From assembly GCA_016203535.1 (NCBI GenBank), contig JACQMO010000015.1, positions 101,295 through 135,252 on the forward strand: DNA of 33,958 nt. The letters are read 5' to 3'. Shown here piece after piece: positions 1 through 33,958 of this stretch. Within the stretch, counting starts at the first letter, position 1; each line of letters begins with the position of its first letter. Both the position numbers and the translations under genes were made by a program. The notes below the pieces were generated by a model. That model did no database searches and had not been told where the DNA came from. It saw nothing but the letters and a program-made list of their open reading frames with translations. The stretch comes from Candidatus Uhrbacteria bacterium. GTDB lineage: Bacteria; Patescibacteriota; Patescibacteriia; 2-12-FULL-60-25.

Positions 1-901
1 GATAGATTTCCCCATCGCCGTTCCGAAGCAGCGCATACGGAGGAAATTTGATCGCTGTTCCGTCGGGATAGCCGGAAAGTGATGTTTCGTCCACGTTGAT
101 GATTTTTTCCTCGTCCGTGATCGACGACACGACGGCGCGGGAGGCGAACGGACGCTTTTGTCCGAATCGGATGAGGTAGGTCGTTTGGGTTTGGTTGGAT
201 CGGACGATCGCGCCGTCGGGCAACGACGGTTTGAACCAGCGCTGCCAGATCCGCCAGAGGTTGATGTTTCCGTGCAGGTGCGGCGTGTAGCTGTAGAGCA
301 TCGCGGTCGCGTGGTTCGTCGGCGTCACGGGGATCCCGTCGATCACCGCCGTTTTTCCGAGTCCCTGTCCGCCGATGGTGAGTCCGCGCGTCAGCAGTTG
401 GATCAGATATTTTTCGCGATGCTGTTTCGCCGCCCATTCGACCTGCGACGCGAACCCCTTGAACTCCTGGATGGATGGGTCGTCCTTCGAGCACGCGTCG
501 CACACGCCGTACCCCGCCGCCCAGTCGAATTGGGACGGCGACGGATTCGGGTTCTCGACAAGCGATTGCTCCTTTTGCAGGAGCGCGATCAGATACTTCG
601 GATTGACCTTGTAGGACTGCGCGACGCGCCAAATGATTTCCGGCGCGGGTTTCTGTTTACCGTCGATGTCCGCGATCTGCCGCGTCGCGAGGGTTCCTTT
701 GGCGCGCAAAAACGAAACCATGGCGTCAAACGGAAAGGCGGCAGGGTCGAACATGTCCGAATCCGAAAGAATGAAATTCGGATCGAACCCCTGCGGGAGA
801 TCGGAGACGGAGAGCGTGGCGGCGTAGGCCGGGAAAAATGCCCCACCAGTTCCCGCCGTGATCAGGCATATGGACGCCAAAACATGCCGGACATTTCGCA
901 T
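1..901 (-). CDS. Secreted lysozyme/transglycosylase-like protein, C-terminus beyond window
   Basis: The minus strand is open from ATG at 901 to the window edge, giving 300 residues without a stop. Residues 1-27 look like a Sec signal peptide with a hydrophobic core and a likely cleavage after AYA. Residues about 85-225 resemble the helical lysozyme-like domain found in secreted proteins of actinobacteria and CPR bacteria: a helix with LIALLQKEQSLV (candidate catalytic Glu111), a YGVCDAC segment, then NHATAMLYSYTPH and NLWRIWQRWF. Family knowledge suggests peptidoglycan binding or cleavage outside the membrane; catalysis is inferred only. The region after residue 230 may start a second, beta-rich domain. 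The start is supported by an extended -10 six nt upstream. The gene diverges from the gene at 954. Confidence 0.8.
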   Translation of the reverse strand, partial: MRNVRHVLASICLITAGTGGAFFPAYAATLSVSDLPQGFDPNFILSDSDMFDPAAFPFDAMVSFLRAKGTLATRQIADIDGKQKPAPEIIWRVAQSYKVNPKYLIALLQKEQSLVENPNPSPSQFDWAAGYGVCDACSKDDPSIQEFKGFASQVEWAAKQHREKYLIQLLTRGLTIGGQGLGKTAVIDGIPVTPTNHATAMLYSYTPHLHGNINLWRIWQRWFKPSLPDGAIVRSNQTQTTYLIRFGQKRPFASRAVVSSITDEEKIINVDETSLSGYPDGTAIKFPPYALLRNGDGEIY

Positions 902-907
902 CCCACG

Positions 908-916
908 AGTGTAGCA
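908..916 (-). promoter_or_regulatory. Extended -10 for the lysozyme-like gene
   Basis: On the minus strand TGcTACACT is followed by 6 nt and then the ATG at 901. The spacing implies a leaderless transcript. No convincing -35 was seen. Confidence 0.55.
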
Positions 917-931
917 GAAGGGCAGGAGGAG

Positions 932-940
932 TGTTAGGAT
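932..940 (+). promoter_or_regulatory. Candidate extended -10 for the gene at 954
   Basis: TGtTAGGAT lies 13 nt before ATG 954, back to back with the minus-strand promoter at 908-916. It is a weaker match and would give a very short leader. Confidence 0.35.
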
Positions 941-953
941 ACGCAGATCGCGT

Positions 954-2582
954 ATGAGAATCACCCTTGGAAGCGCCATCGTCTGTTTCGGCATCGGGCT
1001 CTTCGTTCTTCCAGCGCTCGGGACGCAGGTGTTTCTCAGTCCCGATGAAACCGCGGTCGCCGTCGCCGCACGGCGTGCCGCGACGACCGCGTCGTTTCGG
1101 ATCGAACGGGTCGCGTCGTTCGAATCATTCCCCTGGCTGCATCCGCGGAGTTTCGTGGTCAACCGCGAGGCGATCGTCCCGGTCGGGTTTTTGGGGATGC
1201 CGATTCTCATGGCCGGAATCGCACGCGTGTTCGGCGATGCGGGCATGGCGCTCGCGACGCCGTTGCTTGTGCTGTCAGCCGTCATCCCGCTCCTCTTGTT
1301 CTCGCGCGAGTGGGGGAAATTGGGACGGCTTGCGACCGTGACCGCCTGGCTCACGTTTCCGACGGTTATCCTGTATGCAAATCGCGGGTTGTTTCCGAAT
1401 CTCGCGGTCGTCTGCCTTGCCCTGTGGGCGGTGTGGATGATCCAGAGGACGTCCTCGCCCTCGGCGCTCATGGGGAGCGGGTTGCTTGCCGGGATCGCGC
1501 TCGCGATCCGTCCGACGGAGGCGGCGTGGGTGTTTCCCTGGCTCGTCGTGGCGCGGCTGCAGGCGGAAACGTCGCGCCCGACGCTTGCAGATCGCCGCCG
1601 TGATCTGTTGCGTTTTTTTCTTCCATTTTTTGTCGTCGTCGGCGTCGCCGCCTTCATCGGGTTCAGGACGTACGGCAGTTGGTTCGTGAGCGGATACCAG
1701 CTTCGCGATCCGGTGTTTTTGGGAGATGCAACCGCCGTCCGTTCGGCGTCGCGTTCCTGGTTTGAGAGCTGGCCGTTCGGATTCCATCCCCGAAATGTCT
1801 GGTGGAATATCCGCTCGTATCTCCTCGTTTACCTCTGGCCCTGGGCGGTTCTTCTTGGTTTCGTTTATTTTCTTCACATTCATCAAGCGATGGTCGGTTC
1901 AGCGTCAGCGACGGGTGGCACGGAACGGGGGACCCCCAGCGCCCGGAGACCAACAGGTCGAGGACGATGGGGGTGGGCCGTGACAGGACCCGTCGGCATC
2001 TCACTCTGGACCATCGCCGTCCTCTCCCTCGTGTACGGCCAAGCCATCTATCAGGATCACGTCCGGCTGAATGAGGTTTCCATCGGGAATTCCTTCCTGC
2101 GCTACCTTGTCCCGACCGCCCCCATTGCGGCGTTGGCGCTCGGATGGCTCGTCGGCCGGATCCGACAACACGGGGGGGCTGTCGGCGCGCCGGTCGCCGG
2201 CATGCTCATCGCGCTCGCGGCCACGTTCGGCATCTGGACGGCGTTCGTGCGCGATGACGAAGGGCTGATTCGGAATCGCGTGGAACTTGCGCGGTATGAC
2301 GAAATCCGTCGGCGCGCCGAAGGGGCGCTCCCGTCGGACGCCATCGTGCTTTCCGAACGGAGCGACAAAATTTTTTTCCCGATGTTCCAGGCGGCGTCTC
2401 CCTTGCCGCCGCGGACGGAAATCCGCCGCGCCGCGGCCGCCTTTCCCGAGAGCGTGGTGCTCTTTATCCGAACGCAGGACGCGCTGGGGATCCGTTCCTG
2501 GGAGAACGACGGCCTGGCGCTTGCGCCGATCCTGACCTCCGGCAATGAAACGCTCTACCGCGTTTCCGCCGTCGTTCCATGA
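954..2582 (+). CDS. Multi-pass membrane protein, GT-C glycosyltransferase-like
   Basis: The 542-residue protein has an N-terminal hydrophobic helix followed by SPDETA (Asp31-Glu32) in the first external loop. That acidic pair after TM1 is the position of the catalytic acidic residue in GT-C (PMT/ArnT/GT39-like) enzymes. At least eight further hydrophobic segments follow, with a charged, low-complexity loop around residues 315-345 and a soluble C-terminal part after about residue 430. The likely role is transfer of a sugar from a lipid-linked donor to an envelope acceptor, but donor and acceptor cannot be read from sequence. It overlaps the next gene by ATGA, so the two are probably translated together. 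It could instead be a non-catalytic polysaccharide membrane protein. Confidence 0.75.
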   Translation: MRITLGSAIVCFGIGLFVLPALGTQVFLSPDETAVAVAARRAATTASFRIERVASFESFPWLHPRSFVVNREAIVPVGFLGMPILMAGIARVFGDAGMALATPLLVLSAVIPLLLFSREWGKLGRLATVTAWLTFPTVILYANRGLFPNLAVVCLALWAVWMIQRTSSPSALMGSGLLAGIALAIRPTEAAWVFPWLVVARLQAETSRPTLADRRRDLLRFFLPFFVVVGVAAFIGFRTYGSWFVSGYQLRDPVFLGDATAVRSASRSWFESWPFGFHPRNVWWNIRSYLLVYLWPWAVLLGFVYFLHIHQAMVGSASATGGTERGTPSARRPTGRGRWGWAVTGPVGISLWTIAVLSLVYGQAIYQDHVRLNEVSIGNSFLRYLVPTAPIAALALGWLVGRIRQHGGAVGAPVAGMLIALAATFGIWTAFVRDDEGLIRNRVELARYDEIRRRAEGALPSDAIVLSERSDKIFFPMFQAASPLPPRTEIRRAAAAFPESVVLFIRTQDALGIRSWENDGLALAPILTSGNETLYRVSAVVP

Positions 2583-4027
2583 CGATTTCCCGATTCATCG
2601 CCGTTCCGATTCTCGCCGTTCCCTGGATCGCCGCGGGGGTCTTTTTCGGGTGGATTTTTTTGAAGCGCGTCCCGCCGAGCGGCGAGTTCGTCGTCACGTC
2701 GCAGCTGGACGGGAAGAGCCCGTTCGCCGATCCGTTTTTGCCGTCCGAGCGCGTCACGCCGCCGGGCGCTCAGCCCGAAGGATGGAAGGGGCAGCGCATC
2801 ACGGGCGACCCCACATATTTCAGCGCGCGCGTCCCGGGGCCGTATGCCTCCGTCGAGGTCGCGATCGAATTTAGGCCCGTCCGCCAACCGCTCATCGAAT
2901 TCGGGCTGGTGCGGGACGCGGACGGGAAGGATCTCGACCTGGAACCCATGTATTTCGAAGGTCTTCAACACGCCGATTGGACGGACGTTCCCGGCGGGTA
3001 CGTCCGAACGGGAACGTCCGCCTCCCGGCTTCAGGACCCTGATCCGACAGGACTCGCCGTCTGGGACGCTTCGGCAACCATGCCCCTTCTCATGGATCCA
3101 GCCGGTCCAACGGTTGAAACGTCCGTTTCGCTCCGTGGTGCGCATGACCTGTATGTGGTTCCGGCCGACGGGCGGCTCGAGTTGGGTTTCGGCCTGCAGG
3201 ACGTGAACCGGAAGCGCGGGACGACCGTCGTGGCGTTCCGCGTGTTCCGCGGGGAGGAGGAGATCCGTCGGGAAGCATTCACCACGAACGCCAGTCGGGA
3301 GCAGGCGATGGGGAAGGTGACGGAACATCGGATCTCGATGGAGGCGCGGCCCGGCGTGTATCGGGTGAGCGTTCAGGCGGATGACGACGTGTTCATCCGG
3401 TCGCTTCGCACGCCAAGCCGGAGATGGGTCGTCGGCCCGCGGTTGAACGTCGGGGACGTGGTCGGGTTTGCGACGACGACCTTCGCCGCGCGCGTCTGGA
3501 CGAACTCGCGGCACGTCGTTGCGGAAACCTTCCATCGGGAAGGACTCCAGACCGTCGCGTTGGGAGATGCGACCGTCCGGGTGGTGCGCACGCACGAGCC
3601 GTTCCGACTGGACCGCTTCGGAAGCGCCGCGAAGCCGGTTCCGCTTGTCGCTCCGCTCGGGGACATCCGGTTCGTCGGCGACGGATGGTTCGCATACTCG
3701 CCGGCCGCGTTTTTCGAACCCAAACCGAGACGCGTGACGGACGGAAGCGATCTGAAGAACGAGGGGATCATCGGGGTGCGCACCGCGTATTCGCGGCCGG
3801 AAGCGCTCGGCGACGGGTGGTTCGCCGCGCGGTTTTCGTATTCGCTTGACGGAACGAATGATCGGTTGCGGGCGGTCCTTTCCGCGCCGGGGATCGCCGC
3901 CCGCGCCGGCGCCGTTGACATCCGAAAAATTTCGCTGACCTACCGGCGCCCCCCGCTTTCCTGGGAGGCGTGGTGGCAGATCGTCCGCCAGGAAATCCGT
4001 AACGCCTGGCGGCGCATCCGAAGCTGA
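2579..4027 (+). CDS. Unrecognised membrane-anchored extracytoplasmic protein
   Basis: I do not recognise this 482-residue protein. Residues 5-28 form one hydrophobic segment with few flanking charges, suggesting a signal anchor, and the remaining roughly 450 residues are polar and look beta-rich, with alternating hydrophobic residues and many Gly, Pro and Asp. The C-terminal 25 residues are basic and Trp-rich (WEAWWQIVRQEIRNAW), possibly an amphipathic helix at the membrane surface. Its start overlaps the stop of the GT-C-like gene (ATGA) and its stop is one base from the next gene, so the three form one unit. It may be a glycosylated or glycan-binding envelope protein; this is inference from context only. 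Confidence 0.75.
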   Translation: MTISRFIAVPILAVPWIAAGVFFGWIFLKRVPPSGEFVVTSQLDGKSPFADPFLPSERVTPPGAQPEGWKGQRITGDPTYFSARVPGPYASVEVAIEFRPVRQPLIEFGLVRDADGKDLDLEPMYFEGLQHADWTDVPGGYVRTGTSASRLQDPDPTGLAVWDASATMPLLMDPAGPTVETSVSLRGAHDLYVVPADGRLELGFGLQDVNRKRGTTVVAFRVFRGEEEIRREAFTTNASREQAMGKVTEHRISMEARPGVYRVSVQADDDVFIRSLRTPSRRWVVGPRLNVGDVVGFATTTFAARVWTNSRHVVAETFHREGLQTVALGDATVRVVRTHEPFRLDRFGSAAKPVPLVAPLGDIRFVGDGWFAYSPAAFFEPKPRRVTDGSDLKNEGIIGVRTAYSRPEALGDGWFAARFSYSLDGTNDRLRAVLSAPGIAARAGAVDIRKISLTYRRPPLSWEAWWQIVRQEIRNAWRRIRS

Positions 4028-4028
4028 T

Positions 4029-4223
4029 ATGGCCTGGAAACGGTTCATCGCATCATTCCTGTTCCATCTGACCGCGGCGTCCGTCGTTCTTTCCGCGCTC
4101 CTTCTGATCACGGAGGACGTCATCCCCGGGTCGGTCCTCCCGTTCGTGGACGTGGTTGATCTGCTTCCGATCGTGCTCGCGCTCGTGATCGCGACCGCCG
4201 TTTGGCCGAGGCCCGAGCCTTGA
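4029..4223 (+). CDS. Small two-helix membrane protein
   Basis: This is a 64-residue protein with two hydrophobic segments (about residues 9-28 and 36-57) separated by a short acidic-containing turn. It begins one base after the preceding stop codon, with no Shine-Dalgarno, so it is probably expressed by coupling with the two upstream genes. No family is recognised. It could be an accessory subunit of the GT-C-like protein. The antisense frames here are longer but lack any recognisable family features. Confidence 0.6.
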   Translation: MAWKRFIASFLFHLTAASVVLSALLLITEDVIPGSVLPFVDVVDLLPIVLALVIATAVWPRPEP

Positions 4224-4257
4224 AATCGCTTCGGACGTGTGTTGAGATTGCCCAGAT

Positions 4258-5226
4258 ATGAAGCTCTTGGTCACCGGGGGCGCCGGGTTCATCGGGACAA
4301 ACTTCGTCTATCACGAGCTGCGGAAGCATCCGGAAGATCGTGTGACGGTCCTCGACGCGCTGACGTATGCCGGCAATCTCGAAAACCTGAAGCCGCTCGA
4401 GCGCGACCCGCGGTTCCGATTCGTCAACGGGGACGTCACCGATCGGGAGCTCGTCGATTCGCTCGTGAAGGACGCGGACGCCGTGGTCCATTTCGCCGCG
4501 GAGTCGCACGTGGACCGGTCGATTATCGACGCCTCCGCATTCGTGCGCACGAACGTCCTCGGCACCCAGACGCTCCTCGATGCCTGCCGCGCGGCCGGGA
4601 ACGTCCGGTTTCATCACATTTCCACGGACGAGGTATTCGGATCCCTCGGCCCGCGCGGCGCGTTCAACGAGGAGACCCGCTATGATCCGCGAAGCCCCTA
4701 TAGCGCGTCGAAGGCGGCGTCCGACCATCTCGTCCGCGCGGCGTGGCATACGCATAAGCTGCCCGTCACGATTTCGAACTGTTCGAACAATTACGGTCCG
4801 TACGCGTTTCCGGAAAAGATCATCCCGCTCTTCATCACGAACCTTCTCGAAGGGAAGAAGGTTCCGCTCTACGGAAACGGGATGAACATCCGCGACTGGA
4901 TTTTCGTCGAGGACCATTGCGCGGGGATCGATCTCGTCCTGCGGAAGGGGAAGTCCGGGGAGACGTACGTGTTCGGAGGTCGGGCGGAACGCTCGAACGC
5001 GGAACTGACGGAGATCCTCCTGTTCGAGATGGGGTTCGGCAAGGAAATGATCCAGCCGGTCACGGATCGGCCCGGACACGACTACCGGTACGCCATCGAT
5101 TACACGAAAGCCGAGCGGACGTTCGGATGGTATCCAGAAACCCCCTTCCTTCACGGGATCCGGAAGACGATCGCGTGGTATCGTGCGAACGAATCGTGGT
5201 GGAAATCGCTGAAGCATAGGACGTAG
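4258..5226 (+). CDS. rfbB: dTDP-glucose 4,6-dehydratase
   Basis: This 322-residue short-chain dehydrogenase converts dTDP-glucose to dTDP-4-keto-6-deoxyglucose using bound NAD, the second step toward dTDP-rhamnose and other deoxysugars. The Rossmann motif TGGAGFIG is at residues 6-13, the catalytic Thr-Asp-Glu triad at 123-125 (STDEVFG), and the YxxxK pair at Tyr148/Lys152. Length is close to the family norm of about 330-350. Its last codons and stop (TAG 5224-5226) are supplied by a heptanucleotide repeat array. The downstream neighbour makes its substrate. No epimerase (rfbC) or reductase (rfbD) is in the window, so the final sugar is unknown. Confidence 0.95.
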   Translation: MKLLVTGGAGFIGTNFVYHELRKHPEDRVTVLDALTYAGNLENLKPLERDPRFRFVNGDVTDRELVDSLVKDADAVVHFAAESHVDRSIIDASAFVRTNVLGTQTLLDACRAAGNVRFHHISTDEVFGSLGPRGAFNEETRYDPRSPYSASKAASDHLVRAAWHTHKLPVTISNCSNNYGPYAFPEKIIPLFITNLLEGKKVPLYGNGMNIRDWIFVEDHCAGIDLVLRKGKSGETYVFGGRAERSNAELTEILLFEMGFGKEMIQPVTDRPGHDYRYAIDYTKAERTFGWYPETPFLHGIRKTIAWYRANESWWKSLKHRT

Positions 5227-5262
5227 GTCGTAGGTTGTAGGTGATCGGAGGGAGATGGTAGG
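5214..5262 (+). repeat. Heptanucleotide repeat array (NNnTAGG units)
   Basis: Seven consecutive 7-nt units can be laid out: gcatagg, acgtagg, tcgtagg, ttgtagg, tgatcgg, agggaga, tggtagg. The first four match a TAGG core well and the rest are degenerate. The array starts inside rfbB, provides its stop codon, and runs to the start region of the next gene. Confidence 0.7.
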
Positions 5263-5264
5263 GT
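5256..5264 (+). promoter_or_regulatory. Candidate extended -10 for the thymidylyltransferase gene
   Basis: TGgTAGGGT lies 6 nt before ATG 5271, matching the spacing of other leaderless promoters in the window. It coincides with the last unit of the heptamer array, so the match may be fortuitous. Confidence 0.35.
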
Positions 5265-5270
5265 ATCGCC

Positions 5271-6287
5271 ATGAAAGCGCTCATTGCAGCGGGCGGACGA
5301 TCCACGCGATTGCGCCCCATCACGCATTCCATCAACAAGCACTTGATTCCGCTTGCCGGCCGGCCGATGCTGGAATACGTCATCGAAAAGCTGGTCGAGG
5401 CGGACATCCGCGACATCATCATCAACGTGAACCCGGGAGAGACCGGGATCATGCATGCGGCGTTCGGGGACGGCGGACGGTGGGACGCGGCCATTTCCTA
5501 CGTCGAACAGCAGGGCGGGGCGAAGGGGATCGCGCATGCCGTGGCGAATGCGGAGCCGTATCTCCGGGGCGGGCCGTTCGTCTTTTTTCTGGGGGATAAC
5601 ATCATGACCGGGAGCATCCGGAAGATGCGCGAGCGGTACGAAGCCGAGGGGTTCGACTGCATGGTCGCGCTCTCTCGCGTGGAAGACCCCTCGCGGTTCG
5701 GCGTGCCGGAATTCAACCCGGACGGCTCGCTCAAGCGCGCCATCGAAAAACCCGCGTCCCCGCCGTCGCCCTTCGCGATCACCGGCATCTATTTTTTCAA
5801 CGAGCGGTACTTCGACGCCTTCAAGACGATCTCGCCGTCGCCGCGCGGGGAATACGAGATCACGGACATGATCACCTGGTACATCACCCACGGACGGGTC
5901 GGCCATGAAGAGATTACGGGATGGTGGAAGGATACGGGGACGCCGGACGCGCTGCTCGAAGGGAATACGTTTCTGTTGTCTCAAACTCGGATCGGCGAGG
6001 GGACCGTCATCGGCGAGGACGTGACGATCCGTGATCCCGTCGTGATCGGGACAGGGTGTCACATCGAGCAGGCCGTCGTCGGTCCGCACGTGTCCATCGG
6101 GGATAACGCGCGGGTTCGCGGCGCGGCGATCCAGCGCAGTATCGTGATGGACGGGACGACGCTTGAGGGCGGTTTTTCCGTCGACCGCTCGATCATCGGA
6201 CGGAACGCCCGCATCACCTCGCGGAACTCCGTGGGATCAGGGCCGTCCAAACTCATCCTGGGCGACAACGCCGTGGTGGAGCTGTAG
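5271..6287 (+). CDS. rfbA: Glucose-1-phosphate thymidylyltransferase, long form
   Basis: The 338-residue nucleotidyltransferase is expected to join dTTP and glucose-1-phosphate to dTDP-glucose, the substrate of the RfbB encoded just upstream. The nucleotide-binding loop GGRSTRLRP is at residues 8-16, followed by NKHLIPLAGRPM. The N-terminal two thirds form the nucleotidyltransferase domain. From about residue 240 hexapeptide-like repeats (IGEGTVIGEDVTIRD, VVIGTGCHIEQ) indicate a left-handed beta-helix, which marks the long-form subfamily rather than the ~290-residue enterobacterial RmlA. Such long forms include archaeal bifunctional enzymes, so a different sugar phosphate or an acetyltransferase-like tail cannot be excluded. 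The stop lies 4 bp from the convergent PEGA gene, with no visible terminator. Confidence 0.88.
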   Translation: MKALIAAGGRSTRLRPITHSINKHLIPLAGRPMLEYVIEKLVEADIRDIIINVNPGETGIMHAAFGDGGRWDAAISYVEQQGGAKGIAHAVANAEPYLRGGPFVFFLGDNIMTGSIRKMRERYEAEGFDCMVALSRVEDPSRFGVPEFNPDGSLKRAIEKPASPPSPFAITGIYFFNERYFDAFKTISPSPRGEYEITDMITWYITHGRVGHEEITGWWKDTGTPDALLEGNTFLLSQTRIGEGTVIGEDVTIRDPVVIGTGCHIEQAVVGPHVSIGDNARVRGAAIQRSIVMDGTTLEGGFSVDRSIIGRNARITSRNSVGSGPSKLILGDNAVVEL

Positions 6288-6291
6288 AATC

Positions 6292-7593
6292 TTATTCGAT
6301 CGGGAGTTTCCAGAGACCGCCCCGTCCGCCCCGCGTCGCGGAGACGTAGAGCGTGCCGTCGACAAGGGCGATGTCTTCGACCGAATCGAACGTCGCGAGG
6401 GGCGTTCGAAGGTGCCCGTCGCGGATGTCGAGCCCGAAGGCGTACACCTCCCGTTCCGAGGCGACGATGATGTGCAATCCGCCGGGGTGCCAGACGGCCT
6501 CCCGGACCGGTTTGCTTTCCCGCGACAGGAGTTCCGGTTCCTCCGTCGGACCCCACTGCCAGATTTCCCCGTCAGACAGCGACAGGAACACGGTGCGACC
6601 GCTTTCGGGTTGCGCCCGGAGGGAATCACCCGTGAGCCGAGAGCCGGTTGGCGGATCAGCGTCCGCGTCAACGCGCATCCATGACGTGCGATCGCGAAGG
6701 AACAGCTGCTTGCCGCGCGCGTCATGGACCGTCCACGCGCCTGGCGGAAGGATGAAATCCGTCGTGGATCGCGTGGCACGCGACAAGACCAGCTCGTCCG
6801 TTCCCGTGACGGCTCGGATCGTGAATTCCCCGGCGCGGTCTCGGACAAGCGGCGGAAGCGGCGTGCGGCTCACCGTCCCGGTTTGGGGTTGGATGAAGAT
6901 GATGGACGAGCTCGTCACTCCCTCCAGCGCATTTCCGTTCCACCGGTATGTCCCCGAGGGAACCGGGAGCGGATTCCCGTCACCGCGGACGTCAAGAAGC
7001 CATGAGCCGTTTTGATCCGAGCGTTCGGATTCCACAAACAGGGCGCGCGAATCGTCCGACCACCGCAACGTCGCCGACGCAAGATGGCCGGAAGGGAGAT
7101 CCACCGTCCGCGGACGTTCAAGACCCGGTTGCCAGAGAAGCAGCTGCGACGAACTCGCGCCCGGCAGGAGCATCGCCAACTCGCGGCCGTTCGGCGACGG
7201 CTCGATGTTCGTCACGCCATCGAACCCGACGGGCTCCGGCGTCGCGATGTTCCAGAGGAGGATGTCGTTTGCGAACGTCACCCGCTCCGGAAACACTTCC
7301 AGTCGTTTTTCCCATGGGTGGTATCCCTCCCTCGCGACCCGGATGGCGTACTGTCCGGGACTCACGTTCTGGAGCGTGATTGGCGTTTTTTCTCCCGTAT
7401 CGTTTCCGTTCAGGAATACGCTCGCGCGGGAAGGGGTGGAGTCGACGATAAGCGTTCCGTTCCGTTCGATCTTGTCTTTTTTCGGGTTCCAGCGGTATCC
7501 GGACGTATAAAAAACCACCACTGGCGCCGCCGCCACGAAGGCGATCGTGAAGACCCAGGGCAAAATCCGACGATGGAACGGAGGAGAGCGCAT
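6292..7593 (-). CDS. PEGA-domain membrane-anchored protein with propeller-like region
   Basis: The 433-residue protein has an N-terminal hydrophobic anchor (residues 9-30). It is followed by a PEGA domain at about 46-115: GTLIVDSTPSRASVFLNG, then TGEKTPITLQNVSPGQYAIRVAREGYHPW. The remainder contains repeated motifs such as LRWSDDSRALFVES and AVWHPGGLHIIVASE that resemble blades of a WD40/TolB-type beta-propeller. PEGA domains are typical of surface-layer or extracytoplasmic proteins and probably bind glycans or protein surfaces. It is transcribed divergently from the S41 protease gene. No enzymatic motif was found. The start ATG 7593 is the only good start before the anchor. Confidence 0.8.
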   Translation of the reverse strand: MRSPPFHRRILPWVFTIAFVAAAPVVVFYTSGYRWNPKKDKIERNGTLIVDSTPSRASVFLNGNDTGEKTPITLQNVSPGQYAIRVAREGYHPWEKRLEVFPERVTFANDILLWNIATPEPVGFDGVTNIEPSPNGRELAMLLPGASSSQLLLWQPGLERPRTVDLPSGHLASATLRWSDDSRALFVESERSDQNGSWLLDVRGDGNPLPVPSGTYRWNGNALEGVTSSSIIFIQPQTGTVSRTPLPPLVRDRAGEFTIRAVTGTDELVLSRATRSTTDFILPPGAWTVHDARGKQLFLRDRTSWMRVDADADPPTGSRLTGDSLRAQPESGRTVFLSLSDGEIWQWGPTEEPELLSRESKPVREAVWHPGGLHIIVASEREVYAFGLDIRDGHLRTPLATFDSVEDIALVDGTLYVSATRGGRGGLWKLPIE

Positions 7594-7613
7594 GTACGTC
7601 GTTTTGGCGCTTC

Positions 7614-7622
7614 ACTGTAGCA
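7614..7622 (-). promoter_or_regulatory. Extended -10 for the PEGA-domain gene
   Basis: On the minus strand TGcTACAGT lies 20 nt upstream of ATG 7593. It overlaps a 10-bp tandem repeat at 7619-7638. Confidence 0.4.
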
Positions 7623-7638
7623 TACATCAGCATACATC
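7619..7638 (+). repeat. Perfect 10-bp tandem duplication between divergent promoters
   Basis: The unit agcatacatc occurs twice in immediate succession in the gap between the PEGA gene and the protease gene. It could be a paired binding site for a regulator or a slippage duplication. Confidence 0.6.
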
Positions 7639-7641
7639 ACC

Positions 7642-7670
7642 TTGACCGCGCCCTTCGAAACGGATACGAT
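7642..7670 (+). promoter_or_regulatory. Sigma70-type promoter of the S41 protease gene
   Basis: TTGACC (7642-7647), a 17-bp spacer and TACGAT (7665-7670) are followed by 7 nt and ATG 7678. The spacing points to a leaderless mRNA. A TTG that would extend the reading frame upstream is part of the -35 box and so is unlikely to be a start codon. Confidence 0.65.
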
Positions 7671-7677
7671 CAGCGCC

Positions 7678-8997
7678 ATGACCACGAGCGACCGGAGCTC
7701 CGCGTTTGCGACGCGGTATTGGATTCTGCTCCTTCTTGTCGTGGGAATCGGATCGTATGCCGTCGGAGCGCGGTCCGCGGGAAAACCGCCGGGAACCGAC
7801 GGCGCGTCCGGAACCTCGACGGTCCAAACCGTCCGCGTCCGAGGGATTGGAAGCCGCCCTCCGGACGGAGCGCTCCAGACCGTTGATTTCGAACAGTTTT
7901 GGGAACTGTGGGACCTTCTCAAGACAAAGTTCTATACGCAGCCGCTTGACGAGCAGAAAATGCTCTATGGCGCCATGTCCGGATTGACGTCATCGCTTGA
8001 TGATCCGTACACCACGTTCTTCGAACCGGCCGTGGCGGAAGAGTTCAGCAAGTCACTCGAGGGAAAATTCGAGGGGATCGGGGCGGAAATCGGGATCAAG
8101 CAGGAGCAGCTGCAGATCATCGCGCCGCTTCCGGAAAGCCCCGCCGCCCGGGCGGGCCTTCTTCCTGGCGACGCCATCCTGTTCATCAACGGCACCTCGA
8201 CCGAGGGGATGACCGTCGAAGAAGCGGTGTTCCACATCCGCGGGAAGAAAGGGACGACCGTCACCCTCACGATCGGGCGGGTGAAAGTGACGAAGGACGA
8301 CAAGGGGAAGGAGAAGCGCGACGCGTCGAAGTTCGACGTGTCCATCGTGCGCGATACGATCGTCGTGAAGAGCGTCCGGACGAAGATCGCCGACGGGAAC
8401 ATCTCCGTGATCGAGATTTCACACTTCAATTCGGACACCACGGAGGAATTCGCGAAGGCGGCGGATGAGGCGCTCGCGAAAGGCGCGAAAGGGGTCATTC
8501 TGGACGTGCGGAACAACCCCGGGGGGTTTCTGGATCGTGCGACCGCCGTGGCCGGGGAATGGGTCGGGGACGCGATCGTCGTCACGGAGCGGCGGAAGGG
8601 CGTGAAAGTGGACGAGTTCCACGGCACCGGCAAAAGCCGGCTCCGCGGGATCCCGACGGTCGTGCTCGTGAACGAAGGATCGGCGTCCGCCTCGGAGATC
8701 GTCGCCGGCGCGCTCCAGGATTACGGGGTGGCGAAGCTCATCGGAAAAAAGACGTTCGGCAAAGGGTCGGTCCAGGATTACACTGAGCTCCGCGACGGGA
8801 CGGCCGTGAAAGTGACGGTGGCCGAATGGCTGACGCCGAACGGACGGTTTATTAACGAAATCGGGATCGATCCGGATATCGTGATCGAACGAACGGAAGA
8901 GGACTATCATGCAGGACGCGACCCACAACTCGACAAAGCCATCGAGCTCCTCGGCGGGACCGCAAGCACGTCATCCGCGCCGACGGAGAAAGAGTAG
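7678..8997 (+). CDS. ctpA: S41-family carboxy-terminal processing protease
   Basis: This 439-residue serine protease (counting from ATG 7678) cleaves C-terminal tails of extracytoplasmic proteins. A single membrane anchor spans residues 14-31. A helical N-terminal region follows with FWELWDLLKTKFY. A PDZ domain lies at about 130-205 (GIGAEIGI; SPAARAGLLPGDAILFING). The S41 core has the Ser-Lys dyad: NEGSASASEIVAGA with Ser337 and TFGKGSVQ with Lys362, spaced 25 residues as in the family. The upstream in-frame TTG at 7642 was rejected because it forms the -35 box. The 3' end overlaps the Nudix gene by 89 nt. It probably tailors or degrades envelope proteins; specific substrates are unknown. 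Confidence 0.93.
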   Translation: MTTSDRSSAFATRYWILLLLVVGIGSYAVGARSAGKPPGTDGASGTSTVQTVRVRGIGSRPPDGALQTVDFEQFWELWDLLKTKFYTQPLDEQKMLYGAMSGLTSSLDDPYTTFFEPAVAEEFSKSLEGKFEGIGAEIGIKQEQLQIIAPLPESPAARAGLLPGDAILFINGTSTEGMTVEEAVFHIRGKKGTTVTLTIGRVKVTKDDKGKEKRDASKFDVSIVRDTIVVKSVRTKIADGNISVIEISHFNSDTTEEFAKAADEALAKGAKGVILDVRNNPGGFLDRATAVAGEWVGDAIVVTERRKGVKVDEFHGTGKSRLRGIPTVVLVNEGSASASEIVAGALQDYGVAKLIGKKTFGKGSVQDYTELRDGTAVKVTVAEWLTPNGRFINEIGIDPDIVIERTEEDYHAGRDPQLDKAIELLGGTASTSSAPTEKE

Positions 8998-9511
8998 CCC
9001 GCGTTTTCGCCGCGAACTGTCCGCCGGCGGGATCATTTTCCGCCGCAGAAACGGACGGGTGGAATTCTTTTTCATCAAGGACCCGTACGGGAAATGGACG
9101 TTCCCGAAGGGCCATCAAGAACTCGGGGAAACCCTGGCGGAAACGGCGGTCCGCGAAATCCGCGAAGAAACGGGACTGACGGACCTGAAGTTCGTCGCGC
9201 CCCTCGGCCGGACGATTTTCAGTTTTCGCCGGAGCAAGACGGTGATCGCGAAGACCGTGTTCCTCTTTTTGTTTGAAGCTCCGGCGCACGCCGTGGAAGA
9301 GCTCCCCGGGACGGAAGGGATCACCGAAGCCGCTTGGTTTCCGATCCAGCAGGCCCTCACGGTTTCCGGGTACCGGAATTTGGACCGTCTGTTGTCGAAA
9401 GCTCTTCATCTCACCGCGAGCCGCCGCCGTAATTCACAGCCACAAAAAAATCACCGCCCGCTGCGGGCGGACGGCGATCATCCCTCGAGGGACGTTACTT
9501 CTGCGGGGTGA
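8909..9511 (+). CDS. Nudix hydrolase
   Basis: The Nudix box is complete: Gly68, Glu74, then REIREETGL at 82-90, which binds the divalent metal and positions the diphosphate substrate. The fold starts at about residue 36 ([11 protein letters not shown]); the first 35 residues are a basic, Ser-rich tail. FPKGH and the Trp at AAWFPI fit the diadenosine-polyphosphate/MutT-like branch, but the substrate cannot be fixed. ATG 8909 has GAAGAGG a few bases upstream and lies 89 nt inside the protease gene; no later start precedes the domain. The last 30 codons run through the rpmA terminator and 17 nt into the 3' end of rpmA on the other strand, so the C-terminal tail is probably not functional protein. 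Confidence 0.85.
9443..9470 (-). terminator. Rho-independent terminator of rpmA
   Basis: On the minus strand a 7-bp GC stem (ccgcccg/cgggcgg, 3-nt loop, 9454-9470) is followed by TGATTTTTTT. It lies 24 bp past the rpmA stop. The same bases encode the tail of the Nudix protein on the plus strand. Confidence 0.8.
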
Positions 9512-9776
9512 CGTGGGCGAACTTCGCCGGTCGCAGCGCGCCGGTGTAGCGTCGGATTTTTTTCTCGGTGTAGGAAACGATCCCGTCGCGCAGGGCGTAG
9601 ATCGTGTCATCGGACCCCATGCGGACGTTTTTTCCGGCTCGGATTTTCGAACCGCGCTGCCGGACAAGGATGTTTCCAGTCCGCGCGAATTCACCCGCGT
9701 ACAGCTTCACGCCAAGGCGTTGGCCTTGGGAATCGCGCCCGTAACTTGTAGATCCTCCGGCTTTTTTATGTGCCAT
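9495..9776 (-). CDS. rpmA: 50S ribosomal protein L27
   Basis: The 93-residue protein begins [16 protein letters not shown] and contains the conserved GNILVRQRG and GSDDTIYAL segments typical of bL27. The N-terminus reaches the peptidyl-transferase centre; it starts directly with the mature form and lacks the cleavable extension seen in Firmicutes. Its usual partner rplU (L21) is not adjacent, so it is a single-gene unit with its own terminator. No Shine-Dalgarno is visible; a weak TATCCC lies 6 nt before the start, which would again be leaderless. A heptamer array sits 19 nt upstream. Confidence 0.97.
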
Positions 9777-9794
9777 ATGATGGGGATAGGGTAT

Positions 9795-9829
9795 CGTGAA
9801 CCGTGATCCGTGTACCCGTACCGGTGAAC
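9795..9829 (+). repeat. Heptanucleotide repeat array (CGTGAAC units) upstream of rpmA
   Basis: Five consecutive 7-nt units: cgtgaac, cgtgatc, cgtgtac, ccgtacc, ggtgaac. The array fills the core of the gap between rpmA and the NifU-domain gene. Read on the minus strand it is GTTCACG-like. It is unrelated in base sequence to the array at 5214 but has the same period. Confidence 0.7.
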
Positions 9830-9874
9830 ATGATGTTTAGATATGTGCGGAAAAGATAATGAACATCGCTCCGT

Positions 9875-9903
9875 TTGTCAAGTTCGCCGGTGCTTGATAG
9901 TCT
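9875..9903 (+). promoter_or_regulatory. Sigma70-type leaderless promoter of the NifU-domain gene
   Basis: TTGTCA (9875-9880), a 17-bp spacer and TAGTCT (9898-9903) preceded by TGa form a strong promoter. Only 6 nt separate the -10 from ATG 9910, so transcription should start at or next to the start codon. Confidence 0.7.
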
Positions 9904-9909
9904 GAAACC

Positions 9910-10161
9910 ATGGCAACCAAAACCAAAGAAGAACTAATGCAGGAGATCGAACGGGTCCTGGACACCCTCCGGGAGGGGTTGGCGATGCACGCCGGGAACG
10001 TGGAACTTATCGACATGGACATGGACACCGGGAAGGTTTCCGTCCGCCTGCTGGGGACCTGTGTCGGATGTCCGATGTCCGATCTCACGCTTAAAGCGGG
10101 AATTGAAGACACGCTCATGCAGCTGTTTCCGGAGGTGACGGAAGTGGTTAACGCCCCGTAA
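9910..10161 (+). CDS. NifU C-terminal-domain Fe-S scaffold protein
   Basis: The 83-residue protein is a stand-alone NifU-like domain with the CxxC pair Cys51/Cys54 (LLGTCVGCPMSDLTL), which in NifU/NfuA proteins holds a bridging 4Fe-4S cluster between two subunits. The core ELIDMDMDTGKVSVRLLG fits the family. It probably delivers Fe-S clusters in the cytoplasm. No other Fe-S assembly genes (sufBCD, iscS) are in the window, so it may be the only scaffold locally. The start is fixed by the leaderless promoter just upstream. Confidence 0.88.
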   Translation: MATKTKEELMQEIERVLDTLREGLAMHAGNVELIDMDMDTGKVSVRLLGTCVGCPMSDLTLKAGIEDTLMQLFPEVTEVVNAP

Positions 10162-10183
10162 CCGTCCGTCGGCCACGTTCGCC

Positions 10184-10212
10184 TTTTCAGAAGCGTGAAA
10201 ATGCCATAAAGT
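10184..10212 (+). promoter_or_regulatory. Candidate promoter for the gene at 10219
   Basis: TTTTCA (10184-10189), 17 bp, then TAAAGT (10207-10212), with 6 nt to ATG 10219. The pattern repeats the leaderless layout of the neighbouring gene; the -35 is imperfect. Confidence 0.45.
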
Positions 10213-10218
10213 ACGTCC

Positions 10219-10596
10219 ATGCAGTGGGTGGAATGGAAGTTTTCGGCGCAGCGGGCGGCACAGGATACATTCAGCCGCGTGATGGTGATCGGCGCGGCGG
10301 TGATCCTCGTTGCCTTCAGCGCATTCCTCCTTATCCGGCTGGTTCCGGAGGGGAGGCAGGCCGGCGTGATCACCCTCCACTACAACGTCTATCTCGGCAT
10401 CGACGACGTGCGCCCGTGGCCGTGGATGTTTGTCCTCCCCGCTTCCGCGTTCGCCCTCCTCGCGGCCGACATCCTGTTCGCCGTCGGCGTGTTCCGACGG
10501 GATCCGCTCGCCAGCCGGACGCTGTTCGCGACGGCGTTCGCCACCGCCGCCCTTTGGGCGGTCGGCATTTTCTTCCTTGTTTCCGTGAATACCTGA
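10219..10596 (+). CDS. Small three-helix membrane protein of unknown function
   Basis: This 125-residue protein has three hydrophobic segments, at about residues 22-42, 68-88 and 101-122. A conserved-looking extracytoplasmic stretch ITLHYNVYLGIDDVRPWPW lies between the first two. No family is recognised with certainty; similar small proteins occur in CPR genomes. It stops 6 nt before mraY, so it may head the mraY-ftsW-murG transcription unit and have an envelope role, which is inference from position. Confidence 0.75.
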   Translation: MQWVEWKFSAQRAAQDTFSRVMVIGAAVILVAFSAFLLIRLVPEGRQAGVITLHYNVYLGIDDVRPWPWMFVLPASAFALLAADILFAVGVFRRDPLASRTLFATAFATAALWAVGIFFLVSVNT

Positions 10597-10602
10597 CACG
10601 AT

Positions 10603-11655
10603 ATGTTGACGTCCGTTGACGCGTTAGTTCCATTGCTGCTCATCGCCTCCATCTGTTTCGTTGTCGCGATTTTGTGGACCCCGTCATTTATCAGGTTGCT
10701 GAAAAAATATCGGATGGGGAAATCCATCCGCGATGCCTCTGCGGCGCCGGTGATGGCGAACCTTCACGCCGCAAAGGCCGGTACGCCGACCATGGGCGGG
10801 GTCGTGATCTGGGCGACGGTCGGGATCGTTGTCGCGGCGTTCGCGTTTGGATGTTCCGTGCTCGGCGTGCGACCTGCCTGCGAACTGAATTTCTTGTCCC
10901 GGGGCCAGACGTTTCTGCCGCTCGGCGCCTTTTTCGCCGCCGCCGTGGTCGGGCTGCTCGATGATTACCTGAACGTGCGGCGGATCGGACCGCGGGGCGG
11001 GGGGTTGCGCGTCAGACACCGTCTTCTTTCGTACACGTTCATCGCCTTGGTCGCAGCCTGGTGGTTCTATACGAAATTGAGCTGGGACATCATCCATGTG
11101 CCGTTCGTCGGCGACGTGCCGCTCGGGTTGTGGTACGTCCCGTTTTTCGCGTTCGTCCTGGTGGCGACCTCCCACTCGGTCAACGTGACGGACGGGTTGG
11201 ATGGCCTCGCCGGGGGGACGCTGCTCGCCGCGTTCGGCGCCTACGGCGCCATCGCGTTCTCCGCCGGAAAATTCGACCTGGCCGCGCTCTGCGCCGCGGT
11301 GTTCGGGGCGCTGCTCGCCTTCGTGTGGCATAACGTCACCCCGGCCGCGTTTTTCATGGGGGACACCGGCGCCATGGCGCTCGGGACGCTTCTTGGGGTT
11401 ACGGCCATGCTCACGAACCAACCGCTGCTCCTTCCGCTCATCGGGCTGCCCTTCGTGGTCGAATCCGGTTCGGTGCTCGTGCAGGTCGCGTCGAAAAAGC
11501 TTCGGCGCGGGAAGAAGCTGTTCAGGAGCTCGCCGCTCCATCACCACCTGGAGGCGATAGGATGGGGCGAACCGAAGATCGTGATGCGGTTCTGGGTTAT
11601 CTCGTTCGTCGCGGCGTGGATCGGCACGGTCATCGCGCTCGTCGACCGCAGCTAG
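10603..11655 (+). CDS. mraY: Phospho-N-acetylmuramoyl-pentapeptide-transferase
   Basis: The 350-residue, about ten-helix membrane enzyme transfers phospho-MurNAc-pentapeptide to undecaprenyl phosphate, making lipid I. Hallmarks are GTPTMGGVVIW near the N-terminal loop, LDDYLNVRR with the Asp-Asp pair, SVNVTDGLDGLAGG, FMGDTGAMALG, and the C-terminal SSPLHHHLEAIGW. Length matches the family (320-360). ATG 10603 has no Shine-Dalgarno. It is followed after one base by ftsW and then murG, so lipid I synthesis, lipid II synthesis and polymerisation are encoded together. Confidence 0.97.
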   Translation: MLTSVDALVPLLLIASICFVVAILWTPSFIRLLKKYRMGKSIRDASAAPVMANLHAAKAGTPTMGGVVIWATVGIVVAAFAFGCSVLGVRPACELNFLSRGQTFLPLGAFFAAAVVGLLDDYLNVRRIGPRGGGLRVRHRLLSYTFIALVAAWWFYTKLSWDIIHVPFVGDVPLGLWYVPFFAFVLVATSHSVNVTDGLDGLAGGTLLAAFGAYGAIAFSAGKFDLAALCAAVFGALLAFVWHNVTPAAFFMGDTGAMALGTLLGVTAMLTNQPLLLPLIGLPFVVESGSVLVQVASKKLRRGKKLFRSSPLHHHLEAIGWGEPKIVMRFWVISFVAAWIGTVIALVDRS

Positions 11656-11656
11656 G

Positions 11657-12772
11657 ATGCTTCCCGGAAATATGAAACACGGAGGAGCCGACAAAACATT
11701 CCTGTGGATCGTCGTGGGGCTTCTCCTGTTCGGGGGGGTTATGCTCCTTTCGGCGAGCGGGCCGTTCGGCTACCAGAAATTCGGCGACAGCCTGTATTTT
11801 TTCAAGCATCAGCTTGTGTTCGGACTGCTGCCGGGGGCGGCGGCATTTGCGATCTGCGCGATCCTCGATTACCGGAAGCTTCGCGGTTTCGGCGGCCTGT
11901 TCCTGATCGCGAGCATCGTCCTGCTTGTGCTCGTCTATGTTCCGGGACTTGGGTTGAACGTCGGCGGTTCCTCTCGCTGGGTGACGATCGCCGGTCTGGC
12001 GTTTCAGCCGTCGGAATTCGTGAAGGTGCTGTTCCTGTTGTATGCCGCGGCATGGATGGCGGCGAAACCGCCGCAAGATATGAAAACGCTGGAGCGGGGG
12101 CTTTTCCCGTTTCTCGTTCCGCTCGGCGCCGTGGTGTTTCTCCTGGTCGCGCAACCGAATACGGGGACCACGATGGTTCTCGTTGGGACGGTTTTCCTCA
12201 TGTATTTCGTGGCCGGCGCGCCATACACCTGGTTCGTGGGGTTGAGTATCGCGGCCGTCGCGCTCGTCGCAGCGCTCGTGAAGCTCACGCCGTACCGTGC
12301 GGCGAGGTTCATGACATTCCTGCACCCGGAACTGGATCCGCAGGGGATCGGGTACCACATCAACCAGGCGTATCTCGCGATCGGATCCGGCGGATTTTTC
12401 GGGCTCGGGTACGGCCATTCGCGGCAAAAGTACCTGTACCTTCCGGAAGTGGCCGGCGATTCCATTTTCGCCATCATGGCGGAAGAGCTGGGGTTTATCG
12501 CCGTCCTGTTTTTCCTTCTGATCCTTGCCGCACTCGTGGTTCGTTGTTTTCGGATCGCCGCGAGGGCGCCGGATGAGTTCGGAACGTACCTTGCGAGCGG
12601 CGTCGGCGGATGGATCGCCGTCCAGTCGGTCCTGAACATCGCCTCCATGCTGGGGCTCCTTCCGATTACCGGCGTCACGCTGCCGTTCGTGAGTTACGGA
12701 AGCTCCGCGCTCATCGCGCTTTGCATCGGCTGCGGGCTTGTCGCATCCGTCTCGAAATACTCAAGGTCGTAA
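11657..12772 (+). CDS. ftsW: SEDS-family peptidoglycan polymerase FtsW
   Basis: The 371-residue protein has about ten hydrophobic helices and SEDS signatures: GGSSRWVTIAGLAFQPSEFVK, the IGSGGFFGLGYGHSRQKYLYLPE segment, and near the C-terminus PITGVTLPFVSYGSSAL. FtsW polymerises lipid II at the septum with a partner penicillin-binding protein. RodA is the close alternative; placement between mraY and murG favours FtsW. Start ATG 11657 directly follows the mraY stop; ATG 11672 is equally possible and would remove only five residues. Confidence 0.93.
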   Translation: MLPGNMKHGGADKTFLWIVVGLLLFGGVMLLSASGPFGYQKFGDSLYFFKHQLVFGLLPGAAAFAICAILDYRKLRGFGGLFLIASIVLLVLVYVPGLGLNVGGSSRWVTIAGLAFQPSEFVKVLFLLYAAAWMAAKPPQDMKTLERGLFPFLVPLGAVVFLLVAQPNTGTTMVLVGTVFLMYFVAGAPYTWFVGLSIAAVALVAALVKLTPYRAARFMTFLHPELDPQGIGYHINQAYLAIGSGGFFGLGYGHSRQKYLYLPEVAGDSIFAIMAEELGFIAVLFFLLILAALVVRCFRIAARAPDEFGTYLASGVGGWIAVQSVLNIASMLGLLPITGVTLPFVSYGSSALIALCIGCGLVASVSKYSRS

Positions 12773-12777
12773 GTCAT

Positions 12778-13836
12778 ATGCAAACGATCCTGTTCACCGG
12801 AGGGGGGACGATGGGGCCGGTCACGCCGCTCCTCGCGGTTTGGCGCGAGATGAAACGTCGGCGGCCGGAGCTCGGCGCCGCGTGGGTCGGAACGCCGGAA
12901 GGCCCGGAACGTATCGAAGTGGAAAAGGAAGGAATCCGGTTCTTCTCGCTGCCGGTCGTGAAGATTCCACGGTACCCGAGCATTCGGTGGATCACCTGGC
13001 CGTTCGCGTTCTTCTTCGCAAGACGGAAGGCGGCGAAGATGCTTGCAGAGATACGTCCATCGCTCGTCGTCTCTGCCGGCGGGTTCACGTCCGTGCCGGT
13101 CATCCGCGCCGCTCGGCTGCGCAGGATCCCATGCGCGATCCATCAGCTCGACGCGGAACCCGGCCTTTCAAACATCGCCGTCGCTCGAGTGTGCCAATCC
13201 GTCACGACATCCTTCCGGTACGATTTCCCGCCGTTTCAAAAGGTTCAAAGCGAACAGATGCCGACCCCGTCCCGATTTGCCGGCATTGCGATACCGACGA
13301 AGGAGGAAGCGGGACGCTCGTTCGGTCTTGATCCCGCCCGCCCGGTCGTCTTCATCGTCGGCGGCGGAACGGGATCCAAAGCCGTGAATGACGCGGTCGG
13401 AAGCATCCTCGGCCGTTTACTCAACATCGCGCAGGTGATTCATCTCACCGGCAAGGGAAAAAGCGGGGGACGGCAACGGCCGGGATACGTCGTCGCCGAT
13501 TTTTTCGACGAGTCGGCGATGCTCCGTGCCTACGCCGCGGCGGATATCGTCGTGTCCCGCGCCGGCATGGGCGGGATCACGGACGCGATCACACTAAAAA
13601 AAGCGACGATCCTGGTTCCGATCCCAAGGAGCCATCAGGAGCAAAACGTCCGGAGATTGCCGTTCGCCGTCGTACAGCAAGGAGACGGGTTCCCCGATCG
13701 GCTTCTGAAGCAGATCGAGCAACTGTTGGAGGATGCCGAAGCAAGACGGTTATTGGCTGAAAAGATCGGCGCGGCGCTTCCCGTGGATAACGGAAGCACC
13801 CTTGCGGAGAGGTGGCTGAAATTGGTGGGCAAATAA
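12778..13836 (+). CDS. murG: Divergent MurG, lipid II-forming GlcNAc transferase
   Basis: The 352-residue GT28-type enzyme adds GlcNAc to lipid I at the inner membrane face. The N-terminal loop reads FTGGGTMGPVTPLLAVWREM where MurG normally has GGTGGH; the His is replaced by Pro. The middle segment VVSAGGFTSVPVIRAAR matches the MurG SxGGY/F region, and the C-terminal donor-binding region has FIVGGGTGSKAVN, VSRAGMGGITDAI and SHQEQNV, as expected. The frame is open further upstream but that part overlaps ftsW; ATG 12778, 5 nt after the ftsW stop, begins the canonical strand. Gene order strongly supports the assignment. Confidence 0.9.
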   Translation: MQTILFTGGGTMGPVTPLLAVWREMKRRRPELGAAWVGTPEGPERIEVEKEGIRFFSLPVVKIPRYPSIRWITWPFAFFFARRKAAKMLAEIRPSLVVSAGGFTSVPVIRAARLRRIPCAIHQLDAEPGLSNIAVARVCQSVTTSFRYDFPPFQKVQSEQMPTPSRFAGIAIPTKEEAGRSFGLDPARPVVFIVGGGTGSKAVNDAVGSILGRLLNIAQVIHLTGKGKSGGRQRPGYVVADFFDESAMLRAYAAADIVVSRAGMGGITDAITLKKATILVPIPRSHQEQNVRRLPFAVVQQGDGFPDRLLKQIEQLLEDAEARRLLAEKIGAALPVDNGSTLAERWLKLVGK

Positions 13837-13861
13837 AACCCCGCCATCGAGGCGGGGTTTT
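13835..13861. terminator. Bidirectional terminator between murG and tRNA-Lys
   Basis: An 11-bp stem (aaaaccccgcc/ggcggggtttt) with a 5-nt loop ends in T-runs on both strands. It overlaps the murG stop codon and begins 3 nt past the tRNA 3' end, so it serves both convergent units. Confidence 0.88.
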
Positions 13862-13864
13862 ATT

Positions 13865-13939
13865 TGGTGGGTCGGGTGGGGATCGAACCCACGACCTTGG
13901 GCTTAAAAGGCCCCTGCTCTACCACTGAGCTACCGACCC
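13865..13939 (-). tRNA. tRNA-Lys (anticodon TTT)
   Basis: The minus strand folds into a complete cloverleaf: acceptor GGGTCGG/CCGACCC, D arm GCTC-GAGC, anticodon stem closing the loop CTTTTAA, and T arm GTGGG-TTCGATC-CCCAC. It ends with discriminator A and an encoded CCA. Anticodon positions 34-36 read TTT, so it is tRNA-Lys. The outermost anticodon-stem pair (27:43) is a G-A mismatch. Confidence 0.93.
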
Positions 13940-13951
13940 GGAGGAGCGAGC

Positions 13952-13981
13952 GAAGTAGGGAAGCAGCAGCTTCCCTACTTC
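13952..13981. repeat. Perfect hairpin 5' of tRNA-Lys
   Basis: A 13-bp perfect inverted repeat with a 4-nt loop (left arm gaagtagggaagc). It lies 12 bp upstream of the tRNA gene. It lacks a T-run on either side, so it is not a standard terminator. Confidence 0.75.
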
Positions 13982-13992
13982 CGAGCGACGAC

Positions 13993-14020
13993 GGGTCGGT
14001 ATGGTACTCCATACCGACCC
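13993..14020. repeat. Hairpin whose arms copy the tRNA-Lys 5' end
   Basis: A 12-bp perfect inverted repeat (gggtcggtatgg, loop tact). Nine bases of each arm, GGGTCGGTA, equal the first nine bases of the neighbouring tRNA-Lys. No T-run follows on either strand. Confidence 0.75.
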
Positions 14021-14093
14021 TAGGAGAACGTGAAGCTAGAAAAAACCTCCCAATTGCGGTAGGATGATAGCGAAAATCCGCAGAAGAATCAAG

Positions 14094-15221
14094 ATGCGCA
14101 TTGCCATGATCGGTGCGAAGGGGATTCCTGCCTCCATGGCGCTTGGGGGCGGGATTGAGCGTCATGTAGAGATTCTTTCGCGCCGTCTGGCCGAACGGGG
14201 CCATAACGTGAGCGTCTACGTCCGTCCGTATACGAACCCGAAGCGGAGATTCACATGGTCCGGCGTCCACCTGATCACGTTGCCTACCATCCGACGCAAA
14301 CATCTCGACGCCATCGTCCATACTTTTCTCGCGACCATCCACGTGCTTTTTCAAAACGTGGACATCATCCACTATCACGCCGTCGGTCCAGCGACCCTCG
14401 CGTGGATTCCTCGACTCTTCAAATGGAGGAGCAGGGTCGTTGTCACCTTCCACGGCCGTGACCAGTTCCACGAGAAATGGAAATGGGCGGCGCGGATGTA
14501 CCTTGCGTTCGGGGAATGGGCTGCCTGCCGGTTCCCGCACCTCACGATCGCCATTTCGCACGAAATCCGTTTGTTCTGCGAGATGATGTATCGTCGGAAC
14601 GCCGTGTACATCCCGAATGGCGTCGAGGTCCCGAAGCGCCTGCCGGGCACCCAACACCTCAAGAAGATCGGTCTCGAACCGGAGCAGTATCTCATCACGC
14701 TCGGTCGGCTGATCCCCGTGAAGGCCTACGAAGACGCAATCTTGGCCTATAAAAACCTGGAAACCGACAAGAAACTCCTCCTGATCGGCGATGCGAGTTA
14801 CGACTCGATCGAATACCAAAGCAAGCTGGAACGACTCGCCGCAAGCGATGCGCGTGTCATTCTCATGGGACGTCGGACCGGTGAGGAGCTCGAACAGCTC
14901 ATCGCGCATTGTTACGCCATGATCCATCCGTCCCGTTCGGAAGGATTGTCCATCGCGATTCTCGAAGCGCTGTCGTACGGGCGGCTTGTCGTTATGAGCG
15001 ACATCCCCGCGAACCGCGAACTTGTTGACCATTCGGGCGTCGCGTATCCCGTTGGCAATGTGAAAAAACTCCAGGAGGTCCTACAATGGGTGATATCGGA
15101 TCCGGTGATGGTGCGGCTCCGCGGGGAGCGGGGACGTGACGCCGTGCAGAAACTCTACGCATGGGATCGCGTCGTCGCGCGCACCGAGCAGGAATACGAA
15201 CAATTGTTCCAGACGACATGA
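14094..15221 (+). CDS. Family 4 glycosyltransferase
   Basis: The 375-residue protein (from ATG 14094) has a GT-B fold: N-terminal MRIAMIGAKGIPAS followed by a Gly-rich loop and IERHVEILSRRLAERGH, and C-terminal LGRLIPVKAYEDAI and HPSRSEGLSIAILEALSYG, which contains the E-x7-E nucleotide-sugar site. It probably transfers a sugar such as rhamnose or glucose onto an envelope glycan at the cytoplasmic face. The frame is open from an ATG at 14064, but that codon overlaps a TAGGAT -10-like sequence and family members start at MKIAxIGxKGIP, so 14094 is preferred; AGAAG lies upstream. It overlaps the next gene by ATGA. Confidence 0.88.
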   Translation: MRIAMIGAKGIPASMALGGGIERHVEILSRRLAERGHNVSVYVRPYTNPKRRFTWSGVHLITLPTIRRKHLDAIVHTFLATIHVLFQNVDIIHYHAVGPATLAWIPRLFKWRSRVVVTFHGRDQFHEKWKWAARMYLAFGEWAACRFPHLTIAISHEIRLFCEMMYRRNAVYIPNGVEVPKRLPGTQHLKKIGLEPEQYLITLGRLIPVKAYEDAILAYKNLETDKKLLLIGDASYDSIEYQSKLERLAASDARVILMGRRTGEELEQLIAHCYAMIHPSRSEGLSIAILEALSYGRLVVMSDIPANRELVDHSGVAYPVGNVKKLQEVLQWVISDPVMVRLRGERGRDAVQKLYAWDRVVARTEQEYEQLFQTT

Positions 15222-15886
15222 ACTCCAGACCGCCAGTGGCTGCCATCGTCGCCGCGTACAACGAAGAACCGACCATCGGGCCTATTGTTGCGACACTTGT
15301 GGAATCGAGATTGTTCCGGGACGTCATCGTGGTGTCTGACGGGTCCGTGGACCGGACCGTTGATCGAGCGCGTGCCGCCGGCGCGTCGGTGGTCCATCAA
15401 TTTCCTGTCAACCGCGGGAAAGGGAAAGCGATCATGCACGGCGTCTCCCATACGGACGCGCCGATTCTCTTTTTTTGCGACGCGGACCTGCACGGACTCA
15501 CGGTCGAGCACCTCAAGGCGCTTATTCAGCCAGTTCTCGAAGGAGAAGTGGCGATGAACGTCGGGCTCCGCGACCGCGGCAAATTCATCATGAAACTGTC
15601 GAAATATCTTCCGCTGATCGGCGGCGAGCGCGCCCTGCCGCGAAAACTCTTCGAGAGCATTCCGGAAAAATATCTGTCCGGATTCATGCTCGAGACCGCG
15701 CTGAATTACGTCTGCCGCGCACGCCGCATGAAGATTAGCACGACCGAACTTCCCGGGTTGACCATCCGCCGAAAGATGCAGAAAGTCGGGTTCTGGCGGG
15801 GGCTTGGCCAGTACATCAAGATGACGGGCGAGATGTGGCGCGCCGCCGCGATCATCCGCATCGGCCATCTGAAAGGGGAGCTCTGA
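15218..15886 (+). CDS. Family 2 glycosyltransferase
   Basis: The 222-residue protein is a compact GT-A enzyme: VAAIVAAYNEEPTIG at the N-terminus, VVSDGSVDRTVDRA, and the metal-binding FFCDADLHGL. It lacks C-terminal membrane helices, so it differs from full dolichol-phosphate mannose synthase-like proteins but resembles their catalytic part. It likely transfers a hexose to a lipid or glycan acceptor. The ATG overlaps the stop of the GT4 gene (ATGA), so the two are coupled; an upstream in-frame start at 15161 would overlap the GT4 gene by 61 nt and is unlikely. murD begins 1 nt after its stop. Confidence 0.87.
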   Translation: MNSRPPVAAIVAAYNEEPTIGPIVATLVESRLFRDVIVVSDGSVDRTVDRARAAGASVVHQFPVNRGKGKAIMHGVSHTDAPILFFCDADLHGLTVEHLKALIQPVLEGEVAMNVGLRDRGKFIMKLSKYLPLIGGERALPRKLFESIPEKYLSGFMLETALNYVCRARRMKISTTELPGLTIRRKMQKVGFWRGLGQYIKMTGEMWRAAAIIRIGHLKGEL

Positions 15887-15887
15887 C

Positions 15888-17228
15888 ATGGGATGGAAGG
15901 GGAAAAAGGTCCTGATTTTAGGACTGGGGCAATATCCGAAGGGGAGCGGAATTTCCGCCGCTCTTTTTTTGGCACGTCAGGGCGCGGTTCTCCGCGTGAC
16001 CGACCAAAAATCCGCCGACGACCTAGGGGCGAACGTAACGAGGCTCAAGCGGTTCAAGGGAATTCAATTCATCCTTGGGCGGCATCGCGTCGAAGACATC
16101 CGCTGGGCGGACGTCATCTTGCGGAATCCGCGCGTTCGGCCGAGCTCGCGGGAAATGATCCTCGCGTCCAAATTAGGCAAACGGATTGAGTCCGACATCA
16201 CGTTGTTTTTGGCCGAATGTCCCAGTGCGGTGATCGGCGTGACCGGAACGAGAGGGAAAAGCACCACGTCGGCGCTCGTCGCAGAGATGCTGAAACGTTC
16301 CGGGAAGCGTGTATGGCTGGGAGGGAATATTCTCGTATCGCCGCTCACGTTTCTTTCGAAGGTTCGGCCGACGGACGTCGTCGTCCTTGAACTATCGAGT
16401 TGGCAGCTTGAGACGACGGGGGCGCGCGGCCGTTCTCCACGCTATGCGCTCATCACGAATCTGATGCGCGATCATTTGAACACCTACGAGGGGATGGAAG
16501 AGTACGCGGAAGCGAAGGCGCAGATTTTTCGCCACCAACGTCCAAACGACGTCGTCGTGTTGAATGCGGACGACGCGTACGGTCGTCGGTGGGCCAAGGA
16601 AGCGCCGGGGCAGGTGATTCTGTTCAGCAAAAAATCGAAATTTCCGGTTCCGAAAAAACTGTCGAAACTCATGGGACATCACAATGAGATGAACATTATC
16701 GCCGCTTCGCGCATCGCGTGCGCGGCCGGAGCGACGCAAAACGGCATTCGGTCCGCGATAAAGAATTTCAAAGGACTGCCGGATCGCCTCGAGACCGTGG
16801 CCGTAAAGCGCGGGATCCGCTTTATCAACGACACGACCGCAACGACGCCGGATGCGACAATGGCGGCAATACTGGCGCAAGAAGCAGGAAGCAAGAAGCA
16901 GGAAGCAAGGCGAATACACCTGTTATTCGGCGGCGCGGATAAGAAGCTGGAGTTTGACGACGTCGCGAATCTTCTCAAACGAAAAAAGGTTTGCAGCTCC
17001 GTGTTCGAAGGGACTGCGCGAAAAAAAATCGAGCGCGCGTTCAAAAAAGCCCGATACGCATGGACGGTCGTTAAATCAATGACGGAAGCTGTCCAGTTTC
17101 ACCGCGAGCATGCCAAAAAAGGGGAGATCATCCTCCTCTCTCCCGGCTGCGCCAGCTTCGGTATGTTCGCAAACGAGTTTGATCGGGGTCAGCAGTTTCG
17201 GAAGATCGTCCGCCTCTTGCCCGATTAG
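15888..17228 (+). CDS. murD: UDP-N-acetylmuramoyl-L-alanine--D-glutamate ligase
   Basis: The 446-residue Mur ligase adds D-Glu to UDP-MurNAc-L-Ala in the cytoplasm. The ATP-binding loop GVTGTRGKSTT is at residues 117-127. A central HHNEMNIIAA and the C-terminal ligand-binding INDTTATTPDATMAAI and LLFGGADKKLEFDD segments match MurD. Between these two C-terminal segments a repeat-derived peptide, about residues 331-341 (EAGSKKQEARR), is inserted. AAGGGGAG upstream of ATG 15888 is one of the few Shine-Dalgarno sequences in the window. Its stop codon TAG (17226-17228) lies inside the CIRCE operator of the next operon. It is separated from mraY-ftsW-murG by the tRNA and two glycosyltransferases. 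Confidence 0.94.
   Translation: MGWKGKKVLILGLGQYPKGSGISAALFLARQGAVLRVTDQKSADDLGANVTRLKRFKGIQFILGRHRVEDIRWADVILRNPRVRPSSREMILASKLGKRIESDITLFLAECPSAVIGVTGTRGKSTTSALVAEMLKRSGKRVWLGGNILVSPLTFLSKVRPTDVVVLELSSWQLETTGARGRSPRYALITNLMRDHLNTYEGMEEYAEAKAQIFRHQRPNDVVVLNADDAYGRRWAKEAPGQVILFSKKSKFPVPKKLSKLMGHHNEMNIIAASRIACAAGATQNGIRSAIKNFKGLPDRLETVAVKRGIRFINDTTATTPDATMAAILAQEAGSKKQEARRIHLLFGGADKKLEFDDVANLLKRKKVCSSVFEGTARKKIERAFKKARYAWTVVKSMTEAVQFHREHAKKGEIILLSPGCASFGMFANEFDRGQQFRKIVRLLPD
16877..16909 (+). repeat. Heptanucleotide repeat inside murD (GCARGAA units)
   Basis: A 14-nt unit (gcaagaagcaggaa) is present twice plus 5 nt of a third copy; each 14-mer is itself two near-identical 7-mers. The total of 33 nt equals 11 codons, so the murD frame is kept. 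Confidence 0.85.
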
Positions 17229-17246
17229 CACTCATTGGTATATAGT
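17217..17246 (+). promoter_or_regulatory. Heat-shock operon promoter
   Basis: TTGCCC (17217-17222) and TATAGT (17241-17246, spacer 18) or TGgTATATA (17236-17244) form a sigma70-type promoter that overlaps CIRCE. The transcript would have a leader of roughly 15 nt before ATG 17267. Confidence 0.6.
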
Positions 17247-17251
17247 GCTAA
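17225..17251 (+). promoter_or_regulatory. CIRCE operator (HrcA binding site)
   Basis: TTAGCACTC (17225-17233), a 9-bp spacer and TAGTGCTAA (17243-17251) match the CIRCE consensus TTAGCACTC-N9-GAGTGCTAA with a single mismatch. HrcA bound here would block the overlapping promoter and repress hrcA-grpE-dnaK-dnaJ until heat stress. The left arm contains the murD stop codon. Confidence 0.92.
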
Positions 17252-17266
17252 CCAAGGTTTTTTGGT

Positions 17267-17932
17267 ATGCGAGACGCCCTGAAAGAGCTCCTACGGCTCG
17301 TCGTCGAAGACGTCATTACGACCGGTGAACCGGTCGGGTCTCTGGCGCTTGTTGAGGAACATGATCTCGATATCAGTCCGGCTACGATCCGTAATTGGTT
17401 TGCGATTTTGGAAGATGAAGGATACCTGATGCAGCCGCACACTTCGTCCGGACGCGTGCCGACCGAAAAGGGATATCGGTTGTATATTTCAGAGCTCATG
17501 GCGGAGCGGACGCTGCGTCAGCGGGAACGGAAGGAATTGCAAGAATCGTCGAACGACGTCCGACAGCTCGCGAAAATCATGGCGGATTTGGCCGAGGACG
17601 CCGTGATCCTCGCGCGGGACGCGCAATCATTCGCAACCGGTCTTTCGCATCTGTTTGCCCAACCCGAATTCCGTGACTGGAACCACATGCGGACGCTTGG
17701 AGAAACGCTCGACCGGCTGGATGACCTGGTCGAATCCGTACGTCGGCGGGAGTTCAAGGAGCCGACCGCGCTTATTGGAAGCGATTGTCCGTTCGGAGAG
17801 GTGTGCGGAACGGTACTCCTGACGCTGAACGACGGAACGCTTCTGGGGGTCCTCGGTCCCATACGGATGAATTATCCGCAGGGCTTCGCGCTTCTACGGA
17901 CGGCGAAAGAATTCATGAATGATGACGAATAA
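17267..17932 (+). CDS. hrcA: Short heat-inducible transcription repressor HrcA
   Basis: The protein has 221 residues against about 340 in classical HrcA. The N-terminal winged helix-turn-helix is intact (SPATIRNWFAILEDEGYLMQPHTSSGRVPTEKGYRLYI, in two consecutive parts around residues 38-72). The C-terminal GAF-like part is also recognisable (FATGLSHLFAQPEF; LLGVLGPIRMNYPQGFALL). The missing residues correspond to the internal dimerising region. It should repress the heat-shock operon through the adjacent CIRCE, with GroEL or DnaK feedback unknown. An AAGG lies upstream of ATG 17267. It is 3 nt from grpE, so it autoregulates the operon it heads. Confidence 0.93.
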   Translation: MRDALKELLRLVVEDVITTGEPVGSLALVEEHDLDISPATIRNWFAILEDEGYLMQPHTSSGRVPTEKGYRLYISELMAERTLRQRERKELQESSNDVRQLAKIMADLAEDAVILARDAQSFATGLSHLFAQPEFRDWNHMRTLGETLDRLDDLVESVRRREFKEPTALIGSDCPFGEVCGTVLLTLNDGTLLGVLGPIRMNYPQGFALLRTAKEFMNDDE

Positions 17933-17935
17933 TCT

Positions 17936-18418
17936 ATGGAAGAAAACGTGACGCTCGAACAAGTCCAAGCGCAGTGCGAGGAATATCTCGCTGGATGGAA
18001 ACGCGCACAGGCCGATTACGCGAATTTGAAAAAGGAGACGGAACGCGAGAAACATGAGTTCGCCAAGTATGCAAATGAACGGCTGCTCTCGGAACTGCTG
18101 CCGGCCGTCGACCAGTACGACCTCGCCCTCTCACACACGCCGGACGTCTCGCAGCTGCCGGAAGAAGACCAAAAGAAATTGAAAAACTGGATCATCGGCG
18201 TCCATGCCGTGCGCTCGCTCTGGGAGACGGCGTTCCAGTCCATCGGTCTTGAGCTGGTTCCGACAGAGGGCCCGTTCGATCCTGCGATCCACGAAGCCGT
18301 CGGGGAAGAAGAAAACGCGGAGCATTCGGAGGGCCACATCGTCCGCGTGAGCCAACCAGGCTGGACGCTCAATGGTAAGCTTTTACGACCTGCAAAAGTC
18401 ATTATTTCAAAACAGTAA
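17936..18418 (+). CDS. grpE: Nucleotide exchange factor GrpE
   Basis: The 160-residue protein has the GrpE long N-terminal coiled coil (residues about 5-60, including [20 protein letters not shown]) and the C-terminal beta-wing domain ([35 protein letters not shown]). It dimerises and releases ADP from DnaK. It is slightly shorter than typical (about 190), mainly because the disordered acidic N-terminus is missing. It starts 3 nt after hrcA and ends 8 nt before dnaK, with no visible Shine-Dalgarno. Confidence 0.95.
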
Positions 18419-18426
18419 TCAATTCT

Positions 18427-20325
18427 ATGCCAAAAATTCTCGGAATCGATCTTGGTACCACGAACTCCTGCATGGCCGTCGTCGAAGGCGGTCAGCCGAA
18501 AGTGATTGAAAATGCGGAAGGAAACCGCACGACCCCGTCCGTCGTTGCGACCGCGAAGACGGGGGAACGCCTTGTCGGACAGATCGCCAAGCGCCAGGCC
18601 GTCGTGAATCCCACGAACACGCTGTTTTCGGTGAAACGCCTCATCGGGCGCCGCTGGAATGATCCGGAAGTCCAGCGCGACACCAAATGGCTGCCGTACA
18701 AATTGGTGCAAAAAGGCGACGGCGTTCGCGTGGTGATGAACGAAAAGGAATATGCGCCGGAAGAAATTTCCGCCATGGTTCTCCAAAAACTCAAGGCAGA
18801 CGCGGAAGCCCGCATCGGCGAGAAGATCACGGAAGCCGTGATCACCGTTCCGGCGTATTTCGACGACTCCCAGCGGCAGGCGACTAAGGGCGCGGGCGAA
18901 ATCGCCGGGCTCACGGTGAAACGCATCATCAACGAACCGACGGCCGCGGCGCTTGCCTATGGGTTTGACCGGAAGAAGGATGAGAAGATCGCGGTATACG
19001 ATCTCGGCGGCGGGACGTTTGACGTGTCCGTGCTTGAAATCGCATTCGACGCGACAACGAATCAGAACACCGTTGAGGTGCGCGCCACGAACGGAGACAC
19101 GCATCTGGGTGGCGACGACTTTGACCAGCTGCTCATCGGGTGGGTTGTGGATGAATTCAGGAAGCAGGAGGGGATCGATCTCTCGAAAGACTCGCTCGCG
19201 GTCCAGCGGATCAAGGAGGCGGCAGAAAAGGCGAAGATCGAGTTGTCGAGCGCCGTCGAAACGGAAATCAACCAACCGTTCATCACGAGCGACGCCAACG
19301 GGCCGAAGCATCTCCTCCTGAAGCTCACCCGAGCGAAGATGGAAGAATTGGTGACGCCGCTTGTCGAGAAGACCCTCGAGCCCTGCAAGAAGGCGCTCGC
19401 GGACGCCGGGATGAAGACCTCGGACATCAACGAAATCATCCTCGTCGGAGGGATGACCCGGATGCCGCTCGTCCAGCAGACGGTGGAAAAGTTTTTTGGA
19501 AAAAAACCGAACGTGACCGTGAACCCCGACGAGGTGGTCGCGATCGGCGCTGCGGTCCAGGCAGGGAACTTGCAGGGCGACATCAAGGGTGAACTTCTCC
19601 TTCTGGACGTCACGCCGCTGTCCTTCGGATTGGAAACACTTGGCGGCGTCATGACCAAGCTAATCGAACGTAACACGACCGTTCCGACATCGAAGTCGCA
19701 GATCTTCTCGACCGCTGCCGACGGCCAAACGTCCGTGGAAATCCACGTTCTGCAAGGCGAGCGCGAGATGGCGGAAGGAAACCGCTCGCTCGGACGATTC
19801 ACCCTTTCCGGCATCCCGACGGCTCCGCGCGGAGTCCCGCAAGTCGAGGTGACGTTCGACATCGATGCGAACGGGATCCTGTCGGTGAAAGCAAAGGACA
19901 AAGCCACGGGGAAGGAGCAACAGATCACGATTACCGCATCGACGAACTTGTCGAAGGACGAAGTAGAGAAGATGAAGAAAGATGCGGAGATGCACGCCGC
20001 GGACGACAAGAAACGTCACGAACTGGTCGAAACGCGCAACATGGCCGAATCGATGGCGTACACGAGTGAAAAAATGCTGAAGGACGCGGGTGACAAGGTT
20101 TCGGCCGACGATAAAAAGCCGGTCGAGGAAAAAATCGCGGCGCTCCGCGCACTCAAAGACAGCGAAGACGTCGAGGCGATCAAAAAAGCGGCGGATGAAC
20201 TCGCGACCGCCGCGCAGAAAGTCGGGGCCGCGATGTATGAGAAAGAGAAGCAGGAAGCAGGGAGCACGGAGCAAGGGGGTGCGGAGACAGCGGGGGATGC
20301 GCCGAAGGCTGACGAGCCAAAATAG
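18427..20325 (+). CDS. dnaK: Chaperone DnaK (Hsp70)
   Basis: The 632-residue protein is a complete Hsp70: phosphate loop [17 protein letters not shown] near the N-terminus, [17 protein letters not shown], the second phosphate motif [17 protein letters not shown], the linker [14 protein letters not shown], a beta-sandwich substrate domain and a helical lid. It refolds proteins with DnaJ and GrpE encoded in the same operon. The last 25 or so residues ([11 protein letters not shown] onward) come from a heptanucleotide repeat and its flank rather than from the usual Gly-rich tail, and lack the classical EEV-like end. ATG 18427 has no Shine-Dalgarno. Confidence 0.98.
20247..20274 (+). repeat. Heptanucleotide repeat at the dnaK 3' end (GRAGCAN units)
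   Basis: Four consecutive 7-nt units: gaagcag, gaagcag, ggagcac, ggagcaa. The motif is close to the units in murD. It is coding and adds KQEAGSTEQ to the DnaK tail, where extra residues are easily tolerated. Confidence 0.75.
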
Positions 20326-20330
20326 CAAAC

Positions 20331-20990
20331 ATGCCCCTTCACGCCGTGATGTTTGATCTGGATGGGACGCTCGTCGACAGCGAGATGTTGTGGACCAAGG
20401 CGATCGGCGGGATGATCAATGATCTCGGGAAGACGTATGATCCGGCGTTCCAGAAAAACATCATGGGGACGCCCGGTGTCGTTGCGTCGCAGCTGCTGAA
20501 AAAGGAATATGATCTCGAAGCGCCGGCGGAAGAGATCGATCGCGTGAAGAACGTGTATTACGAAAAGATTCGCAGGGAACACGGGCCGGAAGCAAAACCG
20601 GGGGCGGATCGGCTGCTTCGGGAAATCCATGCCGCGGGGGTTCCCATCGCGCTCGCAACGAGCGCCGAGCGTTCCGTCGCTGAAGAGATTTTACGAAATC
20701 TCGGATGGCTGGAGATGTTTAAGGAAATCGTCGTGACGGCAGAAGTACAAAACGGCAAGCCGGCTCCGGACATTTACCTCGAAGCCGCCCGTCGCATCGG
20801 ATGCCGGCCGGGTTCGTGCGTCGCGTTTGAAGATTCCCCGAACGGCGTCCGGAGCGCGGCGAGCGCGGGGTTGGTGGTCGTCGGCGTGAAAGATACGCGG
20901 TACGTCGCAGAACTTCCGGGCGCCGCGCTCGCCGTTTCCTCATTGGAAGAGATGACGCTGGACCGGATTCGCGCGTTGGTGGCCGTCTGA
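20331..20990 (+). CDS. HAD-superfamily phosphatase (beta-phosphoglucomutase-like)
   Basis: The 219-residue protein has HAD motif I FDLDGTLVDSE with nucleophile Asp9 and acid/base Asp11. Motif II is around ALATSAERS, with a motif III Lys near QNGKPAPDIYLEAA, and motif IV is VAFEDSPNGVRSAASAGL. The helical cap after motif I places it in subfamily I with beta-PGM and phosphoglycolate-phosphatase-like enzymes. The substrate cannot be deduced; small sugar phosphates or damaged nucleotides are typical. It lies 5 nt after dnaK and 5 nt before dnaJ, so it is probably co-transcribed with the chaperones and heat-inducible. Confidence 0.9.
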   Translation: MPLHAVMFDLDGTLVDSEMLWTKAIGGMINDLGKTYDPAFQKNIMGTPGVVASQLLKKEYDLEAPAEEIDRVKNVYYEKIRREHGPEAKPGADRLLREIHAAGVPIALATSAERSVAEEILRNLGWLEMFKEIVVTAEVQNGKPAPDIYLEAARRIGCRPGSCVAFEDSPNGVRSAASAGLVVVGVKDTRYVAELPGAALAVSSLEEMTLDRIRALVAV

Positions 20991-20995
20991 AAACT

Positions 20996-22078
20996 ATGTC
21001 CAAGGACTACTACGACATTCTCGGCGTCCCGAAGGGCGCAACCGCAGACGACGTGAAAAAGGCGTTCCGTCGTTTGGCGCACGAACACCATCCGGACAAG
21101 GGGGGAGACCAGCAGAAATTCAAGGATATCAATGAGGCGTATCAGGTGCTCGGGGATGCGGAGAAGCGCGCGACCTACGATCGTTTCGGTTCTGCCGCCT
21201 TCGAACAGGGGGGGATGGGAACGGGCGGTTTCGGAGGATTTGGAGGATTCCAACAGGGCGGTTTCAACATCAACATGGACGATATGGGGGATCTCGGCGA
21301 TATTCTCGGCGGGATGTTCGGATTCGGGGGCGGCCGCGGCGCGCGGCATTCGCGCGGGCAGGATATACACGTGGATGTGACGTTAGAGTTCCAGGAAGCC
21401 GTGTTCGGCGCGACAAAAACGGTCAAACTGTACAAGCACGACGCCTGCACGGAATGCGGAGGAAGCGGCGCGGCGAAAGGAAGCGGCGCGGTCCCATGCA
21501 AGGACTGCGGGGGAAACGGGAGCGTAACGAAGACACAGCGAACGATGTTCGGAAATGTGCAGATCCAGCAAACGTGCTCGGAATGCCACGGGCGCGGGAA
21601 GGTTCCCGAAACGCTGTGTGCGACCTGCAAAGGGTTGGGCATCGAGCGGCGGCACAAGGAAATCAGCATCGCCATCCCCGCCGGGATTTCGGAAGGAGAA
21701 ACGATCCGTGTTGCCGGGGAAGGGGAGCATCCGGGGCGCGGCGCCAATCCCGGAGATCTGTTCTTGCGGATCCACGTTCGGCCGCACAGAACCTTCACCC
21801 GCGAGGGTTCCGACATCCACTCGGTCGTCCAGGCGCCGTATTCCATGGTCGCGCTTGGCGGGAGCATCGCCGTCGCGACCGTTGACGGGGACGTTGATCT
21901 GAAAATTCCCGCGGGCGCGCAAAGCGGCACGGTGTTTACGCTGCGGGGCAAGGGCGTTCCGTTCCTCCGATCACGCGGCCGCGGAGACCATTTTGTCACG
22001 ATTCAGACGCGCGTCGACACGAAAATGAGCCGTGAACAACGCGAATTGCTTGAAAAGCTGCGCAACGCGGGGCTGTAA
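20996..22078 (+). CDS. dnaJ: Chaperone DnaJ (Hsp40, type I)
   Basis: The 360-residue co-chaperone has a J domain at residues 4-66 with HPD at 32-34, a Gly/Phe-rich linker at about 71-118, and four complete zinc-binding repeats: CTECGGSG (151-158), CKDCGGNG (168-175), CSECHGRG (194-201) and CATCKGLG (208-215). The C-terminal substrate-binding barrels follow. It stimulates DnaK ATPase and delivers clients. All domains are present, in contrast to the shortened HrcA. It is the last gene of the CIRCE-controlled cluster; no clear terminator follows before the sigma factor gene. Confidence 0.97.
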   Translation: MSKDYYDILGVPKGATADDVKKAFRRLAHEHHPDKGGDQQKFKDINEAYQVLGDAEKRATYDRFGSAAFEQGGMGTGGFGGFGGFQQGGFNINMDDMGDLGDILGGMFGFGGGRGARHSRGQDIHVDVTLEFQEAVFGATKTVKLYKHDACTECGGSGAAKGSGAVPCKDCGGNGSVTKTQRTMFGNVQIQQTCSECHGRGKVPETLCATCKGLGIERRHKEISIAIPAGISEGETIRVAGEGEHPGRGANPGDLFLRIHVRPHRTFTREGSDIHSVVQAPYSMVALGGSIAVATVDGDVDLKIPAGAQSGTVFTLRGKGVPFLRSRGRGDHFVTIQTRVDTKMSREQRELLEKLRNAGL

Positions 22079-22122
22079 GGGGTGTAACGCATCGGCCGCA
22101 TTATCGTATACACTCACGGGGC

Positions 22123-22626
22123 ATGGACAAGGCACGATTCCCTCAATTCTACCGCAAGCATCTCACGCCCATTTACAGGTTTATGTATTACCGGGTCGGC
22201 GGGAACGCGGAGCTGGCGCAGGACCTCACCCAGGACGTCTTTCTGAAGGCGTTGGAAGCGTTTGAGCGTTACGACGAGTCCGTGAGCACCTCATCGTGGA
22301 TTTACACGATCGCCCGGAATCACTTGATCACCGCGATGTCCAAATTGCGTCCGCAGATCGACCTGGAAGAAATCGCGAATACCCTTGGCGACGGAATCAA
22401 CTGGGTAGAACGGATGGCAACGAATGACGACGAACGGCAATTGCTCCGGGCGATGGACGAGCTTCCTCCGGAGGACGCCCGGCTGCTCCGTGAGAAACAC
22501 CTGGAAGGATGGTCGTACGAAGAGATCGGGGAGCGTGAGGGGAAGTCGCCCGGTGCGTTGCGAGTCCAAGCCCACCGGACGCTGAAGCGGCTGCGAACGA
22601 TATTGAAGAACCCAAAGGTATGTTGA
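22123..22626 (+). CDS. ECF-type RNA polymerase sigma factor
   Basis: The 167-residue protein has region 2 at about residues 7-75 (LTPIYRFMYYRVGGN, then AQDLTQDVFLKAL and SSWIYTIARNHLI). Region 4 is at about 113-160 (LPPEDARLLREKHLEGW, YEEIGEREGKSPGALRVQAHR). Regions 1 and 3 are absent, as in extracytoplasmic-function sigma factors. A candidate -10 TACACT lies 8 nt before ATG 22123. The next gene starts inside its 3' end (overlap 7 nt) and encodes a probable anti-sigma partner, so the pair should respond to an envelope signal. Confidence 0.93.
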   Translation: MDKARFPQFYRKHLTPIYRFMYYRVGGNAELAQDLTQDVFLKALEAFERYDESVSTSSWIYTIARNHLITAMSKLRPQIDLEEIANTLGDGINWVERMATNDDERQLLRAMDELPPEDARLLREKHLEGWSYEEIGEREGKSPGALRVQAHRTLKRLRTILKNPKVC

Positions 22627-23426
22627 ACTGGATCATCGAACGGAAACTGAAACGCATCGGAAAACGCGCCGACCCGCCGCCGGCGTTCGTTTCGGCGATG
22701 GAAAAACGGATCCTCGTGGAACTCCCGGCTCGGACGCCGTTCCGCGCCTGGAAGTTGGCGGCCGGATCGCTCACGAGCGCGTCATTGGTGCTTGCGGGGA
22801 CGGGCGCGTATGCATACACGTCCGAAGACGTCGTCCCGGAACATCCGCTCTATCCCGTTCGGGAAGCGATCGAGCGCGCGGATGCGGCGCTTGCGCGTTC
22901 TCCGGAGCGTCGGGCCGAGGTGGAGGTGAAGAACCTGATGCGCCGACTGAACGAACAGCGCGTGATGGAGCGACGGAACGCCGCGGTTTCCCCCGAGCAG
23001 GTCAAACGGTTTGAGGGGCAGCTCGATACGGCCTTACAACAGCTCGATCGCGTTCAAACGGAAACGCAGGAAAAACTCGACCGGCGCGTGGATCGGCTCG
23101 AAAAGGCGTACAGCGCCTCGCTTGAGCGGCTTGAAATGAAGGTGAAGGATGAGCAAAAAAAGGAGGCGCTCAAAAAAACGCTTGACGAGCACCGCGAGCG
23201 GGTACAACGAAAAATCGAGACGTTGAACGAAGAGCGGCGGAAACGGTTTGAGCTCCGGGAGGCGAAGCTCAAACGCACGCAAGAACGGTTGGAGTATATC
23301 CGCGACGGAATCAAACAACCGCTGCTGCGTCAGGTTTTCATCAAACCCCTTGCGACGACCACGACGATCCGGATGGACGAACCGACTAGCTCGACACCGG
23401 AAGGATCACGATTTCTCTCGCGGTAA
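22620..23426 (+). CDS. DUF5667-type membrane protein, probable anti-sigma factor
   Basis: The 268-residue protein has a cytoplasmic N-terminal segment of about 40 residues and one membrane segment at about 46-66 (WKLAAGSLTSASLVLAG). An extracytoplasmic region beginning DVVPEHPLYPVREAIERAD is the signature of DUF5667 proteins. The rest (about 95-240) is a highly charged coiled coil rich in Lys, Arg and Glu. It overlaps the sigma factor gene by 7 nt, which is the usual arrangement of sigma/anti-sigma pairs; direct binding is inferred. The N-terminus lacks a zinc-binding anti-sigma motif. The last 41 nt overlap the convergent gene on the other strand. Confidence 0.8.
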   Translation: MLNWIIERKLKRIGKRADPPPAFVSAMEKRILVELPARTPFRAWKLAAGSLTSASLVLAGTGAYAYTSEDVVPEHPLYPVREAIERADAALARSPERRAEVEVKNLMRRLNEQRVMERRNAAVSPEQVKRFEGQLDTALQQLDRVQTETQEKLDRRVDRLEKAYSASLERLEMKVKDEQKKEALKKTLDEHRERVQRKIETLNEERRKRFELREAKLKRTQERLEYIRDGIKQPLLRQVFIKPLATTTTIRMDEPTSSTPEGSRFLSR

Positions 23427-23961
23427 ATTCTTCCTTCAATCGAATATCCTCGTTCGCGCTGACCCGAACCCTGCCTCCTTCGGTCGGGATATCCGTCCAC
23501 TTCGCGGCCGTTCGGCCGACCGGGATGGGCGCGGTGTCAGGAGTTGCTGATGCCGCGGCGAGTTCGTCGGGCGACGCTTCTTTTTGGATGAAGATTTTCG
23601 TTTCAGGACCGATTCGGACCACCCGTTCGTCCGGAACCCCATCCGCGAGCGGGTCCGTGTCCAAACTTTCCTGGACCACGATGACGAGACCCTGCTCGAC
23701 GGCCATCACGCTTCCCGTCAGCACGGTGGACTCGACCGGAAGCGCACAGAGACCCGCGGTGGAAAGACGATCCCGCGCCGCGTTGTAGCCTTCTTTGTAG
23801 CCCGCTTGTCGCTCGGCGTCCGGGTTGAACCCAAGACCGTTCAGCGAAAGACCGGACGGTTGCGTGAGCCATGCGTTCAGCCCGACAAGCACGAGCGTCG
23901 TGATCACGACGGCGACACAGAGCACGGTCAGCAAGTAACGGCTGTAGGATTTTATTTCCAT
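23386..23961 (-). CDS. Unrecognised single-pass membrane protein
   Basis: The 191-residue protein (from ATG 23961) has an N-terminal anchor at about residues 9-30 (LLTVLCVAVVITTLVLVGLN), then a short linker, AGYKEGYNAARDRL, and a beta-rich domain with VLTGSVMAVEQGLVIVVQES and FTAREIVILP. The pattern resembles small OB-like or DUF5666-like metal/stress-response domains seen in CPR proteins, but I cannot name it. The frame extends upstream to 24123 but that part has no coding character and includes the promoter. Its 3' end overlaps the anti-sigma gene tail by 41 nt. Confidence 0.7.
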   Translation of the reverse strand: MEIKSYSRYLLTVLCVAVVITTLVLVGLNAWLTQPSGLSLNGLGFNPDAERQAGYKEGYNAARDRLSTAGLCALPVESTVLTGSVMAVEQGLVIVVQESLDTDPLADGVPDERVVRIGPETKIFIQKEASPDELAAASATPDTAPIPVGRTAAKWTDIPTEGGRVRVSANEDIRLKEEFTAREIVILPVSS

Positions 23962-23976
23962 ATGATTGCTGCGATA

Positions 23977-23985
23977 AGTATACCA
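23977..23985 (-). promoter_or_regulatory. Extended -10 for the gene ending at 23386
   Basis: TGgTATACT on the minus strand, 15 nt before ATG 23961. It supports this start and argues against the longer upstream frame. Confidence 0.55.
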
Positions 23986-24044
23986 CAGCCCCCGCGACAC
24001 CATGGGCGCATCGCGGATCGGAAAAATTCCGGTGGCAATTTCAG

Positions 24045-24073
24045 TTGACAAACCTCCGAATTTCTGGTTCGAT
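24045..24073 (+). promoter_or_regulatory. Candidate sigma70 promoter of the lipoprotein gene
   Basis: A perfect -35 TTGACA (24045-24050), 17 bp, then a poor -10 TTCGAT (24068-24073). It would give a leader of about 60 nt carrying a Shine-Dalgarno, unlike the leaderless genes around it. A second TTGACA occurs at 24112-24117. Confidence 0.4.
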
Positions 24074-24140
24074 GGAACCGCCATTACTACCTCAAAAAAG
24101 TGATGGGTCCTTTGACAACTCACTGGCGTTTGGAGGAGAC

Positions 24141-25646
24141 ATGAACGGACGCAACTCGCGTGTGGCGATCGCGGTCACGACGCTCAATGCGTTCGTGATT
24201 TTCGCAAGCTGTGACGATGGATCCATGGGTCCCGGAACAACATCCTGCCCGATGACCTGCAAGGATGCCGGGTACGATCACGCCGTCGAGGAGACGGGAT
24301 CGTCCGGAAGCTCCGAATCCGGCATCGGTGGAGCCGGATCGGGCAGCGGTGGTTCCTCGGAATCGGGTGCCTCGGGCGCAGGCGCCGGCAGTCAGGATGC
24401 CGGCGCGGACGTCGTTGACGGATGTCTGTGCGAAGCGGGTCCCGGCGGCTCGGGCGGCTCGTCCAACGGAGGCGCCGGCGGCCAAGGCGGCGCCGGGGAT
24501 ACGGGCGGAAGCGGAGGAACCGGCGGCGGGGCGGGTGATGCCAGCGTAGGTGGCTCCGGTGGAGCCGGCGGCGCAGGCGGATCCGGAGGTCAAGGCGGTG
24601 GCGGGGCAGTATGCCCCACGTGGGCGAGCAGCTCTGCCTTCACGTGCGGATCCTGGACCGAGGAATCGGCGCCGGGGACGTTCACACTCCTGTACGGCGT
24701 TTGGGGATCCTCCGCCACGGACATCTTCGTGGTCGGCGGCGACTATACCGTCGGCCGCATCGCGTATTCCTCCGGCTCCGGTTGGACGGAAATGTCGGGG
24801 GTGCCGGACTCGAAGATCCTGTACGACATCACGGGGTTCGCCTCGAACAACGTGTACGCCGTCGGGCGCGGTTCGACCGGTGTCTACGACGGGATCCTTT
24901 TTCACTACAACGGCACGACCTGGTCGAAGGTGGCGGGGACGCCGTCGGTCAGCGGGATCTACGGCGGTCACTACCAGGCGATCTGGGGAACGGGGTCGAA
25001 CAACCTCTACATCCTCGGATATAACGGCGACGAGAACGACGCCAACAAGAAGCAGAATGTCGTGTTCCACTGGAACGGCTCCGCGTGGACGGACATGGCG
25101 CTGCCGTCGGTCATGCCGCGAACCTGGCCCGCCGACATCTGGGGTTACGGAAACGAGCTCTGGGTGGTGGGCGTCGTCTTCGACGCGAGCGACAACGGCG
25201 ATGGCGTCCTGTACCACTTCGACGGGAGCGTCTGGACGGTCTCGCAGCCATCCGAATTCGCGGGACCAACGGGAGCGATCCAAAGCGTCCACGGAACGGA
25301 TGCATGTCACGTGGTGTTGTGCGGATACCGCGACGACAGCGGGACGTTCAAGGGGTCGGTTCTTCGATGGGACGGGACGGCATGGAACCCGTTCACGAAG
25401 AGCGCAACGGTGTGCTATTCGGCCGTGACGTCCGGACCGCACGCGACGATGTTCCTCGCCCCGGGAGCGAACAATAACGGAGTCGTCGGCTTGTCCGACG
25501 GAATGGACGGCTTCACGCTGGGCAATTCGCCCGCAATCAGCACGTCCGCGCCCCGTTCGATGTTCCGTCTTCAAGGGACAAATACCCACTACCTCGTGGG
25601 TGACGGTTCCGGAGACGTGAAGATCTCCCATGCCGACTGCCAGTGA
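24141..25646 (+). CDS. Gly-rich lipoprotein with beta-propeller-like repeats, myxobacterial style
   Basis: The 501-residue protein has a lipoprotein signal peptide ending in FASC (Cys24), then a short Cys-containing stretch. A low-complexity Gly/Ser/Ala linker follows from about residue 55 to 155. About five repeats of roughly 45-50 residues come next, with the pattern IWG-x-YxVG-x-GxxxHxxGxxW (for example VWGSSATDIFVVGGD and FHYNGTTWSKV). Such repeats fold as beta-propellers; the whole architecture is common in Myxococcota lipoproteins. ATG 24141 has a strong GGAGGAG just upstream, unusual here. A role at the cell surface is likely but unspecified. It may have been acquired horizontally. Confidence 0.8.
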   Translation: MNGRNSRVAIAVTTLNAFVIFASCDDGSMGPGTTSCPMTCKDAGYDHAVEETGSSGSSESGIGGAGSGSGGSSESGASGAGAGSQDAGADVVDGCLCEAGPGGSGGSSNGGAGGQGGAGDTGGSGGTGGGAGDASVGGSGGAGGAGGSGGQGGGGAVCPTWASSSAFTCGSWTEESAPGTFTLLYGVWGSSATDIFVVGGDYTVGRIAYSSGSGWTEMSGVPDSKILYDITGFASNNVYAVGRGSTGVYDGILFHYNGTTWSKVAGTPSVSGIYGGHYQAIWGTGSNNLYILGYNGDENDANKKQNVVFHWNGSAWTDMALPSVMPRTWPADIWGYGNELWVVGVVFDASDNGDGVLYHFDGSVWTVSQPSEFAGPTGAIQSVHGTDACHVVLCGYRDDSGTFKGSVLRWDGTAWNPFTKSATVCYSAVTSGPHATMFLAPGANNNGVVGLSDGMDGFTLGNSPAISTSAPRSMFRLQGTNTHYLVGDGSGDVKISHADCQ

Positions 25647-25656
25647 GCGATCCTAC

Positions 25657-25686
25657 GGCCTTCGCGTTTGACGCAAGGCCTTTTTT
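25657..25686 (+). terminator. Rho-independent terminator of the lipoprotein gene
   Basis: GGCCTT-c-GCG pairs with CGC-AAGGCC around a 5-nt loop and is followed by six T. It starts 10 nt past the stop codon at 25646. Confidence 0.85.
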
Positions 25687-25694
25687 ATTTGCCG

Positions 25695-25703
25695 TGGTAT
25701 ACT
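25695..25703 (+). promoter_or_regulatory. Extended -10 for the surface protein gene
   Basis: TGgTATACT, a near-consensus extended -10, is followed by 8 nt and ATG 25712. The region where a -35 would lie is occupied by the preceding terminator. Confidence 0.6.
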
Positions 25704-25711
25704 TTATCGGT

Positions 25712-26971
25712 ATGAAAAAGATGTCTCTTCGTGTCGCGGCTATTTGCGGCGGGTTGTTTCTGCCCATGGTCGCTTTCGCCGCCTTTGTCGGACCCTCGCA
25801 GTCACCACCCATGGGAAACGTTCCGGGTGTTGTGTGGAATATCCCTGCAAGCGATGCGACAAAGAAGCAAACGGGAACCGAATACAATGTCGCCGGTGCC
25901 GCGCGGATTGGCGACGATCTGTTCATGAGTAATTCAAAAGCGCTTCGGGTCGACGCCGTCGGAAAAACATCCTTGAATCTTGGAAACTGGGATCCGGGGT
26001 TGCTTTCACAGTTCAAACTCAACGTCATCGGAGACATCAAGACAGATAACTCCGACGGCGCGGTCGGTCGCGTCTCCGCGTATGAGTTTTGTTATCAGGA
26101 TGTTGCCGGGAATCCGACAAACTGTATTACGGACTGGCCATCCGGCGGAGGCCCGGTGTCAGATATCTGGGTGGATACGGCGGGGGATGTCATGACGGGA
26201 CTTCTCAACATCGCCGTCCCCGGCGGATACGCGCTTCTTGCACAGTCGCAAAATCCCGGCGGAATTGCGATCCAGGCGCAAGGCAACAACATCGGCGGAT
26301 ATTTCCAAGCGGAGAACTATCCCGTCTATGCGAAAACCGCCACACCCGGCAGCGGAACGGCGGTTTACGGACTCAACGGACAGACCGGTGCCGTGTTTTC
26401 GGGGACGGACCTCGGCGTGAAAGGTACGGGGACGGCATCACGATCCGTCGGAGGATCGTTTAGCGGTGACGGGGATGGGGTTATCGGGATCGGAAACATC
26501 TCCGGGGTGACAGGCGGAACGAAAGTTGCCGGCGTCGGAGCGGGCGTATATGGCTACGCGGGGCAATACGGAGGTCATTTTACAGGTTTTAATTATGGAA
26601 TTCTGGCTCACGCGCCAACCGGAGCGATCAATGCGTACGACGATAATAACGACACGACGGCCTACCTTGCATCCGGCGTGTATGGGCTCCAGGCGTACGG
26701 GGAGTTGATCGGCGTCTACGGAAGCGGCCCCCTCTACGGCGTGTATGGGATTGACAACAGCACAAGCAAATACGGGATTCTCGGGTATGGGAATTACAGT
26801 TTTTATGGAAACAGCGATATCGAAGCTCCGAATAACGTCCCGAGCTCCTGTGCAACGACGGCGGTGGCGTCAGGCGCGGGGACGTTCCAGTGTCCGAGCG
26901 GTAAATTCATGTCGGGAGTAAGAAAAAATGCATCAAACGTCGTAGATGGAATCGTGTGTTGTGAATTATAG
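25712..26971 (+). CDS. Secreted Gly-rich repetitive surface protein
   Basis: The 419-residue protein has a signal peptide (about residues 1-24, LRVAAICGGLFLPMVAFAA). A region of about 140 residues follows with ARIGDDLFMSNSKALRVDA and YEFCYQDVAGNPTNC. Then comes a long stretch of short Gly/Tyr repeats such as AVYGLNGQTGAVFSG, GVYGYAGQYGGHFTG and GVYGSGPLYGVYGI. The repeat period is irregular, around 15-25 residues. These resemble beta-helix or tail-fibre-like surface proteins seen in CPR genomes. The C-terminus has four Cys (SSCAT, FQCPSG, IVCCEL), suggesting a disulfide-locked cap. No enzymatic motif is visible. Start 25712 is supported by the promoter; 25721 is a second possible ATG. Confidence 0.8.
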   Translation: MKKMSLRVAAICGGLFLPMVAFAAFVGPSQSPPMGNVPGVVWNIPASDATKKQTGTEYNVAGAARIGDDLFMSNSKALRVDAVGKTSLNLGNWDPGLLSQFKLNVIGDIKTDNSDGAVGRVSAYEFCYQDVAGNPTNCITDWPSGGGPVSDIWVDTAGDVMTGLLNIAVPGGYALLAQSQNPGGIAIQAQGNNIGGYFQAENYPVYAKTATPGSGTAVYGLNGQTGAVFSGTDLGVKGTGTASRSVGGSFSGDGDGVIGIGNISGVTGGTKVAGVGAGVYGYAGQYGGHFTGFNYGILAHAPTGAINAYDDNNDTTAYLASGVYGLQAYGELIGVYGSGPLYGVYGIDNSTSKYGILGYGNYSFYGNSDIEAPNNVPSSCATTAVASGAGTFQCPSGKFMSGVRKNASNVVDGIVCCEL

Positions 26972-26988
26972 GGGATTGCTGGTAGTCT
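26959..26988 (+). promoter_or_regulatory. Leaderless sigma70-type promoter of cysS
   Basis: TTGTGA (26959-26964), an 18-bp spacer and TGgTAGTCT (-10 at 26983-26988) lie 7 nt before ATG 26996. The -35 overlaps the 3' end of the upstream coding region. Confidence 0.6.
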
Positions 26989-26995
26989 GATGTTC

Positions 26996-28408
26996 ATGTT
27001 GAAGCTTTGGAATACTTCCAGCCGGACAATTGAAGAGTTCCAGCCGATCGCGTCGAAGCGGATCGGGATGTACGCGTGCGGGCCGACCGTTTACCAGCGG
27101 GCGCACATCGGCAATTTTCGCGCGTATGTCTTTGAAGACATCCTTCGGCGCGTCCTTGAGCGCGAGGGATACGGCGTGACGCACGTCGTTAATATCACGG
27201 ACGTCGGACATCTCGTCGGGGACGTGGATGAAGGCGTAGACAAGGTCGAACAGGCCGCGCGTTCCGCCGGTAAAACCGCGTGGGACATCGCGCGGGAGTT
27301 TGCGGATCTGTTTCTCGTGGACCTGAAGCGGCTGGGGATCGAGTTGCCGACGAGGATGCCGAAGGCGACGGACAACATCCCGGAGCAGATCGCGCTGATC
27401 CAGGAGCTGGAGCGAAAAGGGTTTACGTATACGACGAGTGACGGCGTCTATTTTGACACGTCGAAATTTCCAGAATACGGATCGTTCTCCGGCCAACCGC
27501 TTGAGGAAAAGGAGGAGGGAGCGCGGGTCATAACGAACCTCGAAAAACGGAACTCGACGGATTTTGCCCTGTGGAAATTTTCACATCCAAACGGAAGATC
27601 CTTCGACTCCGCTCAGGATGACATACAGACGAAACGTCAGATGGAATGGGACAGCCCGTGGGGCGTCGGGTTTCCCGGATGGCATATCGAATGCTCCGCC
27701 ATGTCGAGGAAGGAGCTCGGACAGCCGTTCGACATCCATGCCGGTGGCGTTGATCACATTTCGGTCCACCATGAGAATGAAATTGCGCAAAGCGTCGCGG
27801 CTTATGGCGCGCCCCTCGCGCGATACTGGTTTCACGTCGAATTCCTGCTCGTCGACGGGCAGAAGATGTCAAAATCCCTCGGAAACACGTACACGCTCGA
27901 GGATCTGGAGAAAAAAGGGTTCGATCCGCTTTCGTACAGGTATTTCCTTCTCGGCGCGCACTACCGGCAAAAGCAGAATTTTACCTGGGAGGCGTTGAGC
28001 GCGGCGAAACAGGCGCTCACGAAACTCCGTCACGCGGTTCGAGGATGGGACGAGCCGAAGACGGGCTGCGCGGATTTGGAAGCCGAATTTTTCTCCGCGC
28101 TGCATGCCGACCTGAACACACCTCAAGCTTTGGCCGTTCTCTGGAAAACGGTGGATTCCGAAGTTCCGACGTCCGCAAAAGCGGAGACGGTCCGAATGAT
28201 GGACCACATCCTTGGTCTCGGCCTCTCGGGGATCATCGCCAAGCCGATTCCCGTCCCGGACGCCATCAGGTCTCTCCTTGACGCCCGTGCATCCGCCCGC
28301 GAACAGAAAAACTGGTCTGAATCAGACCAGCTTCGCGACGAGATGGTGTCGCTCGGATGGAACGTCGAAGATACGTCGGACGGCCAACGTCCGCATCCGG
28401 CCGATTAA
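26996..28408 (+). CDS. cysS: Cysteinyl-tRNA synthetase with repeat-derived insertion
   Basis: The 470-residue class I synthetase charges tRNA-Cys. Motifs: YACGPTVYQRAHIGN (HIGH-type H37-N40), KMSKS at 290-294, and zinc ligands Cys28, Cys233, His258 and Glu262 (spacing 25 and 4 as in the family). Between ALWKFS and KRQMEWDSPWG a segment of about 15 residues (PNGRSFDSAQDDIQT, 198-212) is inserted; its DNA is a widespread intergenic repeat. The fold should tolerate it because it lies in a loop before the zinc-binding part. ATG 26990 is also in frame, but the promoter spacing favours 26996 (MLKLWN). The stop shares TTAA with the convergent corA stop. Confidence 0.95.
   Translation: MLKLWNTSSRTIEEFQPIASKRIGMYACGPTVYQRAHIGNFRAYVFEDILRRVLEREGYGVTHVVNITDVGHLVGDVDEGVDKVEQAARSAGKTAWDIAREFADLFLVDLKRLGIELPTRMPKATDNIPEQIALIQELERKGFTYTTSDGVYFDTSKFPEYGSFSGQPLEEKEEGARVITNLEKRNSTDFALWKFSHPNGRSFDSAQDDIQTKRQMEWDSPWGVGFPGWHIECSAMSRKELGQPFDIHAGGVDHISVHHENEIAQSVAAYGAPLARYWFHVEFLLVDGQKMSKSLGNTYTLEDLEKKGFDPLSYRYFLLGAHYRQKQNFTWEALSAAKQALTKLRHAVRGWDEPKTGCADLEAEFFSALHADLNTPQALAVLWKTVDSEVPTSAKAETVRMMDHILGLGLSGIIAKPIPVPDAIRSLLDARASAREQKNWSESDQLRDEMVSLGWNVEDTSDGQRPHPAD
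27595..27624 (+). repeat. Dispersed repeat element inside cysS
   Basis: The core ccttcgactccgctcaggat plus gaca corresponds to a short repeat seen between genes in many bacterial assemblies, which yields the spurious peptides SFDSAQDD, VILSGVEGS and CHPERSRRI in its frames. All three appear here in the six frames. It is in frame in cysS. Confidence 0.75.
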
Positions 28409-29355
28409 AGCCACTTCATCTTCCGGAAAAACCAGATCATCCCGAGAACACCGAGCGCCATTAGGCCGAGGATGAGCCAAAACCCCTGCGGGTGGCCGAC
28501 GAGCGGCATATTTTGGACGTTCATCCCGAAGACGGCCGCGATCAGGGTCAGGGGAAAAACGAGTACCGCAAAAATCGTGAGGGTTTTCATGATCTCGTTG
28601 ATCCGGAAATCAATGAGCGAGGCGTTTGTTTCGTGCAGGGCGTTGATCGTATCTCGCTGGACCTCAAGCGTGTCCCACAGCTCCTTCGTCTGTTCGACCA
28701 GCCGTTCGAAATACACCTCCAACTCTCCGATGGGAAAACGGCCTTCCGAGTAACGGATGAGGTTGCGGATCACCGACTTATGGCCCTGAAGCGCCTTTCG
28801 GACGTTCACGATGTTCGTTTTGACGCGCAGGAGTTCCTCTATGAGCCCCTTCTCGAATTCCTGGAACATCCGCCGTTCGAGCTTGTCGATGTCCTCGGAC
28901 AGGTGGATGAGAATGGGCGAAACCTCCTCCAGGAGATCGTCCAGGATGAGGTAGAGGACGTGGCTTACGCCGTCGATTCCGCACAATTTTTTCTTTCGTT
29001 CCTCGTCCTTTGACGACCTCGATCCGGCCTCGAACAACCGGACCAGCGGCGGCAGGGCGTCCGCGTTGACCGTAATCAGGTGGTCCCGTCCGATGATGAA
29101 ATCGACTTCGGACGAAAAAATGGTGCCCGTCTTTCGGTCATACACCGGGTACAGGAGGATCATGAACAAGTAGTCCTCCCGCGGGACGAGCTTCGGACGC
29201 TGGAGCGGAGGCAGGATCTCCTTCAGGTCGATCGGATGGATGTCAAATCCTCGCCGCAGGGCGTCGATGTTTTTCCGTTCGTGGTTCGTCACATGGACCC
29301 ACTCGACATTCCCGACGGTGACGCTCTTGATGTTTGGGGTTTTCTTCTTGACCAC
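28405..29355 (-). CDS. corA: CorA-family magnesium/divalent cation transporter
   Basis: The 316-residue protein starts at GTG 29355 (VKKKTPNIKSV). It has a cytosolic alpha/beta funnel domain, a long helical stalk (about 130-250), and two C-terminal transmembrane helices. The first ends in the pore signature FGMN (AAVFGMNVQNMPL), and the last helix is followed by the basic tail FFRKMKWL. Pentameric CorA moves Mg2+ or Co2+. The reading frame is open far upstream, but that part is antisense to the next gene; the GTG lies 6 nt after an extended -10. It ends sharing TTAA with the cysS stop. Confidence 0.93.
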   Translation of the reverse strand: MVKKKTPNIKSVTVGNVEWVHVTNHERKNIDALRRGFDIHPIDLKEILPPLQRPKLVPREDYLFMILLYPVYDRKTGTIFSSEVDFIIGRDHLITVNADALPPLVRLFEAGSRSSKDEERKKKLCGIDGVSHVLYLILDDLLEEVSPILIHLSEDIDKLERRMFQEFEKGLIEELLRVKTNIVNVRKALQGHKSVIRNLIRYSEGRFPIGELEVYFERLVEQTKELWDTLEVQRDTINALHETNASLIDFRINEIMKTLTIFAVLVFPLTLIAAVFGMNVQNMPLVGHPQGFWLILGLMALGVLGMIWFFRKMKWL

Positions 29356-29361
29356 GGACGA

Positions 29362-29370
29362 ATGATACCA
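29362..29370 (-). promoter_or_regulatory. Extended -10 of corA, leaderless
   Basis: TGgTATCAT on the minus strand is followed by 6 nt and GTG 29355. It decides the non-ATG start of corA. Confidence 0.6.
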
Positions 29371-29376
29371 CGCCTG

Positions 29377-29385
29377 TGATACAAT
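29377..29385 (+). promoter_or_regulatory. Extended -10 of the gene at 29392, leaderless
   Basis: TGaTACAAT is followed by 6 nt and ATG 29392. It diverges from the corA promoter within a 36-bp gap. Confidence 0.6.
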
Positions 29386-29391
29386 GGACGT

Positions 29392-29907
29392 ATGCCGAAC
29401 GAGCAATCCCTCATCAGACCGGAACGGCCTCCGTCGGGGGAAGCTGCGCGGGAACTGACGAACGTCGAAGCGGACGAGCGTGCGTTCGAGCAGTCGCCGG
29501 AATCCAAAGAAACGTTTTTGGAAGAAGCCGCGGAGGCCGCTCCGGCCGCGGCTCCGTCTCAAACCGCCGCCCCGTCACCGGCAAAGACCGGCAAGCCGGT
29601 AAAAGACGAAACGCTCGTCCATGTGGAAAAAATCATGGAAGAAGGGCTCGGAACGCTGTACGTGACCCTCCCGGAGTCCGCGCGTCCCCTCTTCAAGCAA
29701 AAAGGGGAGGAGGCGGCCACGGAGATCGCGACCATGGTCCGGAGTCTTAAAATCCACGCCGGACGCGTGCTCCGCCTGCTCCGGGACTGGCTGCTCACGA
29801 TTCCAAAGGTCAACCGTTTTTTCCTGGAACAGGAAGCGAAAATCAAGACCGATACCGTGATCCAGCTCGCGGAAGCCACGCGCGAGGAGCTCCAAACACG
29901 ACCATGA
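29392..29907 (+). CDS. Unrecognised protein upstream of the TraG-like ATPase
   Basis: The 171-residue protein has a disordered N-terminal half rich in Glu, Ala and Pro (residues 1-70) and a helical C-terminal half (about 75-165). The helical part includes HVEKIMEEGLGTLYVTL, KQKGEEAATEIATMVRSLK and LRLLRDWLLTIPKVNRFFLEQEAK. It has no signal peptide or clear membrane helix, although RLLRDWLLTIP could contact a membrane. It overlaps the ATPase start by ATGA, so the two are likely made together; it may be an accessory or adaptor of that ATPase. Confidence 0.75.
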   Translation: MPNEQSLIRPERPPSGEAARELTNVEADERAFEQSPESKETFLEEAAEAAPAAAPSQTAAPSPAKTGKPVKDETLVHVEKIMEEGLGTLYVTLPESARPLFKQKGEEAATEIATMVRSLKIHAGRVLRLLRDWLLTIPKVNRFFLEQEAKIKTDTVIQLAEATREELQTRP

Positions 29908-32456
29908 TCGCGATGCTCTTCCAAGTAGACGTGTTTGACGAGACGGCCGTCGCCGCCCCGTTGAGTGTCGGTTCGGTTCTGGCGAACCCGATCGTGGTGC
30001 TGATCTCCGTCCTGGTCGGCATCGCGTTTGTCGCGACCGTCGTCCTGTTTCTCGTGCGGCGGGCGTACAACCGATCCGGACGGGCGCGGCGGGCGTTCGG
30101 AATGGTCGTGCTCCTCATCCGCGTCCCGAAGGAAACAAAAAAAGAAGACGAGGGCGGAACGTCCCAGCAACGGATCCAAGAGACGATCGCCGTGATGGAA
30201 ACGATCTTTTCCACGATCGGTTCGTTCAAGGCGGAGCGGGGCGCCCTCGCGTGGCTGTTCGGGCGCGAGGATCACTTCGCATTCGAGATCGTGAGTCACA
30301 AAGACAAGATCTCCTTTTACGCGGCGGCGCCCGCGGCCTATCGCGGGTTCATCGAGGAACAGGTCCACGCCCAGTACCCGCACGCGCAGATCGACGAGGT
30401 CCCGGACTACAACCTGTTCTCGCCGACCGGGATCGTCTTCGGCAGCTATCTGATGCTCCGGCGGTCGAGCGGATTCCCCATCAAGACGTACCGGAAACTC
30501 GAATCCGATCCGCTGAATTCCGTCACGAACGCCCTGTCGAAGGTGACGGGCGATGACGGGGCGGCCGTGCAATACGTCGTCCGGAGCGCCCGGCCGAGCT
30601 GGCGGAGCGAAGGGTTGCGGATCGCTCGGGCGATGCAGCAGGGGAAAAAACTGTCTGACGTGAAAGGCGGCACGATCGTCTCGTCGGTCGGCAAAGAACT
30701 CAAAGGGTTCGCGACGACGAAGCCCGCCGAACGGAAACCGCAAGAACCGTATCGCCTCACCCCGCTCGAGGAGGAAATGGTGAAGGGTCTCGAAGAAAAG
30801 GCGGCGAAAGCCGGCTTGGACGTGAACGTCCGCATCGTCGTCTCGAGCGCGGACCCGAACCGCGCGCAGCGACACATGAACGACATCCTCGGCGCGTACG
30901 GCCAGTACAACATCTACGAGTACGGCAATTCGTTCGTGAAGAACGCGCCGAGGTTCCAGACGGTGCTCATCCGTCATTTCATCTACCGCCATTTCGACAC
31001 GAGATATTCCATGGTCCTGAACTCCGAGGAACTGGCATCGCTCTACCACATGCCGCTCCCATCGACGGAAACGCCGAAGATCAACTGGCTCCTGGCCCGT
31101 CGGGCGCTCCCGCCGACGAATCTCCCGACGGAGGGGATCGTTCTCGGCCATTCGGAATACCGCGGACATGACTACGTCATCCGGATGAAGCCGCAGGACC
31201 GCCGACGGCACACGTACATCATCGGGAAATCCGGATCCGGGAAAACCGAGCTCATGAAGAGCATGGTCAAACAGGATATCGAGGAAGGCCGGGGCGTCTG
31301 CGTCATCGACCCGCACGGCGACTTCGCCGATGACGCGCTGTCGTTCGTCCCGCGGGAACGCGCGGAGGACGTGATCTATTTCAGCCCGGCCGACACGGAG
31401 CGGCCGCTCGGGTTGAACATGCTCGAATACGATCCGAACTATCCGGAGCAGAAGACCTTCGTCATCAACGAGATGCTGAAGATCTTCGACAAGCTGTACG
31501 ACTTGAAGTCCACCGGCGGCCCGATGTTCGAGCAGTACATGCGCAACGCGATGATCCTCATCATGGACGATCCGGAAACGGGAAGCACGCTCATGGAGAT
31601 TCCGCGCGTCCTTGCGGACGAAGAGTTCCGCGCGCTCAAACTTTCGAAATGCAAAACACAGGTGGTGAAGGATTTTTGGACGAAAGAAGCGCAAAAAGCG
31701 GGCGGTGAAGCGTCCCTCCAAAACATGGTTCCGTACATCACGTCAAAGCTGACGCCTTTCATCTCGAACGACGTCATGCGGCCCATCATCGGACAGCAGA
31801 AAAGCGCGTTCAACGTGCGGCAGGTCATGGACGAGGGGAAAATCCTCCTTCTGAACCTCTCCAAAGGAAAACTCGGGGACATCAACGCGTACCTCATCGG
31901 GATGGTGCTGGTCGGAAAAATCCTCATGGCGGCGCTGTCTCGGACGGACATGGAGCCGGAAAAACGGAAAGATTTCTATCTCTACATCGACGAGTTTCAG
32001 AATTTCCTGACGGATTCCATCTCCGCCATCCTGTCCGAAGCGCGGAAATACGGGTTGGACCTCGTGATTGCGCACCAGTTTATCGGACAGCTCGCGCAGA
32101 AGGGGGATACGCTCATCCGGGACGCGATTTTCGGGAACGTGGGGAGCATGATGGCGTTTCGCGTCGGCCCGGACGACGCGGAATTCCTCGAAAAGGAATT
32201 CGCACCGGTGTTCGGCCAATACGACCTGATCAACGTCGAAGCGTTCACATGCAACGCGAAGATCCTGATCGACAACACCGCGACGCGTCCGTTCAACATG
32301 AAGCCGTATCGCGCGATTCCCGGTCCGGACAAGGAGCTCCCCGCGATGATTCGGGAACTATCGCGCTACAAATACGGGAGGAAACGTGCGTTGGTTGAGG
32401 CGGAGATCCAGGAGCGGACCGCCGCGGCCGAGCGTGCGTCTGATTCAATTGCGTGA
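29904..32456 (+). CDS. Membrane-anchored TraG/VirB4-like ATPase (conjugation/T4SS coupling type)
   Basis: The 850-residue protein has one N-terminal membrane segment at about residues 28-53 (VVLISVLVGIAFVATVVLFLV) and a mixed N-terminal domain of about 350 residues. The RecA-like motor has Walker A IIGKSGSGKTEL at about 440-451, CVIDPHGDFADD just after, Walker B FYLYIDEFQNF at about 691, and a later VIAHQFIGQL with a Gln-containing motif. It matches the DUF87/TraG-D family of DNA-translocating or secretion ATPases. It could pump DNA in conjugation or uptake, or power a pilus-like system; no other secretion genes are present. It overlaps both neighbours (ATGA, and GTGA at 32453). Confidence 0.87.
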   Translation: MIAMLFQVDVFDETAVAAPLSVGSVLANPIVVLISVLVGIAFVATVVLFLVRRAYNRSGRARRAFGMVVLLIRVPKETKKEDEGGTSQQRIQETIAVMETIFSTIGSFKAERGALAWLFGREDHFAFEIVSHKDKISFYAAAPAAYRGFIEEQVHAQYPHAQIDEVPDYNLFSPTGIVFGSYLMLRRSSGFPIKTYRKLESDPLNSVTNALSKVTGDDGAAVQYVVRSARPSWRSEGLRIARAMQQGKKLSDVKGGTIVSSVGKELKGFATTKPAERKPQEPYRLTPLEEEMVKGLEEKAAKAGLDVNVRIVVSSADPNRAQRHMNDILGAYGQYNIYEYGNSFVKNAPRFQTVLIRHFIYRHFDTRYSMVLNSEELASLYHMPLPSTETPKINWLLARRALPPTNLPTEGIVLGHSEYRGHDYVIRMKPQDRRRHTYIIGKSGSGKTELMKSMVKQDIEEGRGVCVIDPHGDFADDALSFVPRERAEDVIYFSPADTERPLGLNMLEYDPNYPEQKTFVINEMLKIFDKLYDLKSTGGPMFEQYMRNAMILIMDDPETGSTLMEIPRVLADEEFRALKLSKCKTQVVKDFWTKEAQKAGGEASLQNMVPYITSKLTPFISNDVMRPIIGQQKSAFNVRQVMDEGKILLLNLSKGKLGDINAYLIGMVLVGKILMAALSRTDMEPEKRKDFYLYIDEFQNFLTDSISAILSEARKYGLDLVIAHQFIGQLAQKGDTLIRDAIFGNVGSMMAFRVGPDDAEFLEKEFAPVFGQYDLINVEAFTCNAKILIDNTATRPFNMKPYRAIPGPDKELPAMIRELSRYKYGRKRALVEAEIQERTAAAERASDSIA

Positions 32457-32481
32457 TCTTCTCGCAACCACAGGAAGGTTG

Positions 32482-32490
32482 TGTTACCAT
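32482..32490 (+). promoter_or_regulatory. Candidate extended -10 before the gene at 32495
   Basis: TGtTACCAT lies 4 nt before GTG 32495. The spacing is shorter than in the other leaderless promoters, so the assignment is tentative. Confidence 0.35.
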
Positions 32491-32494
32491 ACCT

Positions 32495-33154
32495 GTGGAT
32501 AACAACGTGGGTGGGGAAAAAGAAGGCATGGCCAAAAACAAAACGGCACAACCGTCTTCGGATACGGACATCGCGCCGGAGCATGGGACAGAAAGCAAAG
32601 CGACGATCAACGCGGTTGAGACGAAGTTGATGTTGTCGAAAAAAATCATCTCGAGCGTCCGCGAGCAGTTGAATCAGCTTGAACGGCTCCTCTCGAGCGA
32701 GGCGGACGCGTCTTCGATTGATGATCTCGTCACAAAACAAGTGACGTCCACGGGGGAATTTTTAGGCCCACAATCCGGAGGCCGGATTGTGGAAGGGGTG
32801 TTTGACGGACAAAACATGGTCGGTTCGGACGGCCACCAGTATCTCGTCCCCCAGAATTACGCATCGAAGTCAAAACTCGTCGAGGGGGACATTTTGAAAC
32901 TAACGATCCAGCCGAGCGGAGGATTCTTGTTCAAACAAATCGGGCCGATCGAGCGCGAACGCATCGTCGGGATGCTCGTTCGGGACGAGAACACCCAGTC
33001 CTGGAAGGTGGTGGCGGATGGAAAGAAGTACAGCGTTCTGCCCGCGTCCGTGTCTTACTTCAAAGGGCAGCCGGGAGATGACGCCGTCGTCTTGATCCCG
33101 CGATCCGCCCCTTCCCGGTGGGCGGCGATTGAAAACGTGATAAAGAAGGAGTAG
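32495..33154 (+). CDS. Unrecognised cytoplasmic protein with two beta-barrel-like modules
   Basis: The 219-residue protein (from GTG 32495) has a polar N-terminal tail and a helix around SKKIISSVREQLNQLERLL. A beta-rich C-terminal two thirds follows, with GRIVEGVFDGQNMVGSDG, KLVEGDILKLTIQPSGGFLF and SWKVVADGKKYSVLPASV. The beta modules resemble small OB or SH3-like folds but no family is named with confidence; homologues appear to occur in CPR bacteria. Three starts are possible: GTG 32453 (overlapping the ATPase stop), GTG 32495 (after an extended -10) and ATG 32528 (after AAGAAGG, too close). It lies between the ATPase and dnaX, so a DNA-related role is conceivable. Confidence 0.7.
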   Translation: MDNNVGGEKEGMAKNKTAQPSSDTDIAPEHGTESKATINAVETKLMLSKKIISSVREQLNQLERLLSSEADASSIDDLVTKQVTSTGEFLGPQSGGRIVEGVFDGQNMVGSDGHQYLVPQNYASKSKLVEGDILKLTIQPSGGFLFKQIGPIERERIVGMLVRDENTQSWKVVADGKKYSVLPASVSYFKGQPGDDAVVLIPRSAPSRWAAIENVIKKE

Positions 33155-33165
33155 GGTGGGCTCCT

Positions 33166-33958
33166 ATGTCCCTCAGCCGCACGCACAGACCGACGCGCTT
33201 CAAGGAAATTACGGGCCAGCCGAACATCACCGAGACCCTGCGCAAACAGGTCGCCGCGGGAAAAACCGCCCACGCGTACCTGTTTTCCGGTCCCCGCGGC
33301 GTCGGAAAAACGACCACGGCGCGCGTCCTTGCCAAAGCCCTGAATTGCGAACGTCCGGACGACGGTGAACCGTGCGGCGCATGCGCCCGGTGCCGTTCCA
33401 ACGCGGAAGGATCATCGATCGACATCATCGAGATTGACGCCGCGTCGCATAACGGCGTTGATCATGTGCGGGAATCGATCTTGGAGCATGTCCGCTTCAC
33501 GCCGGTCAGTAATCCCTACAAGCTCTACATTCTCGACGAGGCGCATATGCTCACGGGAGCCGCGTGGAACGCGATGCTGAAGACGCTCGAAGAACCACCG
33601 ACGTACGCGATCTTCATGTTCGCGACGACGGAGCTGCACAAGATCCCGCTGACCATACAGTCGCGCTGCCAGCGGTACGACTTCAAGCGGATCCCCGCCG
33701 AACCGCTCGCCGCAAGGCTCCGTGACCTCGCCGCCCGCGAGGGGGCGACGCTCGCGCCGACGGTCGTGGACTCGATCGTCCGGCATGCGGACGGATGCCT
33801 CCGCGACGCCGAGACCTTGCTGGGACAACTGCTGACCCTCGGAGAAACAAACATCACCGAGGACGTCGCGGGGTTCGTGATCCCGGTCTCTCGGATGCCG
33901 CGCGCGGCGCAGCTCCTGGAGGCGCTCGCGCAGCTCGTCGCGGATCAGGCTCACGGTC
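33166..33958 (+). CDS. dnaX: DNA polymerase III tau/gamma subunit, N-terminal part
   Basis: 264 residues are present before the window ends. The AAA+ core is clear: Walker A GPRGVGKTT at 42-50; the DnaX zinc module Cys61, Cys70, Cys73, Cys76 (C-x8-C-x2-C-x2-C); Walker B with DEAH at 124-127; LEEPP at 141-145; sensor ATTE around 153-156; and the arginine-finger SRC motif at 166-168. It loads the sliding clamp during replication. The start ATG 33166 is 11 nt after the previous stop; an AAGGAG lies 14 nt upstream, rather far for a Shine-Dalgarno. The C-terminus (tau extension) is outside the window. Confidence 0.96.
   Translation, partial: MSLSRTHRPTRFKEITGQPNITETLRKQVAAGKTAHAYLFSGPRGVGKTTTARVLAKALNCERPDDGEPCGACARCRSNAEGSSIDIIEIDAASHNGVDHVRESILEHVRFTPVSNPYKLYILDEAHMLTGAAWNAMLKTLEEPPTYAIFMFATTELHKIPLTIQSRCQRYDFKRIPAEPLAARLRDLAAREGATLAPTVVDSIVRHADGCLRDAETLLGQLLTLGETNITEDVAGFVIPVSRMPRAAQLLEALAQLVADQAHG

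Follow-up and report, generated by a model that had tools for sequence, protein, structure and literature searches.

Long palindromic repeats can be kept in frame in housekeeping genes, as the Rickettsia palindromic elements show, where they occupy surface sites. Heptameric simple sequence repeats were over-represented in bacteria in a 2007 survey cited in PMC4692102, which also cites the idea of a polymerase footprint for such repeats. The GGGNATC repeats of Xanthomonas and Nostoc are heptamer units with a preference for four units that is tied to G-quadruplexes (PMC4692102). TAACTGA direct repeats occur in marine Beggiatoaceae, cyanobacteria and Bacteroidetes (PMC4679880).

Selection should remove indel-prone repeats from essential genes when their unit length is not divisible by three, yet the small genome studied here has them in about two dozen genes. 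The window, the whole stretch of 33,958 nt that was analysed, covers bases 101295-135252 of contig C30 in the genome (G000) of a Candidatus Uhrbacteria bacterium, which comprises 811 kb in 30 contigs and is 88% complete. Relatives are denoted below by their own G numbers.

The heptamer array in murD

The protein encoded at 15888-17228 is MurD. It contains the middle and C-terminal Mur ligase domains (Pfam Mur_ligase_M, 1e-30; Mur_ligase_C, 2e-12), it matches the MurD structure 3lk7 by PDB sequence comparison (2e-47), and it has the MurD fold as shown by Foldseek (TM 0.85-0.87 to the E. coli and P. aeruginosa MurD structures). The features of the window are as follows.

15888-17228, + strand: murD, 446 aa, open reading frame intact (Pfam, PDB sequence match, fold)
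16877-16909, + strand: heptamer array in murD, GCAAGAAGCAGGAAGCAAGAAGCAGGAAGCAAG, 4.7 copies of GAAGCAR with no mismatch at period 14, MurD residues 330-341 (AQEAGSKKQEAR)
16878-16909, + strand: alternative reading of this array, five CAAG/CAGG words of 4 nt with four AAG spacers between them, 32 nt
16848-16928, + strand: MurD helix 321-333, loop 334-342 and strand 343-347 (AlphaFold model)
20247-20273, + strand: second copy of the murD repeat family, in frame, in the DnaK C-terminal tail
5217-5242, + strand: TAGGTNG heptamer array of another family, extending over the stop codon of gene 4258-5226
10062-10083, + strand: TGTCCGA heptamer array within a short predicted ORF (9910-10161)

The first-pass annotation had reported a heptamer repeat in frame inside murD at 16877-16909, made of a 14-nt unit repeated 2.4 times, and both statements were confirmed: the repeat by the sequence, TRF and the ORF, and the unit by TRF, which returned 2.4 copies at period 14 (100% match, score 66) and 4.7 copies at period 7 (84%). 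The array fits the form of five words and four spacers with one extra matching base in front, and its 32 nt is the length at which arrays of its family pile up in the length histogram. It had also been placed in a loop between conserved segments, which is supported by alignment and by the AlphaFold model (mean pLDDT 91.8). The repeat falls in a helix-to-strand loop that is the least confident stretch of the model, with the minimum at residues 331-340 (mean 60). In Rossmann-type folds the catalytic residues sit on the strand-to-helix side, and helix-to-strand loops point the opposite way; by this topology, loop 334-342 probably points away from the active site.

MurD was found in most family genomes, and we aligned it with 29 relatives and with three more added later, giving 32 orthologues. 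The loop peptide occurs in none of the 32. Because no aligned relative carries it, the reading in which relatives conserve the same peptide with non-repetitive DNA falls away, and the murD repeat is lineage-specific rather than ordinary conserved sequence. The segment after TPDATxAAL is variable in length across the 29 relatives. Between AAL and IHL this MurD has 14 residues (AAI-LAQEAGSKKQEARR-IHL), compared to 9 in the three closest relatives (AAL-KALTPVAKK-IHL; 57-60% identity). The repeat had been thought to add about 11 residues; the alignment therefore reduces the net gain to about five, with about six older residues overwritten, as judged against genus-level relatives of 50-63% identity, and with loop alignments at 50-60% identity that may be off by a few residues. 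The assembly of the single congener, where a same-genus empty site was sought, has no murD, and the congener's contig begins inside dnaK. In one relative (G016, locus L032) the MurD reading frame is broken in two near residue 388, with no repeat at the break, which suggests a frameshift or an assembly error.

Heptamer arrays in the genome and in relatives

The whole assembly was scanned as stretches, with an array defined by a register score ≥18 and ten shuffled genomes as the control. This gave 46 arrays, compared to a mean of 0.7 per shuffled genome. With 0-1 such arrays in each shuffled genome, the murD array is confirmed as real and not a product of chance. TRF found 54 period-7 arrays (1 in a shuffled genome) and 9 of period 8 (7 in a shuffled genome), and in this genome it found 2 of period 6 and 9 of period 10.

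By gene calls from a dicodon model made for this analysis, 25 of the 46 arrays are wholly within predicted genes, 15 are intergenic and 6 lie at edges. As the sequence is 89% coding, arrays are still about threefold enriched outside genes; an alternative count from the TRF list gave 31 in genes, 23 between genes and 9 at edges. The description of the repeat as otherwise intergenic is not supported: over half of the 46 arrays are inside genes, as are 7 of the approximately 11 genomic copies of the murD unit (NAGCARG). Hosts of in-frame arrays on the TRF list, identified by Pfam, were PheT (two arrays), the NAD-dependent DNA ligase LigA, DnaG, RecJ, a second Mur ligase, UppP/BacA, Lgt, TsaD, TruB, glycosyltransferases, a P-type ATPase and others, and the host called LysS is a class II (D/K/N) tRNA synthetase. 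The arrays of DnaG, TsaD and LysS were detected by TRF and are outside the set of 46, and the essentiality of host genes is taken from other bacteria. Those of PheT (the first), LigA, RecJ and LysS lie between or after Pfam domains; those of DnaG, UppP, Lgt and TsaD lie within a domain. The window also has tandem repeats of 21 and 9 nt (24313-24352 and 24556-24586), both multiples of three, in a predicted glycine- and serine-rich protein (24252-25646).

Units are shared between sites. Among 36 arrays there were 30 identical pairs, compared to 1.0 expected from random genome heptamers and a maximum of 5 in 200 draws. The exact three-unit pattern AGCARGNAGCARGNAGCARG had 12 matches in this genome (six sites), and its reversed control had none; the pattern itself was absent from the single congener and present in only 3 of the 40 other family genomes. 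The NAGCARG repeats are thus a lineage-specific expansion. GAAGCAR arrays of four units were also found in at least 114 stretches from many phyla, and those in other phyla, picked at ≥4 units, ranged from 30 to 298 nt. In viral contigs, however, a permuted heptamer was commoner than GAAGCAR (84 vs 23), with another permutation at 7, so the broad occurrence of GAAGCAR singles out no special unit. We therefore rejected a horizontally mobile unit specific to GAAGCAR.

Array length is concentrated at 31-32 nt. Across this genome and pieces of ten relatives, 42 of 169 arrays spanned 31-32 nt and 8 spanned 33-36 nt, although these pooled counts are not a random sample because some pieces were chosen for genes known to carry arrays. 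The pile-up was visible in G031 alone (starts of 20 contigs; 25 of 104 at 31-32 nt). In this genome alone lengths were more spread (9 of 46 at 31-32 nt) and none exceeded 33 nt. Selection had been proposed to have fixed a total of 33 nt in murD; this does not follow, as intergenic arrays are likewise 31-33 nt and the frame requires no more than that the net change (+15 nt) be divisible by three. Several arrays can be divided into five words of 4 nt parted by four spacers of 3 nt, a form taken from the sequences by eye and not by statistics. The common 32-nt phase AAGTC...AAAAGT recurs at three loci (C11, C28 and C29), and the PheT genes of G001 and G024 have 32-nt arrays of other words.

The same loops have been used more than once. 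In the MurD loop, two other genera have heptamer arrays of their own (five copies of CAGSTTR in G006, CAAACAG and ACGTTGG arrays in G026), and G028 has a palindrome with a 10-nt repeat. PheT loop 212-227 has AAAAGTC here, AATTTCC in G001 and AAATTCC in G003, and a CysS loop, which holds an SFDSAQDD element here, has a weak heptamer array in G003. A period-7 signal was absent from the orthologous array sites of UppP (G001, G022, G004), LigA (G001, G024), DnaG (G003, G001) and the second PheT array (G001). Relatives have their own in-frame arrays, of other units, elsewhere in the same genes (PheT, L389, L390, L391, L392 and L395; DnaG, L419; CysS, L353). The SFDSAQDD-type repeat of CysS lies in frame at 27598-27622 of the window (ATCCTTCGACTCCGCTCAGGATGAC) and is lacking from the congener's CysS; two more diverged copies in this genome (C16 and C17) are both outside genes. 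The papers listed by a literature search on the SFDSAQDD peptide and similar strings were all unrelated.

Coding arrays are biased in strand. GAAGCAR arrays are free of stops in all frames on both strands, and all seven coding copies of the murD unit are read in the hydrophilic KKQEARS-type sense, even though the antisense is also open (sign test, 1/128). Overall, 3 of 25 coding arrays have a stop in any frame of the coding strand, compared to 12 of 25 on the opposite strand. AAAAGCC, another unit free of stops on either strand, encodes FGFWLLVF in the P-type ATPase.

Origin and persistence of the murD array

What makes arrays of about 32 nt from 7-nt units in the first place? We consider it likely that the murD repeat belongs to a lineage-specific population of short dispersed heptamer arrays (about 4.5 units, about 32 nt) and that it is a passenger, tolerated in a free loop, whose peptide has no specific function. 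A NAGCARG array would have arisen in, or been copied into, the alpha-to-beta surface loop 334-342 of MurD, where it would have replaced about six residues for a net +15 nt. It may have persisted because this net change is a multiple of three, because any reading frame of a heptamer array yields one and the same cyclic heptapeptide and GAAGCAR is stop-free on both strands, because the sense-strand peptide (KKQEARS) is hydrophilic and charged, and because indels are tolerated in this loop, which by its helix-to-strand position probably lies opposite the catalytic side.

The arrays themselves may have formed by the copying of ready-made arrays together with polymerase slippage. For the copying step we regard the case as evenly balanced. 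Simple slippage fails to explain how arrays entered their sites, because it predicts changes in multiples of 7 nt, while the net changes relative to relatives are about +15 nt in MurD, +6 in LigA, +30 in DnaG and 0 in both UppP and the second PheT site. Copying of ready-made arrays would account for the sharing of units between sites. The main competitor is generation in place, by slippage on a chance 7-nt seed and with no copying between sites, which we hold to be possible though the less probable account. The preference of this genome for period 7 over 6, 8 and 10, the arrays formed by permuted heptamers in viral contigs, and the over-representation of heptamers that PMC4692102 reports for many bacteria are all consistent with it, but it leaves unit sharing far above chance, the sharp pile-up in length (42 of 169 at 31-32 nt, then 8 at 33-36 nt) and the zero net change at two coding sites without an explanation. 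A stronger version of copying treats the arrays as a defined class of 32-nt element, built of five words of 4 nt alternating with four spacers of 3 nt, in which word and spacer pairs differ by lineage and an unspecified cellular process patches ready-made copies over existing sequence, so that the loops of core enzymes are repeatedly rewritten; this we regard as speculative and rather unlikely.

Spread by a mobile element of known type, based on a reverse transcriptase or on a REP/Y1 transposase, would fit the identical units at unrelated sites. It would also fit G031, where an inverted partner lies within 120 nt of 28 of the 79 arrays, compared to 3 at random places. Neither RVT_1 nor Y1_Tnp was matched in the array-bearing genomes G000 (this genome, 88% complete), G031, G012 and G011, however, while G030, which has both, has no TRF period-7 arrays in 100 kb; and in the first search of the genome against itself the other copies matched over 26-31 nt of the array only, with flanks not shared. 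We rejected these enzymes as drivers and consider such an element improbable. In G031 the arrays are often hairpin arms with recurring cores, for example GAGTT...AACTC and GCAGTT...AACTGC (L476, L479, L480 and L482). Hairpin arms were rejected as a general feature of arrays, with inverted partners at only 2 of 36 in this genome.

The remaining explanations concern murD itself, and each seems very unlikely. Tandem heptamers can slip, and a single 7-nt change shifts the frame, so the array could be a contingency locus that switches MurD on and off or varies its length. But MurD, as a core enzyme of wall synthesis, is a poor target for phase variation, slippage is reduced in an array of only 4.7 units whose copies differ at one position (A/G), and similar arrays lie in PheT, LigA and DnaG, which are also normally essential. 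The peptide could instead be adaptive, perhaps as a site at which a partner protein docks, as it is charged and the loop is exposed in the AlphaFold model; against this, the same type of peptide occurs in the unrelated LigA, RecJ, LysS and DnaK tail, and unrelated sequences occupy the MurD loop in other genera. Least probable of all is ordinary protein sequence with a chance codon pattern. The loop does vary widely in length and sequence across relatives, but chance would have to produce the excess of arrays over shuffled genomes, a unit found at about 11 sites and a peptide seen in none of the 32 relatives.

Comparison with described repeats

Arrays occur here in genes for enzymes of replication, tRNA charging and the cell wall, and in relatives different units have again hit the same loops. 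They make a source of new protein loops directly visible and provide a natural map of the loops that tolerate foreign peptides. Like the Rickettsia palindromic elements, the arrays are in-frame repeats at surface sites, but those elements are far longer than the tandem heptamers described here (18-33 nt). With phase-variable (contingency) loci they share short tandem repeats in coding sequence; they differ in lacking a long perfect tract and a typical surface gene, and core enzymes are among the genes hit.

The heptameric simple sequence repeats of PMC4692102 are similar in that tandem 7-nt units are distributed across the chromosome and arrays of about four units are preferred. This genome shows the same excess of tandem 7-nt units, and the 31-32 nt pile-up in family relatives, weaker in this genome alone, corresponds to the preference for about four units. 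In PMC4692102, however, the repeats are G-rich and over-represented in non-coding DNA, whereas here more than half of the arrays are in genes, in frame. The units (GAAGCAR, AAAAGTC, AACCTAC and others) do not have the tract of three or more G that characterizes the GGGNATC quadruplex repeats, and a length preference is seen nonetheless. The TAACTGA repeats (PMC4679880) are likewise short heptamer arrays, patchy across distant lineages and with no evident means of spread, and reading frame and stop content are discussed there as limits on their location. They consist of one unit, are mainly intergenic and have stops in one orientation, in contrast to the many units found here, many of them in frame in core enzymes. 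A literature search for heptamer repeats with Patescibacteria returned no paper, and in the open literature searched there was no account of a single genome with in-frame heptamer arrays in many of its core genes. Thus, the over-abundance of heptamers in bacteria is already known, while their dense in-frame invasion of housekeeping genes, their preferred length and their reuse of the same loops are the features for which we found no earlier description.

Follow-up and report, generated by a model that had tools for sequence, protein, structure and literature searches.

In-frame dispersed repeats at one turn of cysteinyl-tRNA synthetase in a Candidatus Uhrbacteria genome and its relatives

The cysteinyl-tRNA synthetase (CysRS) gene of a Candidatus Uhrbacteria bacterium carries, in frame and at the tip of a turn of the enzyme, a copy of a short dispersed repeat, and in related genomes the same turn holds repeats of several unrelated families. 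The gene lies in a 33,958-nucleotide stretch of contig JACQMO010000015.1, referred to here as the window. We think it probable that this permissive turn repeatedly catches repeats multiplying in the host, while those entering elsewhere in the enzyme are mostly purged. In-frame REPs are already known. As far as we can find, in a search that left most subscription journals outside, a single turn of an essential enzyme hit repeatedly by many unrelated families appears to be new; with the same coverage, we found no literature joining CPR, a synthetase and palindromic insertions, and no match for six typical strings of the window family (TTCGAC..GCTCAGGATGA, in the CHPERSRRI and VILSGVEGS readings). 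One exact point in an essential enzyme could serve as a natural recorder of the short repeats multiplying in a lineage, it would supply numerous natural comparisons, before and after entry, of the way mobile repeats turn into protein, and it identifies a place in CysRS where insertions are tolerated.

The repeat copy in cysS

The cysS gene (26990..28408, forward strand, as are all features below) is intact and encodes a CysRS of 472 residues, which matches PF01406 (E 8.1e-95) and PF23493. Its closest named counterpart, from a Candidatus Uhrbacteria genome, is 57% identical, which places the gene's host in the Patescibacteria and, going by that name, probably in class ABY1. The predicted fold is that of CysRS in the PDB, with 8qhp and 1u0b (the latter with tRNA) as the best solved-structure matches. 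In the AlphaFold model, which has a mean pLDDT of 88.8, an extended loop at residues 199-214 (HPNGRSFDSAQDDIQT, 27584..27631) follows the strand at residues 192-197 and has lower values of 66-74 in an otherwise confident model.

Within this loop lies the 20-mer core of the repeat, TTCGACTCCGCTCAGGATGA (27602..27621), which had been named in a preliminary description of this DNA. It is read in the cysS frame and is the sole match in the window at three or fewer mismatches, where 100 shuffles gave an expectation of 0. Pattern searches and an alignment of 57 copies extend the repeat to the 28 bp AGATCCTTCGACTCCGCTCAGGATGACA (27596..27623), since conservation drops at both ends; three copies in the genome start with GGAAGATCC, which would push the 5' end of the cysS copy to 27593. 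The unit has the form AGATCCTTCGAC-NNN-GCTCAGGATGACA, about 28 bp in all. In the cysS frame it reads RSFDSAQDD, with SFDSAQDD as the core. Four of its six frames are open, the other open ones giving DPSTPLRMT, VILSGVEGS and CHPERSRRI; translation of the frames thus bears out the peptides SFDSAQDD, VILSGVEGS and CHPERSRRI that the preliminary description had drawn from the core.

The insertion point is the tip of the turn between FALWKFS and KRQMEWxSPWG. A genus-mate (G001, locus L005) has an empty site, reading KFS-PVGS-KRQMEW where the window gene reads KFS-HPNGRSFDSAQDDIQT-KRQMEW, so that four residues face 16. The net gain is 36 nt, or 12 residues over the loop usual in the class. An element between KFS and KRQMEW adding about 15 residues had been described previously; the position holds, and the size comes down to 12 residues and 36 nt, not some 45. 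With only ~71% protein identity to this nearest empty site, divergence at the turn is too great for a target duplication to be called.

Residues Cys30 (27077..27079), Cys235 (27692..27694), and His260 and Glu264 (27767..27781) are the equivalents of the E. coli Zn ligands Cys28 and Cys209 and of E. coli His234 and Glu238. Cys30 is invariant in 30 relatives, and the other three are likewise invariant in relatives. We take their role in binding Zn to be that established for CysRS. The distance from Cys30 to Cys235 is indeed wider than in E. coli, as had been noted, yet by alignment the repeat accounts for only about half of the extra length; the remainder comes from a ~10-residue lineage difference (NITDVGHLVGDVDEG) near residues 72-82 and from a base loop of 10 residues versus 7. 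The insert-bearing enzyme would be expected to work normally.

Further copies of the repeat, whose search had been proposed earlier together with that for empty sites, were found in the same genome (811 kb in 30 contigs, 88% complete). There are about five in all: the cysS copy, C17:14535, C21:5993, C23:10617 and a weaker one at C16:10561. The repeat is thus rare in this genome and not 'ubiquitous', as it had been called. On the other hand, the claim that a dispersed repeat has entered an essential gene and left its reading frame unbroken agrees with the intact ORF, the empty site of the genus-mate and the further genomic copies.

The copy at C23 lies in frame in tsaD (PF00814, L277:1247-2344; G000:C23:10617-10632), where it reads ...IRQGSPSTGSGTILGSF..., so that two essential tRNA-related genes of this genome are decorated. 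Relatives have in-frame copies in valS, argS, dnaX, grpE, a P-type ATPase gene, dusB, mnmA and tsaD. The presence of the family in frame in tsaD, valS, argS, dusB, mnmA, dnaX and grpE indicates that tolerance is not special to cysS. We also observed that in-frame copies are conspicuous in tRNA-related genes (L276, L267, L383, L384 and L393: valS, argS, dusB, mnmA and a tsaD with two inserts), which may reflect an enrichment.

The same turn in related enzymes

The comparison took in CysRS sequences from 147 genomes in the class, from 78 further genomes in the phylum and from 80 named ones. Among the 145 class loops that were readable, 103 were short (typically SPxxxKRQME), 31 carried recognisable dispersed repeats and 11 were longer with no clear repeat. 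The repeats comprised the SFDSAQDD, STSSG/STGSG and HPERxE frames of the window family, CGTC-type REPs (in cysS of two relatives), a GTAG-type REP (in one), CCCCCTT..AAGGGGG hairpins and minisatellite-like sequences; the GTAG-type and minisatellite-like sequences were assigned to dispersed families by form and general knowledge and not by copy count. Examples of the loop DNA are CCCTTCGACAAGCTCAGGGC, CATCCTGAGCGAAGCGAAG (reversed), GTAGGGGCACGGCGTGCCGTGCC, TCTCCCCCTTACCAAGGGGGAGA and tandem units such as TCCGACCTCCGACCTCCGACTTCCGA, and one cysS loop contains a complete head-to-head REP dimer, GTCATCCCCGCGAAGGCGGGGATCCAG...GGATTCCCGCCTGCGCGGGAATGAC.

Alignment of the 147 class enzymes placed 32 insertions of at least six residues at this loop, compared with at most eight at any other site, those being mainly C-terminal linkers. 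The turn tolerates from a few to about 50 extra residues in the class. In the 80 named genomes, mostly of other phyla, only two loops bore repeats, and both belong to Patescibacteria. The preliminary description would have given up its reading if all relatives carried a similar loop with unrelated DNA. Many do carry such a loop, but the DNA in it is usually another dispersed repeat; entry into cysS is therefore no one-off, and the window copy is one of at least 26 events at a hotspot.

For two types of insert, we counted copies in the host genome as a whole. Copies of the REP ATTCCCGC..GCGGGAAT number 8 in G005 and 11 in G030, two genomes that have it in cysS as well; the G030 congeners G025 and G034 have 0. 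The CCCCCTT..AAGGGGG hairpin is present in 22 copies in G191 and 3 in G229, again both with the hairpin in cysS, and in 0 copies in four short-loop family-mates of G191. For both types tested, the insert in cysS is one that has multiplied in the same host genome. G006 has 10 CGTC-type copies and yet an SFDSAQDD loop in its cysS, indicating that a repeat stock is not sufficient.

Several individual CysRS sequences deserve mention. The longest loop at the turn, of 60 residues with ACGCAGAT-type repeats, was seen in L164 (G054). In L249 and L191, the adjoining second loop at SPWG has an insert (PFGTAQGKSG; repeat-like in L249) beside an HPER-type insert in the main loop. The enzyme with the full REP dimer in its main loop, L028 (G005), has a second CGTC-type peptide, LDSRLRGND, after residue ~351. 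In L161 (G024:C36:6600-8250), cysS appears to be broken into two matches that overlap, with a TAG close to the residues that immediately precede the loop, from a frameshift or an assembly error. Finally, L058 and L063, from records labelled Betaproteobacteria and Pseudomonadales, show a KRQMEW/QRQMEW loop of the Patescibacteria type, which would point to mis-binning or transfer.

Origin and fate of the inserts

On a loop-masked tree of 241 CysRS, with ambiguous long loops set aside, there were at least 26 changes between presence and absence of an insert, and at least 8 between the SFDSAQDD type and empty rows; these counts do not separate gain from loss, and with FastTree support moderate in places the exact number is approximate. 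Close neighbours differ in state within one genus (L004/L005 and L027/L167) and within one family of another class (L287/L293). Genus g13 alone has four states: empty, SFDSAQDD, CGTC-REP and GTAG-REP.

The SFDSAQDD loops have in common a leader, S-[YH]-P-x-G, that lies outside the dispersed repeat. The combination of the leader TATCCNAANGGN with the element was found only in cysS, in 5 of 286 genomes, and we rejected the YPxG leader as part of the mobile unit for this reason: the leader belongs to the gene itself, into which the repeat came later. As a sequence feature, the common leader hints at some shared history of the loop, or at convergence. Between the window genome (G000) and G350, which is of a different class, the element DNA is identical and the leader has diverged; elsewhere, third positions match at 76 of 222 shared residues. 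A gene-conversion tract around the loop was considered and rejected, as there was no clear rise in third-position identity in the flanks.

Compared with the repeat consensus, the SFDSAQDD copies in cysS show 16 synonymous and 5 nonsynonymous differences, where ~20% synonymous would be expected, and three diverged FDPxQDD loops show 24 and 10; some of the rows are related and the peptide played a part in grouping them, so that formal p-values overstate the case. This pattern in the codons suggests that the inserted SFDSAQDD peptide is under constraint.

Taken together, we propose that a short, non-autonomous, REP-like repeat of ~28 bp enters the tip of a surface turn of CysRS in frame. Selection on the essential enzyme would filter for frame and openness, for which four open frames out of six leave room, and the permissive turn would capture small repeats multiplying in the host, with inserts at other positions of the enzyme mostly lost. 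Once in place, purifying selection would keep the SFDSAQDD peptide as its codons drift. We favour survival bias, in which insertion is frequent and roughly untargeted and the turn is simply where an insertion can be carried. Insertion itself would then be untargeted, and the repeats presumably move by a REP/RAYT-like or template-copy route.

Could the SFDSAQDD loops instead go back to one ancient insertion, or one donor cysS, with later inheritance, spread through horizontal transfer or short recombination, and frequent loss? The 22-residue length and the S-[YH]-P-x-G leader common across lineages, the restriction of leader plus element to cysS and the diverged FDPxQDD relatives in genus g14 would fit such a history. 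We nevertheless consider it unlikely: a tree of 54 rows in which the eight SFDSAQDD rows were held together as one clade was rejected (p-AU 2.6e-33), G000 and G350 combine identical element DNA with diverged leaders, flanking third positions are not clearly raised, and the unrelated repeat families at the same site are left unexplained. It is also conceivable that the loop DNA of cysS, or its mRNA, has a property that draws many families to the site, which would bias arrival as well as survival. One site does hold unrelated families, inserted in either orientation, and where tested the cysS-resident copies come from the host's own stock; both observations are compatible with this idea. We find it quite doubtful, since the families have no common target and are unlike in sequence and probably in mechanism, the DNA of empty sites is not conserved beyond its codons, and in-frame copies occur in many other genes too.

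That the peptide is adaptive, giving CysRS a new contact with tRNA, a partner or regulation and being kept for that, would account for the synonymous excess in the inserted codons, including those of the diverged FDPxQDD forms; with peptides as different as VIPAKAGIQ..DSRLRGND, PPYQGG and HPERSEE at the same turn, and most relatives with no insert at all, we find it equally doubtful. A bolder combination, in which the turn is an active landing and domestication site with biased arrival and with repeats turned into selected protein, would mean that intergenic repeats supply an essential enzyme with new coding sequence again and again throughout the Patescibacteria; we regard this as improbable. 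By far the least credible possibility is that there was no insertion and that a native loop has codons resembling the repeat by chance, or that the assembly is in error. Its one foothold is that the closest empty-site relative, at the ~71% identity given above, does not permit a target duplication to be demonstrated. Against it stand the expectation of 0 chance matches, the element's recurrence at the same codon in genomes that were assembled independently, some of them with it on contigs of ~1 Mb (G013, G014), and the clear presence of other repeat families at this site. Capture by a permissive turn remains our preferred reading.

The dispersed family and its kinship to REPs

A search of 41 genomes of the family with TTCGAN(3,4)GCTCAGGA gave 56 places, spread over 17 of them, compared with 1 for the reversed control. 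An apparent copy in L036/L259 was dismissed as a chance match because it reads IILSALEK in a long ORF and lacks the conserved AGATCC end. In the alignment of 57 copies, the unit is ~28 bp with sharp ends, within the 20-40 bp that is typical of REPs. Its reverse strand opens with TGTCATCC / TGTCATCCTGAG..., corresponding to the terminal tag of the CGTC superfamily in its TGTC form followed by the AT of the stem; TGTC is a common variant of that tag (Di Nocera 2013, PMC3733652). The stem of 8-9 bp with a loop of 4-5 nt is not seen, as only ATCCT/AGGAT pair firmly, and the folding energy of the unit is -4.9 kcal/mol (z -1.4 in context). Because the stem is too weak, we do not file the repeat under CGTC-tagged REPs. 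REPs typically have many dispersed copies, mostly intergenic; here the picture is mixed, with the 56 places in 17 genomes on one side and, on the other, few copies in this genome and many copies in ORFs.

We found no match for a RAYT or Y1 transposase (Y1_Tnp, PF01797) in this 88% complete genome; the domain is present in 25 of the 57 genomes searched. Comparison of its distribution with copy counts led us to reject RAYT presence as a simple predictor of copy number, and no transposase was identified for the repeat family.

Like the window element, repeats of the GTAG and CGTC superfamilies (REP/REPIN) are short dispersed units of 20-40 bp that sometimes lie in frame in ORFs; CGTC REPs have a stem of 8-9 bp, and the window element only a weak one of 5 bp (PMC3733652). 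Previous work has shown that REPs occur in ORFs including those of tRNA synthetases, and that recB carries different REPs at about the same site in two Xanthomonas species (Di Nocera 2013, PMC3733652). The REPs of that study occupy different sites in further genes that share a functional category, in contrast to the one CysRS loop that holds several families in many lineages here.

Rickettsia palindromic elements (RPE) are similar in being in-frame repeats in protein genes, some of the proteins being expressed (per PMC3733652), and the window copy resembles them in lying in frame in a conserved gene whose counterpart in a relative is empty at that site. By its description RPE-1 is longer and comes from Rickettsia, and we know of no report of a single loop with many unrelated families among RPEs. 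The ATTCCC..GGGAAT unit of Neisseria dRS3 / CGTC-1, a family different from that of the window element, was found in cysS of G005 and G030.
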